A DNA stretch of 64,000 bases from Sphingomonas sp. (GTDB lineage: Bacteria > Pseudomonadota > Alphaproteobacteria > Sphingomonadales > Sphingomonadaceae), in the NCBI RefSeq assembly GCF_017744835.1, contig NZ_JAGIAM010000003.1, positions 496,001 through 560,000 on the forward strand, given 5' to 3'. The notes beneath the pieces are model-generated. The model saw nothing but the letters and a program-made list of their open reading frames with translations, searched no databases and was not told where the DNA came from. The first letter of the stretch is position 1, and every line of letters begins with the position of its first letter. The translations under genes were made by a program, and so were the position numbers. Below are positions 1-64,000 of the stretch, in pieces.

Positions 1-235
1 GCAGCCGGTCGCTCCGCGCGAAGGCGATCACTGCGCCCACCCGGGGTTTGGCGCCCCGTGCATAGCGGCCCTTGGCCTGGTCCCACCACGTCCATGCGTC
101 GCCGTAGATCTGGATGCCGGAAGCCTCGCGCGCGAAGGGGACGCACTGGCCCTGATAGTCGAGCAATGAATCGGCATGCGCCGCCGACGCCGTGGTGACG
201 GTCGCGAACAATGCCAGGACGAACGCATGACGCAT
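1..235 (-). CDS. CHAP-domain (amidase/peptidase-like) secreted protein, truncated by window edge
   Basis: Reverse-strand reading from ATG at 235: MRHAFVLALFATVTTASAAHADSLLDYQGQCVPFAREASGIQIYGDAWTWWDQAKGRYARGAKPRVGAVIAFARSDRL; signal peptide plus QCVPFAR...G.A..WW..A CHAP signature; runs off the left edge. Confidence 0.8.
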   Translation of the reverse strand, partial: MRHAFVLALFATVTTASAAHADSLLDYQGQCVPFAREASGIQIYGDAWTWWDQAKGRYARGAKPRVGAVIAFARSDRL

Positions 236-297
236 ACAAGGGAGCCGTTACTATAACCCCACCCAAGCAAAGGTATCGCTGAAGAGTTAGTGGCGCG

Positions 298-1146
298 TCA
301 ACCATGATCGTTGCGGCCGTGAACCCATTCGACCAGCACGAAGGAGATGATCATCAGCAGGAACCATGCGCCCAACTTGGATGGGGACACCATCTCCCAT
401 CCGTCCTGCTGGCTCGGATAGACCCAGGCGTGCGAGAAGGTGGCGATGTTCTCCGCCAGCCAGATGAACAGCGCGACGAGGAACCAGCCGAGCAGCAGCG
501 GCATCCAGCGCTCGGTGCGCCAGACGGTGAAGCATACCCGCGTCCGCCAGAAGAGCAGGCCCGTCGCCGCGAACAGGATCAGGCGAATGTCCGGCAGCCA
601 GTGGTGCGTGAAGAAATTGAGGTAGATCGCCGCCGCCAGCAGCCAGGTCGTCCAGCGCGGCGGGTCGCCCGGAAAGCGGAAGGCGAAGATGCGCCAGACG
701 CGTGCGATATAGCTGCCCACCGCCGCGTACATGAAGCCGGAGAAGAGCGGCACGCCGCCGATGCGGAGCAGATTGTGCTCGGGATAGAGCCACGATCCGT
801 GCGCGGTCTTGAAGATCTCCATCACCGTGCCGACGACATGGAACGCCAGGATGACCTTGGCTTCGTCGAGGCTCTCCAGCCGGAAGGCGAGCATGCCGAG
901 CTGGATCGCCACGGCGCCGATGACGAGGAAGTCGTAGCGTGCCAGCGGCGCGTCGGCCGGGTAGAAGAGGTGGGTGGCGAGCAGTAGCCCCAGCAGCAGG
1001 GCGCCGAACAGGCAGGCCCAGCCCTGCTTGAAGCCGAACAGCAGGAACTCATAGACGCCGGCCTTCCAGCCGGACTGAGGCTGCGCCGCCTCGAGCCGCG
1101 CGCGGACGCGGGCGAAGCGCGTGGCGCCGGGGCCGCCTGCCAGCAT
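298..1146 (-). CDS. DUF817-like integral membrane protein
   Basis: 282 aa polytopic membrane protein; YEFLLFGFKQGWACLFGALLLGLLLATHLFYP and FKTAHGSWLYPE resemble the DUF817 family. Confidence 0.8.
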   Translation of the reverse strand: MLAGGPGATRFARVRARLEAAQPQSGWKAGVYEFLLFGFKQGWACLFGALLLGLLLATHLFYPADAPLARYDFLVIGAVAIQLGMLAFRLESLDEAKVILAFHVVGTVMEIFKTAHGSWLYPEHNLLRIGGVPLFSGFMYAAVGSYIARVWRIFAFRFPGDPPRWTTWLLAAAIYLNFFTHHWLPDIRLILFAATGLLFWRTRVCFTVWRTERWMPLLLGWFLVALFIWLAENIATFSHAWVYPSQQDGWEMVSPSKLGAWFLLMIISFVLVEWVHGRNDHG

Positions 1147-1572
1147 TCAGCCGATCGGCGGAGGCTGGCGCTCGAAGCGCGGGAGCTCGGGGTCGATGCA
1201 CGCCCAGCTCGGCGCCGCATCGGTCCAGATCGTCGTCTGCGGCGCGAGCAATTCGGGATCATCGAGTGCGCCGGCGCGAACGATCAGCAGATGCGGCCGC
1301 GCGTCGGACTTGCTGAAGATCGGCGTGCCGCATTCGGGGCAGAAGCCGCGGCGCATGACGTTGCCGCTGTCGGCGACGTCGCGGCGCCAGCGGACCTCGC
1401 CGGTGATCGCCACTGCATCGGCCGGGAAGACGACGTTCACCGTCGCATTGCCCGAGGCGAGGTACTGGCACAGCCGGCACCAGCAGGCGCGGGCGAGCAG
1501 CGGCTCGGCCGTGATCGTCACGCGCACCGCGCCGCAGAGGCAGCCCCCGCCGTGCGAAGGGGCTTCGCTCAT
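1147..1572 (-). CDS. GFA family (glutathione-dependent formaldehyde-activating enzyme-like) zinc-binding protein
   Basis: GGCLCGAVRV...CWCRLCQ...FCPECGTPIF cysteine pattern. Confidence 0.88.
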   Translation of the reverse strand: MSEAPSHGGGCLCGAVRVTITAEPLLARACWCRLCQYLASGNATVNVVFPADAVAITGEVRWRRDVADSGNVMRRGFCPECGTPIFSKSDARPHLLIVRAGALDDPELLAPQTTIWTDAAPSWACIDPELPRFERQPPPIG

Positions 1573-3488
1573 TCGCCGGCCTCCACGCGGACGAGCAGCG
1601 CGCCTTCGCTCACCTGCGCACCGGGCTCGGCGTTGAGTTCGGCGACGGTGCCATCGAACGGGGCGGTGAGGCCGTGCTCCATCTTCATCGCCTCGAGCGT
1701 GACGAGGCGCTGGCCCTTGGCGACGGCGGCGCCGGGGGTGACGTCGACCGCGGTGATCCGGCCGGGCATGGGGGCGAGGATGGCGCCGTCAGCTGTGGCA
1801 CCGCTGCGGGCCACGTCCGCGAAGCGTGTGAAGGTGAACGCGGCGCCACCCTCGAACAGCGTGGCCTCGGACTCGTAATATACGGCACCCGCGCTCACCT
1901 CATAGGCGCGCCCGCTGTCATAGAGGTCGAGATCGTACGAGAATTGCGGGATCGGCTGATTGTCCAGGTGGAGAGTCACGGTCGTTTGCGGCGCGCGGTT
2001 CAGGCGGAAGCCGGCCAAGCCCAATGCTCGATCGAGCTGGCGTGGTCGCCATTCCGAAGCGCCTTTCCACCCGTCGACGATCAGCCGCTCGGCTGCTTCC
2101 TGCAGGAGCAGGGCGCTGGGCTGGGGAGCCGCGGTGAGGTCCGATTCATGGGCGGCGATGAAGTTGGTCGAAAGTTCCTCCTCCGCAAAAGCGGGATGCT
2201 CGACCAGCCTTTTGAGGAACCAGGCGTTGGTCTTGACCGGCGCGACCAGCGTAGCGTCGCAGGCTTCCGCCAGCCGCGCACGCGCAGCTTCGCGATCCGG
2301 TCCCGAGGAGATCAGCTTGGCGATCATCGGGTCGTAGAAGGGCGAGATCGTGTCTCCTTCCTCCACGCCGATTTCGATCCGCACGCTTGGGGGCAGGAAC
2401 AGCGTTTCCAGCTTGCCGACGCTTGGCAGAAACCCCTTGGCCGGGTCCTCCGCATAGAGCCGCGCTTCCATCGCCCAACCATGGATCGCAAGCTCGTCCT
2501 GCCGCTTCGGCAGCGGCTCGCCGCTCGCCACCCGCAGCTGCCACTCGACCAGATCGACGCCGGTGATCTCCTCGGTCACCGGATGCTCGACCTGCAGCCG
2601 CGTGTTCATCTCCGTGAACCAGATGCGGTCGGCGCGGAGACCCTCGCTGGCGTCGGCGATGAACTCGATCGTGCCTGCGCCGACATAGTCCACCGCCTGC
2701 GCCGCGCGCACCGCGGCGGCGCAGATCGCCTCGCGCGTCGCCTCGTCCATGCCGGGGGCGGGGGCCTCCTCGATCACCTTCTGGTGGCGGCGCTGGAGCG
2801 AGCAGTCGCGCTCGAACAGGTGGACGACATTGCCGTGGCTGTCGCCGAACACCTGCACTTCGATGTGGCGCGGCGAGAGGATGTACTTCTCGATCAGCAC
2901 GCGGTCGTCGCCGAACGAGCTCGCCGCTTCGCGCTTGCAGCTCGCCAGTGCGTCGGCGAAGTCGGGGGCGGCATCGACCCGGCGCATGCCCTTGCCGCCG
3001 CCGCCTGCCACGGCCTTGATCAGCACCGGATAGCCGATCGCGTCGGCCTCGGCCTGCAGCCGCTCGGGGGCCTGGTCCTCGCCCAGATAGCCGGGCGTCA
3101 CCGGCACGCCGGCGGCGATCATCCGCTCCTTGGCGGCGTCCTTCAGTCCCATCGCGCGGATGCTGTCGGGCTTCGGCCCGACCCAGACCAGCCCGGCGTC
3201 GATCACCGCCTGGGCGAAATCGGCATTCTCGGAGAGGAAGCCATAGCCGGGGTGGATCGCCTCGGCGCCGGTCGCCCTGGCGGCGGCGATGATCTTCTCG
3301 CCGACGAGATAGCTCTCGCGTGCGGGCGAGGGGCCGATGTGCACCGCCTCGTCGGCCTGGCGGACATGGAGCGCCTGCGTGTCGGCGTCCGAATAGACGG
3401 CGACGGTGCGGATGCCCATCGCGCGGGCGGTGCGGATCACGCGGCAGGCGATCTCGCCGCGGTTCGCGATCAGGAGTGAGGTGATCAT
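1569..3488 (-). CDS. Acyl-CoA (methylcrotonyl/propionyl/acetyl-type) carboxylase, biotin carboxylase + biotin carboxyl carrier subunit
   Basis: MITSLLIANRGEIACRVIRTARAMGIRTVAVYSDAD...; ATP-grasp GGGGKGMR; FTEMNTRLQVEHPVTE; C-terminal AMKMEH biotinylation site. Start placed at ATG 3488 rather than the longer ORF start. Confidence 0.9.
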   Translation of the reverse strand: MITSLLIANRGEIACRVIRTARAMGIRTVAVYSDADTQALHVRQADEAVHIGPSPARESYLVGEKIIAAARATGAEAIHPGYGFLSENADFAQAVIDAGLVWVGPKPDSIRAMGLKDAAKERMIAAGVPVTPGYLGEDQAPERLQAEADAIGYPVLIKAVAGGGGKGMRRVDAAPDFADALASCKREAASSFGDDRVLIEKYILSPRHIEVQVFGDSHGNVVHLFERDCSLQRRHQKVIEEAPAPGMDEATREAICAAAVRAAQAVDYVGAGTIEFIADASEGLRADRIWFTEMNTRLQVEHPVTEEITGVDLVEWQLRVASGEPLPKRQDELAIHGWAMEARLYAEDPAKGFLPSVGKLETLFLPPSVRIEIGVEEGDTISPFYDPMIAKLISSGPDREAARARLAEACDATLVAPVKTNAWFLKRLVEHPAFAEEELSTNFIAAHESDLTAAPQPSALLLQEAAERLIVDGWKGASEWRPRQLDRALGLAGFRLNRAPQTTVTLHLDNQPIPQFSYDLDLYDSGRAYEVSAGAVYYESEATLFEGGAAFTFTRFADVARSGATADGAILAPMPGRITAVDVTPGAAVAKGQRLVTLEAMKMEHGLTAPFDGTVAELNAEPGAQVSEGALLVRVEAGE

Positions 3489-3805
3489 GGATGGCGCTCC
3501 GGAAAGCCGTGGCGTTCGTGCAGCGCGCGCAGCAGGCCGGGCATGTCGTTGGCGAAGCCGAAGCCTCCGTCCTCGGCTGGCCACACCAGCGCGGGCAAAT
3601 TCTGGTTCGCCTCGCCGATCGCGGCGACGACCTCGGGCCGGGGCCGCGGATAGTCGGCGCGGATCACCTCGATGTTGGCGGCGCGCTCGGGAAAGGCGGC
3701 GAGCAGCCCCTCGATCGTGATGCAGTCCTGGCAATAGAAGCTGCGCCCCGGAAGATCGGGGTCGACGAACTCGGAAGGCAGGAGGAACAGCCGGTCGCGC
3801 GTCAT
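3485..3805 (-). CDS. DUF3088-like small protein
   Basis: MTRDRLFLLPSEFVDPDLPGRSFYCQDCITIEGLLAAFPERAANIEVIRADYPRPRPEVVAAIGEANQNLPALVWP; ATGA-type overlaps with both neighbours. Confidence 0.7.
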   Translation of the reverse strand: MTRDRLFLLPSEFVDPDLPGRSFYCQDCITIEGLLAAFPERAANIEVIRADYPRPRPEVVAAIGEANQNLPALVWPAEDGGFGFANDMPGLLRALHERHGFPERHP

Positions 3806-4284
3806 TCGGCGGTGCATCCCGTCGTGCGCTGCGACCAGGTGATGTTGAGCACCTTCCACTGGCCGTTCTCGCGAACCAGGTCGAAATGATCGACGCCGCA
3901 GTGGTGGACCTTGCCGTCGATCAGGAAGCTGTAGTTCGCCCAGACCATCGCAATGTCGCCGTCGATCTCGACCGCGGGATTGAGGAGGCGCTCCTCATAT
4001 TTCTCCGGCCCCGGCTTGATGTTGCCGGTGAACTCGCTCCAGCTGAGATGGCGCAGGCTGCGCATGCCGTCGGGCTTCTCGGCCGCGACCGCGACATGCC
4101 CCTCGGGCCGCACCTGCGCCGCGATGGCGGCGCCGTCGCGCGCGGCAAGGCCCGCGAACATCGCGCGGATCGGCGCGAGCACGGCCGCTTCCTCGTCGCC
4201 GGGCGGGGGCAGGGCAGTGCCCTTGACGATCGGGGCGACGGGCGTGGTCTGGAGCCCCAGCAGCAGGGCGAGCATCAGCGTCAT
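3802..4284 (-). CDS. NTF2/SnoaL-like family secreted protein
   Basis: N-terminal signal-like segment, then IRAMFAGLAARDGAAIAAQ...IDGDIAMVWANYSFLIDGKVHHCGVDHFDLVRENGQWKVLNITWSQR. Confidence 0.8.
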   Translation of the reverse strand: MTLMLALLLGLQTTPVAPIVKGTALPPPGDEEAAVLAPIRAMFAGLAARDGAAIAAQVRPEGHVAVAAEKPDGMRSLRHLSWSEFTGNIKPGPEKYEERLLNPAVEIDGDIAMVWANYSFLIDGKVHHCGVDHFDLVRENGQWKVLNITWSQRTTGCTAE

Positions 4285-4353
4285 GAGTGTGTGAAATCCC
4301 TCTCCGAGGAGGCACGGTCACACAGCCATGGAAACGGGTCAACCGGGGTGCGC

Positions 4354-4512
4354 GCTCCCCTCCCTGCTTGCAGGGAGGGGTGGGGGGTGGGTGCGCGCGT
4401 CTGCGCGCCCAAAAACTCGATAGCCTTCCGCTGAAAAGCACCGGACGAGGCATCGAGCCTCGTCCGCCGCTCAACCCACCCCCTGCCCCTCCCCTGCAGG
4501 GAGGGGAGAAGG
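4354..4512. repeat. Dispersed intergenic repeat, copy A
   Basis: Flanked by CCCCTCCCTGCTTGCAGGGAGGGG and CCCCTCCCCTGCAGGGAGGGG hairpins with core CCGGACGAGGCATCGAGCCTCG (4441-4462); the same 22-bp core and surrounding order recur at 42319-42460. Confidence 0.75.
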
Positions 4513-4524
4513 TCGGCCAGCCGC

Positions 4525-4770
4525 CTATTCGTTGTCGGGCGCGCGCGGGCGGTCGGGCCGGCGCTCCTGCGCATGCTCGATCGCGTCGCCCTTGTGCACG
4601 CGCGTCGCGGCGCCCGGCTCGGCGACGTGCGCGATCTCGTCCTGCGCGCCGATGTCGCGCGCCATGGTGCCGCCGCTCGACCCGCCATAGGACGGGCCGG
4701 GCTCCATGCTTTCGATCAGCGCGCTGTCGTCATGGTCGCGCGCGGCGGTGGTACGGGGATGTTCCATCAT
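4525..4770 (-). CDS. Conserved hypothetical small protein
   Basis: 81 aa hydrophilic ORF MMEHPRTTAARDHDDSALIESMEPGPSYGGSSGGTMARDIGAQDEIAHVAEPGAATRVHKGDAIEHAQERRPDRPRAPDNE with ATG start. Confidence 0.6.
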   Translation of the reverse strand: MMEHPRTTAARDHDDSALIESMEPGPSYGGSSGGTMARDIGAQDEIAHVAEPGAATRVHKGDAIEHAQERRPDRPRAPDNE

Positions 4771-4818
4771 GCGCCTCCTGATCCCGGGTCAATGCCGGGG
4801 GAGGGGAGGCGTTCCCGC

Positions 4819-5097
4819 TCAAGCGGTGAAGCGTTTGGTGAAGCCCTTGTGCGACTTCTCGTCGTCGGCCGGATAGGCCTCGACATGGTCGATCCGCGCG
4901 AGCGGCGGGCCGCCGTCGAGACCCTCGATCATCCGGTCGAGCATTTCGTCTTCGGCCGAGGCGAGGATCTCGACGCGCCCGTCGCGCGTGTTGCGGACCC
5001 AGCCGGTGATGCCGGTGCGCTGCGCGTTGCGCACGACCCAGTCGCGAAAGCCGACGCCCTGCACGCGCCCGGAAACGAAGATACGCTTTGTCGTCAT
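4819..5097 (-). CDS. acyP: Acylphosphatase
   Basis: MTTKRIFVSGRVQGVGFRDWVVRNAQRTGITGWVRNTRDGRVEILASAE; canonical GRVQGVGFR and GWVRNxxDGxVE. Confidence 0.95.
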   Translation of the reverse strand: MTTKRIFVSGRVQGVGFRDWVVRNAQRTGITGWVRNTRDGRVEILASAEDEMLDRMIEGLDGGPPLARIDHVEAYPADDEKSHKGFTKRFTA

Positions 5098-5208
5098 AAA
5101 CCCCACGCTCACTCGAGCCGCATTCTGCGGGCTCAGGGGCGTTTTGTAGCACGGCCTACGCCAGACGCAGGAGATCGATCCCTCGGTTCGCCGCAGGCCA
5201 GGCACGTG

Positions 5209-5685
5209 TCAGGGGTAAGAAATTGCGATCACTTCATATTCGCGCTCGCCGCCGGGCAGCGCGACCCGCCTGAGGTCGCCCAGCGCCGCGCCGCGCAGAG
5301 CGCGCGCGAGCGGCGCGTTCCAGCCGATCAGTCCCTTGCCCGCGTCCGCCTCGTCGTCGCCGACCAGCGTCAATATGCGCTGGTTGTCGTCCTCGTCGGC
5401 GATCGTCACGGTGGCGCCGAAGAAGACGCGGTTGCGGTCCTCCTGGCGGGCGGGGTCGACCACCTTGGCGGCCTTCATCCGCTTCGACAGCCAGCCGAGC
5501 CGGCGGTCGATCTCGCGCAGCCGCTTGCGGCCGTAGATATAGTCGCCGTTTTCCGAGCGGTCGCCGTTGCCCGCGGCCCAGGCGATCGTCTCGACCAGCT
5601 GCGGACGCTCGGTCGCGAACAGCGCGTCATATTCGGCCTTGAGCGCGGCATAGCCCGCGGGCGTGATGTAGTTGGGACGGTCCAT
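5209..5685 (-). CDS. greB: Transcription elongation factor GreB
   Basis: YITPAGYAALKAEYDALFATERPQLVETIAWAAGNGDRSENGDYIYGRKRLREIDRRLGWLSKRM; GreA/B coiled coil, GreB-type YGRKRLREIDRR; start placed at ATG 5685. Confidence 0.9.
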   Translation of the reverse strand: MDRPNYITPAGYAALKAEYDALFATERPQLVETIAWAAGNGDRSENGDYIYGRKRLREIDRRLGWLSKRMKAAKVVDPARQEDRNRVFFGATVTIADEDDNQRILTLVGDDEADAGKGLIGWNAPLARALRGAALGDLRRVALPGGEREYEVIAISYP

Positions 5686-5722
5686 GCTCGCCCGATAGTC
5701 CAAACCGGCGTTCGCGCGAAGC

Positions 5723-7723
5723 TCAGCCCGGCCGGCTCTTGCCCAGGTACCAGCTGATGTTGTTCGGCCCGCGCGAGCGTGCGTGCTGGGGGTTCATCAG
5801 GTCGTAGACCACCGCGTTCTCCAGCACGCGCTGGACATAGTTCTTGGTCTCGAAGATCGGGATCTGCTCGACCCAGCGGAGCACGTCGGCGCCCGGGAGC
5901 CGCGGGTCGCCATAGGCGCGGATCCACTTGTTCACGTTGCCGGGCCCCGCGTTGTACGCCGCCACGGCCAGCGGATAGCTGCCGTAGAGGTTGAACATCC
6001 GCTGGAAATAGCTCGAGCCGAGCTGGATGTTGTAATCGGTGTTCTGCGTGAGCGAGCCCGGATCGTAGCTCAGCCCCAGCTTGGTCGCGGTCTCGCGCGC
6101 GGTGCCGGGCATCAGCTGCATCAGCCCGCGCGCGCCGGCGTGGCTCACCGCGGCGCGGTCGAACTGGCTCTCCTGGCGCGCGATCGCGTGGATCATCGAC
6201 CAGTAATCCTGATGCCCCGCGGGCACGCTGATCGAGGGGAAGCCGGCGGCGGTATAGTCCGACAGCCCGTTCTGCAGCGCGCTGCGGCCCACCATGACGC
6301 CCAGGTCCGGCCGGCCGATCGTGCGGCTGAGCTCGGCGGCGAGGGCATGGTCGGTGTCGCTGGTCGCGTCGCGCGCGATCTGGCGGACGAACAGCCCCTG
6401 GTCGGCATGGTTGCCCATCGCCCCGAGCTGCTGCGCGGCGCGCACCGTTTCCTTGGCGTAGAAGGCCTGGCGCACCGCCGGGTCGATTGGACGCTGGACG
6501 CTGGCCGGCGCGCGCAGCGGCTGGCCGGTGCGCTCGGCGGCGAGCTGGCCGTAATAGAGGTCGGGGAAGCCGGCGGCGCGCGCGAAGAAGCCCTGCGCCG
6601 CGACCTGATCGCCCGCCGCCTCGGCGGCGCGGCCGGCCCAATAGAGCCCCTTGGACTGGGTCTGCGGGGTCTTGGAGCCGCGCGAATAGCGCTCGAACAT
6701 GCCGATCGCGTCGCGCGGGCGCATCAGCTGGTAATAGGCAGTCGATCCCGCCAGCCAGACGAGGCTGGTATAGTCATCGCGCTCGCCCAGCGGCAGCGCG
6801 CTGATGTCGGTGCCCGGCGCGAAGGCGTCGTCGACGCGGCTCGCGATCTGATAGGCCAGGCTGTGCTGGCTGTCCGCGCTCGCCCCCTTGGCCGCGGTAA
6901 GCAGCACTTCATACCATTCCTCCGCATCGCCCGGATAGGACGTCAGCACCGGCCGGTTGGCGAGGTAGGAGCGCATCGCCTGCTCCTGCCCGCTGTTGCG
7001 CAGCCAGGTCGCGCGATCGGCGATATAGCCGGGATCGCCCGCGCCCAGCGCCTGCGCGACCGCGCCGCGAGTCGCGGCGTCGGGAGCGGCGGTGCGATAG
7101 GCGAGCCGCGCCTCGAACACCGGCCGTCGCGGCGACGTGAGGAAGGGCAGCTGGCGCTGTGCGGCGGCGAACGATCCCTGCCACAACAGCATGTCCATTC
7201 GCGCGTCATGGTCGGCCGGCGTCAGCGCGGCGGAAAAGGCGCCGATCAGCTTGGCTTCGTCGCTGGTGCGCAGCACGCCCGAGCGCCAGGCGCGGCGCGC
7301 CTGTTCCTCGGCTTCGGTGCGGCGGCCCGATGCTGCGAGCGCCTCGGCATAGCGGATGTGACCGGCAGGGGTGATCGGCGGGAAGCGCTCGAAGAACCGG
7401 ACGACCAGCCCCGGCGCCCAGGTGCCGCTGTCGAGCACCGTCTCGGCGGCCGCGCGACGACTCGTCTCGCCCGGCCAGCCGGGATGGGCGAGCATGAAAT
7501 TGGCATAGTCGGAGAAGGGCCAGTTGTCCGATTGCTGGAGCCGCTTCCATTCGACCAGCACCTGCGAAAGGTCGCCGGACTGGGCGTAGCTTTGGGCGCT
7601 GCTTTCGAACGCCGTCCGATACAACCCCACTTGCTCCTGCACGACCTGGGACGAGGCCGCCAACCCCGAAACCCCCGCCAACAGCAGCCCACTCTTCAAC
7701 GCAGAACCGAGCATGCTGGACAT
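5723..7723 (-). CDS. Soluble lytic murein transglycosylase (SLT family)
   Basis: IHAIARQESQFDRAAVSHAGARGLMQLMPGTARETATKLGLSYDPGSLT...NIQLGSSYFQRM...AVAAYNAGPGNVNKWI; internal start at MSSMLGSALKSG chosen (ORF opens at 7750). Confidence 0.93.
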   Translation of the reverse strand: MSSMLGSALKSGLLLAGVSGLAASSQVVQEQVGLYRTAFESSAQSYAQSGDLSQVLVEWKRLQQSDNWPFSDYANFMLAHPGWPGETSRRAAAETVLDSGTWAPGLVVRFFERFPPITPAGHIRYAEALAASGRRTEAEEQARRAWRSGVLRTSDEAKLIGAFSAALTPADHDARMDMLLWQGSFAAAQRQLPFLTSPRRPVFEARLAYRTAAPDAATRGAVAQALGAGDPGYIADRATWLRNSGQEQAMRSYLANRPVLTSYPGDAEEWYEVLLTAAKGASADSQHSLAYQIASRVDDAFAPGTDISALPLGERDDYTSLVWLAGSTAYYQLMRPRDAIGMFERYSRGSKTPQTQSKGLYWAGRAAEAAGDQVAAQGFFARAAGFPDLYYGQLAAERTGQPLRAPASVQRPIDPAVRQAFYAKETVRAAQQLGAMGNHADQGLFVRQIARDATSDTDHALAAELSRTIGRPDLGVMVGRSALQNGLSDYTAAGFPSISVPAGHQDYWSMIHAIARQESQFDRAAVSHAGARGLMQLMPGTARETATKLGLSYDPGSLTQNTDYNIQLGSSYFQRMFNLYGSYPLAVAAYNAGPGNVNKWIRAYGDPRLPGADVLRWVEQIPIFETKNYVQRVLENAVVYDLMNPQHARSRGPNNISWYLGKSRPG

Positions 7724-7780
7724 GATACGCAACCGCGGCCTATCTGCCACCCCCGATTATCACCTAAGGAATATTTCCGC

Positions 7781-8662
7781 ATGTTCTCCGGCTCGATCCC
7801 GGCGCTGGTGACTCCTTTCCGCAACGGTGCGTTCGCGGAAGAGGTGTTTCGTGCATTCGTCGACTGGCAGATCGAGCAGGGCTCGGCTGCACTGGTGCCG
7901 TGCGGCACCACCGGCGAGGCCGCGACCATGCCGAAAGACGAGCATTTCCACGTCGTGCGCGTCTGCGCCGAGCAGGCGAAGGGCAGGGTGCCCGTGCTCG
8001 CCGGGGCGGGCTCGAACGACACGCGCGTCGCGATCGAGAACGTGCATGCAGCGCAGGATGCCGGCGCCGACGCCGCGCTGATGGTGCCGCCCTATTACAA
8101 CCGCCCGAGCCAGGAAGGCATCTTCCGCCATTTCGCCGCGGTGGCCGAGGCGACCGAGCTGCCGATCGTGCTCTATAATGTGCCCGGCCGCACCGTGACC
8201 GACATCCAGCCCGCCACGATGGCGCGGATCGTCCAGGCCTTCCCCGACACGTTCATCGGCGTGAAGGACGCGACCGGCCAGCTCGCGCGCGTCTCCGAGC
8301 AGCGCGCAGGCTGCGGCGCGGGCTTCACTCAGCTTTCGGGCAATGACGAGACCGCGCTCGCCTTCAATGCGATGGGCGGGGTGGGGTGCATCTCGGTCTC
8401 GGCCAATGTCGCGCCCAAGCTGTGCGCCGAGTTCCAGGCGGCCTGGGCCGCCGGCGCCAGTGCGCGCGCGCTCGAGCTCCACGACCTTCTCTATCCGCTC
8501 CATGTCGCGATGTTCACCGATGCCTCGCCGGGCCCCGTGAAATATGCCGTCGGCCGCGTCCGCCCGGACTTCCCGGGCGAGCTGCGCCTGCCGATGACCG
8601 AGGCGAGCGAGGCGAGCCGCAAGGCCGTCGACGCCGCGCTGGCGCACGCCGGCCTGGTCTGA
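7781..8662 (+). CDS. dapA: 4-hydroxy-tetrahydrodipicolinate synthase
   Basis: MFSGSIPALVTPFRNG...ALVPCGTTGEAATM...LMVPPYYNRPSQEGIFRHF...IVLYNVPGRT...IGVKDATG; class I aldolase Lys. Confidence 0.97.
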   Translation: MFSGSIPALVTPFRNGAFAEEVFRAFVDWQIEQGSAALVPCGTTGEAATMPKDEHFHVVRVCAEQAKGRVPVLAGAGSNDTRVAIENVHAAQDAGADAALMVPPYYNRPSQEGIFRHFAAVAEATELPIVLYNVPGRTVTDIQPATMARIVQAFPDTFIGVKDATGQLARVSEQRAGCGAGFTQLSGNDETALAFNAMGGVGCISVSANVAPKLCAEFQAAWAAGASARALELHDLLYPLHVAMFTDASPGPVKYAVGRVRPDFPGELRLPMTEASEASRKAVDAALAHAGLV

Positions 8663-8823
8663 AGTGCCGCGCGCTTTCGGTGCGCTGGTGTAACAAGATT
8701 TTCATAATGCCGGCCTAGCCGCGCCGACGCGAGGCCCCGCTTCGCCCGGAAGCGCGCCTCGACCCGCGATTGCAGCGGCCACCCGCGCGCGCCTTCGGCC
8801 ACGACTGGATCTTGAGGCTGTTC

Positions 8824-11139
8824 ATGAAGTTGCTTTCGGCTCGCCACGCCCTTCTGATGGGCGCGGCCCTCGGTGTCGTGCTCGCGGCGGGCGCCGCCCA
8901 GGCGCAGGATGCGCCGGCCGCCCCGGCTGCGCAGGAAGAGGGGCAGGGCGACATCATCGTCACTGCCCAGCGCCGCGAGGAGCGGCTGCGCGACGTTCCG
9001 GTGTCGGTCGGCGTGGTGCAGGGCGATCAGCTTCGCGACTTCCAGGCCGCCGGCGAGGACAGCCTCGCGCTTTCGGGCCGCGTCCCGGGCCTCTATGCGG
9101 AGACCACCACGGGCCGCATCTTCCCGCGCTATTACATCCGCGGCCTCGGCAACATCGACTTCTATCTCGGCGCCTCGCAGCCGGTGTCGATCATCCAGGA
9201 CGACGTCGTGCTCGAGCATGTCGTGCTCAAGTCCAACCCGGTCTATGACGTCGACCGGATCGAAGTGCTGCGCGGTCCGCAGGGCTCGCTGTTCGGCCGC
9301 AACACCACTGCCGGCATCGTCAAGTTCGACACGATCCGCCCGAGCGACACCTTCCAGGGCCGCATCTCGGCGTCGGTCGGCAGCTATGCGACCAGCAACA
9401 TCGACGCCGGCTTCGGCGGCCCGATCGCCGACGATCTCCTGTCCTTCCGCGTCTCGGGCCTCTACCAGCATCGCGACGACTGGGTCGACAACACCTATTT
9501 CGGCCAGTCCTATGACGGCACCCGCGGCGGCTTCGGCACCATGGGCGGCTTCGACGAGCGCGACCTTCGCCTCCAGCTGCGCCTGACGCCCAGCGACCGG
9601 CTCACGGTCGATTTCTCGGGCCATGGCCGCTGGTACAAGGGCACTTCGACGCTGTTCCACCGCGGCGCGCTCATCAAGGGCTCGAACGACGTCTCGGCCG
9701 AGCCGCGCGACCGCGTCGCCTATGACGAGGCGATGAACAACCCGCAGGCGTACGACACCTATGGCGCGTCGATGCGTGCGAGCTACGATTTCGGCGGCGC
9801 GGTGCTCACTTCCATCTCGGCGTGGGAGACGACCTCGGGCTACAGCCGCGGCGACACCGACGGCGGCGCGGCCACGCTCTTCTCGGGCCCGCTCTTCTAC
9901 GGCCAGTCGCAAGGCAATGTCCGCAATCTCGACCAGTTCAGCCAGGAGCTGCGCCTCGCCAGCCCGGGCACGGGCAAGTTCAACTGGCAGTTCGGCGGCT
10001 ATTATTTCGACTCGCGCGACATCACCGACTTCTACCAGCGCCGCTATTTCCTCAGCGCGCCGTTCAGCGGCACCGACGCCAACAGCAACAATCCCAACAA
10101 CTGGGTGCGGCTGCACAACGTCAACACCAGCTGGGCGGTGTTCGGCCAGGCGAGCTATGAGCTGCTGCCCCGCCTGACGCTGACCGCCGGCGCGCGCGTC
10201 ACCAACGACAGCAAGAACACGCGCCTGCTCAAGACCGCGGACAGCGGCACCGGCCAGGTGACCTACGCCGGCCGGCGCTATGTCGAGCTCGAGGACACCA
10301 GGGAGAGCTGGGACGTCAGCGCGCTCTACAAGCTCAGCGACGATGTCAGCCTCTATGCCCGCGTCGCCAGCGGTTTCCGCGGGCCGACCATCCAGGGTCG
10401 TTCGGCAGTGTTCAACTCCGACTTCACCACGGCGGATTCGGAGACGATCCTGTCGTGGGAGGCCGGCGTGAAGGGTGGCTTCCTCGATAATCGGGTGCGG
10501 TTCAACCTCGACGGCTTCTACTATACCGTCGACGACATCCAGCTGAACGCCAATGACGAGAACGGCAACGGCGTGCTGCTCAATGCCGACAAGGCTCAGG
10601 CGTACGGCGTCGAGGCCGAGCTGGACGTGCACCCGGTCACCAATTTCGCGCTGTCGCTCGGCGCGAGCTGGCTGCACACCGAGATCAAGGACGATGCCGC
10701 GCTCGCGCAGGTCTGCGCGCTGAACGGCGTGGTGGTCTGCACGGTCCAGAACCCGACGGTCACCATCCCGGGCCGCGGCGTCTTCGCGCACATCGACGGC
10801 AATCCGCTGCCCAACGCGCCCGAATACAACCTCAACGCCGCCGCGCGCTGGGACATTCCCTCGGGTCCGGACGGCAAGTGGTTCGTCTCGACCGACTGGA
10901 ACCTGCAGGGCTACACCAGCTTCGTTCTCTACAAGACCAAGGAGTTCACTTCGAACGGCAACTTCGAAGGCGGGCTCAAGCTGGGCTATGAGGGTGGCGA
11001 CGGCGCGTGGGAAATCGCCGCCTTCGCGCGCAACATCACGAACGAGAAGAACCTCAAGGGCGTGATCGAGAACTACATGGCTGCGGTGTTTAACGAGCCG
11101 CGGATCATCGGCGTCTCGTTCAGCGGCCGGCTGCGCTGA
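8824..11139 (+). CDS. TonB-dependent receptor
   Basis: Signal peptide [28 protein letters not shown]; plug [39 protein letters not shown]; terminal GVSFSGRLR. Confidence 0.95.
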
Positions 11140-11242
11140 GCACGCGCCTGGCGGCCGCGTGCCGCCGGGCCGTCTTTTCGGGCGGGGGAAGCGCATACAA
11201 TCGCTTCCCTTCGTCGCGCGGCGTGCCTACATGCGCCCTCCC

Positions 11243-11725
11243 ATGCCTCGTCCGCGTCCTGCCACTTTCGACAAGAAGAAGATCGTCGCCGAGAACCGGC
11301 GCGCGCGCTTCGACTATTTCATCGAGGACACCTATGAAGCCGGCATCGCGCTGACCGGCACCGAGGTGAAGTCGCTGCGCTTCGGCGAGGGATCGATCGC
11401 CGAGGCCTATGCCGAAGTGACTGCCGAGGAAGTGTGGCTGGTCAACTCCAACATCCCCGAGTTCAGCCACGGCAACCGCTTCAACCACGAGCCCAAGCGG
11501 CCTCGTAAATTGCTGCTTCATGAGCGCGAGATAAACAAGCTTCACGGGGCGGTTGCCCGCGAAGGCATGACGCTCGTCCCGCTGTCGATCTATTTCAACG
11601 GACGGGGACGCGCGAAGGTCGAGCTGGCGCTGGCGAAGGGCAAGAAGACGCATGACAAGCGCGAGACCATCAAGGAACGCGACTGGAAGCGCGAGCAGCA
11701 GCGGCTCCTCCGCGACCGTGGCTGA
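11243..11725 (+). CDS. smpB: SsrA-binding protein SmpB
   Basis: [46 protein letters not shown]...[35 protein letters not shown]; alternative ATG at 11231. Confidence 0.97.
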
Positions 11726-12290
11726 CCGCCGCGCCTCGGAGCGGCTGCTCGCCTGGGCGGACCGCAACAAGCCGACGCGCGAGAGCTTTGAATCGAACCG
11801 CTGGCTCAAGCCGATCTCGCATCGCATCCTGCATTCGTCGCTGTGGCGGATGACGCGCCGTTCGGTGCCGCGCGGCGTTGCGCTCGGCATGTTCACCGGC
11901 ATCCTGATCCCGATGGGTCAGATCCCGGCCTCGGCGGTGCTGGCGCTGCCGCTGCGCGCCAATGTGCCCGCCGCCGCGCTCACCACCTTCTTCACCAATC
12001 CCTTCACCACGCCCTTCCTGCTCCTGCTCTACTACAAGGTCGGGCTCTGGACGCTGCACTTCTCGGGCACTTCGCCCGCGGAAGCGAAGACGGCGGTGGC
12101 GGACGGAAGCTGGCTGCACTGGGCGGCCGCCGACGTGGGCTTGCCGACGCTCGCGGGAATGGCGATCTGCTCGGTCGCCGGGGCCGTTATCGGCTATGTC
12201 GTGACGGCGCTGGTCTGGCGGCTCTGGGTGCTGCGCAAGTGGCGCAAGCGCTCGAGCGAGCGTTCCGCGCGACAGATTGACGCGGCGTGA
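11718..12290 (+). CDS. DUF2062 domain-containing membrane protein
   Basis: [61 protein letters not shown] start overlaps smpB stop. Confidence 0.85.
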
Positions 12291-12321
12291 TAGCAGCCTA
12301 ATACAGGCAATAATCTTACTC

Positions 12322-14418
12322 ATGAAGGGTCGTTTGATGCGTCTCCCGTTGCTCGCCACCACTTTCCTCGCTGCGCCTGCGTTGCTCGCCGGCTGCACCC
12401 GCGCGGACGCGCCTTCGCCGAACGTCGCAGAGCAGACTGCCCCGGTGGTCGCCACCGCAGCGGTCGCGCCGGCGGCGCCCAAGCCGACCTTCGGCACCTA
12501 TGGCTTCGACGATGCGGGCATGGACCGCTCGATCGCGCCGGGCGACGACTTCTACGGCTATGCGAACGGCACCTGGGCCAAGACCACGCCGATCCCGGCC
12601 GACAAGTCCAACTATGGCGCGTTCAACCTGCTCGACGACCTGTCCAAGCAGCGCACGCGCGAGATCCTCGACGCGGCGAAGGCGGATCCCAATTCGAAGA
12701 TCGGCGTCGCCTATTCGACCTATCTCGACCAGGCGGCGATCGACTCGAAGGGCCTGGCGCCGATCCAGCCCTGGCTGAACCAGATCAAGGCGGCGAAGAC
12801 CAAGGCGGCGCTGGCGCCGCTCTACGCGCAGGCCGATCGCAACGGCGTGCCGGTGCCCTTCGGCAGCTTCGTCGGCCAGGACGACAAGAACCCGGAAGCC
12901 TATGCGCTGAACCTGTTCCAGGGCGGTCTCGGCATGCCGGATCGCGACTATTATCTCTCGAATGACGCCAAGCTCGCCCAGACCCGCGCGGCCTATGAGA
13001 AGCACCTCGCCAATGTGCTGACGCTGGCCGGTGAGCCCGATGCGGCTGCGCGCGCCAAGGCGATCGTCGCGTTCGAGACCAAGATCGCGCAGGCGCACTG
13101 GACGCGAGTCGAGAGCCGCGACGCCAACAAGACCTACAACAAGCTGACCGTCGCCGAGCTGCGCAAGCTCGCGCCGGGCTTCGATTTCCCGGCCTATTTC
13201 AAGGGTATCGGCGCGCCGGTCGACAGCGTGATCGTCGCGCAGCCGAGCGCGGTGGCGGGAATCGCCAAGCTGATCCAGGCGACTCCGGTGCCGGTGCTGC
13301 AGGACCAGCTGCTGGTCCGCAGCCTCGACGGCTTCGCCGACGTGCTGCCGAGCGCGTTCGACAAGGAGCAGTTCGCCTTCTACGGCACCACGCTCTCGGG
13401 AACGCCGGAGCAGGAAGCGCGCTGGAAGCGTGCGGTGAACTTCACCACCGACGCGATCTCGGACGAAGTCAGCCAGGCCTATGTCGCGAAGTATTTCCCG
13501 CCCGAGACCAAGGCGGCGGCCGACAAGCTGGTGAAGAACGTGATCGAGGCGATGGGCCGCCGGATCGACCAGCTCGACTGGATGGCGCCCGAGACCAAGG
13601 CCAAGGCGCACGCCAAGCTCGCCGCCTTCACCCCCAAGATCGGCTATCCCGATCGCTGGCACGATTATTCAGGCCTGACGATCACCGCCGGCGACGCGCT
13701 GGGCAACAACATCCGCGCCAACAACTGGGCGCATGAGGACAATGTCTCGAAGCTCGGCCAGCCGATCCGGCGCTGGGAGTGGGGCATGACGCCGATGGAG
13801 ATCAACGCCTATGCCAATTTCGGCATGGTCGAGATCGTCTTCCCCGCGGCGATCCTCCAGCCCCCGTTCTTCGATCCCAATGCCGATCCGGCGGTCAACT
13901 ACGGCGGCATCGGCGCGGTGATCGGGCACGAGCTCAGCCACCACTTCGACGACCAGGGCGCCAAGTACAACGCCGAGGGCCGCCTGACCGACTGGTGGAC
14001 TCCGGCCGACGTCGCCGCCTTCAAGGCGCGCACCGACGCGCTGGTGGCGCAGTACGACAAGTACGAGCCGCTCCCCGGCAAGCACGTCCAGGGCGCGCTG
14101 ACGCTCGGCGAGAACGTCGCGGACCTCGCCGGCCTCACCGTCGCCTATGACGCCTACAAGGCCTCGCTCGGCGGCCAGCCGGCGCCGGTGATCGACGGCA
14201 CCTCGGGCGACCAGCGCTTCTATCTCGGCTGGGCGCAGGTCTGGCGGCGCAACTACCGCGAGGCCAACCTCCAGCAGCGCCTGCTCACCGACCCGCACTC
14301 GCCGTCCGAGCAGCGCGCCTGGGTCGTGCGCAACCTCGACCCCTGGTACTCGGCCTTCGCGCCGGAGCCGGGCGCCAAGCTCTACCTGACGCCCGAGCAG
14401 CGCGTCCGCATCTGGTGA
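12322..14418 (+). CDS. M13 family (neprilysin/PepO-like) zinc metallopeptidase, lipoprotein
   Basis: Lipobox LLAGC; VIGHELSHHFDDQG HExxH; ENVADLAGL; NAYANFGMVEIVFPAAILQPPFF. Confidence 0.95.
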   Translation: MKGRLMRLPLLATTFLAAPALLAGCTRADAPSPNVAEQTAPVVATAAVAPAAPKPTFGTYGFDDAGMDRSIAPGDDFYGYANGTWAKTTPIPADKSNYGAFNLLDDLSKQRTREILDAAKADPNSKIGVAYSTYLDQAAIDSKGLAPIQPWLNQIKAAKTKAALAPLYAQADRNGVPVPFGSFVGQDDKNPEAYALNLFQGGLGMPDRDYYLSNDAKLAQTRAAYEKHLANVLTLAGEPDAAARAKAIVAFETKIAQAHWTRVESRDANKTYNKLTVAELRKLAPGFDFPAYFKGIGAPVDSVIVAQPSAVAGIAKLIQATPVPVLQDQLLVRSLDGFADVLPSAFDKEQFAFYGTTLSGTPEQEARWKRAVNFTTDAISDEVSQAYVAKYFPPETKAAADKLVKNVIEAMGRRIDQLDWMAPETKAKAHAKLAAFTPKIGYPDRWHDYSGLTITAGDALGNNIRANNWAHEDNVSKLGQPIRRWEWGMTPMEINAYANFGMVEIVFPAAILQPPFFDPNADPAVNYGGIGAVIGHELSHHFDDQGAKYNAEGRLTDWWTPADVAAFKARTDALVAQYDKYEPLPGKHVQGALTLGENVADLAGLTVAYDAYKASLGGQPAPVIDGTSGDQRFYLGWAQVWRRNYREANLQQRLLTDPHSPSEQRAWVVRNLDPWYSAFAPEPGAKLYLTPEQRVRIW

Positions 14419-14425
14419 GCGAATC

Positions 14426-14449
14426 TCCCTCTCCCGCCCGGGAGAGGGA
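14426..14449 (+). terminator. Candidate hairpin downstream of M13 peptidase
   Basis: TCCCTCTCCC-GCCC-GGGAGAGGGA perfect inverted repeat; no clear T tract. Confidence 0.45.
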
Positions 14450-14494
14450 ATTGGCTGCTTGACCCTGCGCGCCGCACCGAACATCGGTAGCGTC

Positions 14495-16882
14495 ATGGCG
14501 AGCCTGCCCGCATCACCCTCCGCGTCGCGCGGCTTCCTGCCGTTCGCCGCCGCGATCCTCGCCGGGATCGCGGCGGGCGCGCTGGTGCTGGTCACGCTCA
14601 ACGACCGCGCCGTCGCGATCGGCTTCGCCGCGGCGGGCATCCTCGCCGCCGGCCTGCTCTTCGCTGCGCGCCGTCTCTTCCGCACCCAGGTCGTGGAGGA
14701 GGCGCCGGTCGACTGGCGCGTCGCGCACGCGCTCGCCGCGGCCTCCGACGACGCGCTCGCGGTCACCGACCGCGCCGGCCGCTTGGTCTGCGCCAACGCG
14801 CGTTTCGAGGCGCTGTTCGCCGGCTGGCCGACTCCGCCCAACCTCCCGGTGAGCGAGGACGCCGTCGCCGCGCTCGGCGCCGCCGCGCGCGCGGCCTGGC
14901 GCGACGGCGAGGCGCGGCTCGACGATGTCGAGGTGTTCGGCGCGCCGGTCTCCACCCGTATCGCCCGCGTCGGCGAGGAATCGCTCGTCTGGCGCTTCAT
15001 CGGCGTCCAGGCGCTCGACGTGACGGCGCAGGTCCAGGCGCTGATCGGCGGCCCGACCGGCGACCGGCTCGGCACCGCCGGGCTGATGACCGTGATGGTG
15101 ACACCTTCGGGCCGCGTCCGCGCCGCCAACCGCGTGTTCCGCGCCCGCGCAATGGGCAGCCCCGACGCGCCGGTAGAGGGCCGCGACTTCGCACGCTTCC
15201 TGATCACCGATTCGATGGGCCTCGTCCGCTTCGAGCGCGAAGGGCTCGACGGGACGCCGCTCCGCGTCCTCCAGATCCCCTTCCTCGACGGCGAGGAGGC
15301 GCCGATGCTCGTCGCGCTGCTCGACGAGGAGAACGCCGCCGCGGCCACGCCCGCGATCGGCGCGAGCGCCTCGGCGCACGTCCGATCGCTGATCGCGCTG
15401 CTCCCCTCGGCGATGGCGCTGGTCGACCGCGACGGCCGCTTCGTCCACATGAACGACGCCTTCGTCCGCGCCGCGCGGATCAACCCCGCCGCGCCGCCGC
15501 TCTATCCGATCGACCTGGTCGTGCGCGAGGACAAGGCCGCGCTCGCCGACGCCGTCCGTCGCTTCGCCAGCGGCGCGCCGCAATCGGCCGAGATGACCGT
15601 GCGCTTCACCGATATCCCCGACGAGCCGGTGGCGCTCTCGATCGCCGGTGCGCGGGGGCTCGGCGACGCCGCGGTGCTGCTCAGCCTCAAGGATTCGGGC
15701 GAGGAGGGCAAGCTCAAGCGCCAGATCGCCCAGGCGACCAAGATGCAGGCGGTCGGCCAGCTCGCTGGCGGCGTCGCGCACGATTTCAACAACATCCTCA
15801 CTGCGATCATTGGCCACTGCGACCTGATGGCGATGCGCCATTCGCCCGGCGACAGCGACTATGACGACATCCAGCAGATCCGCGCCAATTCCAACCGCGC
15901 CGCATCGCTGACGCGCCAGCTGCTCGCCTTCTCGCGCCAGCAGACGCTGCGCCCGCAGGTGCTCCAGCTCCCCGACGTCATCTCGGAAGTCTCCAACCTG
16001 CTCAAGCGGCTGCTCGGCGAGACCGTGCGGCTCGAGGTCAAGCACGGCCGCAATCTCGGCCCGGTGCGCGCCGATCCCGGCCAGCTCGAGCAGGTCGTGG
16101 TCAATCTCGCGGTCAACGCCCGCGACGCGATGCTTTCGAAGAACCCGCACGGCGGCGGCACGCTCACGATCGAGACCATGGCGGTCCCGGCCTCCGAAGT
16201 GCGCCGGATGGACGACGACGTCCTGCCCGTGGGCGACTATACCGCACTCCGCATTGCCGACACCGGCACCGGCATCCCGCCCGAGATCCTGCCCAAGATC
16301 TTCGAGCCCTTCTTCACCACCAAGGAAGTCGGAAAGGGTACCGGGCTCGGCCTCTCGACCGTCTACGGCATCATCAAGCAGTCGGGCGGGTTCATCTTCG
16401 CCGACAATGCGCGCGGCGGCGGCGCGGAGTTCACCATCTATCTGCCCGTCCACACCGCCCCAGAGGCCGCGGTCGCCAAGACGCCGATGACGCGCGAGAA
16501 GCAGGGGGACCTCTGGGGATCGGGCACGATCCTGCTCGTCGAGGACGAGGACATGGTCCGCGCCGTCGCTGAGCGCGCGCTCACTCGCCAGGGCTATACC
16601 GTGGTCACGGCCGAGAACGGCGAGGTCGCGCTCGAGACGCTCGCCGAGATGGACAAGCCCGACCTGCTCATCTCGGACGTGGTCATGCCCTCGATGGACG
16701 GGCCGACCATGGCCCGCCAGATCCGCGCGCGCTATCCGGACCTGCCGATCCTGTTCATGTCGGGCTATGCCGAGGAGCAGCTCCGCCGCTCGATCGACTT
16801 GGCGAACGTCGCTTTCCTGCCAAAACCCTTTTCGGTTCAACAGCTTGCCGAGGCGACTCGCGACGTTCTCGCCGCCAAATAA
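14495..16882 (+). CDS. cckA: Hybrid sensor histidine kinase, CckA-like (TMs, PAS, HisKA, HATPase, REC)
   Basis: [29 protein letters not shown]...[21 protein letters not shown]...[12 protein letters not shown]...[24 protein letters not shown]...[18 protein letters not shown]...[22 protein letters not shown]. Confidence 0.85.
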
Positions 16883-16921
16883 GCCCTTGGCGACCGCGAA
16901 TGTTTCTGCGAAGGGCAGGGC

Positions 16922-17275
16922 ATGGCAGCTCCGCATCGTATCCTGATCGTCGAGGACGAACCGCTGATCGCGATGATGCTGGAGGATTTCATCGACATGC
17001 TCGATCGCGAGGTGGCCGGCGTCGCCGACAATGTCGCGGGGGCGCTCGAGTGCATCGAGCAGCACGAAATCCACGCCGCGATCCTCGACGTCAACCTGCG
17101 TGGCGGCGAGCAGAGCTGGCCCGTCGCCGAGCGGCTGGCCGAGAAGAACATCCCCTTCGTCCTCGCCACCGGCGGGGCGGGGGACACGATCGCGGAAGCC
17201 TTCCGCGATCGCCCGGTGCTCTCCAAGCCGTTCACCATGGACGGCGTCGAAAAGGCGATCGACGCGCTTGGCTAG
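16922..17275 (+). CDS. Single-domain response regulator
   Basis: MAAPHRILIVEDEPLIAMMLEDFIDML...AILDVNLRGGE...PFVLATGGAGD...VLSKPF. Confidence 0.92.
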   Translation: MAAPHRILIVEDEPLIAMMLEDFIDMLDREVAGVADNVAGALECIEQHEIHAAILDVNLRGGEQSWPVAERLAEKNIPFVLATGGAGDTIAEAFRDRPVLSKPFTMDGVEKAIDALG

Positions 17276-17308
17276 GAGCCCGGGGCGGCTCCTGTTCTTC
17301 GGCGTTGG

Positions 17309-17791
17309 CTAGCTGACCTGCGGCAATCGGTGGCGGAAGCTCGCGCGGGCGGCGCGTGTGGGGCCCGCGCGCATGTGCCGCCTTGCCATCAACAGGTACA
17401 GGCCGCTCAGCGTCGCACCCGTCGCGGCGAAGACGCCCATTTGCATCCACCCTGCGCCGAGACCGCCCGGGCTTGCCAGCGGGGAAACCGCGATACCGGT
17501 GGCGGCGCCGGCGATCATGCAGATCCACCCCCCGGCCCGAGTGCCGCGACGCGTCACCGGCCAGAGCACCGAAAGCACGATCGCCGCGCTCGGCAAGGCA
17601 AACAGGAACACCGTGATCCAGAAGAGCGGCGCCAGCGCTGCGAGCCACGCCACGCTCGGCACGCGGCCGCTCGCTGCAAATCCAGTCGCGGCGGTCCAGA
17701 TCAACGCGAACAGCGTCGAGGTGAGCATGGCTGCGGCGAGCACGGCGATCGCATGCGGGCCGAAACGAAGGGGCACAGACCGGTCAATCAT
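17309..17791 (-). CDS. Four-TM hypothetical membrane protein
   Basis: 160 aa, hydrophobic segments AIAVLAAAMLTSTLFALIWTAATGF, WLAALAPLFWITVFLFALPSAAIVLSVLW, GWICMIAGAATGIAVSPLA, MQMGVFAATGATLSGLYLLMA. Confidence 0.7.
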   Translation of the reverse strand: MIDRSVPLRFGPHAIAVLAAAMLTSTLFALIWTAATGFAASGRVPSVAWLAALAPLFWITVFLFALPSAAIVLSVLWPVTRRGTRAGGWICMIAGAATGIAVSPLASPGGLGAGWMQMGVFAATGATLSGLYLLMARRHMRAGPTRAARASFRHRLPQVS

Positions 17792-17877
17792 GCGTCGAGG
17801 GTAAATCGGGCGGCTTAACAGTCGGTTTCGAACCCTGATCCTCTCTCCGTCAGCGAGAGGGTCAACCAGATGCGATG

Positions 17878-18594
17878 CTAATCCACCACCCGCACGACAT
17901 CGCCCAGCCGGATCAGCCCCGGCCGCGCGGGGCTGGCGTACACCCCATAGCCATTGCCGAAGCCCTGGGCGATCGTGCGCAGCACGCGCGGCTCCCTGGC
18001 GCCGGTGTCGGGGTCGATCGTCACGATCACGCAGCGCGCGATCGGATCGGCGCATTGCACGCGCGCCCCGTCTTCGTCGCCGCCGAAGTCCAGGCGCAGC
18101 CCCTGCAGTTCGCTTGCGGGCAAGTCGCTCTCGATCTCCACGTTGATCCGGAAGCGGCGCGTGTCGAGCCGGCTTCCGTGCGCGGTCTCGAGTGCGGCGT
18201 GGCCGGCGCTTGTCTGGATCGAGATCGGCATCGAATCATAGACGCCGCGCGCCACCTGGATCAGCGCCGTCGGCTCGCCTGCTGCCTGTTCGAGATTCGC
18301 CTTGAGGAGCGGATCGTGGAGCGGCACCAGCGCGCCGTCGGGCGTCTCGACCATCACCGTGCTGGTGCGCGGCTTTGCCGGATCGGCGAAGCGCGCGCGA
18401 TGGAGCACCATCGCCGGCACTTCGCGCGCCGTCATCCAGGGAAAGCGCGTCCCGTTGGCGCTGCGCACGAAGGCATATTGCCGGTCGCCCTCGATTCCCT
18501 GCCAATCGACTTCGGCCACGGACAGCGGTTCGCCCGCCATCGACTTCACCGGAAAACGATTGAGCGCCGCGATGCGGCCGACGATCTGCGACAT
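17878..18594 (-). CDS. MOSC domain-containing protein
   Basis: IAALNRFPVKSMAGEPLSVAEVDWQGIEGDRQYAFV...CADPIARCVIVTIDPDTGA...RLGDVVRVV. Confidence 0.92.
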   Translation of the reverse strand: MSQIVGRIAALNRFPVKSMAGEPLSVAEVDWQGIEGDRQYAFVRSANGTRFPWMTAREVPAMVLHRARFADPAKPRTSTVMVETPDGALVPLHDPLLKANLEQAAGEPTALIQVARGVYDSMPISIQTSAGHAALETAHGSRLDTRRFRINVEIESDLPASELQGLRLDFGGDEDGARVQCADPIARCVIVTIDPDTGAREPRVLRTIAQGFGNGYGVYASPARPGLIRLGDVVRVVD

Positions 18595-18642
18595 GGGGGC
18601 GGGTTAGCGGGGAGGGGCGGGGGCCGCAATCGCCTCCCCCAC

Positions 18643-18723
18643 TGTCATCCCCGCGAAGGCGGGGACCCAGAGCCCCAGGCGATGTCGACGAGACCCGGCT
18701 CCCGACCTCCGCGGGGATGACGG
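18643..18723. repeat. REP-like palindromic intergenic repeat, copy 1
   Basis: TGTCATCCCCGCGAAGGCGGGGACCCAG ... CCTCCGCGGGGATGACGG inverted ends; same family at 20361-20445. Confidence 0.85.
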
Positions 18724-18739
18724 TCAAGCGAGCGAAGCC

Positions 18740-19468
18740 CTAAATCTCCAGCAGCGCGTAGGGCCGGTCGAACCGCTCGGCGACCACGAACTGCGCGCAG
18801 TTGAACACCGGCACGCCGCGCCGCGTGCGCCCTTCGTAGCGGCCGCGATGGGCATGGCCGTGGACCACGACCTTCACATTGTCGAACCGGTCCACCGCGT
18901 CCGCCAGCCGCGAGGAGCCGAGGAAGGGGTGGATCTCGGGCGGCTCGCCCTCCACCGTCTCGGCGATCGGCGAATAATGGAGCACCGCGACGGTGCGATC
19001 GGTGCGCAGCGAGCGCAGCCCGTTCTCGAGCTTGCGCGCCTCGTTGATCGATTCCTCGACGAACGCCTTGATCGCCTGCTCGCCGAACGCACCCAGCTCA
19101 CCGCGGCCGAACCCGCCTACGAAGCCCTTCACCCCGGCGAAGCCCACCCCCTTCACCACCACGGCCTGCTCGTCGAGGATCGTCACGCCCGCCTGGTGGA
19201 GGATGTGCGCCACCTGCTCGGGCTGGCCGCATTCATAGTCGTGGTTGCCGAGCACGCCGACCATCGGGATGGTGCAGGCGCGCAGATCCTCGGCCAGATG
19301 CTCGGCCTCGCTGGTCTTGCCGAAATTGGTCAGGTCGCCGCACAGCGCCAGCACGTCCGCCTCTTCGGAGATCCGCGCGAACAGGTCGCGGTAGCGATGC
19401 TCGGATTGCTCGGTGACGTGCAGGTCGCCGATCGCCGCGAGCCGGAGCGGCTCAGAAGTGTCGCTCAT
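18740..19468 (-). CDS. Calcineurin-like metallophosphoesterase
   Basis: AIGDLHV...LALCGDLTNFGK...GVLGNHDYECG...LHYSPI...VVHGHAHRGRYEG. Confidence 0.92.
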   Translation of the reverse strand: MSDTSEPLRLAAIGDLHVTEQSEHRYRDLFARISEEADVLALCGDLTNFGKTSEAEHLAEDLRACTIPMVGVLGNHDYECGQPEQVAHILHQAGVTILDEQAVVVKGVGFAGVKGFVGGFGRGELGAFGEQAIKAFVEESINEARKLENGLRSLRTDRTVAVLHYSPIAETVEGEPPEIHPFLGSSRLADAVDRFDNVKVVVHGHAHRGRYEGRTRRGVPVFNCAQFVVAERFDRPYALLEI

Positions 19469-20240
19469 GCTTCTCCTCCAGCCCCTTTCCGACCACGTCC
19501 GCGAAGCCCCAGTTGCTGATGTCGATCACATAGTCGCGCGGGGACAGCAGCCGGCCGCGGCAGACGCGCACGTTCGCCGGCGGCAGCTCGGCCTGCGCCT
19601 GGAGGCGCTCGATCAGCGTGTCGAACAGCCAGCGCGGCACCCGGTCGCGCTCGGTGGGGTAGATGAAGCGGAAGTTGAGCAGGTGCATCAGCAGCACCTC
19701 CCAATAGAGCTCCATCGCCGAGAGCAGCCGGTGCCAGTCGATCTCGTCGTGCTTCTTCAGGATCACGTGCGCGACGTCGGCGCCGTCGTAGCGATAGCGG
19801 TCCTGGATGAACATCTTGGAGAGGATGAATTCGGTCGGCGGGGTGATCCGCACCGTGCTGCCATAGACCTCGGCCTCATAGACTTCGGTGAACCAGGCGT
19901 CGGTGACGGGGATCGAGGCAGAGGAGATGTTGTAGATCACGTCGAAGAAGTTCTCGCCCTGCCAGACCTTGCCGATCCAGCGGTCGTCCTCGATCGTGAT
20001 CCGGTATCCGGCCGCCTTGAAATGCGCGAGCAGCCGCGGCGCGTCGCCGGCCTTGCAGAAGACGTCGATGTCCTTGGTCGGGCGGATCACCCCGGTGTGG
20101 CAGGTCAGCGCATAGGTGCCGGAGAGCAGGAAGGGGATGTCCCAGCTGCTCAGCAGCTTCAGGCTGTCCGAATAGAATTCGACGGCGTCCTCGGGCGGAT
20201 CGAAGACACTGGTATCGAAGGGCTCGGGCAGGTCCGACAT
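19452..20240 (-). CDS. Nucleotidyltransferase-fold protein
   Basis: IPFLLSGTYALTCHTGVIRPTKDIDVFCKAGDAPRLLAHFKAAGY...WQGENFFDVIYNIS: GxxA...G..R.TKDIDVF Pol-beta-like motif; start at ATG 20240. Confidence 0.75.
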   Translation of the reverse strand: MSDLPEPFDTSVFDPPEDAVEFYSDSLKLLSSWDIPFLLSGTYALTCHTGVIRPTKDIDVFCKAGDAPRLLAHFKAAGYRITIEDDRWIGKVWQGENFFDVIYNISSASIPVTDAWFTEVYEAEVYGSTVRITPPTEFILSKMFIQDRYRYDGADVAHVILKKHDEIDWHRLLSAMELYWEVLLMHLLNFRFIYPTERDRVPRWLFDTLIERLQAQAELPPANVRVCRGRLLSPRDYVIDISNWGFADVVGKGLEEKHERHF

Positions 20241-20360
20241 GATGCTCGCAGGCTGGCGCCGGGGCGCGGGGAGACCGGATAACGGAAGCGGGGAGGGGGA
20301 GGTTCCGCCGGCCTGCCCGCCCGCGCTGCTCCCCACTGTTACCCGTTACCCATACCTTGA

Positions 20361-20445
20361 CCGTCACCCCCGCGAAGGCGGGGGCCCAGTAATCACGGGC
20401 ACCGTCGCTCGTGGCTCTGGGTCCCCGCCTGCGCGGGGATGACGG
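20361..20445. repeat. REP-like palindromic intergenic repeat, copy 2
   Basis: CCGTCACCCCCGCGAAGGCGGGGGCCCAG ... CTGGGTCCCCGCCTGCGCGGGGATGACGG. Confidence 0.88.
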
Positions 20446-20539
20446 AAGGGAACAGGACGCGAGCCTTCCTCAAGACACTCCACCCCGAGACGACGCGTCC
20501 CAAAACGCACCGCCCCGAAGTTCCCCTCTTGTTCCATGA

Positions 20540-20554
20540 GAACAAATGCTGTAC
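20540..20554. promoter_or_regulatory. Candidate degenerate LexA (SOS) box upstream of recA
   Basis: GAAC-AAATGCT-GTAC is one mismatch from GAAC-N7-GAAC; it also overlaps the dyad TTGTTC-CATGA-GAACAA at 20529-20545; located 59 bp upstream of recA ATG. Confidence 0.45.
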
Positions 20555-20612
20555 GGACCCAACTCACGCGTTGAACGTGCGGCCCAAACCCTCTAGCGAA
20601 CGGGACTTCAAC

Positions 20613-21683
<1,071 letters not shown>

Positions 21684-21739
21684 CGCGTTGATTTGGCCGC
21701 CTCGTCGCGAGCGGCGGTCGCGGGAGACGATCCCACTGG

Positions 21740-21768
21740 AAGACCCGGCGCACCCCGCGCCGGGTCTT
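21740..21768 (+). terminator. Intrinsic terminator downstream of recA
   Basis: AAGACCCGGCGC-ACCCC-GCGCCGGGTCTT, 12-bp perfect stem followed by TCGCGTTTTG. Confidence 0.85.
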
Positions 21769-21863
21769 TCGCGTTTTGCGGCGGAACGCTGCGGGTTTAT
21801 CTGTCACATGCGCAATGATCGAAAAGTTTCGGCCACCGGCCGGCATCGCGGGAAGGGGAGCGG

Positions 21864-22694
21864 ATGACGACGAACTTCGACTGGACCGGCCGCGTCGGTG
21901 ATGTCTGGGCAGAGGAATGGCAGCGGACCGACCGCAGCCTGGCCGGACTCGCGCGCCGGCTCGACGCCGCGATCCTGGCGGTTGCGCCCCACGGAGGCAC
22001 TGCGATCGACCTGGGCTGCGGCGCAGGCGGCACTTCGATCGCGCTCGCCACTGCCCGTCCGCAACTCGCGGTGACCGGCATCGACTTGTCGCCTTCGCTG
22101 ATCGCTATCGCCCGCGAGCGCGCCGCCGGCATTCCCAATCTCGCCTTCCGCGTCGCCGATGCGCAGAGCTTGGGCGGGGCGGGCGCCGACCTGCTCGTCT
22201 CGCGCCACGGCGTCATGTTCTTCGACGATCCGGTCGCTGGCTTCTCGGCGCTCCGCGATGCCGCCAATCCCGGCGCCAGGCTCGTCTTCTCCTGCTTCCG
22301 CGCCCGCACGAGCAACGAATGGGCCGTCGCGGTCGACGACGCGGTCGGCAACGACGTTCCGCCGTCCGAAGGCTATACGCCCGGCCCCTTCGGCCTCTCC
22401 GACCCCGGTTTCACTGCCGACGTGTTCGCCCGCGCCGGATGGACCGAGGCCGAGGTCCAGTCGATCGATTTCACTTACGTAGCCGGCGAGGGCGAGGACC
22501 CGGTCGAGGATGCGCTCGGTTTCTTCTCGCGGATCGGGCCTGCCGCGCGCGCGATGATCGATGCCGCCCCCGATCGCCGGGGAGCCATGCGCGAGTCGCT
22601 CCGCGCCATGCTCGCCGCCCGTGCAGCCGACGAAGTCGTGGCGTTCGGCGCGGGCGCCTGGATCTGGACCGCGACCGCCGGAGAGCCCGCATGA
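21864..22694 (+). CDS. Class I SAM-dependent methyltransferase
   Basis: TAIDLGCGAGGTSIALATARPQLAVTGIDLSPSLIAIARERAAGIPNLAFRVADAQS. Confidence 0.9.
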   Translation: MTTNFDWTGRVGDVWAEEWQRTDRSLAGLARRLDAAILAVAPHGGTAIDLGCGAGGTSIALATARPQLAVTGIDLSPSLIAIARERAAGIPNLAFRVADAQSLGGAGADLLVSRHGVMFFDDPVAGFSALRDAANPGARLVFSCFRARTSNEWAVAVDDAVGNDVPPSEGYTPGPFGLSDPGFTADVFARAGWTEAEVQSIDFTYVAGEGEDPVEDALGFFSRIGPAARAMIDAAPDRRGAMRESLRAMLAARAADEVVAFGAGAWIWTATAGEPA

Positions 22695-23317
22695 CGATCA
22701 TCGTCCACCATTTGGAGAACAGCCGCTCGCAGCGCGTGCTCTGGCTGCTCGAGGAATTGGGCCTGCCCTACGAGGTCCGGCGCTACCAGCGCGACAAGGC
22801 GACGATGCTCGCCCCGCCCGAGCTCCGGCGCATCCATCCGCTCGGCAAGTCGCCGGTGATCGAGCGCGAGGGCCGCGTCGTCGCGGAAACCGGCGCGATC
22901 ATCGAATATCTGGTCGAGCTCGCCGATGGCAGGCTCGGCCCGCCCGCGCACCGCGACGACACGCTGCGCTATCGCCATTTCCTCCATTATGCCGAGGGGT
23001 CGCTGATGCCCCCGTTGCTGGTCAAGCTCGTGCTCGGCCGCGTGCCGGTGCTCGGCAAGGTGGCACAGAAGAGGTTCCAGCCGATGATCGACGTCCACCT
23101 CGACTATGTCGAAGCCGAGCTGGCGCAGCGCCCCTGGTTCGCGGGCAGGGAATTCACTGCCGCCGACGTGATGATGAGCTTCCCGCTCGAAGCCGCCGTG
23201 GCCCGCGCCGCCGCGACCGAGGGGCGACGGCACATCGCCGACTGGCTCGCCCGCATCCACGCGCGGCCCGCCTATCGCGCCGCGCTCGAACGGGGAGGAC
23301 CCTACGCCTACGCCTGA
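22691..23317 (+). CDS. Glutathione S-transferase family protein
   Basis: MTIIVHHLENSRSQRVLWLLEELGLPYEVRRYQRD...HPLGKSPVIEREGRVVAETGAIIEYLVE...WFAGREFTAADVMMSFPLE; ATG overlaps upstream stop. Confidence 0.93.
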   Translation: MTIIVHHLENSRSQRVLWLLEELGLPYEVRRYQRDKATMLAPPELRRIHPLGKSPVIEREGRVVAETGAIIEYLVELADGRLGPPAHRDDTLRYRHFLHYAEGSLMPPLLVKLVLGRVPVLGKVAQKRFQPMIDVHLDYVEAELAQRPWFAGREFTAADVMMSFPLEAAVARAAATEGRRHIADWLARIHARPAYRAALERGGPYAYA

Positions 23318-24660
23318 GGCTTGCCGTAATCCTCGAAGCTGTCGTCCGCCCCCGGCGCGGGCGCCGAGGGGAAGACGATCTTGTGGTCGGGCGATTCGGG
23401 AGCGTCGAACCCGCCTTCCCAGCGCGCTACGACCGTGGCGGCCACCGCATTGCCTATCACATTGGTTGCGGTGCGGCCCATGTCGAGGAAATGGTCGACC
23501 GCCAGGATCAGCAGCACGCCCGCCTCGGGGATCTGGAAGTGCGACAGCGTGCCGGTGATCACCACAAGGCTGGCGCGCGGCACGCCGGCGATGCCCTTGC
23601 TGGTGATCATCAGCATCAGCAGCATCGTGATCATCGTCCCCCAATCGAGGTGGATGCCATAGGCCTGGGCGATGAAGATCGACGCGAACGTCATGTACAT
23701 CATCGAGCCGTCGAGATTGAACGAATAGCCGAGCGGCAGCACGAAGCTGGCGATCCGCGGCGGCACGCCGAACTTGTCGAGCGCCTCGAGCGTGCGCGGA
23801 TAGGCGGCTTCGGACGAGGCAGTGGAGAAGCCCAGGAGGATCGGGTCGCGCAGATAGCGCAGCAGCAGCCCGGTGCGCCGCCCCACGACGAGGTAGCAGG
23901 CGCCGAGCAGCACCGCCCAGAGGACGAAGAGCCCGATGTAGAAGCTGCCCATGAAGAAGGCGAGGTCACCCACCACGCCTAGCCCGCGCGTCGCGAGCGT
24001 CCGCGCCACTGCGCAGAACACCGCGACCGGCGCGAAGAGCATGACATAGCCGGTGACGGTGAGCATCACCGAGACCAGCGACTCCAGCCCGTCGAGCAAC
24101 GGCTTGGCGCGCTCGCCCACGGCGGCCATCGCCACGCCGAAGAAGAGCGAGAAGATGACGAGCTGGAGGATGTCGTTGCTCGCCATCGCCTCGATTGCCG
24201 AGGTGGGAATGAGGTGCGTGAAGAACTTCGCTGCGTCAAAGGCCGAGCGATCGACTCCGCTCGACGCCGCCACGTCGGGGAGCGGCAGGTTCAGCCCGAC
24301 GCCGGGCTGGAGGAGGTTGACCAGGATGAGGCCGAGCGTGAGCGAGACGAGGCTCGCGCAGACGAACCACAGGAAGGCACGGACGCCGACACGCCCGATC
24401 GCCCCGGTGCCGCCCATGTGCGCGATGCCCACCGTCAGCGTCGAGACCACCAGCGGGGCGATGATCATCTTGATCAGGTGCAGGAACATCTGCGTGGGAA
24501 TGTCGAGGTAATAGGCGATGTTCTCGACGAACTTGGTGCCCGCGCCGCCGCCGTCGTCATAGGCGGCGTTCAGCGCCCAGCCCAGCAGCCCCCCGAGCAC
24601 CAGGCCCGCCAGAATGTACCACGTCAAACGCTTGCCCACACGGACCCCCTTTGGTTTCAC
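23308..24660 (-). CDS. Dicarboxylate/amino acid:cation symporter (DAACS family)
   Basis: LHLIKMIIAPLVVSTLTVGIAHMG...LGYSFNLDGSMMYMTFASIFIAQAYG...TSKGIAGVPRASLVVITGTL...VDHFLDMGRTATNVIGNAVAATVVARWEG. Confidence 0.94.
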   Translation of the reverse strand: MKPKGVRVGKRLTWYILAGLVLGGLLGWALNAAYDDGGGAGTKFVENIAYYLDIPTQMFLHLIKMIIAPLVVSTLTVGIAHMGGTGAIGRVGVRAFLWFVCASLVSLTLGLILVNLLQPGVGLNLPLPDVAASSGVDRSAFDAAKFFTHLIPTSAIEAMASNDILQLVIFSLFFGVAMAAVGERAKPLLDGLESLVSVMLTVTGYVMLFAPVAVFCAVARTLATRGLGVVGDLAFFMGSFYIGLFVLWAVLLGACYLVVGRRTGLLLRYLRDPILLGFSTASSEAAYPRTLEALDKFGVPPRIASFVLPLGYSFNLDGSMMYMTFASIFIAQAYGIHLDWGTMITMLLMLMITSKGIAGVPRASLVVITGTLSHFQIPEAGVLLILAVDHFLDMGRTATNVIGNAVAATVVARWEGGFDAPESPDHKIVFPSAPAPGADDSFEDYGKPQA

Positions 24661-24737
24661 CTGCTACGGAAGGGGATTGTCGCCGCCGGGTCAAGAACCC
24701 TATCGCTCGCAGCCATAGCTTTTCCGGGGAGAAACCC

Positions 24738-25988
24738 TTGCCGATCCTCACTCGCCGCGCGCTGCTTGCTGCCGCCGGCACTGCACCTCTGCTCTCGATC
24801 CCTGCCGTGCTCCGTGCGGCCGAGCCCGACCTTTCCGAGCTCAAGGACATCACGCAGGGTGCGCAGCCGATCCCGGCCGAGGAGCGGCTCGCGCGGATCG
24901 CCCGTGCGCAGAAGCTGATGAAGGCGAACGGCATCGGCGCGGTGCTGATCGAGCCGGGCTCGTCGCTGCTCTATTTCACTGGCGTGCGCTGGGGCCGCAG
25001 CGAGCGGCTCACCGCTGCGATCCTGCCGGTGGAAGGCGAGCCGTGCATCGTCACGCCGTTCTTCGAGGAGCCGCGCACCCGCGAGACGCTGGCGATCCCG
25101 GCGGAGGTCCGCGTGTGGCAGGAGGATGAAGACCCGCTCAAGACGGTAGCCGGGTTCCTGGAGGACCGCAGGCTTGCGCGGTTGCCCGTCGGGATCGAGG
25201 AGACGGTGCGCTATTTCGCAGTCGACGGGCTGCAGAAGGCGGGGTTGCAGGTGGTCTCGGCCAATCCGGTCGTCCGTGGCTGCCGGATGATCAAGACGCC
25301 CGCCGAAATCGCATTGATGCAACTCGCCACCGACGTGACGATCGCGGCCTATCGCTGGGTCCATCCGCGCGTTCAGAAGGGGATGACGCAGCACGACGTC
25401 TCCGCGCTGATGGACGCCGCGACGATCAAGCTGGGCGGCGCGCCCGAGTTCAGCATGGTGCTCGTGGGCGAGGGTGCCGCCTATCCGCACGGCACCAAGG
25501 TACCCTCGCCGGTGGCGGACGGGCGAATCGTGCTGATGGACTGCGGCTGCACGGTGCAGGGCTATCAATCCGACGTGTCGCGCACCTGGGTGCACGGCAC
25601 CGCCACCTCCGAGCAGCGCAAGGTGTGGGATCAGGTCGCGCGCGGCCAGCAGGTCGCGTTCGAAGCGGCGCGGCTGGGCACGCCGGCTGGGCAAGTCGAT
25701 GACGCGGTGCGCCGCTATTATGCGAGCCTTGGTTACGGGCCGGATTATAAGCTGCCGGGCCTGTCGCATCGCACCGGCCACGGCATCGGCATGGACGGAC
25801 ACGAGCCGGTCAATCTCGTTCGCGGGGAGAAGACGCGGCTCGCGCCGGGAATGTGCTTCTCGAACGAGCCGGGCATCTACATCCCGGGCAGCTTCGGGGT
25901 GCGGATCGAGGATTGCTTCCACATGACCGAGACTGGCCCGAAGTGGTTCAGCACGCCGCCGCGCTCGATCGACCGGCCCGTCGAATGA
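24738..25988 (+). CDS. M24 family Xaa-Pro aminopeptidase-like peptidase with probable export signal
   Basis: LPILTRRALLAAAGTAPLLSIPAVLRA N-terminus; LMDCGCTVQGYQSDVSRTWVHG; HRTGHGIGMDGHE; NEPGIYIPGSFGVRIEDCF; TTG start inferred. Confidence 0.88.
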   Translation: MPILTRRALLAAAGTAPLLSIPAVLRAAEPDLSELKDITQGAQPIPAEERLARIARAQKLMKANGIGAVLIEPGSSLLYFTGVRWGRSERLTAAILPVEGEPCIVTPFFEEPRTRETLAIPAEVRVWQEDEDPLKTVAGFLEDRRLARLPVGIEETVRYFAVDGLQKAGLQVVSANPVVRGCRMIKTPAEIALMQLATDVTIAAYRWVHPRVQKGMTQHDVSALMDAATIKLGGAPEFSMVLVGEGAAYPHGTKVPSPVADGRIVLMDCGCTVQGYQSDVSRTWVHGTATSEQRKVWDQVARGQQVAFEAARLGTPAGQVDDAVRRYYASLGYGPDYKLPGLSHRTGHGIGMDGHEPVNLVRGEKTRLAPGMCFSNEPGIYIPGSFGVRIEDCFHMTETGPKWFSTPPRSIDRPVE

Positions 25989-26887
25989 GCGCCCCGGTCC
26001 CCGTCCTGGTCAATGCGAGCGGGGGTACCGCCGCCGCGAAGGGCGAGGGCCTGCGCGCAGAGATCGAGAAGGCGTTCGCGGACGCAGGCGTCGAGATCGA
26101 CCTCAAGCTGCTTGAAGGGGAAGCGATGCAGCCCGCGATCGAAGCGGCTGCCGGTGCCGAAATCCTGGTGGTGGGCGGCGGCGACGGCACGCTCGGCAGC
26201 GCCGCGGCCGCCCTGGCCCGGAGCGGCTCGGCGCTCGGCATCCTGCCGCTCGGCACGCGCAACCACCTCGCGCGCGAATTGGGCATTCCCCTCGACCTGG
26301 CTGAAGCCGCGAAGCTGATCGCTTCGGGCAGGCGGCGCCAGATCGATCTGGCGCGCGTGAACGGCGAGGCGTTCGTCAACAACGCCTCGATCGGCCTCTA
26401 TCCCGACATGGTCGAGGAGCGCGAGGGCCTGGCGTTGCCGAAGAAGCTGGCGGCGCTTCCGGCTGCCGCGGCGGCGCTCAAGCGGATGCGCCATCGCCGG
26501 CTGCATCTGCGGATGCCGGGCGTGGACCGCGAAGTCGTCACGCCGATGCTGTTCGTCGGCAACAATCGATACGTGCTGGACGCGGGCAAGCTGGGGCAGC
26601 GCAAGGCGCTCGATGATGGCGTGCTCTCGGTCTATGCGGTGGCGTCGCGCCGCCGCCTGGCGCTGATCGGCTTCGCGATCCGTGCGCTTCTGGGGCGGGC
26701 CGATCCCGAGCGCGACTTCGCCGCGATCGGCGACACAGCGGAGCTCCGCGTCACCGGGCCGGTGGACGGCATCCACGTCGCGCTCGACGGCGAAGTGCGG
26801 AGGCTGCGCGTGCCGCTGGAATTCGCGATAGAGCCGGGTGCGCTCACCGTCGTCGCGCCTCCCGCGGACACAACTCGGACGGATTGA
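25985..26887 (+). CDS. Diacylglycerol kinase-catalytic-domain lipid kinase
   Basis: [12 protein letters not shown]...[47 protein letters not shown]...[15 protein letters not shown] overlap with upstream CDS. Confidence 0.92.
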
Positions 26888-26946
26888 TCGTCCTGATCGA
26901 AGTGTTTCGCTTGAGCGAAGCGCCGCGCGCAACTAAGTCGCTGCTC

Positions 26947-29607
26947 ATGACGTCCACCAACGATATCCGCCGTTCGTTCCTCGACTATTTCGAGCGCGAG
27001 GGCCATGCGCGCGTGCCTTCGGCGCCGCTCGTTCCGCACAACGACCCCACGCTCATGTTCACGAACGCGGGCATGGTTCCGTTCAAGAACGTGTTCACGG
27101 GGCTGGAGAGCCGTCCGTACAGCACGGCGACGAGTAGCCAGAAGTGCGTCCGCGCGGGCGGCAAGCACAACGACCTGGACAATGTCGGCTACACGGCACG
27201 CCACCACACCTTCTTCGAAATGCTCGGCAATTTCTCGTTCGGCGACTATTTCAAGGACCGCGCGATCGAGCTGGCGTGGAACCTGATCACCCGCGAATGG
27301 GGTATCGCCAAGGACCGGTTGACCGTCACCGTCTATCATAACGACGACCAGGCGTTCGACCTGTGGAAGAAGATCGCGGGCCTGCCCGACAGCCGCATCA
27401 TCCGCATCCCGACCAAGGACAATTTCTGGGTGATGGGCGCGGACGGCCCATGCGGCCCCTGCTCGGAGATCTTCTTCGACCATGGCGACCACATCTGGGG
27501 CGGCCCGCCGGGATCGCCGGAAGAGGATGGCGACCGCTTCGTCGAAATCTGGAATCTGGTCTTCATGCAGTTCCTGCAGGCGGACGACCAGATCGTCGGC
27601 GACCTGCCGCGTCCGTCGATCGACACCGGCATGGGGCTCGAGCGCGTCGCAGCGGTGCTGCAGGGCGTGCACGACAATTACGACACCGACACGTTCAAGG
27701 CGCTGATCGCCGAATCGGGGGCGCTCACCGGCGCGGCCACGACCGGTGACAATCAGGCGAGCCATCGCGTGATCGCCGATCACCTGCGTTCGTCGGGCTT
27801 TTTGGTCGCCGATGGCGTGCTGCCGGCGAACGAAGGCCGCGGCTATGTGCTCCGCCGCATCATGCGGCGCGCGATGCGTCACGCGCACCTGCTGGGCGCC
27901 AAGGAGCCGATGATGCACCGCATGGTGCCGGCGCTGGTCGCCGAGATGGGGGCTGCCTTCCCCGAGCTGGTCCGCGCGCAGCCGCTGATCGAGGCGACGC
28001 TCCTCCAGGAAGAGACGCGCTTCCGCCAGACGCTGGCGAACGGCCTGCGCCTGCTGGACGAGGCGACGCAGGGTCTGGGCGAAGGTGATACGCTGCCGGG
28101 CGCGACTGCCTTCAAGCTCTACGACACCTTTGGCTTCCCCTATGACCTGACCGAGGACGCGCTGCGGTCCAAGTCGATCAGCGTCGATCGCGACGGCTTC
28201 GATTCGGCGATGGCCGAGCAGAAGCGCGCTGCCCGCGCGGCCTGGAAGGGCTCGGGCGAGAAGGCGTCCGACGAGCTGTGGTACGATCTGGCGGACGAAC
28301 TCGGGAGCACCGAGTTCATCGGCTATTCGGGAACGCAGGGCGAAGGCCAGATCGTCGCGATCGTCAAGAACGGCGCGCGCGTCGACAGCGCCAAGCCCGG
28401 CGACGCCGTGACGCTGCTCACCAACCAGACGCCCTTCTACGGCGAGAGCGGCGGCCAGATGGGCGACGCGGGCACGATCTCGAACGAGAAGGGGCTGCGC
28501 GCGATCGTCGAGGACACGTCGAAGCCGCTCGGCCGGCTCCACGCGCATCACGCGAAGATCGAGGCCGGCGAGATCGCGGTCGGCGACACCGTGCATCTGG
28601 TCGTGGATGCCGAGCGCCGCGACCGCATCCGCGCCAACCACAGCGCCACCCACCTGCTCCACGCAGCGCTGCGCAAGCGGCTTGGCGGCCATGTCACCCA
28701 GAAGGGCAGCCTGGTTGCGCCCGACCGGCTGCGCTTCGACTTCTCGCATCCCTCGGCGCTGACCGCCGAGGAGATCGCCGACATCGAGGCCGACGTGAAC
28801 GCCCAGATCCGCAACAACGAAGCGGTGACGACGCGGCTGATGACGCCCGACGACGCGATCGCCGCTGGCGCCATGGCGCTGTTCGGCGAGAAGTACGGCG
28901 ACGAGGTTCGCGTGCTCTCGATGGGCCGCGGCGAGGACGCTTCCTACTCGGTCGAACTCTGCGGCGGCACGCACGTCAATGCGACGGGCGACATCGCGAT
29001 CTTCAAGATCATCTCGGAGAGTGCCGTCTCCTCGGGCGTGCGGCGCATCGAGGCGCTGACCGGCGAGGGCGCGCGCCAGTGGCTCAACGCCCGCGACGAG
29101 CGTCTCAAGGAGGCTGCGGCCGCACTCAAGGCTTCGCCCGACGAAGTCCCGGCGCGCGTCGCCGCGCTGGTCGAGGAACGCCGCAAGCTCGAGCGCGAGC
29201 TGGCCGAGGCCAAGAAGGCGCTGGCGCTGGGCGGCGGCGGTTCGGCTGCGCCGGCCGGGCCGGAGCAGGTCGGCGGCGTGAACTTCGTCGGCCAGGTGCT
29301 CGACGGGCTCGAGGCCAAGGCGCTGCGGGGTGCGGTCGACGAGGCCAAGGCGCGCATCGGCTCGGGGGTGGTCGCGCTGGTCGCGGTCAACGAGGGCCGC
29401 GCCTCCGTCGCGGTGGGGGTCACGGACGATCTCGCCGGCGCGCAGAATGCCGTGGAGCTGGTCAAGCGCGCGGTCGAAGTGCTGGGCGGGCAGGGCGGCG
29501 GCGGCCGGCCGGACATGGCGCAGGGCGGCGGCCCCGACGGAAGCAAGGCGTCCGACGCGCTCGCCGCGGTGCGCGGCGCGATCGCCGCCGAGAAGGCTGC
29601 GGCCTGA
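26947..29607 (+). CDS. alaS: Alanyl-tRNA synthetase
   Basis: [46 protein letters not shown]...[22 protein letters not shown]...[25 protein letters not shown]...[14 protein letters not shown]. Confidence 0.99.
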
Positions 29608-29625
29608 GGCAAGGGAGCAAGCAAG

Positions 29626-30135
29626 ATGATCATCCTTCCCGTCCTTCTCGCCATCGCGGCTCAGGCCGGGGGGGATGAAGACACGCTCACGCCGGCGCGC
29701 GAGGGCCTGCTCCGCTGCACTTCGCCCGATCCCGCGCGCAAGACCTGCAGCTCGCTGACAAGCTTCACGATTCGGCCCGACGGCAGCTTCGAGGCGGAGG
29801 TGACCGGCATCGGCGGACCGGCGGGGATCCAGGTCCATTATCGCATGCCGGGCAAGATCGTCGGCGGCGCGGCGTGCTTCGTGCACCGCACCGATACGCT
29901 GGCGAGCGCGACCTTCACCAAGCCCAATGCGCGGCTTGCCCAGTCGCTGCAGGAGACGCTGCGCCGCGACCTTGCGGCGGCGATGGCGCCGCTCAATGGC
30001 CGCCAGCGCTGCTACCGCGACCAGATCGACAATGCCGTGCTGATTGCCCGGACGACGCTCGACGGTGTCGCGCAGCCGGACCTCGACCGCCCGGTACGCT
30101 GGGTCGCGCCCGGCGACGGCTACAAGGTCGAATAA
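29626..30135 (+). CDS. Secreted hypothetical protein (paralogue of 30148..30663)
   Basis: AREGLLRCTSPDPARKTCSSLTSFTIRPDGSF...PLNGRQRCYRDQIDNAVLIARTTLDGVAQPDLDRPVRWVAPGDGYKVE; similarity to the facing gene. Confidence 0.75.
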   Translation: MIILPVLLAIAAQAGGDEDTLTPAREGLLRCTSPDPARKTCSSLTSFTIRPDGSFEAEVTGIGGPAGIQVHYRMPGKIVGGAACFVHRTDTLASATFTKPNARLAQSLQETLRRDLAAAMAPLNGRQRCYRDQIDNAVLIARTTLDGVAQPDLDRPVRWVAPGDGYKVE

Positions 30136-30147
30136 TCCGGCCGGGAA

Positions 30148-30663
30148 CTACATCCCGAGCTTATAGCCCTCGTCGGGGCGCACCCAGATCGCGCGCCGAG
30201 TGAGATCGGGACGGGCGGTGCCCTCCACGGTCACATCGAGCCGCAGCACGTCGCCTTCAGGCACTGCGCGCGAGCACGCCTTCTTGCCGTCGAGCGGGGC
30301 GACCGCCCCGACGAGCTGTCCTCGAATCGCGTCGCCGGTCGCGGCATCCGCGGGCGCCCCTTCGATCGTGATCCTGGCATTGGCATAGTCCTGCTGGCGG
30401 ATGACCGCGCAGAGCGCATCGCCCTCCGCCTTGCCCGAGCTGCGAGTTTCCATCACGATCGCAGGCGTGGGCGCGATCATCACGCGCGCCACGCTGTCGA
30501 ACGAGCCGTCGGGCCGCACCGTCAGCGAGGCGAGACCGAGGCACGTCTTCTTTTCCTTATTGGGCTGGATGCATTGGATCTTGCCCTCACGCGCGGACGC
30601 CAGCGGATCGGCTGCGGCCTGGCTTTGCGTGGCGGCGAGCAGAAGCAGAAGCGTTCCGAACAT
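30148..30663 (-). CDS. Secreted hypothetical protein (paralogue of 29626..30135)
   Basis: AREGKIQCIQPNKEKKTCLGLASLTVRPDGSF...PLDGKKACSRAVPEGDVLRLDVTVEGTARPDLTRRAIWVRPDEGYKLGM. Confidence 0.75.
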   Translation of the reverse strand: MFGTLLLLLAATQSQAAADPLASAREGKIQCIQPNKEKKTCLGLASLTVRPDGSFDSVARVMIAPTPAIVMETRSSGKAEGDALCAVIRQQDYANARITIEGAPADAATGDAIRGQLVGAVAPLDGKKACSRAVPEGDVLRLDVTVEGTARPDLTRRAIWVRPDEGYKLGM

Positions 30664-30731
30664 GCGCGTTCATCTCCCCAATTGGCGGCAGCATGCGCTC
30701 GGCACTTGCGGCGGGCAAGTGCGAAGGGCGA

Positions 30732-32516
30732 TCAGCCGGGCGAGCTTTCCGCCTCGCCCAGCCGCGTCCGGCGCAACCGCGGCTCGCGCTCGAGGCCCGC
30801 GGCTTCCTTGATCGACTTGCGCATCTCGTCGCGCTTCTCGTGGATCGAAGCGATCACCGGGCCCACCGCCATGCCGACGTCGACCAGCACGGCCTCCGAG
30901 AGCTGGAGCGAGCTTTCGAGCGTCTCCGGCACGGCGTCGCTCGCGCCCGCCTTGTAGAGCTCGGCGGCGTGCGCGGCGTCGCGGGCGCGGGCGATGATCG
31001 GCAAATTCGGCACCCAGCCGCGCACCCGCCGCGTCAGCCGCACGGTGAGCACCGGATCATCCATGGTCAGCACCAGCGCCCTGGCATGGCCCAGCTTGAG
31101 CTGGTCGACGAGTTCGGTGCGAGTCACGTCGCCGAACAGGACGGTGTAGCCGTCGCGGCGGGCGGCGTTGACGTTGTCGATATCGGCGTCCACGCCGAGA
31201 TAGGGCTGACCGTGGCGTCGCAGCATGTCCGCGACGGTGCGGCCGACGCGGCCGAAGCCGAGGATCACCGTGCCGTGGCTCAGCTGGCCGGGATCGGTGG
31301 CGGGGGGATCGTCCTTCTCCTGCGCCTCGATCAAGCGGGAGGCGAACTGGCCGACCTTGGCGAGCACCGGCGTGGCGGTGAGGCCGATCGCAGTCACGGC
31401 GGTCCAGAAGGCTGTGGTAGCGGGGGAGATCAGCGCCGCCGTGCCCGCGACACCGAGCACGATCAGCGTGGTCTCCGACGGGCTGGCCATCAGCACGCCG
31501 GTCTCCGCCGCGGTGCCGGTGCGCGCGCCCGAGAGCTTGAGCAACCCGGTGGTGACGGCGACCTTGACCACCATCACCATCACGGTCGCGCCCAGCAGCA
31601 TCGGCCAATTGGTGGCGAGGAAGCCGAGCTCGAGGCGCATGCCGACGGTGATCAGGAAGACGCCGAGCGCGAGGCCCTTGAAGGGGGCGGTGATCGCCTC
31701 GACGGCGCCGTGATATTCGGTCTCGGCGATCAGCAGCCCCGCGATCAGCGCGCCGACGATCGGCGACAGGCCGGCGGCGGCGGTGGCGAGGCTCGCGACG
31801 ATCACGACGAGCAGGCTGGCGGCGAGGAACAGCTCGGGGCTCTTGGTGCGTGCGGCCTGGGCGAACATGCGCGGCAGCAGCAGCCGCCCGCCGAGGAAGA
31901 GCGCGGCGACCGTGGCGACGCCCATCGCCAGCGTCACGAACAGGTTGGTGAGCCCCGCCACGCCGGGTGCGGGCGACATGGCGCCGAGCATGAAGATGAT
32001 CGGGACCAGCGCGAGATCCTCGAACAGCAGCATGGCGAAGGCAGCGCGGCCGACGGCGCTGGTGGTGCCGGCGATCGGGAGCACCAGCGCCGTGGAGGAA
32101 AGCGCGAGCGCCAGCCCGAGGCCGATCGCCCCTGCGGTGCTCAGCCCCGTCAGGTAGAGCAGCGCGGCGAGGATGAGCCCGGACGAGGCCAGCTCGGCCG
32201 CGCCCAGGCCGAACACCAGCCTGCGCATCGCCCAGAGTCGCCGGAACGAGAGCTCGAGGCCGATCGAAAAGAGCAGCAGCACGATGCCGAGCTCGGCAAA
32301 CGGCTCGATCGCATGCGGGTCGGAGATGGTGACGTAGAAGAGCCAGGGATGCTGGCCGACGAGGGCGCCGAGCGCGCGGGGGCCGACCAGCGCGCCCACC
32401 AGGATGAACCCGATGACCGGGCTGATCCTGAAGCGCGCGAACGCCGGGATCACGAGCCCCGCCGCACCGAGGATCACCAGCGCATCGCTGAAGCCGCTGT
32501 TCTGCAGGCTCAGCAT
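30732..32516 (-). CDS. CPA2 family monovalent cation:proton antiporter with RCK (TrkA-N) domain, KefB/YbaL-like
   Basis: Polytopic; PVIGFILVGALVGPRALG; GTVILGFGRVGRTVADMLRRHGQPYLGVDADIDNVNAARRDGYTVLFGDVTRTELV. Confidence 0.93.
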   Translation of the reverse strand: MLSLQNSGFSDALVILGAAGLVIPAFARFRISPVIGFILVGALVGPRALGALVGQHPWLFYVTISDPHAIEPFAELGIVLLLFSIGLELSFRRLWAMRRLVFGLGAAELASSGLILAALLYLTGLSTAGAIGLGLALALSSTALVLPIAGTTSAVGRAAFAMLLFEDLALVPIIFMLGAMSPAPGVAGLTNLFVTLAMGVATVAALFLGGRLLLPRMFAQAARTKSPELFLAASLLVVIVASLATAAAGLSPIVGALIAGLLIAETEYHGAVEAITAPFKGLALGVFLITVGMRLELGFLATNWPMLLGATVMVMVVKVAVTTGLLKLSGARTGTAAETGVLMASPSETTLIVLGVAGTAALISPATTAFWTAVTAIGLTATPVLAKVGQFASRLIEAQEKDDPPATDPGQLSHGTVILGFGRVGRTVADMLRRHGQPYLGVDADIDNVNAARRDGYTVLFGDVTRTELVDQLKLGHARALVLTMDDPVLTVRLTRRVRGWVPNLPIIARARDAAHAAELYKAGASDAVPETLESSLQLSEAVLVDVGMAVGPVIASIHEKRDEMRKSIKEAAGLEREPRLRRTRLGEAESSPG

Positions 32517-32745
32517 GCGCGGCCCAGCGGGTTACAAGAACCGAGGCCGGAGCCAGCGCGTCCAGCGCTCGACCTTCTTCGGAAATTTACAAACGAGAGG
32601 AGCATGCCAGCCATCATCCCCGAACGGCAGCACGGGCGCCCCCTTTTTGCAAGGCGGGGCGGTCAGGTTTCTTGCCAGCTGCCCTCGAATAGCGCCGCGC
32701 TCGCGAGGAGACCGCGACTTGCCAGATGAGTCGCGCGCCGGAGTG

Positions 32746-32956
32746 ATGCGTAATTTATTACGTATGCGTAACTAATCTTAAGATGTGCGTCGCCATTGAC
32801 ATCAGCTAACAGAGCATGCCCCGCATATGTATGAAACTATAGTTCCATATGTTTGCCAATGCACTGATACGTGTTCTTGTGAGCCTACTGTAACATGCCA
32901 TGTAGCATTTTTGCTACAGGCCAAATGAAAGGTAAATAGAGCAAGCAATGCTTGCT
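32746..32956. promoter_or_regulatory. AT-rich intergenic region with multiple dyad symmetries upstream of TonB-dependent receptor
   Basis: CGTAATTTATTACG (32749-32762); TATGAAACTATAGTTCCATA (32830-32849, one mismatch pair); TGTAGCA-TTTT-TGCTACA (32901-32918); AGCAAGCA-A-TGCTTGCT (32940-32956); direct ATGCGTAA repeats at 32746 and 32764. Confidence 0.5.
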
Positions 32957-33095
32957 TTACAGCTTCCTGCGGGCGGCTCAATCTTTTGGAGCCACCATGC
33001 GCAGGCGTTGCGGGTAGGCAACGAGCTGCGAGTGGAAAACAGCCTCGGCGGCGTCACGCGACCTCGGACGAGGCAGCAGCAGCGAGGAAAGAGAC

Positions 33096-36000
33096 GTGAG
33101 CAGCAGCATCCACTTCGTGGGCAAGGTCGCCTTGCTGGCCACCGCCGCGCCCCTGTCGATCGCCTTGGCGGTTCCCGCCTATGGTCAGGACACCAGCGCC
33201 CGGGATCCCGCGGCGCCGACGACGGCCCCCGCCCAGACGGAGCCCGCGCCCGCGGACACACAGGACCAAGGAGCAACCGCGGCGCAAGCGGAAGAGGGCG
33301 GCGAGATCGTCGTGACCGGCACGCTGTTCCGCACCCGGGCCGCGACACCGTCGCCGGTGACGGTGCTCAATGCCGAGACGCTCGACCAGCGCGGCATCAA
33401 CACCACGCAGGAAGCGATCCAGCGGCTCGCCTCTAACAATGGTCCCGCGCTCACCAACTCCTTCTCGGCGAATGGCGCGTTTGCGGCCGGCGCCTCCGCG
33501 GTGTCGCTACGCGGGCTCAGCACCAATTCGACGCTGGTGCTCTTCGATGGGCTGCGCGCGTCCTATTATCCGCTCGCTGACGATGCGACGCGCAACTTCG
33601 TCGATCTCAACACCATCCCCGACGACATCGTCGACCGCATCGAAGTGCTGCGCGACGGCGCTTCGTCGACCTATGGCGCGGATGCCATCGCGGGCGTGGT
33701 CAACGTGATCACCAAGAAGGAGATCAAGGGGATCAGCGGACGTGCCGAGGTGGGGATCACCGAGCGCGGCGACGGCGCCAACCACCGGTTCAGCCTGACT
33801 GGCGGCTTCGGCGATCTGAGTGAGCAAGGCTTCAACGCCTATCTCAGCGGCTTCTACTACCACCAGGAAGCGCTCTACAATCGTGAGCGGCCCTATCCCT
33901 ACAACTCGCAGAACCAGTCGGGGATCTGCCGCGACGGCGTGTGCGGGCCGTCGATCGGACCAAACGGGGGCTCGATCAATCCGTCGACCGGCGGCTTCTC
34001 GGGCTTTTCGACGGGAACCGATTCCAGTCTGTTCGCGACGACCTTCTTCGTCGCGCCCGCGGGCCCGGACAATGCGGCCGAGACCGGGCGCTATCAGTTC
34101 CTCAATCCGGCCGCGGGCTGCATCACCGGTGAGACGCCCTATACGCTCACCGACGCCGAGTTCGCCGCCGATCCGCGCGCGCCCCGCACCGTCTGCCAGG
34201 GTGATCTGGTGACGCAATATGGCGTGATCTCGCCGGAGATTACGCGCTGGGGCGGGTCGTTCCGCGCTACCGGCCGGATCAGCGACGACATCGAGGCCTA
34301 TTTCGAAGGCAATTTCCTGCAGAGCAACGTGAGTTTCAACGGCCTGCCGGCGAGCATCCGCCGGAACGGCCCGACCGGCATCGACTTCCCGCGCTTCAGC
34401 ACCGCGGCGCCGGCCGGGGGCGCGAATGCGGTCGGGTCGTTCATCCTGGCGCTGCCGGTCTATGTCTGTCCACTCATCAACAATCTGCCGGACCCGAACT
34501 GCAACGCGGCGAATCCGAACGCCAGGCTCAATCCGAACAATCCCTTCGCCGGCCAAGGGCAGGTGGCGCGCATCCTCGGGCGGCTTCCGAACATTCAGGA
34601 ATATAACGAGACGCGCAGCCGCACGTATCGCGCGGCGGGTGGGGTTTCCGGCTCCTTCGCGGATGACTGGAACTTCTCGATCGAAGGCGTTGCGATGCGT
34701 ACCGATCTGACGCGGATCCAGAACGGCTATGTCTACATCCAGAACCTGCTCAACGTAGTCGCCGACGGCCGCTACAATTTCGTCAATCCGTTTGCCAACA
34801 CCCAAGAAACGCTGGATTATCTCTCGCCGGACAATATCAACGAATCCCGGTCCGAGCTGTATGCGATCGATGCCAGCGTGGCTGGCAAGCTGTTCGATCT
34901 TCCGGGCGGTCCGCTGGAGATCGGCGTCGGCGGGGCGCTGCGCTGGGAGTCGATCAATGCGCCCAGCGCCAATCCGGACTCCAACGGTCCGACGCAGCGT
35001 TATTTCGTCCTGAACGCGTTCGGCACCAGCGGCAGCCGCAGCGTCCGCTCGGCCTATGCCGAGCTCAAGGCGCCGATCATTCGTGCGCTCGAGGTGAATC
35101 TCTCGGGACGCTACGACAGCTATTCGAGCGGGCAGGACGCCTTTTCGCCCAAGGTGGGTGTGAAGTTCACGCCGATCGACCAGCTGGTGATCCGCGGCAC
35201 CTGGTCGCGCGGCTTCCGCATACCGAGCTTCGCCGAAGCGAATGCCATTCCGACCACCGGCTTCGTGACCGCGACGCAGTCGCTCTTCAACGACACGTTC
35301 CTGGCGCAGTACAATTGCTCGCTGGCGACATTCAACACCTGCCCGACCTACATCCGCACCGCGAGCTACGGCCAGACGACGCTGGCCAGCCCGGACCTCG
35401 AGCCCGAACGTTCGACCAGCTATACCGCGGGCGTGCTGTTCGAGCCGATCCGGAACCTGAGCTTCACGGTCGACTACTACAACATCAAGAAGACCGGTGC
35501 GATCACCACCCCGAGCAACCGCCCGGCGCTGCTCGCCTATTATCAGGGCCAACCGATCCCGCCGGGATTCAACGTGATCCCCGACTCGCCCGATCCCAAC
35601 TTCCCGAACGCGCGTCCGCGGGTTGCGTTCGTGCAGTCGCAGTTGATCAACGCCAACACGATCCGCGCCGAAGGGCTCGATTTCGGGGCGCGGGTGCAAG
35701 TCGACCTGTCGCCCTCGGTCCGCTTCATCTCTGCGCTCGAGGCGAGCTGGATCATCAACCTTGAGACCGAGTTCCCGGACGGGACGGTCGAATCCTACGA
35801 AGGCACGCTCGGCAACTTCAACCTGACCGCAGGGTCGGGCACGCCCGAGTGGCGCGGAAGCTGGCAGAACACGCTCGAGTGGGACAAGCTGACGCTGACC
35901 GCCACTGCCGATTTCTTCGGCGGCTACAATCTCTCGGCGGCCGACCAGGGCACCGAACCGGGCGACTGCGGCATGCTGTCCGAGCAATTCGTGGCGTGCG

Positions 36001-36206
36001 ACGTACCGGACTATATCACCGTCGACCTGTCGGCGAGCTACAAGGTCGCCGACAAGTTCACGATCTACATGAACGTGCTCAACCTGTTCGATAACCTGCC
36101 GCCGATCGATCCGATCACTTACGGTGCGAACAACTATAACCCCGTCCAGGGCGGCACGGGCATTTTCGGTCGGTCATTCCGCGTCGGCACGAAGTTCAAC
36201 TTCTAG
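33096..36206 (+). CDS. TonB-dependent receptor (1036 aa)
   Basis: Signal peptide; EIVVTGTLFRTRAATPSPVTVLNAETLDQRGINTTQEAIQRL...SLRGLSTNSTLVLFDGLR...IEVLRDGASSTYGADAIAGVVNVITKKE; GTG start with GAGGAAAG ribosome-binding site. Confidence 0.95.
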   Translation: MSSSIHFVGKVALLATAAPLSIALAVPAYGQDTSARDPAAPTTAPAQTEPAPADTQDQGATAAQAEEGGEIVVTGTLFRTRAATPSPVTVLNAETLDQRGINTTQEAIQRLASNNGPALTNSFSANGAFAAGASAVSLRGLSTNSTLVLFDGLRASYYPLADDATRNFVDLNTIPDDIVDRIEVLRDGASSTYGADAIAGVVNVITKKEIKGISGRAEVGITERGDGANHRFSLTGGFGDLSEQGFNAYLSGFYYHQEALYNRERPYPYNSQNQSGICRDGVCGPSIGPNGGSINPSTGGFSGFSTGTDSSLFATTFFVAPAGPDNAAETGRYQFLNPAAGCITGETPYTLTDAEFAADPRAPRTVCQGDLVTQYGVISPEITRWGGSFRATGRISDDIEAYFEGNFLQSNVSFNGLPASIRRNGPTGIDFPRFSTAAPAGGANAVGSFILALPVYVCPLINNLPDPNCNAANPNARLNPNNPFAGQGQVARILGRLPNIQEYNETRSRTYRAAGGVSGSFADDWNFSIEGVAMRTDLTRIQNGYVYIQNLLNVVADGRYNFVNPFANTQETLDYLSPDNINESRSELYAIDASVAGKLFDLPGGPLEIGVGGALRWESINAPSANPDSNGPTQRYFVLNAFGTSGSRSVRSAYAELKAPIIRALEVNLSGRYDSYSSGQDAFSPKVGVKFTPIDQLVIRGTWSRGFRIPSFAEANAIPTTGFVTATQSLFNDTFLAQYNCSLATFNTCPTYIRTASYGQTTLASPDLEPERSTSYTAGVLFEPIRNLSFTVDYYNIKKTGAITTPSNRPALLAYYQGQPIPPGFNVIPDSPDPNFPNARPRVAFVQSQLINANTIRAEGLDFGARVQVDLSPSVRFISALEASWIINLETEFPDGTVESYEGTLGNFNLTAGSGTPEWRGSWQNTLEWDKLTLTATADFFGGYNLSAADQGTEPGDCGMLSEQFVACDVPDYITVDLSASYKVADKFTIYMNVLNLFDNLPPIDPITYGANNYNPVQGGTGIFGRSFRVGTKFNF

Positions 36207-36216
36207 GCAAAGCAAA

Positions 36217-36240
36217 AGGGGGAGCGTTTCCGCTCCCCCT
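36217..36240. terminator. Bidirectional hairpin between convergent TonB receptor and icd
   Basis: AGGGGGAGCG-TTTC-CGCTCCCCCT perfect 10-bp stem followed by CTCGTTCTTC. Confidence 0.75.
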
Positions 36241-36266
36241 CTCGTTCTTCGGTTCAGCCGGCTGGC

Positions 36267-37487
36267 TTACTGCCAGCTGCCCATCGCGGTCTCGAGGTTG
36301 ACGCGGATCGCCTCGAAGAACTGCTCGGTGGTCATCCAGGCCTGGTCCGGTCCGATCAGCAGCGCGAGGTCCTTGGTCATCTTGCCGCTCTCGACGGTCT
36401 CGATGCAGACCTTCTCGAGCGTCTCGGCGAAGCGAGTCACCTCGGGGGTGTTGTCGAACTTGCCGCGATACTTGAGGCCGCCGGTCCAGGCGAAGATCGA
36501 CGCGATCGGGTTGGTCGAGGTCGCCTTGCCCTGCTGGTGCTGGCGATAGTGGCGCGTGACGGTGCCGTGCGCCGCCTCGGCCTCGATCGTCTTGCCGTCC
36601 GGAGTCATCAGCACCGACGTCATCAGGCCCAGCGAGCCGAAGCCCTGGGCGACCTGGTCCGACTGGACGTCGCCGTCATAGTTCTTGCAGGCCCACACGA
36701 ACTCGCCGTGCCACTTGAGCGCCGAGGCGACCATGTCGTCGATCAGGCGGTGCTCGTAGACGATGCCCGCGGCCTGGAACTGGTCCTTGAACTCGGTCTC
36801 GAACACTTCGGCGAAGATGTCCTTGAAGCGGCCGTCATAGCCCTTGAGGATCGTGTTCTTGGTCGAGAGGTAAAGCGGCCAGCCGCGGCCGAGCGCATAA
36901 TTCATGCTGGCATGGGCGAAGTCGCGGATCGACTCGTCGAGATTGTACATGCCCATCGCGACGCCGGCGGCGGGGAAGTCGAACACGTCGTGCTCGATCA
37001 CGTCGCCATTCTCGCCTTCCCACTTCATCGTCAGCTTGCCCTTGCCGGGCACCTTGAAGTCGGTGGCCTTGTACTGGTCGCCGAAGGCATGGCGACCGAC
37101 GACGATCGGCTTGGTCCAGCCCGGGATCAGGCGCGGCACGTTAGAGATCACGATCGGCTCGCGGAAGATCACGCCGCCGAGGATGTTGCGGATCGTGCCG
37201 TTGGGCGACTTCCACATCTTCTTGAGGCCGAATTCCTCGACGCGCGCCTCGTCCGGAGTGATCGTCGCGCACTTCACGCCCACGCCATATTGCTTGATCG
37301 CGTTGGCCGAATCGATCGTGATCTGGTCGTTGGTCTCGTCGCGCTTCTCGACGCCGAGGTCGTAATATTTCAGGTCGATGTCGAGATAGGGGAGGATCAG
37401 GCGCTCGCGGATCCACTGCCAGATGATCCGCGTCATCTCGTCGCCGTCGATCTCCACGACCGGCGTTGCAACCTTGATCTTCGCCAT
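36267..37487 (-). CDS. icd: NADP-dependent isocitrate dehydrogenase
   Basis: [57 protein letters not shown]...[37 protein letters not shown]. Confidence 0.98.
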
Positions 37488-37564
37488 GTGCTCGCTTCCT
37501 GTTTTATGGGTTTGGGCGAGCGTCTAGGAGGATGGGGAAGGGGGATCAAGCCGATCCCGCGCAA

Positions 37565-38182
37565 TCACTCCTTCCAGGCCCACCAGAGCTGGGCGGGGGG
37601 CAGGTTCCACCATTCGACCGCATGGTCGATGTGATTCCAGTGCGGGGTGAGGAAGTTCTTCACCTTGGGATTGTACTGGTAGACGAGGAATGCGCCGCCG
37701 GGGCGCAGCACCTCTTGCGTGGCCTTGGCGATCTGGTCGCCCACGCCCGGAGGAAGCGTCGAAAAGGGCAGGCCCGAGGCGATAAAGTCCGCCTGCTCGA
37801 AGCCATGTTCGCGGACGATCTTCTGCACATCGGCAGCCGAACCGTTGACCGCGATGAAGCGCGGATCGTCGATCGTGGCGCTGAGATAGTCTATGAAGTC
37901 GGGATTGGTGTCGATCACGATCAGCTTCGCGTCGGGCGCGAGGCGCTCGAGGATCGGGCGCGTGAAGGTGCCGACTCCCGGGCCATATTCGACGAACAGT
38001 TTGCAGTTGGCCCAATCGACCGGCTTCAGCATGTGCCGCACCAGCGCCTGCGACGACGAGGCGACGGCGCCGACCATTACGGGGTGCTTGAAGAAGCCCT
38101 TCAAGAACATCAGCCAGGGCGAAGGCACATGCGCTCCGCGGGCACGGGTGCGGCGCTTGGCCTCTGCGGTGGATGCGGGCAT
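37565..38182 (-). CDS. Phospholipid N-methyltransferase-like SAM methyltransferase (PmtA-like)
   Basis: FLKGFFKHPVMVGAVASSSQALVRHMLKPVDWANCKLFVEYGPGVGTFTRPILERLAPDAKLIVIDTNPDFIDYL; adjacent to psd-pssA. Confidence 0.8.
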   Translation of the reverse strand: MPASTAEAKRRTRARGAHVPSPWLMFLKGFFKHPVMVGAVASSSQALVRHMLKPVDWANCKLFVEYGPGVGTFTRPILERLAPDAKLIVIDTNPDFIDYLSATIDDPRFIAVNGSAADVQKIVREHGFEQADFIASGLPFSTLPPGVGDQIAKATQEVLRPGGAFLVYQYNPKVKNFLTPHWNHIDHAVEWWNLPPAQLWWAWKE

Positions 38183-38420
38183 GCTAATCCTTCGAGTAAA
38201 ATGGCGGTCGTGAACCGCGCCTGCGCAAAAATCCGGCCGGATTCAAGCGCCCCAACGATATCCGTCCGAACGCAAGACGCGCTGAATCGGGCTCGGCAGG
38301 TCCAATATACGAGCCACGGCCTTTCCTCAAACGCTATGTGTTAGGCGGATAGGACAGTGGCGGCGGGCGCGATGAATGCCGGTCTAGGAAAGTCGCGGCG
38401 ACGCGGCTAAACCCCCGCGC

Positions 38421-39149
38421 ATGGCATCGCTCGACAAGCCTCCCGTCGTCACTTCCACGGTGAAGTGGCGCTTTCCGGACATTCACCCCGAAGGACGCAA
38501 ATATGTGCTCATCGCAGCCGCGATCGCGCTGCTGAGCTTGTTCGTCTGGGATTTCATCACCTGGCCGCTCGTGTTCCTGACACTGGGCGTGGCGGCCTTC
38601 TTCCGCGACCCCGTGCGCGTCACGCCGCAGGGCGAGGGGCTGATCGTCTCGCCCGCCGACGGCCTGATCACGATGATCGAGCGCGTGCCGCTGCCGCCCG
38701 AGCTCACCGGGCCGCACGCGCTGGGCGACGCGCCGATGGTGCGCGTATCGGTGTTCATGAGCGTGTTCGACGTCCATGTGAACCGCACGCCGATCACCGG
38801 CACGATCAAGCACGTGATCTACATTTCCGGCAAGTTCATGAACGCCGACTTCGACAAGGCGAGCGACGAGAACGAGCGCCAGCACATCGTGGTCGAGGAC
38901 CGCGACGGGCTGCGCATCGGCTTCACGCAGATCGCCGGGCTGGTCGCGCGGCGCATCGTCGCCTTCGTCAAGTCGGGCGACATGGTCGTGGCCGGGCAGC
39001 GCGTCGGTCTGATCCGCTTCGGCAGCCGCGTCGACGTGTTCATTCCTGAGGATTATGCCTGCCAGGTGGCGCTCGGCCAGCGCGCGATTGCCGGCGAGAC
39101 CATCCTGGCGCGCAAGGGCGGCACCGCCGCGACCGGGATCTCGCAATGA
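38421..39149 (+). CDS. psd: Phosphatidylserine decarboxylase
   Basis: [24 protein letters not shown]...[17 protein letters not shown]...[15 protein letters not shown] (GS cleavage motif). Confidence 0.95.
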
Positions 39150-39934
39150 GGCCGCCGCGGCGCGAGCGGGGAATCCCGCTTCGCGCGGTGCTTCCGAACA
39201 CCGTCACGGCGCTCGCGCTCTGCTCGGGCCTGACGTCGATCCGCTTCGCGATGCTCGGCAAATGGGAGCTGGCGGTGCTGATGGTGCTGCTCGCCGCCGT
39301 GCTCGACGGCGTCGACGGCCGGATCGCGCGATGGGTTCGTGCGGAGAGCCGCTTCGGCGCCGAGCTCGACAGCCTTTCCGACGCGATCTCCTTCGGCGTC
39401 GCACCGGCGCTGATCCTCTACCTCTGGTCTCTCAACGAGTTGGGCAGCTTCGGCTGGATGATCGCGCTGCTGCTCGCGCTGTTCTGCGCGCTGCGCCTCG
39501 CGCGGTTCAACGCCAACATCGACCGCGAGCACCAGCCGCACAAATCGGCAGGCTTCCTGACCGGTGTGCCGGCGCCGGCGGGCGCAGTGCTCGCGCTCAC
39601 GCCCCTGTTCCTGTGGCTGTGGATCGACCTGCCGCAGTTCCGCGCACCGCTGATGATCGCGCCCTGGACCGCCTTCGTCGCGGTGTTGATGATCTCGAGC
39701 ATCGCAACGTTCGCGCCGACGGTCCGGCTGCGGCAACGGATCCGATTCGAGGCCGTGGCGATGCTGGTGGTGCTGGTGGCGGCGCTGGTCTCCGCGCCTT
39801 GGCCGACGCTGGCGCTGCTCGCCTTCGCCTATCTGGCCATGATCCCGTTCAGCGTGCGCAGCTATCGCCGCGTCAGGCGGCTGCGCGCAGCGGCAGACGT
39901 GCAGGCATCCGGGCTGGGACCGCACGCACCGTAA
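39146..39934 (+). CDS. pssA: CDP-diacylglycerol--serine O-phosphatidyltransferase
   Basis: [20 protein letters not shown]...[36 protein letters not shown] (CDP-alcohol phosphotransferase motif). Confidence 0.95.
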
Positions 39935-40088
39935 GCCGGGCGAGGCGCGGCGGAAGCGCCGGAAGCGTGGAGGCGGGGCGGACGAGCTCGGCGAAGCGGT
40001 GGAGCTGGGGGCGAATGCTTACGAACATCGCGCATATGGAAAGCGTGAAGGCGGCGGCGAAGAGCAGCAGAACAGCAAATCCAATCAT
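39873..40088 (-). CDS. Small (71 aa) single-pass membrane protein, candidate SOS-regulated
   Basis: MIGFAVLLLFAAAFTLSICAMFVSIRPQLHRFAELVRPAS...; one N-terminal hydrophobic segment; ribosome-binding site GGGAG 6 nt before ATG; preceded by promoter-like sequence with LexA-type boxes; 3' end overlaps pssA antisense. Confidence 0.6.
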   Translation of the reverse strand: MIGFAVLLLFAAAFTLSICAMFVSIRPQLHRFAELVRPASTLPALPPRLARLTVRAVPARMPARLPLRAAA

Positions 40089-40176
40089 CACTCGCTCCCA
40101 ATTCGCTGGGCGGTAGAATCACAGGATTCTCAACCGCTTGGCTCTATCGGACGTTCCTTGTCCGCGTTCTGGACGC

Positions 40177-40226
40177 TGTATGTTCCACGAACGTTCCGCT
40201 GTCAAGCGCATGTTCCGCGATTGTTC
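40177..40226 (-). promoter_or_regulatory. Minus-strand promoter with two GTTC-N7-GTTC (LexA-box-like) repeats
   Basis: GTTC-CACGAAC-GTTC at 40182-40196 and GTTC-CGCGATT-GTTC at 40212-40226; -35 TTGACA (complement of 40200-40205), 17-nt spacer, -10 CATACA (complement of 40177-40182). Confidence 0.65.
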
Positions 40227-40395
40227 CGCCTCCTCCGAGGCGCGGCTGGAAAATCGCGGCCCGGCCACCTACTTGCGCATCGTGGCGCGCTCGGCTAAGG
40301 GCGCCGCCTCAACCCGCATGGGAAGCATCATAAACCGGTGCCGCGAAACCGCGGTCACTCGCTTCCCAGAGGCTCAACCGGAAGGAGTTATCCCT

Positions 40396-41229
40396 ATGGC
40401 GGCACCTGTCGTCACCATGCAGCAGCTGCTCGAATCGGGCGCGCACTTCGGTCACCAGACCCACCGCTGGAACCCGAAGATGAAGCCCTACATCTTCGGC
40501 GACCGCAACGGCGTCCACATCATCGACCTCTCGCAGACCGTGCCGCTCTTCGCGCGCGCTCTCGAGTTCGTGAACTCGACCGTCGCCGCCGGCGGCAAGG
40601 TGCTGTTCGTCGGCACCAAGCGCCAGGCGCAGGAGCCGATCGCCGAGGCTGCGCGCCGCGCCGGGCAGCACTTCGTCAACCACCGCTGGCTGGGCGGCAT
40701 GCTCACCAACTGGAAGACGATCTCGCAGTCGATCAAGCGCCTCAAGACGCTCGAGGAGCAGCTTTCGGGCGACACGCACGGCCTGACCAAGAAGGAAGTG
40801 CTGCAGCTCACCCGCGAGCGCGACAAGCTCGAGCTCTCGCTCGGCGGCATCCGCGACATGGGCGGCATCCCGGACATCATGTTCGTGATCGACGCCAACA
40901 AGGAAGAGCTGGCGATCAAGGAAGCCAACACGCTGGGTATCCCGGTCGTCGCGATCCTCGACTCGAACGTGAGCCCGGACGGCATCGCCTTCCCGGTGCC
41001 CGCGAACGACGACGCGTCGCGCGCCATCCGCCTCTACTGCGAGGCGATCGCCATCGCGGCGACCCGCGGCAACCAGGACCGCCAGGCGAGCTTCGGCGTC
41101 GACCTGGGCGCCCAGGAAGAGGCTCCGATCGAGCCCGCCCTGACCGAAGTTGCCGGCGAGCCGGAAGCGCCCGCCGCTTCGACCGAGCCGGAAACGGCGG
41201 TCGAGGGTGAGCGTCAGATCGACGCCTAA
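40396..41229 (+). CDS. rpsB: 30S ribosomal protein S2
   Basis: [41 protein letters not shown]...[39 protein letters not shown]. Confidence 0.99.
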
Positions 41230-41249
41230 GCCCGTCATCGAACCGTAAT

Positions 41250-41291
41250 CGGGGCGGGGCAGGGCACAGGCACTGCTCCGCCCGAATTTTA
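41250..41291 (+). terminator. rpsB-tsf intergenic hairpin (attenuator-like)
   Basis: CGGGGCGGGGCAG...CTGCTCCGCCCG followed by AATTTT. Confidence 0.5.
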
Positions 41292-41307
41292 GCTGAGGGA
41301 AACGAAC

Positions 41308-42237
41308 ATGGCCGAGATCACTGCAGCAGCCGTGAAGGAGCTCCGTGAAAAGAGCGGCGCCGGCATGATGGATTGCAAGAAGGCGCTCTCCGAGACCAAC
41401 GGCGACATGGAAGCCGCGGCCGACTGGCTGCGCGCCAAGGGCCTGGCCGCCGCCGCCAAGAAGTCGAGCCGCACCGCGGCCGAGGGCCTCGTCGGCGTCG
41501 CCGTCGCGGGCACCAAGGGCGTGGCCGTCGAAGTCAACTCGCAGACCGACTTCGTCGCCAAGAACGACATCTTCCAGGGCTTCGTGCGCGACGTGACCGC
41601 GCTCGCGCTCGAGACCGGTGACGACATCGAGGCGATCAAGGCCGCGAAGATGCCGCAGGGCGGCACCGTCGACGAGGTGCTGACCGCCAACATCTCGACC
41701 ATCGGCGAGAACCAGGTCCTGCGTCGCGCGAAGAAGGTCGAAGTCGCCAAGGGCGCGGTGATCCCGTACGTCCACAATGCGGCGGCTCCGGGCCTGGGCA
41801 AGATCGGCGTGCTCGTCGCGCTCGAATCGGACGCGGGCGTCGACGTGCTCGAGCCGCTCGGCAAGCAGCTGGCGATGCACATCGCTGCGGCCTTCCCGCT
41901 GGCGCTCGACGAGACCGGCCTCGACCAGGAGACGCTGGAGCGCGAGCGCGCCATCGCCAAGGAAAAGGCAGCCGAGAGCGGCAAGCCGGCCGACATCATC
42001 GAGAAGATGGTCGAAGGCTCGGTGAAGAAGTTCGCCAAGGAGAACGCCCTCCTCAGCCAGCTCTTCGTGATGGACGGCAAGACCCCGATCGCCGACGTCG
42101 TCGCGAAGGCGGGCAAGGACGCCGGTGCCTCGATCGTGCTCAAGGACTATGTCCGCTTCCAGCTCGGCGAAGGCATCGAGAAGGAAGAGAGCGACTTCGC
42201 TGCCGAAGTGGCGGCGACGGCGGGCCTCACCAAGTAA
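41308..42237 (+). CDS. tsf: Elongation factor Ts
   Basis: [45 protein letters not shown]...[12 protein letters not shown]. Confidence 0.99.
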
Positions 42238-42260
42238 CAAGGTCTTCCCGGACCTGAAGA

Positions 42261-42302
42261 ACGGGCGCGGTCACCAGTGGTGGCCGCGCCCGTTTGCTTT
42301 TG
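42261..42302 (+). terminator. Intrinsic terminator of rpsB-tsf
   Basis: ACGGGCGCGG...CCGCGCCCGT stem followed by TTGCTTTT. Confidence 0.85.
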
Positions 42303-42318
42303 GGGACGCGAGCCTTGG

Positions 42319-42460
42319 CTCCCATCCCTGCTTGCAGCGGGCGGGCGCCTGCGCGCTTCAAAGACCCAATTGCCGTTCGCCAGAAAGGCGCCGGACGAGG
42401 CATCGAGCCTCGCCCCGCGCTACACCCACCCTTTGCCCCTCCCTTTCAGTGAGGGGCGCT
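42319..42460. repeat. Dispersed intergenic repeat, copy B
   Basis: TCCCTGCTTGCAG...CCTGCGCGC...CCGGACGAGGCATCGAGCCTCG (42391-42412)...CACCC...TGCCCCTCCC; collinear with 4354-4512. Confidence 0.75.
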
Positions 42461-42467
42461 TCGGTGC

Positions 42468-43535
42468 CTAATCCTTCGCGCGGATGGTTCTTGCGGCGAG
42501 GATCATCGCGCCGACGACGCAGCCGGCGAACAACGCGCCTTCGAGGGCGCCGGTCACGGCGCGGCTGACCGGTCCGAAGCCGGTTTCGCCCAACAGGCGG
42601 CCGATCGGATCGAGGCGCAGGCGCGAGCCGGGGAAGTGGTGCGCGAGCAGGTCGAGGCTGCCGCCCATCATCCGGCCGCCGAGCAGTGCGATGAGGATGC
42701 CCGATGCGCCGCCCGCCAGCGCTGCGATTCCGCCGCTGCGCCGGAGCGTGGGCGGAGCAGCTTTGCGGGCAGCGAGCCAGGCGCCCAGGCCCGTTGCGCT
42801 GCCGAGCAACAGCCCTTCGGGCGCGCCGGTGATGTTGCCCGGGTCCTGGCCGAGCAGCAGGTTGAAGGCGTCGAGGCCGAGCAGCTTGACGACGGCGCCG
42901 GTCACCAGCCCGCCGATGGCGCCGCCGAGGATGCGCCAGCGCGGATCGGGCGCGGCCAGCGCCGCGGCGGCGATCCCGAAGCTCACGCCGGCACCGCCGA
43001 CGAGCGCGACCAGCAGCGTGGCGCTGAGCAGCACGAGCAACACCGAGGCGGCGCCGATGCCGGGCTGGAGCGGCTGCGACGCGCCGGTGAAGCCATAGAA
43101 GAGTCCGCCGAGCAGTCCGGCGAGGCCGGCGCCCGCAGTGCCCGCTCCGGCGAGCAGCAGTGCCTGGCGCCAGGCGATCGGGGGCGGGGCGGGGGCGCCG
43201 GGCACAAGCGCATCGGCATCGACATTCACCGGAGCGATGAAGCGATAGCCGTGCTTGGGGACCGTCTCGATGAAGCGCGCGCGGGTGGCGTCGTCGCCGA
43301 GCTGGCGGCGGAGGGTGCGGATGCACTGGGTGAGCGCCTCGTCGGTGACGGGCACGCCGCGCCAGACCTCGTCCATGAAGCGGTCCTTGGAGACCAGCCG
43401 GCCATGTTCGCGCACCAGCAGCGCAAGCGCGTCGAGATAGCGCGCGTTGAGCTCGACCGGAACGTCGTCGCGCCGGAGCTGGCGGTCGGCGGTGTCGAGC
43501 AGGAAGCGGTCGAAACGGAAGCAGCCGGGCGCCAT
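42468..43535 (-). CDS. Winged-helix (OmpR/CadC-type) DNA-binding domain fused to a polytopic membrane domain
   Basis: N-term [76 protein letters not shown]...[17 protein letters not shown], then several Gly/Ala-rich TM segments. Confidence 0.85.
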
Positions 43536-43723
43536 TCTTCAGCGAAACCTCAGGAATTGCTCATGTGGCTCACGGCCGCGGGGTTCAGGGCAGGAGCCTC
43601 CCCCATGCCGGAGAGCAAGGCAATGCCAAATGCGCCGTCGATAATCCCGTGCTGCGCGCTTGTTACCATGGCGCCACCCCTCTAAGGTCCGCGCCGCTCC
43701 ACTCCCCCCGATTCAAGGCTTCC

Positions 43724-44455
43724 ATGACAGTTCCACGCTTCAAACGCATCCTGCTCAAGCTCTCGGGCGAAGTCCTGATGGGCCAGGGGCAGTTCGGCAT
43801 CGATCCCGCCACCTGCGCGCGCGTCGCCGACGAGGTGAAGGAAGCGATCGATACCGGGCTGCAGGTGTGCATGGTCGTGGGCGGGGGCAATATCTTCCGC
43901 GGGCTGGCGGGGGCCGCCCAGGGCTTCGACCGCGCCTCGGCCGATTACATGGGCATGCTGGCGACGGTGATGAACGCGCTGGCGATGCAGAACGCGCTCG
44001 AGAAGGTCGGCGTCGACACGCGCGTCCAGTCGGCGATCCCGATGCAGTCGGTGTGCGAACCCTTCATCCGCCGTCGCGCCGAGCGCCACATGGAGAAGGG
44101 CCGCGTGGTGATCTTCGCCGCGGGCACCGGCCTGCCGTTTTTCACCACCGACACCACCGCCGCGCTGCGCGCCGCCGAGATGAACTGCGACGCGCTGTTC
44201 AAGGGCACCTCGGTCGACGGCGTCTATGACGCCGATCCCAAGAAGGTGGCGAGCGCGAAGCGTTACGATTCACTGAGCTACGACCGTGTCCTCGCAGACA
44301 ATCTGAAGGTCATGGACGCCTCTGCCGTGGCGCTGTGCCGCGACAACCATATCCCGATCGTGGTGTTCAACATCCGCGAGGAAGGCAATCTCGCCGCCGT
44401 GCTGCGCGGCGAGGGGACCTCCACGATCGTCCAGAACGAAACCGTATCCGCATAA
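43724..44455 (+). CDS. pyrH: UMP kinase
   Basis: [56 protein letters not shown]...[20 protein letters not shown]. Confidence 0.98.
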
Positions 44456-44469
44456 GAGGAGAGCCGTAA

Positions 44470-45027
44470 ATGGCCGCTTACGACAAGGCAGATCTCGAGC
44501 GCCGCATGGCCGGCGCAGTCGAGGCGCTGAAGCACGATCTCGCAGGCCTGCGCACGGGCCGTGCGTCGGTGACGCTGCTCGACCCGGTCAACGTCGAGGT
44601 ATACGGCGCGCAGATGCCGCTCAACCAGGTGGCGACCGTGTCGGCGCCCGAGCCGCGGCTGCTGTCGGTGCAGGTGTGGGACAAGTCCAACGTCGGCCCG
44701 GTCGACAAGGCGATCCGCTCGGCGGGGCTGGGGCTCAACCCGATCGTCGACGGCCAGACGCTGCGCCTGCCGATCCCCGACCTGACCGAGGAGCGCCGCA
44801 AGGAGCTCGCCAAGCTCGCCGGCCAGTACGCCGAAAAGGCCCGCATCGCGGCGCGCAACGTGCGGCGCGACGGCATGGACAGCCTGAAGACCGACGAGAA
44901 GAAGGGCGTGTTCGGCGAGGACGAGCGCAAGCGCCACGAGACCGAGGTCCAGAAGCTGACCGACAGCACGATCGCCGACATCGACGCGGCGGCGGCGAAC
45001 AAGGAAAAGGAAATCCTGGGCAAGTGA
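44470..45027 (+). CDS. frr: Ribosome recycling factor
   Basis: [84 protein letters not shown]. Confidence 0.98.
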
Positions 45028-45032
45028 CGGGC

Positions 45033-45071
45033 GAACAGCATCGCTGTTCAGGTCATGCCGGGGGCATGACC
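45033..45071. repeat. Tandem hairpins in frr-uppS intergenic
   Basis: GAACAGC-ATC-GCTGTTC (45033-45049) and GGTCATGCC-GGG-GGCATGACC (45051-45071). Confidence 0.6.
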
Positions 45072-45096
45072 GGCCCGGCACTCCGGGGCCAGAATC

Positions 45097-45831
45097 ATGG
45101 CCGCTAATCCCGCTCCCGTCTCCGGCTCGGAGCCGCCGCTGCCCCGCCACGTCGCCATCATCATGGACGGCAACGGGCGCTGGGCGAAGAAGCGCTTCCT
45201 GCCGCGCATCGCCGGGCATCGCCAGGGCGTGGAAGCGGTGCGCCGCGTGAGCCGCGCGGCGCGCAAGCTGGGCATCGAGGTGCTCACGCTCTACGCCTTC
45301 TCGTCCGAGAACTGGCGGCGGCCGCAGGAGGAAGTGCGCGACCTGATGGGTCTGCTGCGCCATTTCCTGGCGAGCGAGCTCGACGAGCTGGTCTCCGAGG
45401 GCGTGAAGCTGCGCGTGATCGGCGAGTGGCGCAGCCTGGCGCCCGACCTCGCCGGCATGATCGACGCCGCGATGGCGCGCACCGCGGACAATCCCGGCCC
45501 GACGCTGGTGATCGCGCTCAACTATGGCTCGCAGGCCGAGATCGTGGCGGCGGCGCAGCGGCTGGCGCGCGACGTGCAGGACGGCAAGCTGGCGCCCGAG
45601 GCGATCGACGCGGCGCGCTTCGAGAGCGCGCTCGAGACCACCGACCTGCCGCCGCTCGACCTGCTGATCCGCACTTCGGGCGAGCAGCGGCTCTCCAATT
45701 TCCTGCTGTGGCAGGCGGCCTATGCCGAGCTGATGTTCGTCGACATGCTGTGGCCCGACTTCGACGAAAAGGCGCTCGCCGCAGCCGTCGGCCAGTTCGG
45801 GCGGCGCGAACGGCGTTTCGGAGGCCTGTGA
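45097..45831 (+). CDS. uppS: Isoprenyl transferase (undecaprenyl diphosphate synthase)
   Basis: RHVAIIMDGNGRWAKKRFLPRIAGHRQGVEAVRRV...LTLYAFSSENWRRP...LLIRTSGEQRLSNFLLWQAAYAELMF. Confidence 0.98.
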   Translation: MAANPAPVSGSEPPLPRHVAIIMDGNGRWAKKRFLPRIAGHRQGVEAVRRVSRAARKLGIEVLTLYAFSSENWRRPQEEVRDLMGLLRHFLASELDELVSEGVKLRVIGEWRSLAPDLAGMIDAAMARTADNPGPTLVIALNYGSQAEIVAAAQRLARDVQDGKLAPEAIDAARFESALETTDLPPLDLLIRTSGEQRLSNFLLWQAAYAELMFVDMLWPDFDEKALAAAVGQFGRRERRFGGL

Positions 45832-46598
45832 CCAAGCGCGGATCGGAACTTGCCACCCGCGTGGTGGTGGGCGTGGCGCTGATCGCGCTGGCGCTGGCGG
45901 CGCTTTGGGTCGGCGGGCTGGGCTTCTGGCTGCTGGTCGTGGTGGCCGGGGTGCTCATGATGGGCGAATGGGCGAACCTCGCCCACGCGCCCGAGGGACA
46001 GAAACGCCTCGCCCAATATGCGCTGTGCGTGCCGCTCGCGATCCTGGCGCCGGGACTGGCGGCGGGGCCGGGGTTCCTGGCGCTGGGGCTGACGATCGGC
46101 GCGGCCTTCTTCATCGGCGCCGTGACGCGGCGACCGCAGCTTGCCGGCGGCGCGCTCTACATCGGGCTGCCGGTGCTGGCGCTGGTGCTGCTGCGCGAGC
46201 AATTCGGGCTGCTCACCACCTTCTGGGCGATGGCGCTGGTCTGGGCGTGCGACACGGGCGCCTATTTCGCCGGGCGCGCGATCGGCGGGCCCAAGCTCGC
46301 GCCGGCAATCAGCCCGAACAAGACCTGGGCGGGCTTCCTGGGCGGCGTGGCGGCGGCGGGCCTGTTCGCCGCGCTGCTGGTGCCCTTCGGGCTGGCACTG
46401 CCGCTCGCGCTGGCGACGCCGGTGCTGGCGGCGATCTCGCAGGCGGGGGATTTGTTCGAGAGCCATCTCAAGCGCGTCGCGGGAGTCAAGGATTCGGGCA
46501 ACCTGCTTCCCGGCCATGGCGGCGTGCTCGACCGGCTCGACGGGCTGGTCGCGGTGGCACCGGTGGCGGCGCTGCTCGCGCTGGTGCTGGCGCGATGA
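45828..46598 (+). CDS. cdsA: Phosphatidate cytidylyltransferase
   Basis: VWACDTGAYFAGRAIGGPKLAPAISPNKTWAGFLGG...QAGDLFESHLKRVAGVKDSGNLLPGHGGVLDRLDGL; GTG start overlapping uppS stop. Confidence 0.95.
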   Translation: MTKRGSELATRVVVGVALIALALAALWVGGLGFWLLVVVAGVLMMGEWANLAHAPEGQKRLAQYALCVPLAILAPGLAAGPGFLALGLTIGAAFFIGAVTRRPQLAGGALYIGLPVLALVLLREQFGLLTTFWAMALVWACDTGAYFAGRAIGGPKLAPAISPNKTWAGFLGGVAAAGLFAALLVPFGLALPLALATPVLAAISQAGDLFESHLKRVAGVKDSGNLLPGHGGVLDRLDGLVAVAPVAALLALVLAR

Positions 46599-47752
46599 AA
46601 CGCATCACCATATTGGGCGCGACCGGATCGGTCGGCAGCTCGACGCTCGACCTGATCGAGCGCAATCCCGAAGCCTTCGAAGTCCTCGCGCTCACGGCCA
46701 ATTGCGACGCGGACAAGCTCGCGGCGGCGGCGATCCGCACCAATGCCAGGCTCGTCGTGGTGGCGGACGCGAGCCGGCTCGAGCGGCTGCGCGAGGCGCT
46801 TGCCGGGACCGGAATCGAGGCGCGGGGCGGGGCGGATGCGGTATGCGACGCCGCGCGGATGGGCGCCGACTGGACGATGGCGGCGATCGTCGGCACGGCA
46901 GGGCTCAAGCCCGTCATGGCCGCGCTGGAGGCCGGCGGCACGGTGGCGCTCGCCAACAAGGAGGCGCTGGTTTCCGCCGGAGACGTGATGACCGCGGCGG
47001 CCAAGGCGCATGGGACGACGCTGCTCCCGGTCGATTCGGAGCATAATGCGGTCTTCCAGTGCCTCGACAGCACGGCGCCGCAGCGCGTCAGCCGGATCAT
47101 CCTCACGGCGAGCGGCGGGCCGTTTCGCGACTATAGCCATGAGCAGATGGGGAACATCACTCCCGCGCAGGCCGTGGCGCACCCCAACTGGTCGATGGGC
47201 GCAAAGATCTCGGTCGATTCGGCGACGATGATGAACAAGGGCCTCGAGCTGATCGAGGCGTTCCACCTGTTCCCGCTGCGTCCCGACCAGTTCGACGTGG
47301 TGATCCACCGCCAGTCGGTGATCCACTCGATGGTCGAATATGTCGACGGCTCGGTACTGGCGCAGCTCGGCGCCCCCGATATGCGCATCCCGATCGCCTA
47401 TGCGCTGGCCTGGCCCGATCGGCTGGAGACGCCGTGCGAGCGGCTCGACCTGGTGCGGATCGGCCGTCTCGACTTCGAGGCGCCGGCGGCGTGGCGCTTC
47501 CCGGCGCTCGGCCTCGCGCGCGATGCGCTTGCCGCGGGCGGGGCGAGGCCGGCGATCCTCAATGCCGCCAATGAAGTCGCGGTCGCCGCTTTCCTGGGCG
47601 GACGCGTCAACTTTCTTGAAATTGCCGCAATCGTTGCCGATACGCTGGCGCGCTATGATCCGGCGGCTCCGGACTCGCTCGACGCCGTGCTGGCTATCGA
47701 TGCCGAGGCGCGGGCGTTTGCGGCGGAGCGTGTGAAGGACTGCGTCGTTTGA
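46595..47752 (+). CDS. dxr: 1-deoxy-D-xylulose-5-phosphate reductoisomerase
   Basis: MKRITILGATGSVGSSTLDLIERNPEAFEVLALTAN...ALANKEALVSAG...LLPVDSEHNAVFQCL...TASGGPFRD...MGAKISVDSATMMNKGLELIEA. Confidence 0.98.
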   Translation: MKRITILGATGSVGSSTLDLIERNPEAFEVLALTANCDADKLAAAAIRTNARLVVVADASRLERLREALAGTGIEARGGADAVCDAARMGADWTMAAIVGTAGLKPVMAALEAGGTVALANKEALVSAGDVMTAAAKAHGTTLLPVDSEHNAVFQCLDSTAPQRVSRIILTASGGPFRDYSHEQMGNITPAQAVAHPNWSMGAKISVDSATMMNKGLELIEAFHLFPLRPDQFDVVIHRQSVIHSMVEYVDGSVLAQLGAPDMRIPIAYALAWPDRLETPCERLDLVRIGRLDFEAPAAWRFPALGLARDALAAGGARPAILNAANEVAVAAFLGGRVNFLEIAAIVADTLARYDPAAPDSLDAVLAIDAEARAFAAERVKDCVV

Positions 47753-48882
47753 TCCAATCGCCCGGCATCCTGCTCACCGTACTCGCATTCGTGCTGGTGA
47801 TCGGGCCGCTCGTCTTTCTCCACGAGATGGGACATTATCTCGCCGGCCGCTGGTTCGGCGTGAAGGCCGAGGCTTTCTCGATCGGATTCGGCCGCGAAGT
47901 GGCGGGCTTCACCGACAGGCGCGGCACGCGCTGGAAGTTCGGCTGGCTGCCGCTCGGCGGCTATGTGCGCTTCGCGGGCGACATGAACCCGGCGAGCCAG
48001 CCCACGCCCGAATGGCTCGCGCTGCCGGCCAGGGAGCGCGCGCAGACCTTCCAGTCCAAGCCGCTGTGGCAGCGCGCGATCATCGTGCTCGCGGGGCCGC
48101 TGGCGAACTTCATCGTGGCGATCGTCATCCTCTCGGCGTTTGCGACCCTCTATGGGCAGAACGTGACGCCGTCGGTGGTCGGTGTGGTCCAGCCGGGCAG
48201 CGCCGCCGCGGCGGCGGGGCTGCAGCCGGGCGACCGGCTCACCGCGCTCGGCGGGCGTCCGGTAGAGACCTTCGGCGACATCGCTCAGTTTGCCCAGCTT
48301 CGCCCGGGCGAGGCGGTGGACATCGAGTTCGAGCGTAGCGGCCGGACGATGACCGCCGACGCCGTCATCGGCGTCCGCGAGGAGCAGGACCGCTTCGGCA
48401 ACAAATATCGGATCGGCGTGCTCGGCATCGGCAACAGCACGCCCGTGCTCAAATCGGTCGGCATCCTCGAGGCGCCGCTCGTCGGCATCGGCCAGACGGT
48501 CAGCATCATACGCATGATGACCGACGGGCTGGGCCAGATCATTACCGGGCGCCGCTCGGTCGCGGAGCTCGGCGGTCCGCTCAAGATCGCGCAGGTCTCG
48601 GGCGAACGTCTCGCGATGGGACCGACCGAGTTCGTGTTTTTGATCGCGCTCATCTCCATTAATCTCGGATTCATCAACCTATTGCCAGTCCCGGTGCTGG
48701 ATGGCGGGCATCTACTGTTCTACGCAGTAGAAGCCGTGCGTCGCCGCCCGGTGGAGCCACAGGTGATGGAATGGGCCTTCCGGGGTGGTCTGATCGCTAT
48801 TCTTGCGCTGATGCTGCTGGTGACGTTGAACGATCTCGGCGCATTCGGCGTGTGGAGGAATTTGGCCGGCTTGATCGGCTGA
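47749..48882 (+). CDS. rseP: Site-2 protease RseP (M50 with PDZ)
   Basis: LVFLHEMGHYLAGRWFGVKAEAFSIGFGREVAGFTDRRGTRWKFGWLPLGGYVRFAGDMNP...NLLPVPVLDGGHLLFY; TTG start overlaps dxr stop. Confidence 0.97.
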   Translation: MIQSPGILLTVLAFVLVIGPLVFLHEMGHYLAGRWFGVKAEAFSIGFGREVAGFTDRRGTRWKFGWLPLGGYVRFAGDMNPASQPTPEWLALPARERAQTFQSKPLWQRAIIVLAGPLANFIVAIVILSAFATLYGQNVTPSVVGVVQPGSAAAAAGLQPGDRLTALGGRPVETFGDIAQFAQLRPGEAVDIEFERSGRTMTADAVIGVREEQDRFGNKYRIGVLGIGNSTPVLKSVGILEAPLVGIGQTVSIIRMMTDGLGQIITGRRSVAELGGPLKIAQVSGERLAMGPTEFVFLIALISINLGFINLLPVPVLDGGHLLFYAVEAVRRRPVEPQVMEWAFRGGLIAILALMLLVTLNDLGAFGVWRNLAGLIG

Positions 48883-48958
48883 TGCGGTTAAGGCAGGGGC
48901 GTACGTCCGGCGTCGCTTGGGCAGCGGCAAAACTCGTAATCCGACTTTGGGGTGGGAT

Positions 48959-51721
48959 GTGAATATCAAGGCAAACACACTCGGCGCACGCGCAATGGCC
49001 ACCCTTCTCGCGGGCACAATGCTCTCGGGGATCGCGCACGCGCAGACCACTCCGGCCCAGCCCGCGCCGACCGCGCCGGTGCAGGTCGCTCCCGTGGCGC
49101 CGCCGCAGGAGGTCCGCACGATCCGCTCGCTGCGAGTCGAGGGCTCGCAGCGCATCGAACCGGAGACGGTGCTCTCCTACACCCGGCTGCGCACCGGCGA
49201 GACCTACACCAACGAGTCGATCGACCAGGCGATCAAGGACCTGCTTGCCTCCGACCTGCTCGCCGACGTGTCGATCGAGGGCGTCGAGACCGGCGACCTG
49301 GTGATCCGCATCCGCGAGAACCCGGTGATCAACCGCGTGATCTTCGAGGGCAACAAGCGGCTCAAGCAGGACAAGATCCAGAAGGAAGTGAAGCTGGCGC
49401 CGCGCCAGATCTTTACCCGGACCGCTGTACGCGCCGATATCGCGCGCATCATCGAGCTCTATCGCCGCCAGGGCCGCTTCGCCGCGACGGTCGAGCCCAA
49501 GATGGTCAGCCTCGACCAGAACCGCGTCGACGTGATCTTCGAGATCAACGAGGGTCCCAAGTCCAAGGTCCGTCAGATCAACATCATCGGCAACGAAGTG
49601 TTCTCGGACGACAAGCTGCGCGGCGAGATGGCGACCAAGACCGCCAACCTCTGGCACCTGATGAGCTCGAACACGAGCTACGACCAGGACCGTCTGGCCT
49701 ATGACCAGCAGAAGCTGCGCCAGTTCTACCTGACCAACGGCTATGCCGATTTCCGCGTGATCTCGGCAGTCGCCGAACTGACGCCGGACAAGAAGGACTT
49801 CATCATCACTTATGTGGTGGAGGAAGGCCCGCGCTACAAATTCGGCCCGGTCACCGTCGACAGCGGCATCCGCGACTTCGACGAGAAGAAGCTTGCTGCC
49901 GCGCTGCCGATCAAGGAAGGCCAGTGGTACAACGCCAAGGCCGTCGAGGACACGGTCGAGCAGCTCAGCGAGACCGCGGGCGCGTTCGGTTATGCCTTCG
50001 CCAACGTCCAGCCCGATTTCCAGCGTGACCGCGACGCGCTCACCATGGGGATCAACTTCAACATCGGCGAGACGAACCGCACCTATATCGAGCGGATCGA
50101 CATCACCGGCAACCGCGTGACGCAGGACAAGGTGATCCGCCGCGAGTTCCGCGTGGCGGAAGGCGACGCCTTCAACACCTTCCTGGTCAAGCGTTCGCAG
50201 GACCGCATCAACTCGCTCGGCTATTTCCAGGACAAGTTCGAGATCGAGCGCAAGGAAGGCTCGTCGCCGGACCGGATCGTGCTCGCCGCGAACGTCGAGG
50301 AAAAGCCCAACGGTGAGCTGACGCTGTCGGCCGGCTTCTCGAGCCTCGAGCGCTTCATCCTGCAGGCCGCGATCCGCCAGCGCAACTTCCGCGGCATGGG
50401 CCAGACGCTTTCGGCGTCGGTCGACTATTCGAGCTATTCGAAGTCGGTCGAGCTGGGGTTCACCGAACCCTATCTGTTCGACACGAACATCGCGCTGGGT
50501 GGCACGATCTTCCGCCGCGACTACAACGCGTTCAACTATATCGGCAGCGACCGCAACACGACCTACAGCCAGGTCTCGACCGGCTTCCAGCTCGTCGCCG
50601 GGATGCCGCTGACCGAATATTGGACGGTGTCGGGCCGCTACACGCTGATGCAGGACGACGTCAGCCTCGACAAATCGAGCTTCTATTCGGACATCGACGG
50701 CGACGGCACGCTGGAGTGCGATCCGCTCAAGGCGGGCCGCTACTATTGCGAGGCGGTTGGCAAGCGCCTGACCTCGCTGCTCGGCGTCTCGCTGATCTAC
50801 GACAGCCTCAACAGCCGCCTGCGCCCGACGCGCGGACAGCGGATGAGCGCCGGCGTGGACTTCGCGGGCCTGGGCGGTGACGTCCGCTACCTGCGCGCCC
50901 GCTTCGACGGCGACAAATACTGGAACGTCGGCAAGGGCTTCATCTTCTCGCTTTCGGCCGAGGGCGGCTACATCCACAGCCTCGAAGGCGACAAGGGCCC
51001 GGGGATCGATCCGGTGCGCATCACCGATCGCTTCTACCTCGGCGAGCCGCAGTTCCGCGGCTTCGACATCCGCGGCGTCGGCCCGCGCGTGCAGCGCTTC
51101 TCCTATACCGGCGATCCGCTCGCGGGCACGCAGATGCTGATCACCGACCGTGACCAGATCATGGACGACGCACTGGGCGGCAAGGCCTATTATCTGGCCA
51201 AGGCAGAGCTCGAGATTCCGCTGGGTGCGGGCGCGGCCGAGATGGGCCTGCGGCCGTCGATCTTCGTCCAGGCGGGCGGTCTGTTTGGCATCACGCGACC
51301 TGGCAAGACGATCGAGTTCCAGCAGCTGACCGATTCGAGCGGCAACCCGGTCTTCAACGCCGACGGCTCGCCGACGCTGCTGCCCAAGGACAACTTCATC
51401 AAGGATGCCGACGGCAACCAGCTCTTCATCTTCACCGATCCGACGACGGGTGCGCAGGCGTCGACGCCATGCTCCGTCGGCTTCGGGACGACGACCGCGA
51501 ACTGCGTCGGCACTTCGATCAACACCATCTACAACGTCCCGACGCAGCCGTTCTTCGAGCGTTTCGTCGGGGACTCGGCGCGTCCGCGCCTCTCGGTCGG
51601 CTTCGGCGTGAACTGGAACTCGCCGTTCGGACCTCTCCGCATCGACGTCGCAAAGGCGCTGCTCCACGATAAGGGCGACGACACCAAGCTTGTTACTTTC
51701 AACGTAGGGACCCAGTTCTGA
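48959..51721 (+). CDS. bamA: Outer membrane protein assembly factor BamA
   Basis: POTRA repeats; SSNTSYDQDRLAYDQQKLRQFYLTNGYADF; LSAGFSSLERF; PRLSVGFGVNWNSPFGPLRIDVAKAL...FNVGTQF; GTG start. Confidence 0.97.
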   Translation: MNIKANTLGARAMATLLAGTMLSGIAHAQTTPAQPAPTAPVQVAPVAPPQEVRTIRSLRVEGSQRIEPETVLSYTRLRTGETYTNESIDQAIKDLLASDLLADVSIEGVETGDLVIRIRENPVINRVIFEGNKRLKQDKIQKEVKLAPRQIFTRTAVRADIARIIELYRRQGRFAATVEPKMVSLDQNRVDVIFEINEGPKSKVRQINIIGNEVFSDDKLRGEMATKTANLWHLMSSNTSYDQDRLAYDQQKLRQFYLTNGYADFRVISAVAELTPDKKDFIITYVVEEGPRYKFGPVTVDSGIRDFDEKKLAAALPIKEGQWYNAKAVEDTVEQLSETAGAFGYAFANVQPDFQRDRDALTMGINFNIGETNRTYIERIDITGNRVTQDKVIRREFRVAEGDAFNTFLVKRSQDRINSLGYFQDKFEIERKEGSSPDRIVLAANVEEKPNGELTLSAGFSSLERFILQAAIRQRNFRGMGQTLSASVDYSSYSKSVELGFTEPYLFDTNIALGGTIFRRDYNAFNYIGSDRNTTYSQVSTGFQLVAGMPLTEYWTVSGRYTLMQDDVSLDKSSFYSDIDGDGTLECDPLKAGRYYCEAVGKRLTSLLGVSLIYDSLNSRLRPTRGQRMSAGVDFAGLGGDVRYLRARFDGDKYWNVGKGFIFSLSAEGGYIHSLEGDKGPGIDPVRITDRFYLGEPQFRGFDIRGVGPRVQRFSYTGDPLAGTQMLITDRDQIMDDALGGKAYYLAKAELEIPLGAGAAEMGLRPSIFVQAGGLFGITRPGKTIEFQQLTDSSGNPVFNADGSPTLLPKDNFIKDADGNQLFIFTDPTTGAQASTPCSVGFGTTTANCVGTSINTIYNVPTQPFFERFVGDSARPRLSVGFGVNWNSPFGPLRIDVAKALLHDKGDDTKLVTFNVGTQF

Positions 51722-52458
51722 TGACTACCAAGAAGCATGTTCTTGCCGCGATGATCGCCGCGCCCGTGGCGTTCGCGTTCGCGGCGCCGGCGAATGCCCA
51801 GGTGGGCGGTATCGCCTCGGCGACCCCCGTCCGCGTGATCGCCGGCACCAAGGCGTTCGGTGCCGCGCAGCAGCAGATCTCGACCACGTACAAGGCGGCC
51901 TTCGAGCAGCTCGCGCAGCGCCGCCAGGCGCTCGAGAACGAAGTCAAGCCGCTGCTGACTCAGCTCGACACCAACAAGGACGGCCAGGTCTCGGACGCGG
52001 AGCTCCAAACCGCCCAGAACGCCAAGAACCCGGCGATCGCGAAGATCCAGACCGCGCAGACCAACGCGCAGAACGACATGGCTCGCCTCGGCAATCCGGC
52101 GCAGCGCGCCGAGCTGTTCGCGATCGAATCGATCCTGCAGAAGTATGAGGCTGCGCAGCTCAGCGTCGTGAACGCGCGCAAGATCAACGTCGTGCTCTCG
52201 CCCGAAGTGTTCATGTACGCGCCGGACTCGGTCGACATCAGCCAGGCGATCGCGGCCGAGATCGACAAGACCACGCCGACCGTCGGCATCCAGCCGCCCG
52301 CCAACTGGCAGCCGGCGCGCGAGACGCTCGCGATCCAGCAGCAGATCGCGCAGATCCGCTCCTACCAGGCGGCTGCCGCCCAGCAGCGCGCGGCGCAGAG
52401 CCAGCAGGCTCCGGCGGCGCCCGCAGGCCAGCCGGCCAAGCCGGCCGAGCCGCGTTGA
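51721..52458 (+). CDS. OmpH/Skp-family periplasmic chaperone-like protein with an EF-hand motif
   Basis: Signal peptide; coiled-coil [40 protein letters not shown]...[41 protein letters not shown]; position after bamA. Confidence 0.88.
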
Positions 52459-52934
52459 GCGAGGAGAAGGCAGGGGGCGTCAACATCGGCCCGCTCGATA
52501 TCGGGCGGGTGATGGCGGCGCTCCCGCACCGCTATCCGATGCTGCTGGTCGACCGGGTCGAAGAACTCGTCGTCGACCAGCGGATCGTCGCGATCAAGGC
52601 GGTGTCGATGAACGAAGAGTTCTTCCAGGGGCATTTCCCCGGAAGGCCGATCATGCCCGGCGTGCTCCAGGTCGAGGCGCTCGCCCAGGCCGCCGGCGTG
52701 CTCGCGGTCGAGAGCCTGGGCCTCGCGGGATCGGGCAAGCTCGTCTATTTCATGTCGATCGACGGCGTGAAGTTCAGGAAGCCGGTCGAGCCGGGCGTAC
52801 TGCTCCGTCTCGAGGTCGAATTCGTCCAGAAGCGCGCGCGCGTCTGCAAGTTCGCGGGCAAGGCCTATCTAGGCGACGACGTGGCGACCGAGTGCGAGTT
52901 CACTGCGATGATCGCGGATCCGCCCAGCGCCTGA
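52455..52934 (+). CDS. fabZ: 3-hydroxyacyl-ACP dehydratase FabZ
   Basis: [20 protein letters not shown]...[35 protein letters not shown] start. Confidence 0.97.
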
Positions 52935-52938
52935 CGCC

Positions 52939-53157
52939 ATGGAACTGCTGACCGCGTTCGGCCTGTTCGCGGTCAGCGCCATGCTCCTCTGCTATGCGCT
53001 CGAGAGCCGCTCATCCTGGTGGACGCTGGGGTTCGCCGCAGCCTGCGGGCTGGGCTCCACTTATGGATTCCTGCAGGGCGCATGGCCGTTCGGACTGGTC
53101 GAGGCGGTCTGGGCGCTGGTGGCGCTGCGCAAATGGTCGCGGTTGCGCTTTTCCTGA
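52939..53157 (+). CDS. Small hypothetical membrane protein
   Basis: [72 protein letters not shown]. Confidence 0.75.
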
Positions 53158-53224
53158 GGTCCTGCTAGGGCGCGCGCCTTCGCTACCGGTCGGAAACCGG
53201 CGGCCTTTTCCAAGGAATTTGATC

Positions 53225-53455
53225 GTGAAGACTGACACCCATCCCGATTACCACATGATCAAGGTGCAGATGACCGACGGCACCGTGTTCGAAACTCGCT
53301 CCACTTGGGGCAAGGAAGGCGACACGATGCAGCTCGACATCGACCCGCTGGCGCACCCGGCCTGGACCGGCGGCAGCCAGCGTCTGCTCGACCAGGGCGG
53401 CCAGGTCGCGCGCTTCAACAAGCGCTTCGGCGGGCTCTCGCTCGGCAAGAAGTAA
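53225..53455 (+). CDS. rpmE: 50S ribosomal protein L31
   Basis: [74 protein letters not shown] start. Confidence 0.96.
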
Positions 53456-53504
53456 TCGGGCAGGGCCGCTCTTCAAAAGAGCCGGCTTCGCTACGATCCA
53501 AAGC

Positions 53505-53538
53505 AAACGGGCCCTCCGGCGACGGAGCGGCCCGTTTT
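53505..53538 (+). terminator. Intrinsic terminator of rpmE
   Basis: AAACGGGCCCTCCGGCGACGGAGCGGCCCGTTTT. Confidence 0.85.
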
Positions 53539-53645
53539 CTGTTTCGAGTGTCCCGCCCCACGATTTTTCAGCCGTTTACGTCCGAATGCTGTTTTGGTGC
53601 GTTCAGTGCGCATGACGCCCGTTGCACAGCTGCGGCAACTGCGTC

Positions 53646-54173
53646 ATGCTTCGCACTTCACTGAGGGACCCAGTGATGCTTGGAACGACCTTCGGCTGTG
53701 CCGTTCTACTGACTGCTGTGGTGGCGCAGCCTGCGCTTGCCGGCGAGCGCAAGGCCGTCGCGTTGGTGCCTGAGGCACGCGCGACACTGCTTCCCGATGT
53801 ACAACCGAGCGCGGGCAGGGCGCGTGTCGTCACGCTGCAGCCGGCGCCGTTCGTGCTCCCGTCGCGCTCGACACCGCTCGATCGCAGGGGAAGTGGAGCC
53901 TTCGTCACCCGCGTCGACCTTCGCGCGGCGGACATTCTGCTACGCCGATCGCGCGATGAGCGTGTTCCCGGCGATCCGTCGATCGAGCTCGGTCAGGGCG
54001 CCGACCGCGCGGTTCGCGACACGCTCGACGACCACCGCAAGCCGCGCCAGCCGCGATCGGCGCTCAGCACGGCGCTGGTGCTCAGGATCGACGGCAACAG
54101 CGACAGCCCCCCGCTGAGCGTGGGCGGGGGCGGCGTGGCCGGCGCCATGTGGCGGCTGCTTCCGCGCCAGTGA
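53646..54173 (+). CDS. Secreted hypothetical protein
   Basis: Signal peptide MLGTTFGCAVLLTAVVAQPALAG within the ORF; no recognised domain. Confidence 0.55.
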   Translation: MLRTSLRDPVMLGTTFGCAVLLTAVVAQPALAGERKAVALVPEARATLLPDVQPSAGRARVVTLQPAPFVLPSRSTPLDRRGSGAFVTRVDLRAADILLRRSRDERVPGDPSIELGQGADRAVRDTLDDHRKPRQPRSALSTALVLRIDGNSDSPPLSVGGGGVAGAMWRLLPRQ

Positions 54174-54182
54174 TCCGGAAAA

Positions 54183-54273
<91 letters not shown>

Positions 54274-54399
54274 GCGCCGCACCCCGCTATCCTGCGCAGG
54301 CGCCGAAGCGCAAGAGGCGGCGCGTAGCCCGGCGGGCCAGCGGCAGTTTTTCTCGCGCAAGGGGTTCAGCCCCGCGCGCGGCTGTGGCACAGGATAGGC

Positions 54400-55446
54400 A
54401 TGTCGGTTTGGGGTCACGCGTTCGGTAAGTTCGGTGCATTGGTTGCCGCGGTGCTGGCGGCATCGCCTGCCTGGGCTCCCGCGGCGGCGCAGGACGAGAT
54501 CGGCTTCCAATCCTATCTGCGCACCGTGGCGACCAAGGCGGAAGCCCAGGGAGTCAGCCGGCGCACGATCGATTCGGTGATCCCGACGCTCACTTTCAAT
54601 TCGCGCGTCGTCGAGCTCGACCAGCAGCAGCCCGAGAGCCGGCCCAATGCGCCGATCTCGCCGTTCGAACCCTATCGCGTGCGCCATGTCGACGCGGCGC
54701 GGATCTCGCAGGGCAGGGCGGCCTATCAGCGCCAGCGCTCGCGGCTCGCCCGGATCGAGCGCGAGACCGGCGTTCCCGAATCGATCATGGTCGCGATCTG
54801 GGGGCACGAGACCAACTACGGCCGCGTGATGGGCAATTTCGACCTGCCGCGCGCACTGGCGAGCCTGGCCTATGAGGGCCGGCGCCGCGACCTGTTCGAG
54901 AGCGAGTTCATCGCGACGCTCAAGATGATCGACCGCGGCGTGCCGCGCGCGAAGCTGGTCGGGAGCTGGGCGGGCGCCTTCGGCGGGCCGCAGTTCCTGC
55001 CGAGCGTCTATCTGCGCCTGGCCGTCGATGGCGACGGAGATGGCATGGCCGACATCTGGAACAGCGAGGCGGATACGCTCGCCTCGATCGCCAATTATTT
55101 CGTCAACGCCGGCTGGCGGCCGGGGCAGCCCTGGGGCTTTGCGGTGCAGGTGCCGGCGGGGCTCAATCGCGGGGCGCTGACGACGCGGACGATCTCGCCG
55201 CGCTGCCCGCGCGTCCACGAGCGTCACAGCCAGTGGAAGACAATGGCGGAATGGCGCGCGCTCGGCGTGCTGCCGATCGGGCGCGCCTGGCCGGCGGACA
55301 ATGTCCAGGCGACGCTGCTCGAGCCCGACGGGCCGGGGAAGACCGGCTATCTGCTCACCGGCAATTACCGCGTGATCCTCGACTATAATTGCTCGAATTT
55401 TTACGCTTTGTCGGTAGGCCTGCTGGCCGATGAAGTGGAACGCTAG
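54400..55446 (+). CDS. MltB-family lytic murein transglycosylase
   Basis: VPESIMVAIWGHETNYGRVMGNFDLPRALASLAYEGRRRDLFESEFIATLKMI...GSWAGAFGGPQFLPSVYLRLAVDGDGDGMADIWNSEADTLASIANYF. Confidence 0.95.
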   Translation: MSVWGHAFGKFGALVAAVLAASPAWAPAAAQDEIGFQSYLRTVATKAEAQGVSRRTIDSVIPTLTFNSRVVELDQQQPESRPNAPISPFEPYRVRHVDAARISQGRAAYQRQRSRLARIERETGVPESIMVAIWGHETNYGRVMGNFDLPRALASLAYEGRRRDLFESEFIATLKMIDRGVPRAKLVGSWAGAFGGPQFLPSVYLRLAVDGDGDGMADIWNSEADTLASIANYFVNAGWRPGQPWGFAVQVPAGLNRGALTTRTISPRCPRVHERHSQWKTMAEWRALGVLPIGRAWPADNVQATLLEPDGPGKTGYLLTGNYRVILDYNCSNFYALSVGLLADEVER

Positions 55447-56284
55447 CGCCGTCGCTGCCCTTGCTCTCCTCGCCGGTCCCGGCGAGGCGTGGAGCCAATC
55501 GAACCTCGCCACCCAGGCGCAGCCGCAGCTCGTCTATTCACGGCCCGAGGCGGATCCGACCGCAGGTGCGACCGGACCGCGTGCGACCTCGCAGCAGAAC
55601 GGCGAGGCGCCGCGTTACGACGAGGTCGGCTATGCCGGCATCGGCGCGGGGCGTGGCGTCACGGTGACGCACCGCACGCTCGCGCCCGACACCGTGGTCG
55701 AAGTGACTTCGCTCGCCACGGGGCGCACGATCCTGGCGCTGGTCGCCGCAGGCGAGGCTCCGGCGGCGAACCATGTTGCCGAACTCTCCGCGGGCGCCGC
55801 GCGCCAGCTCGGCCAGGCGGAGGTCCAGCAAGCGGTCGCCGTGCGCGTCCGCAAGGTCAGCGCCACGCCGCCCGACATGACAGCCTTGCGCGCCGGCAGG
55901 CCCGCGGGAGACCGGCCCGACACGCCGCCGGTGCTGCTCAATCCGCTACGCAAGCTGCTGCCTGCGATCGCGGTCGCGCCTTCGCCGCAGCCGATTGTTG
56001 CCCCCGCTCCACGTCCCGAGGCGCCCAAGCCGCCAGTCCGACGGACCGAAACCGCGGCGGTAGCCGCTGCTCCGGCCGCGAAGGGACGATATTCGGTGCA
56101 GATCGCGGCACTTTCGAACGCGGGCAACGCACAAGCGCTTGCGAAATCCATGGGGGGCTTCGTAAAGCAGGGGGGAGGCCTTCATCGCGTCCAGCTCGGC
56201 CCCTTCGCCACGCGGCAGGAGGCGGAGCAGGCGCGGGCAAAGGCCGCACGCGCGGGTTATCGAGACGCGCGCGTCTTGCCGTGA
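55430..56284 (+). CDS. RlpA-like / SPOR-domain protein
   Basis: Signal peptide; DPBB-like APDTVVEVTSLATGRTILALV; C-term SPOR GRYSVQIAALSNAGNAQALAKSMGGFVKQGGGLHRVQLGPFATRQEAEQARAKAARAGYRDARVL. Confidence 0.85.
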   Translation: MKWNASAVAALALLAGPGEAWSQSNLATQAQPQLVYSRPEADPTAGATGPRATSQQNGEAPRYDEVGYAGIGAGRGVTVTHRTLAPDTVVEVTSLATGRTILALVAAGEAPAANHVAELSAGAARQLGQAEVQQAVAVRVRKVSATPPDMTALRAGRPAGDRPDTPPVLLNPLRKLLPAIAVAPSPQPIVAPAPRPEAPKPPVRRTETAAVAAAPAAKGRYSVQIAALSNAGNAQALAKSMGGFVKQGGGLHRVQLGPFATRQEAEQARAKAARAGYRDARVLP

Positions 56285-56314
56285 ACAATGCGTAACCGGG
56301 GACCCCAAAGACCC

Positions 56315-57475
56315 ATGAAGAAGCTGATCGCCGCCTCGCTCCTGGCCATTGCCGTCGCCTATCCGACGACTGCTGCCTCGCCGCCCTTCGATACGCCTGC
56401 GCCGATCGCCTATATGGAGGACCTGTCCTCGGGCGCGGTGCTCTATGCCAAGGACGCCGATCGCCGCATCCCGCCGGCATCGATGGCGAAGATGATGACG
56501 GTCTATGTCGTCTTCGACATGATCAAGAAGGGTGAGGTGAAGCTCGACCAGCAGATCGAGGTGCGCCCCGAGACCTGGAAGAAGTGGCATTCGCAGGGCT
56601 CGACCATGTTCCTTGCGGTGGGCGAGCGCCCGACCGTCTCCGACCTGCTCAAGGGCATCGTCACGCTTTCGGGCAACGACGCCTGCGTCGTGCTGGCCGA
56701 GGGCGTGGCGGGCACCGAGGAGGCCTTCGCCAATCTGATGAACCAGCAGGCGCAGCGGCTGGGCCTCACCAACAGCCACTTCGGCAATTCGAACGGCTGG
56801 CCGGACGAAGGCCGCACCTTCGTGACCGCGCGCGACCTTGCGCATCTCGCCAAGGCGACGATCCAGGATCATCCGCAGCTCTACAAGCAGTTCTATTCGC
56901 TGCCGAGCTTCACCTGGGGCAAGACGCTGGGCGCGGGCGCCGACATCAGCCAGGCCAACCGCGATCCGCTGCTCGGCAAGGTGCAGGGCGCCGACGGGCT
57001 CAAGACCGGCCACACCGAGGAGGCCGGCTATGGCTTCACGGGCTCGGCCGAGCAGAACGGCCGCCGCCTGGTGATGGTGGTCGCGGGGCTCGACAGCTAC
57101 AACGGCCGCGCCGCGGAATCGGTGCGCTTCATGGACTGGGGCTTCCGCGCATGGAAGGCGCGCCCGATCGCGTCCAAGGGGCGCCGGATCGGCGACGTCG
57201 AAGTGCAGGGCGGCGGATCGAGCACCGTGGGCGTGATCGCGCCGCGCGACCTCAACGCCACCGTGCCCGCGGGCACGTCGCCGCAGATGCAGGGCAAGAT
57301 CGTCTACCAGGGCCCGGTCAAGGCGCCGATCAAGGCGGGCGACCATATCGCCGACCTGGTCGTCGAGACCCCCGGCATGCCCACTCAGACGCTGCCGCTG
57401 GTGGCCGAGACCGACGTCGGGGAGGCGGGCTTCTTCCGCCGCATCTGGCTCGGCTTCTGGTCGCTGTTCGCGTGA
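56315..57475 (+). CDS. D-alanyl-D-alanine carboxypeptidase (DacC/PBP5 family, S11)
   Basis: PIAYMEDLSSGAVLYAKDADRRIPPASMAKMMTVYVVF (SxxK); TLSGNDACVVLAE (SxN); DGLKTGHTEEAGYGFTGSA (KTG). Confidence 0.96.
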   Translation: MKKLIAASLLAIAVAYPTTAASPPFDTPAPIAYMEDLSSGAVLYAKDADRRIPPASMAKMMTVYVVFDMIKKGEVKLDQQIEVRPETWKKWHSQGSTMFLAVGERPTVSDLLKGIVTLSGNDACVVLAEGVAGTEEAFANLMNQQAQRLGLTNSHFGNSNGWPDEGRTFVTARDLAHLAKATIQDHPQLYKQFYSLPSFTWGKTLGAGADISQANRDPLLGKVQGADGLKTGHTEEAGYGFTGSAEQNGRRLVMVVAGLDSYNGRAAESVRFMDWGFRAWKARPIASKGRRIGDVEVQGGGSSTVGVIAPRDLNATVPAGTSPQMQGKIVYQGPVKAPIKAGDHIADLVVETPGMPTQTLPLVAETDVGEAGFFRRIWLGFWSLFA

Positions 57476-57518
57476 TCGCCGGTCCTCCCCCTTGCGGGGA
57501 GGATCGTCCTTGCGGCCC

Positions 57519-58496
57519 ATGCGCCTGATCGGCAACGAACCCGCCCGCGAGGCGCTGGCTGCCGCCATGGCGAGCGGCGCGTTGCACCACGCCTGGCTGA
57601 TCGCCGGGCCCGAGGGCGTGGGTAAGGGCAGCTTCGCGCGCATCGCGGCGCTTAGGATGTTGGCCGAGGCGGTCGAGCTCGAAAAGCTCTCGCCCGGCTG
57701 GGACGTGCCGGGCGGCACGCGCACCGCCCATCTGATCGAGGCGGGCGCGCATCCCGATTATCGCGAGCTCGTTCGGCTCCCCAAGGATCCGGACAAGCCC
57801 GACGAGGCGCTGGCACGGTCGATCACCATCGCCCAGGTCCGCGGCCTGCAGGCGCTGTTCGCGACCAAGCCGGCGCTCTCGGGTCGACGGGTGATCGTGA
57901 TCGATGCGATCGACGATCTCGAGCGCGCCGGCGCCAATGCGCTGCTCAAGAGCCTCGAGGAGCCGCCCGCGGGGACGATCTTCCTGCTGGTGAGCCATGC
58001 GCCGGGCCGGCTGCTCCCGACGATCCGCTCGCGTTGCCGACTGCTCCGCTTCGAGCCGCTGGCGGACGCGCAGGTAGCGCAGATCGTGCGCGCCGAGCTT
58101 CCCGACGCGACCGCGGGGGAGATCGACGCGCTAGTCCGGGCGGGGGAGGGCTCCCCGGGCCGTGCGCTGCATTTCGGCGGGCTCGACATCGCGGCGCTCG
58201 AGGCCGAGATGGCGGCGCTGGCGGAAACCGGCGACCCTTCCAACGCGATCCGCGGAAGACTTGCCAAGCTGCTGGGACCCAAGGCCGCGCAGCCACGATA
58301 CGAAGCATTTCTCGAGCGCGCGCCGAGCTTCATCGCCGAGCGTGCCAAGGGGCTGTCCGGCGAAGCGCTGCGCACGGCGCTCGATGCCTATGCCGCCGCG
58401 CGCGAGCTGGGCGGCGCAGCGATCGGCCTTTCGCTCGACGCCGGAGCGACGGTGTTCGAAATGTCGGGGCTGATCGCGCGCTTGGCGCGGCGCTGA
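57519..58496 (+). CDS. holB: DNA polymerase III subunit delta prime
   Basis: LIGNEPAREALAAAMASGALHHAWLIAGPEGVGKGSFARIAALRML...RRVIVIDAIDDLERAGANALLKSLEEPPAGTIFLLVSHAPGRLLPTIRSRCRLLRF. Confidence 0.95.
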   Translation: MRLIGNEPAREALAAAMASGALHHAWLIAGPEGVGKGSFARIAALRMLAEAVELEKLSPGWDVPGGTRTAHLIEAGAHPDYRELVRLPKDPDKPDEALARSITIAQVRGLQALFATKPALSGRRVIVIDAIDDLERAGANALLKSLEEPPAGTIFLLVSHAPGRLLPTIRSRCRLLRFEPLADAQVAQIVRAELPDATAGEIDALVRAGEGSPGRALHFGGLDIAALEAEMAALAETGDPSNAIRGRLAKLLGPKAAQPRYEAFLERAPSFIAERAKGLSGEALRTALDAYAAARELGGAAIGLSLDAGATVFEMSGLIARLARR

Positions 58497-58533
58497 GGTT
58501 GCTACGGCTCCGCCGCGCCCGTAAAGCGCCGGC

Positions 58534-60036
58534 ATGGCCGAGCCTTTCTACATCACCACCGCGATCCACTACCCCAACGGCCGGCCGCACATCGGCCATG
58601 CCTATGAGATGATCGCCGCCGACGCGATCGCGCGCTTCCAGCGCCAGCACGGCCGCGACGTCTTCTTCCAGACCGGCACCGACGAGCACGGCTTGAAGAT
58701 GGTGCAGACCGCGCGGGCGCGCGGCATAGAGGTGCGCGCGCTGGCCGACGAGATGTCCGGCTATTTCCGCGAGATGGCCGACAAACTCGACATTTCGTTC
58801 GATCGCTTCATCCGCACGTCGGAGGCCGAGCATTACAAGGCCAGCCAGGCGATCTGGAAGGCGATGGCCGAGGCCGGCGACCTGTACCTCGATCGCTACG
58901 AAGGCTGGTATTCGGTGCGCGACGAGGCCTTCTATGAAGAGAAGGAGCTGGTCGAAGGAGAGGGCGGGCAGAAGCTTTCGCCCCAGGGCACGCCGGTCGA
59001 ATGGACCGCCGAGGAAACCTGGTTCTTCCGCCTCTCCAAATACCAGCAGCCGCTGCTCGATTTCTATGCCGCCAATCCGGACTTCATCCGCCCCGAGAGC
59101 CGCCGCAACGAGATCCTGCGCTTCGTCGAGGGCGGGCTCTCCGACCTGTCGGTCAGCCGCACGAGCTTCGACTGGGGTGTGCCGGTGCCCGACAGCCCGG
59201 GCCACGTCATGTACGTCTGGGTCGACGCGCTGACCAACTACATCACGGGGGCCGGCTATCCCGACGATCCCGAGCGTTTCGCGACCTGGTGGCCCGCCGA
59301 CATCCACTTGATCGGCAAGGACATCGTCCGTTTCCACGCGGTCTATTGGCCGGCGTTCCTGATGTCGGCGAAGATCGCGCTTCCCAAGCAGGTCTTCGGC
59401 CACGGCTTCCTGCTCAACCGCGGCGAGAAGATGTCCAAGTCGGTGGGCAATGTCGTCGATCCGATGGCACTCGTCGAGCTCTACGGCGTCGACGCGCTGC
59501 GTTACTTCCTGCTGCGCGACGTCAGCTTCGGACAGGACGGGACGTTCAGCGACGAAGCGATCGTGACGCGCGCCAACGCCGATCTCGCCAACAGCTTCGG
59601 CAACCTCGCCCAGCGCACGCTCGCCTTCATTGCCAAGAATTGCGAGGGCCATGTGCCCGAGGGGCGCGCCGAAGAGGCAGACGCCGTGCTGCTCGCGGAG
59701 GTCGACACCGCCTGCGCGGCGTTCCGCACCGCCTTCGACGATCTCGCGCTCAGCCAGGGCGTCGAGGCGTGGATGACGGGCGTCTTCGCGTGCAACCAAT
59801 ATATCGACGCCCAGGCGCCCTGGACGCTCAGGAAGACCGATCCGGACCGTATGCGCGCGGTATTGCGCACGCTCATCCGCGCGATCCGGCAGCTCGCCGT
59901 GGCGATCCTGCCGGTCATTCCGACTTCGGCCTCCAAGCTGCTCGCGCAACTGCCTTCGGCCGATGACGAGGGCTTCCGCGTGGGTACGCCGACCCCCATC
60001 TTTCCGAGGCTCGAGCTCAAGACGGAGGAAGCGTGA
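58534..60036 (+). CDS. metG: Methionyl-tRNA synthetase
   Basis: FYITTAIHYPNGRPHIGHAYEMIAADAIARFQR...FFQTGTDEHGLKM...GHGFLLNRGEKMSKSVGNVVDP. Confidence 0.98.
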   Translation: MAEPFYITTAIHYPNGRPHIGHAYEMIAADAIARFQRQHGRDVFFQTGTDEHGLKMVQTARARGIEVRALADEMSGYFREMADKLDISFDRFIRTSEAEHYKASQAIWKAMAEAGDLYLDRYEGWYSVRDEAFYEEKELVEGEGGQKLSPQGTPVEWTAEETWFFRLSKYQQPLLDFYAANPDFIRPESRRNEILRFVEGGLSDLSVSRTSFDWGVPVPDSPGHVMYVWVDALTNYITGAGYPDDPERFATWWPADIHLIGKDIVRFHAVYWPAFLMSAKIALPKQVFGHGFLLNRGEKMSKSVGNVVDPMALVELYGVDALRYFLLRDVSFGQDGTFSDEAIVTRANADLANSFGNLAQRTLAFIAKNCEGHVPEGRAEEADAVLLAEVDTACAAFRTAFDDLALSQGVEAWMTGVFACNQYIDAQAPWTLRKTDPDRMRAVLRTLIRAIRQLAVAILPVIPTSASKLLAQLPSADDEGFRVGTPTPIFPRLELKTEEA

Positions 60037-60812
60037 GACTGGCCGACAGCCATTGCCACCTGATCTACAAGGGCCTCGGCGAGCAGCAGCCCGAAGTGCT
60101 GGCGCGTGCGCGCGAAGCCGGAGTGGTCGCGATGCTCAACATCTCGACGCGCGAGAACGAATGGGACCAGGTCATTGCCGTCGCCGAACGCGAACCCGAT
60201 GTCTGGGCGTCGGTGGGCATCCACCCGCATGAGGCCGACCAGCACCCCGATGTCGACACCGCCAAGCTCGTCGAACGCGCCGCGCACCCCCGCGTCGTCG
60301 GCATCGGCGAGAGCGGGCTCGACTATTATTACGACCATAGCGACCGCGATCGGCAGCGCGCGAGCTTCCGCGCACACGTCGCCGCGTGCCGCGAGACCCA
60401 GCTCCCGCTGATCGTCCATACGCGCGACGCCGAGGCCGACACCGCCGACATCCTGCGTGACGAAATGGGGAAGGGGGCTTATCCCGGCGTCATCCATTGC
60501 TTCACCGCGAGCCGCGAGTTCTCGGAGATCGCGCTGGAACTGGGCTTCTACATCTCGATTTCGGGTATCGTGACCTTCAAGAACGCCCGCGACCTGCAGG
60601 AGACCGCGTCCCGGCTGCCGCTCGACCGGCTGCTGATCGAGACCGACGCGCCCTTCCTCGCCCCCGTGCCGCACCGAGGCAAGACCGGCGAGCCGGCATT
60701 CGTCGCGGACACCTGCCGCTTCCTGGCAGGGCTGCGAGGCGAGGATCCCGAGATGCTCGCCGAGGCGACGCGACAAAACTTCCACAAGCTATTCGCCAAG
60801 ACGCTGGCCTGA
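60033..60812 (+). CDS. TatD family hydrolase
   Basis: LADSHCHLIYKGL...ASVGIHPHEAD...VGIGESGLDYYYDHSDRDRQRASFRAHVA...PLIVHTRDAEADT...LIETDAPFLAPVPHRGKTGEPAFV. Confidence 0.96.
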   Translation: MRLADSHCHLIYKGLGEQQPEVLARAREAGVVAMLNISTRENEWDQVIAVAEREPDVWASVGIHPHEADQHPDVDTAKLVERAAHPRVVGIGESGLDYYYDHSDRDRQRASFRAHVAACRETQLPLIVHTRDAEADTADILRDEMGKGAYPGVIHCFTASREFSEIALELGFYISISGIVTFKNARDLQETASRLPLDRLLIETDAPFLAPVPHRGKTGEPAFVADTCRFLAGLRGEDPEMLAEATRQNFHKLFAKTLA

Positions 60813-60813
60813 C

Positions 60814-61581
60814 GTGAAAATCCGCATCCTCGGTTCGGGCACATCCTCGGGCGTTCCGAGGATCGGCAATGATTGGGGCACCTGCGACCCGAAAGATCCG
60901 CGCAATCGCCGCACGCGCGCTTCGGTGCTGGTCTCGACCGAGACCACGACGATCCTGGTCGATACCAGTCCGGACATGCGCGAGCAGCTTCTCGCGGCGG
61001 GGGTGAGCGACGTCGATGCAGTGATCTGGACGCACGATCACGCCGATCATACCCATGGCATCGACGACCTGCGCCAACTCATGCACCTGCGCGGAGGCGA
61101 GCCGGTCCGCGGCCTGGCGCGGCCGTTCACACTAGAGCAGCTCCAGGCGAAGTTCCCCTATGTCTTTTTCGGGCGGGGCGGGTATCGGCCGACCGTCGCG
61201 ATCGAACCGCTGCCGGACACGCTCGAGATCGGCGACATCCGCATCAGCGTGACCGACCAGCCGCACGGGGGCATCACCTCCGCCGGACTCCGTTTCGAGA
61301 ATGGCGGTAAATCAATCGGATATGCGACAGACTTCAACCAGATGACGAGCGACATGCGCGCGCTCTACACCGGGCTCGATGTCTGGGTGGTCGACGCGCT
61401 GCGCCGCGCGCCGCACCCCACGCATCCCCACCTCGACGAAGTGCTCGGCTGGGTCGCCGAGCTCGGGCCTAAGCGTTCCGCACTTGTTCATATGGACAAT
61501 TCGATGGACTATGCGCGCCTGGCCGCGGAGCTGCCGCAGGGCGTGGAGCCGGGCCATGACGGGCTGGAGATACGCGCGTGA
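60814..61581 (+). CDS. MBL-fold metallohydrolase (PhnP-like)
   Basis: MKIRILGSGTSSGVPRIGNDWGTCDPKDPRNRRTRASVLV...VDAVIWTHDHADHTHGIDDLRQL; GTG start. Confidence 0.93.
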   Translation: MKIRILGSGTSSGVPRIGNDWGTCDPKDPRNRRTRASVLVSTETTTILVDTSPDMREQLLAAGVSDVDAVIWTHDHADHTHGIDDLRQLMHLRGGEPVRGLARPFTLEQLQAKFPYVFFGRGGYRPTVAIEPLPDTLEIGDIRISVTDQPHGGITSAGLRFENGGKSIGYATDFNQMTSDMRALYTGLDVWVVDALRRAPHPTHPHLDEVLGWVAELGPKRSALVHMDNSMDYARLAAELPQGVEPGHDGLEIRA

Positions 61582-62261
61582 ACGCCTGGCAGGGCATCGA
61601 TCTGATCTGGCTCGTCGGCGTGCTCGTGCTGGTGCTCAGCGCGCTATCGGTGCGACGGTTGTCGCTCGGCTTCCTCCTGCGCTCGTTGATCAGCTGGGCG
61701 GTGATCGCGCTGCTCGCCTTCCTGGCAGTGACGCACCGTCATGAGCTGAGCGCGCTCTTCACGTCGGTCACCGAGCGGCTCGGGATCGACGACCAGCAGG
61801 TCGAAGGGCGCACGGTCCGCATCCGGATGAGCCCCGACGGGCATTTCTGGGCGCGCGTGACGCTCAACGGCACCGAGCGGCGCATGCTGATCGACAGCGG
61901 CGCCACGATCACGGCGATTTCCGGGGAAACCGCCGCGGCGGCGGGGGTGGAGCCGATCACCGGCCTGCCGGTGATGATCGAGACCGCCAACGGCACCGTC
62001 GCCGCACAGCGCGGGCGCATCCAGCACCTTGCGGTCGGTCCGCTCAAGACCGAGGACCTGGGCGTGGTGATCTCGAGCAACTTCGGCGAGATGGACGTGC
62101 TGGGCATGAACTTCCTGTCGCGGCTGCACAGCTGGCGCGTCGAGAACAACGTGCTCGTGCTCGAACCCAAGCGTGGCGCCACCGACGACGGCAGCGACGC
62201 AACGACCACGCCCGCCGGGCAGCGCAAGGGACGGGCGCGGGTTCGCGACGACGACGCCTAG
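61578..62261 (+). CDS. Retropepsin-like aspartic protease (TIGR02281-type), membrane-anchored
   Basis: N-term TMs; GHFWARVTLNGTERRMLIDSGATITAISGETAAAAGVEP...VLGMNFLSRLHSWRVENNVLVL. Confidence 0.92.
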   Translation: MNAWQGIDLIWLVGVLVLVLSALSVRRLSLGFLLRSLISWAVIALLAFLAVTHRHELSALFTSVTERLGIDDQQVEGRTVRIRMSPDGHFWARVTLNGTERRMLIDSGATITAISGETAAAAGVEPITGLPVMIETANGTVAAQRGRIQHLAVGPLKTEDLGVVISSNFGEMDVLGMNFLSRLHSWRVENNVLVLEPKRGATDDGSDATTTPAGQRKGRARVRDDDA

Positions 62262-63223
62262 AAGCTGAGGACGACGATCACCGCGTCGGAATAATTGCCG
62301 ACCGGCGGGATCTGGCTCACCGTGACGCGCCCATAGACCGGGCTCGTCTGCACCGCGCTCGTTCCCGTGCCGGTGATCGTCCCGTCGATCGCGATCAGCT
62401 GGGTGCGTCCGTTGTCGCGATAGAGGCGGTAGGGGATATAGTTGCCTTGCGCGCTTCGCATTCGCCGCTCGCCGCTGAGGGGCTGCTGTCCGCCGTCGAA
62501 GCGCAGCGTCCAGGGCGTGCCGGTGGGGCAGGTGACTTGTACCGAACCCGCCGCGTCGACCTGGGTCCAGACGCCGCTGGGCGTGCCGAAGTCGATCGCC
62601 GCGATCGTGCCGAGCGTACACGAGGGGGCGACCGTGGCGGTGGTGTGGACGGTGATGCGCTGGCCCTGGAAGCCGGTGAGATTGTCAACGCAGGTCGTCG
62701 CACCGCTGGCCCGAAACCCCAGGATCGTCTGATAGATATAGGCCTCATAGGCCGCCGTCGGCGCGGGTTGGCCCGCGGGTATCACGCCGTAGAAGGTGAT
62801 GGTGCCCGTGACCGTCGCGCTCGGCGGGACCGTCAGGCTCAGTGTTATGGGGTTGGTGACCGTCCACAGTTGGGTCGCGGCCTGATTGACGTAGACATTG
62901 TAGTCGATCGTGGAACCGCCAGGGCCCTGCAGCCGCGGCTGGGTTGCGGTGCCCGGGTAGCTGGGTTCGCCGAAGCCGGCGCACAGCGTGAAGCTTGTCG
63001 GCGTCGGGTCGAAATTCTGGCAGCTGTAGTGGATCTCGCCGGTCGCGGTGCGGCCGTTGCCGAAATTGAGTGGCACCTCCGGGTCGGTCGACCTGCAGAA
63101 GACATTCGCCTGCGCCGGCGGTGCGAACAGTAGCGCGTCCACCGCCAGCAGCCCGGCCAGCGCGAGCAGCAGCGCCGCAAGGCCGCGTTTCGAGACCAGG
63201 CGAAGGAGGGCGCTCATCGGCAT
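62258..63223 (-). CDS. Spore coat U (SCPU) domain protein, CsuE-like two-domain tip subunit candidate
   Basis: Signal peptide then two beta domains; C-term CTLGTIAAIDFGTPSGVWTQVDAAGSVQVTCPTGTPWTLRFDGGQQPLSGERRMRSAQGNYIPYRLYRDNGRTQL...GNYSDAVIVVLSF. Confidence 0.9.
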   Translation of the reverse strand: MPMSALLRLVSKRGLAALLLALAGLLAVDALLFAPPAQANVFCRSTDPEVPLNFGNGRTATGEIHYSCQNFDPTPTSFTLCAGFGEPSYPGTATQPRLQGPGGSTIDYNVYVNQAATQLWTVTNPITLSLTVPPSATVTGTITFYGVIPAGQPAPTAAYEAYIYQTILGFRASGATTCVDNLTGFQGQRITVHTTATVAPSCTLGTIAAIDFGTPSGVWTQVDAAGSVQVTCPTGTPWTLRFDGGQQPLSGERRMRSAQGNYIPYRLYRDNGRTQLIAIDGTITGTGTSAVQTSPVYGRVTVSQIPPVGNYSDAVIVVLSF

Positions 63224-64000
63224 GGCAGCGGCCCGATCACGACTTGCTGGCCGGCAACCGGCTTGAAATCGAAGCTGACACTGCAATCGGCACCTTCGGC
63301 GCGGTGTACCAGGGCGCGGTTCTGCGGTTTCAACCCGGTCAGGAAGGTACGCCCGTCGAAGCCGACCACGGCCGGCTCGCCGCCGCCTTCGAGGACCACC
63401 GTCGATCCGACGGGGAGGGGGGTGCCCGCGTCGTCGACCAGGATCACCACCGCTGCGGCCTCGGGTGCGACGCGGAAATCGACGATCACCCCGGCGCGAT
63501 CGTCTGGGACCACTTCGATCTCGGTCCGGGGCGCCTGGAGATCGACCGGCAGGTTGCTGGGATCGATGGCGATCGTATTGGTGGCGAGCGACCGCAGCGA
63601 CGGGAGGAGGGCGCGGCCGCGCGAGTCGGCGTGCGCCACGGCGCGCGTGTCGACGAACAGCGGCGTGTTGGGCCCGGCGCCGCGCACCACGGCAAAGCTC
63701 CGGTCGATCGACGGCGTCAGGAACACGCCGCCCATCGCGACGATGGCGCCCTCCGCATATCCGTTCACGCGCAGCGACCCGCGCGAATATTCCAGCCCCG
63801 CGCCCAAAGTGGCGTGGTGCGCCCGATAGACCACGTCGGCAGCCGCGTAGCCGCTGCCCGAGCCTGAAACCACTTCGCTGCTGGCCAGGCTCCAGCTCCA
63901 CGATCCCTCGCCGCTGCCGGTATTATGCGTGTACTGCGACGAAATCCGCGTCGAATCAGGCGAATAGGAGACGTTCGAAGAGGCCCAGGATCGCCGGCCC
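63214..64000 (-). CDS. Fimbrial outer membrane usher protein (C-terminal part, truncated by window edge)
   Basis: YSRGSLRVNGYAEGAIVAMGGVFLTPSIDRSFAVVRGAGPNTPLFVDTRAVAHADSRGRALLPSLRSLATNTIAIDPSNLPVDLQAP...DDAGTPLPVGSTVVLEGGGEPAVVGFDGRTFLTGL. Confidence 0.92.
   Translation of the reverse strand, partial: GRRSWASSNVSYSPDSTRISSQYTHNTGSGEGSWSWSLASSEVVSGSGSGYAAADVVYRAHHATLGAGLEYSRGSLRVNGYAEGAIVAMGGVFLTPSIDRSFAVVRGAGPNTPLFVDTRAVAHADSRGRALLPSLRSLATNTIAIDPSNLPVDLQAPRTEIEVVPDDRAGVIVDFRVAPEAAAVVILVDDAGTPLPVGSTVVLEGGGEPAVVGFDGRTFLTGLKPQNRALVHRAEGADCSVSFDFKPVAGQQVVIGPLPCR

Follow-up and report, generated by a model that had tools for sequence, protein, structure and literature searches.

A 71-amino-acid (aa) open reading frame (ORF) between pssA and rpsB in a Sphingomonas sp. 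genome is strongly supported by sequence comparison as a genuine protein-coding gene, and its operator, its promoter, its single transmembrane (TM) segment and its conserved tail end have equally strong support of the same kind; we infer its actual induction, topology, target, and protease. The best explanation for the whole is a LexA-repressed gene whose product would block division at the septal complex and would then be cleared by ClpXP, a reading that we hold to be moderately probable. The gene would represent a fast-evolving family not described before, whose members probably act in the manner of SidA and YneA and are probably degraded by way of an SsrA-like degron. This offers a specific candidate for division arrest in the sphingomonads, a large and widely studied family, and the gene is present at most of the junctions examined. 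The features of the locus are listed below by their positions in the window, which is the whole stretch of 64,000 nucleotides that was analyzed.

39873..40088, minus strand: gene for the 71-aa small membrane protein (ATG at 40088, TGA ending at 39873), with homologues found across Sphingomonadaceae at this junction
39876..39887, minus strand: C-terminal RAAA, candidate SsrA-like degron (Ala end conserved, selection in the ORF frame, own SsrA tag ending AIAA)
40020..40076, minus strand: predicted TM segment, residues 5-23 (Kyte-Doolittle mean 2.55 over 19 residues)
40095..40099, minus strand: GGGAG Shine-Dalgarno (direct reading)
40177..40182, minus strand: -10 element CATACA (direct reading), with a CATA/ACATA-type -10 in most relatives
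40182..40196, minus strand: SOS (LexA) box in the promoter spacer, reading GAAC-N7-GAAC in the direction of the gene (exact consensus)
40200..40205, minus strand: -35 element TTGACA (direct reading)
40212..40226, minus strand: second SOS box, upstream of the -35 element (exact consensus), about 30 nt further upstream and recurring in many close relatives

Re-reading of the coordinates placed both exact GTTC-N7-GTTC repeats and all six GTTC half-sites (starting at 40153, 40166, 40182, 40193, 40212, and 40223) where the sequence-only reading had put them. It also bore out a minus-strand TTGACA with the first repeat in the 17-nt spacer before CATACA, and an ATG with a GGGAG Shine-Dalgarno about 90 nt downstream that opens the 71-aa ORF. 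The spacer between the -35 and -10 elements is exactly 17 nt long and is mostly filled by the first repeat, which touches the first base of the -10 element; the second box lies 30 nt upstream of this spacer box. The ORF starts 93 nt downstream of the TTGACA-N17-CATACA promoter, has an in-frame GTG one codon upstream of its ATG (at 40091), and runs antisense over the 3' end of pssA for its last 62 nt. GANTC (CcrM) sites are most frequent 40-50 nt ahead of the ATG, both in the window (40116-40129) and in relatives, and a GAATC-N3/5-GATTC inverted repeat occurs at the same distance in 11 of 118 related loci. This repeat could form a hairpin in the leader or act as a site sensitive to methylation, and related loci may have it in common through descent.

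Co-conservation of the ORF and the repeats at the same junction, a check proposed with the original reading, was found across the Sphingomonadaceae. An exact box lies within 260 nt upstream of the ORF in 113 of 118 distinct loci, and as these loci were gathered by protein similarity alone, the box is an independent finding. The rpsB gene is present in 111 of the 118 loci and pssA in 107, with the ORF divergent from rpsB in every locus whose stretch includes rpsB. A TTGAC -35 element sits 7-12 nt ahead of a box in 105/118 loci, mostly followed by a -10 element of the CATA/ACATA type. Five loci lack an exact box, and three of them (L043, L119, and L142) form one protein subgroup; in the two whose upstream sequence was read, L043 and L142, GTAC takes the place of GAAC in the first half-site, so that a weakened box is left. 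Two boxes 23-24 nt apart, mostly 130-177 nt before the ATG, are found in L147, L163, L168, L170, L172, and L178, an arrangement that suggests a shifted promoter and a longer leader.

A search with the single sequence recovered the ORF from 7 of 37 genomes in the genus, and a profile of 23 homologues gave a match in 193 of 201, the weakest matches not all having been inspected. A further test made no use of the ORF model: in 30 family genomes that had given no profile match in the searches run, rpsB served as the anchor, and as one of the rpsB contigs begins inside rpsB, 29 junctions were usable. An exact box was present within 450 nt upstream of rpsB in 22 of these 29 junctions and the reversed pattern in none, with 0.008 expected per junction. 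All 22 box-bearing junctions, among which fall all seven usable same-genus genomes without a profile match, carry a short ORF with one TM segment, which is encoded on the opposite strand and in nearly all cases ends in Ala. Because junctions without a match keep both the box and a one-TM ORF, the gene is more widespread than similarity search shows; such a search badly undercounts proteins of this kind, which can be found by promoter and gene position. Judged from these comparisons, the protein sequence is drifting fast while the promoter and the tail end stay. The box was absent from all 22 rpsB junctions of other Sphingomonadales families, and at rpsB junctions of other Alphaproteobacteria it was present in 2 of 30, compared to 3 of 30 for the reversed control, with no such ORF alongside. 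Restriction of the gene to the Sphingomonadaceae is strongly supported on this sequence evidence.

Exact GTTC-N7-GTTC boxes number four in the window, compared to 1.31 expected from shuffles, and 74 in the genome, compared to 28 for the reversed pattern. With a genome frequency of about one per 53 kb, two boxes within 45 nt are very unlikely by chance, and a chance origin is excluded by the conservation of the box at the same position in the 113 loci described above. Exact boxes also lie 3-78 nt before recA, lexA, uvrA, recN, uvrD, ruvB, dinB, radA, and two imuA genes. These genes were identified with NCBIfam, where several of the named proteins score below the full-length cut-offs because they are cut by the ends of their stretches, and both imuA matches are also under the cut-off. 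As the same box precedes the known SOS genes of this genome, it can be taken as the SOS operator. The Caulobacter LexA box has the same consensus (PMC12700426), and anoxia induces both imuA operons jointly with lexA, recA, and radA in another sphingomonad, Sphingopyxis granuli (PMC6472365). The earlier proposal of SOS/LexA control is supported by this sharing of a promoter-blocking box with known SOS genes, and on the sequence data we regard control of the 71-aa gene by LexA as nearly certain. The boxes do lie between rpsB and the ORF, so that they might serve rpsB or bind a repressor other than LexA, but this is extremely improbable, as one box lies within the spacer of a promoter directed at the ORF, the rpsB junctions of the other families in the order have none, and the identical box stands at this genome's lexA and recA. 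The recA gene lies in the same window (20613-21680) with an exact SOS box at 20520-20534, 78 nt before its start, and serves as a built-in positive control. Another exact box, at 61475-61489, falls inside a coding ORF (60814-61581) and is probably a chance occurrence.

The reading frame is under constraint, as was to be checked by Ka/Ks: the median Nei-Gojobori dN/dS is 0.22 over 68 homologue pairs, which are not mutually independent, making this value a summary and not a test. The ORF and pssA overlap tail-to-tail in 102 of 107 loci. An SOS promoter that mainly yields a regulatory transcript antisense to pssA, with the ORF secondary, would agree with the extension of ORF and transcript into the 3' end of pssA; we consider this very improbable in view of the purifying selection on the amino-acid frame, the Shine-Dalgarno, a TM segment that is kept even where the sequence is not, and invariant C-terminal residues that are selected in the frame of the ORF. 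The C-terminal residue is Ala in 118/118 proteins, and the end is AA in 114/118 and RAAA in 84/118. In overlapping loci, each of the last two Ala codons has a third base that is also the middle base of a PssA codon. These bases vary freely, giving PssA readings of Arg/Lys/Met/Thr and Arg/Gln/Leu/Pro with the ORF still encoding Ala. The wobble base of PssA is invariant across the same stretch. As the Ala third bases vary while the PssA wobble base is fixed, the Ala tail is selected in the ORF frame, and this variation by codon position rules out that the C-terminus is conserved through constraint on the antisense pssA frame.

Members of the family are mostly 70-80 aa long (range 70-108 over the 118 loci). 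The single N-terminal TM segment described for the 71-aa ORF is supported by sequence, and in the 118 loci it begins near residue 1-8 with no net positive charge ahead of it. Net charge after the TM segment is +4 to +10 in 112 of 118 proteins, and by the positive-inside rule the Arg/Pro-rich tail is predicted to lie in the cytoplasm. AlphaFold2 gave one helix (residues 2-36, with pLDDT >90 for the first 30 residues) and then a low-confidence tail (mean pLDDT 76.6), and the C-terminal end is predicted to be exposed on the basis of predicted disorder in the tail. The tmRNA (SsrA) tag of this genome is ANDNEALAIAA, and because it ends in AIAA, the tail end resembles an encoded degron of the SsrA type. 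The small, non-polar -AA terminus of SsrA-like ClpXP substrates is the one carried by the 114 proteins that end in AA; this resemblance to the SsrA tag is suggestive of ClpXP recognition, and SsrA-like turnover of the protein seems reasonably likely. A degron-like end and a conserved Arg-rich tail would also suit an SOS-induced, membrane-tethered adaptor or regulator, for instance one that modulates phospholipid synthesis via the convergent PssA or serves as adaptor to a protease, and so would the conserved convergent pairing with pssA and the tail-to-tail overlap. This role is unlikely, as the overlap is explicable as simple compaction, the gene is kept in a few loci without an adjoining pssA or without overlap, and nothing ties the protein functionally to PssA.

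The window protein has no match in Pfam, NCBIfam, or PADLOC. Two Pfam matches, each to a single member of the 23 relatives, were at noise level, as were the best matches in PHROGs (E 0.064) and in the PDB (E 0.26), the latter providing no convincing solved structure, and Rfam gave no credible RNA at the locus. In the open literature that was searched, no SOS division inhibitor has been described from sphingomonads. The enterobacterial SulA is SOS-induced and short-lived in E. coli, but it is a soluble FtsZ inhibitor cleared by Lon, and SulA (PF03846) had no match in the sphingomonad genome at E<=0.1, with a positive E. coli control.

The description SidA/DidA-like in concept is acceptable only as an analogy: no SidA homology was detected, and DidA, which acts on FtsN, does not depend on SOS in Caulobacter (PMC4211646). 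SidA acts through FtsW to block division (PMC4211646). Caulobacter genomes for comparison were reached via a CcrM query, and two C. vibrioides genomes proved to carry a 29-aa ORF 49 nt after a GAAC-N7-GAAC box, just before dnaE and about 5.6 kb upstream of rpsB; by its length, box, and species it was taken as the sidA candidate. Because the family profile scored just 2.3 and -0.1 bits against the two candidates, no homology to SidA is detectable. Orthology through a shared rpsB/dnaE neighborhood was attractive, the Caulobacter dnaE being CC1926 (PMC1839093) and the sidA candidate lying so near rpsB, but it was rejected, as adjacent genes, orientation, and sequence differ; the dnaE of the present genome (C3:681509-684556) has no exact box just upstream. 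SidA is likewise a tiny single-TM protein under LexA-box control, and the C. vibrioides copies also end in Ala (AQLVA, ANLVA), but it has 29 aa, is almost only TM without an Arg/Pro tail, and stands before dnaE, whereas the sphingomonad gene stands at the pssA-rpsB junction. In C. vibrioides OR37, a candidate sidA lies near 10374-10550 of L317 and ends LVA. DidA also has 71 aa and one TM segment and is a damage-induced small membrane protein, but by description it is set apart, being induced by DriD without SOS, while the boxes here are of the SOS type. YneA (B. subtilis), SosA (S. aureus), and ChiZ (M. tuberculosis) are single-TM, damage-induced division inhibitors, and YneA contacts TM7 of FtsW and is removed by proteases following repair (PMC13396833). 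In YneA and ChiZ a LysM domain is found outside the membrane; here no LysM domain follows the TM segment, the ORF being without a Pfam match, and in its place is the Arg-rich, predicted cytoplasmic tail with its SsrA-like -AA. By anatomy and regulation the 71-aa protein would fit the functional type of SidA, DidA, and YneA, as a separate family by sequence.

SOS-induced small membrane peptides of another kind also have to be considered. TisB is an SOS-induced membrane peptide of E. coli, and TisB-like peptides are about 30 aa long and controlled by an RNA antitoxin. DinQ is a further SOS-induced membrane peptide of E. coli (PMC3567139). A small protein with one TM segment and an SOS box could be membrane-active in the same way, lowering membrane potential or slowing growth and so giving tolerance with no specific division block. 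We regard this as quite unlikely, as TisB and DinQ are toxic peptides under antisense RNA control and the sphingomonad locus has no Rfam RNA, and as the Arg/Pro-rich tail of 35-45 residues and the selected C-terminal end of the protein here point to a cytoplasmic part that is accessible and regulated by proteases.

Division inhibition by the 71-aa protein, judged from its sequence, is somewhat likely; the fast divergence of the TM segment fits a division inhibitor, but it also fits many other small membrane proteins. In the proposed mechanism, LexA on the spacer box, probably aided by the upstream box, would occlude a good sigma-70-type promoter, which would be released when DNA damage leads to RecA-driven cleavage of LexA. 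The N-terminal helix would insert the product in the inner membrane, leaving the Arg/Pro-rich tail in the cytoplasm, and most likely a contact between its TM segment and those of the septal peptidoglycan synthase complex (FtsW/FtsI/FtsN) would stop cytokinesis, in the manner of SidA and YneA. Once LexA re-accumulates, synthesis would end, the protein would be rapidly cleared, and division would resume; quick clearance is proposed because the C-terminal -(A/L/I/E)AA would be read by ClpXP like an SsrA tag. More tentatively, these proteins may be SOS checkpoint effectors specific to Sphingomonadaceae and unrelated in sequence to SidA, DidA, YneA, or SosA, which combine a TM anchor, an Arg/Pro-rich cytoplasmic tail, and an SsrA-mimicking degron that times release via ClpXP. 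If so, SOS membrane inhibitors arose or diverged repeatedly while the promoter and the destruction signal stayed fixed, and the locus points to how cells end division arrest.

Finally, in a genome survey of exact boxes only, no other short ORF with both a TM segment and a Shine-Dalgarno lay within 160 nt of a box, and another SOS-induced inhibitor behind a non-exact box could be missed. An exact SOS box lies about 250 nt ahead of ccrM in this genome (L025 1501-1515), and an ftsK-like gene, named by eye, has one about 240 nt upstream (L022 1501-1515). Two imuA-type genes each have an SOS box (L028, L085), with extra dnaE-type polymerases nearby (G000:C1:1172116-1175139 and C4:348260-351205), making up two mutagenesis cassettes.
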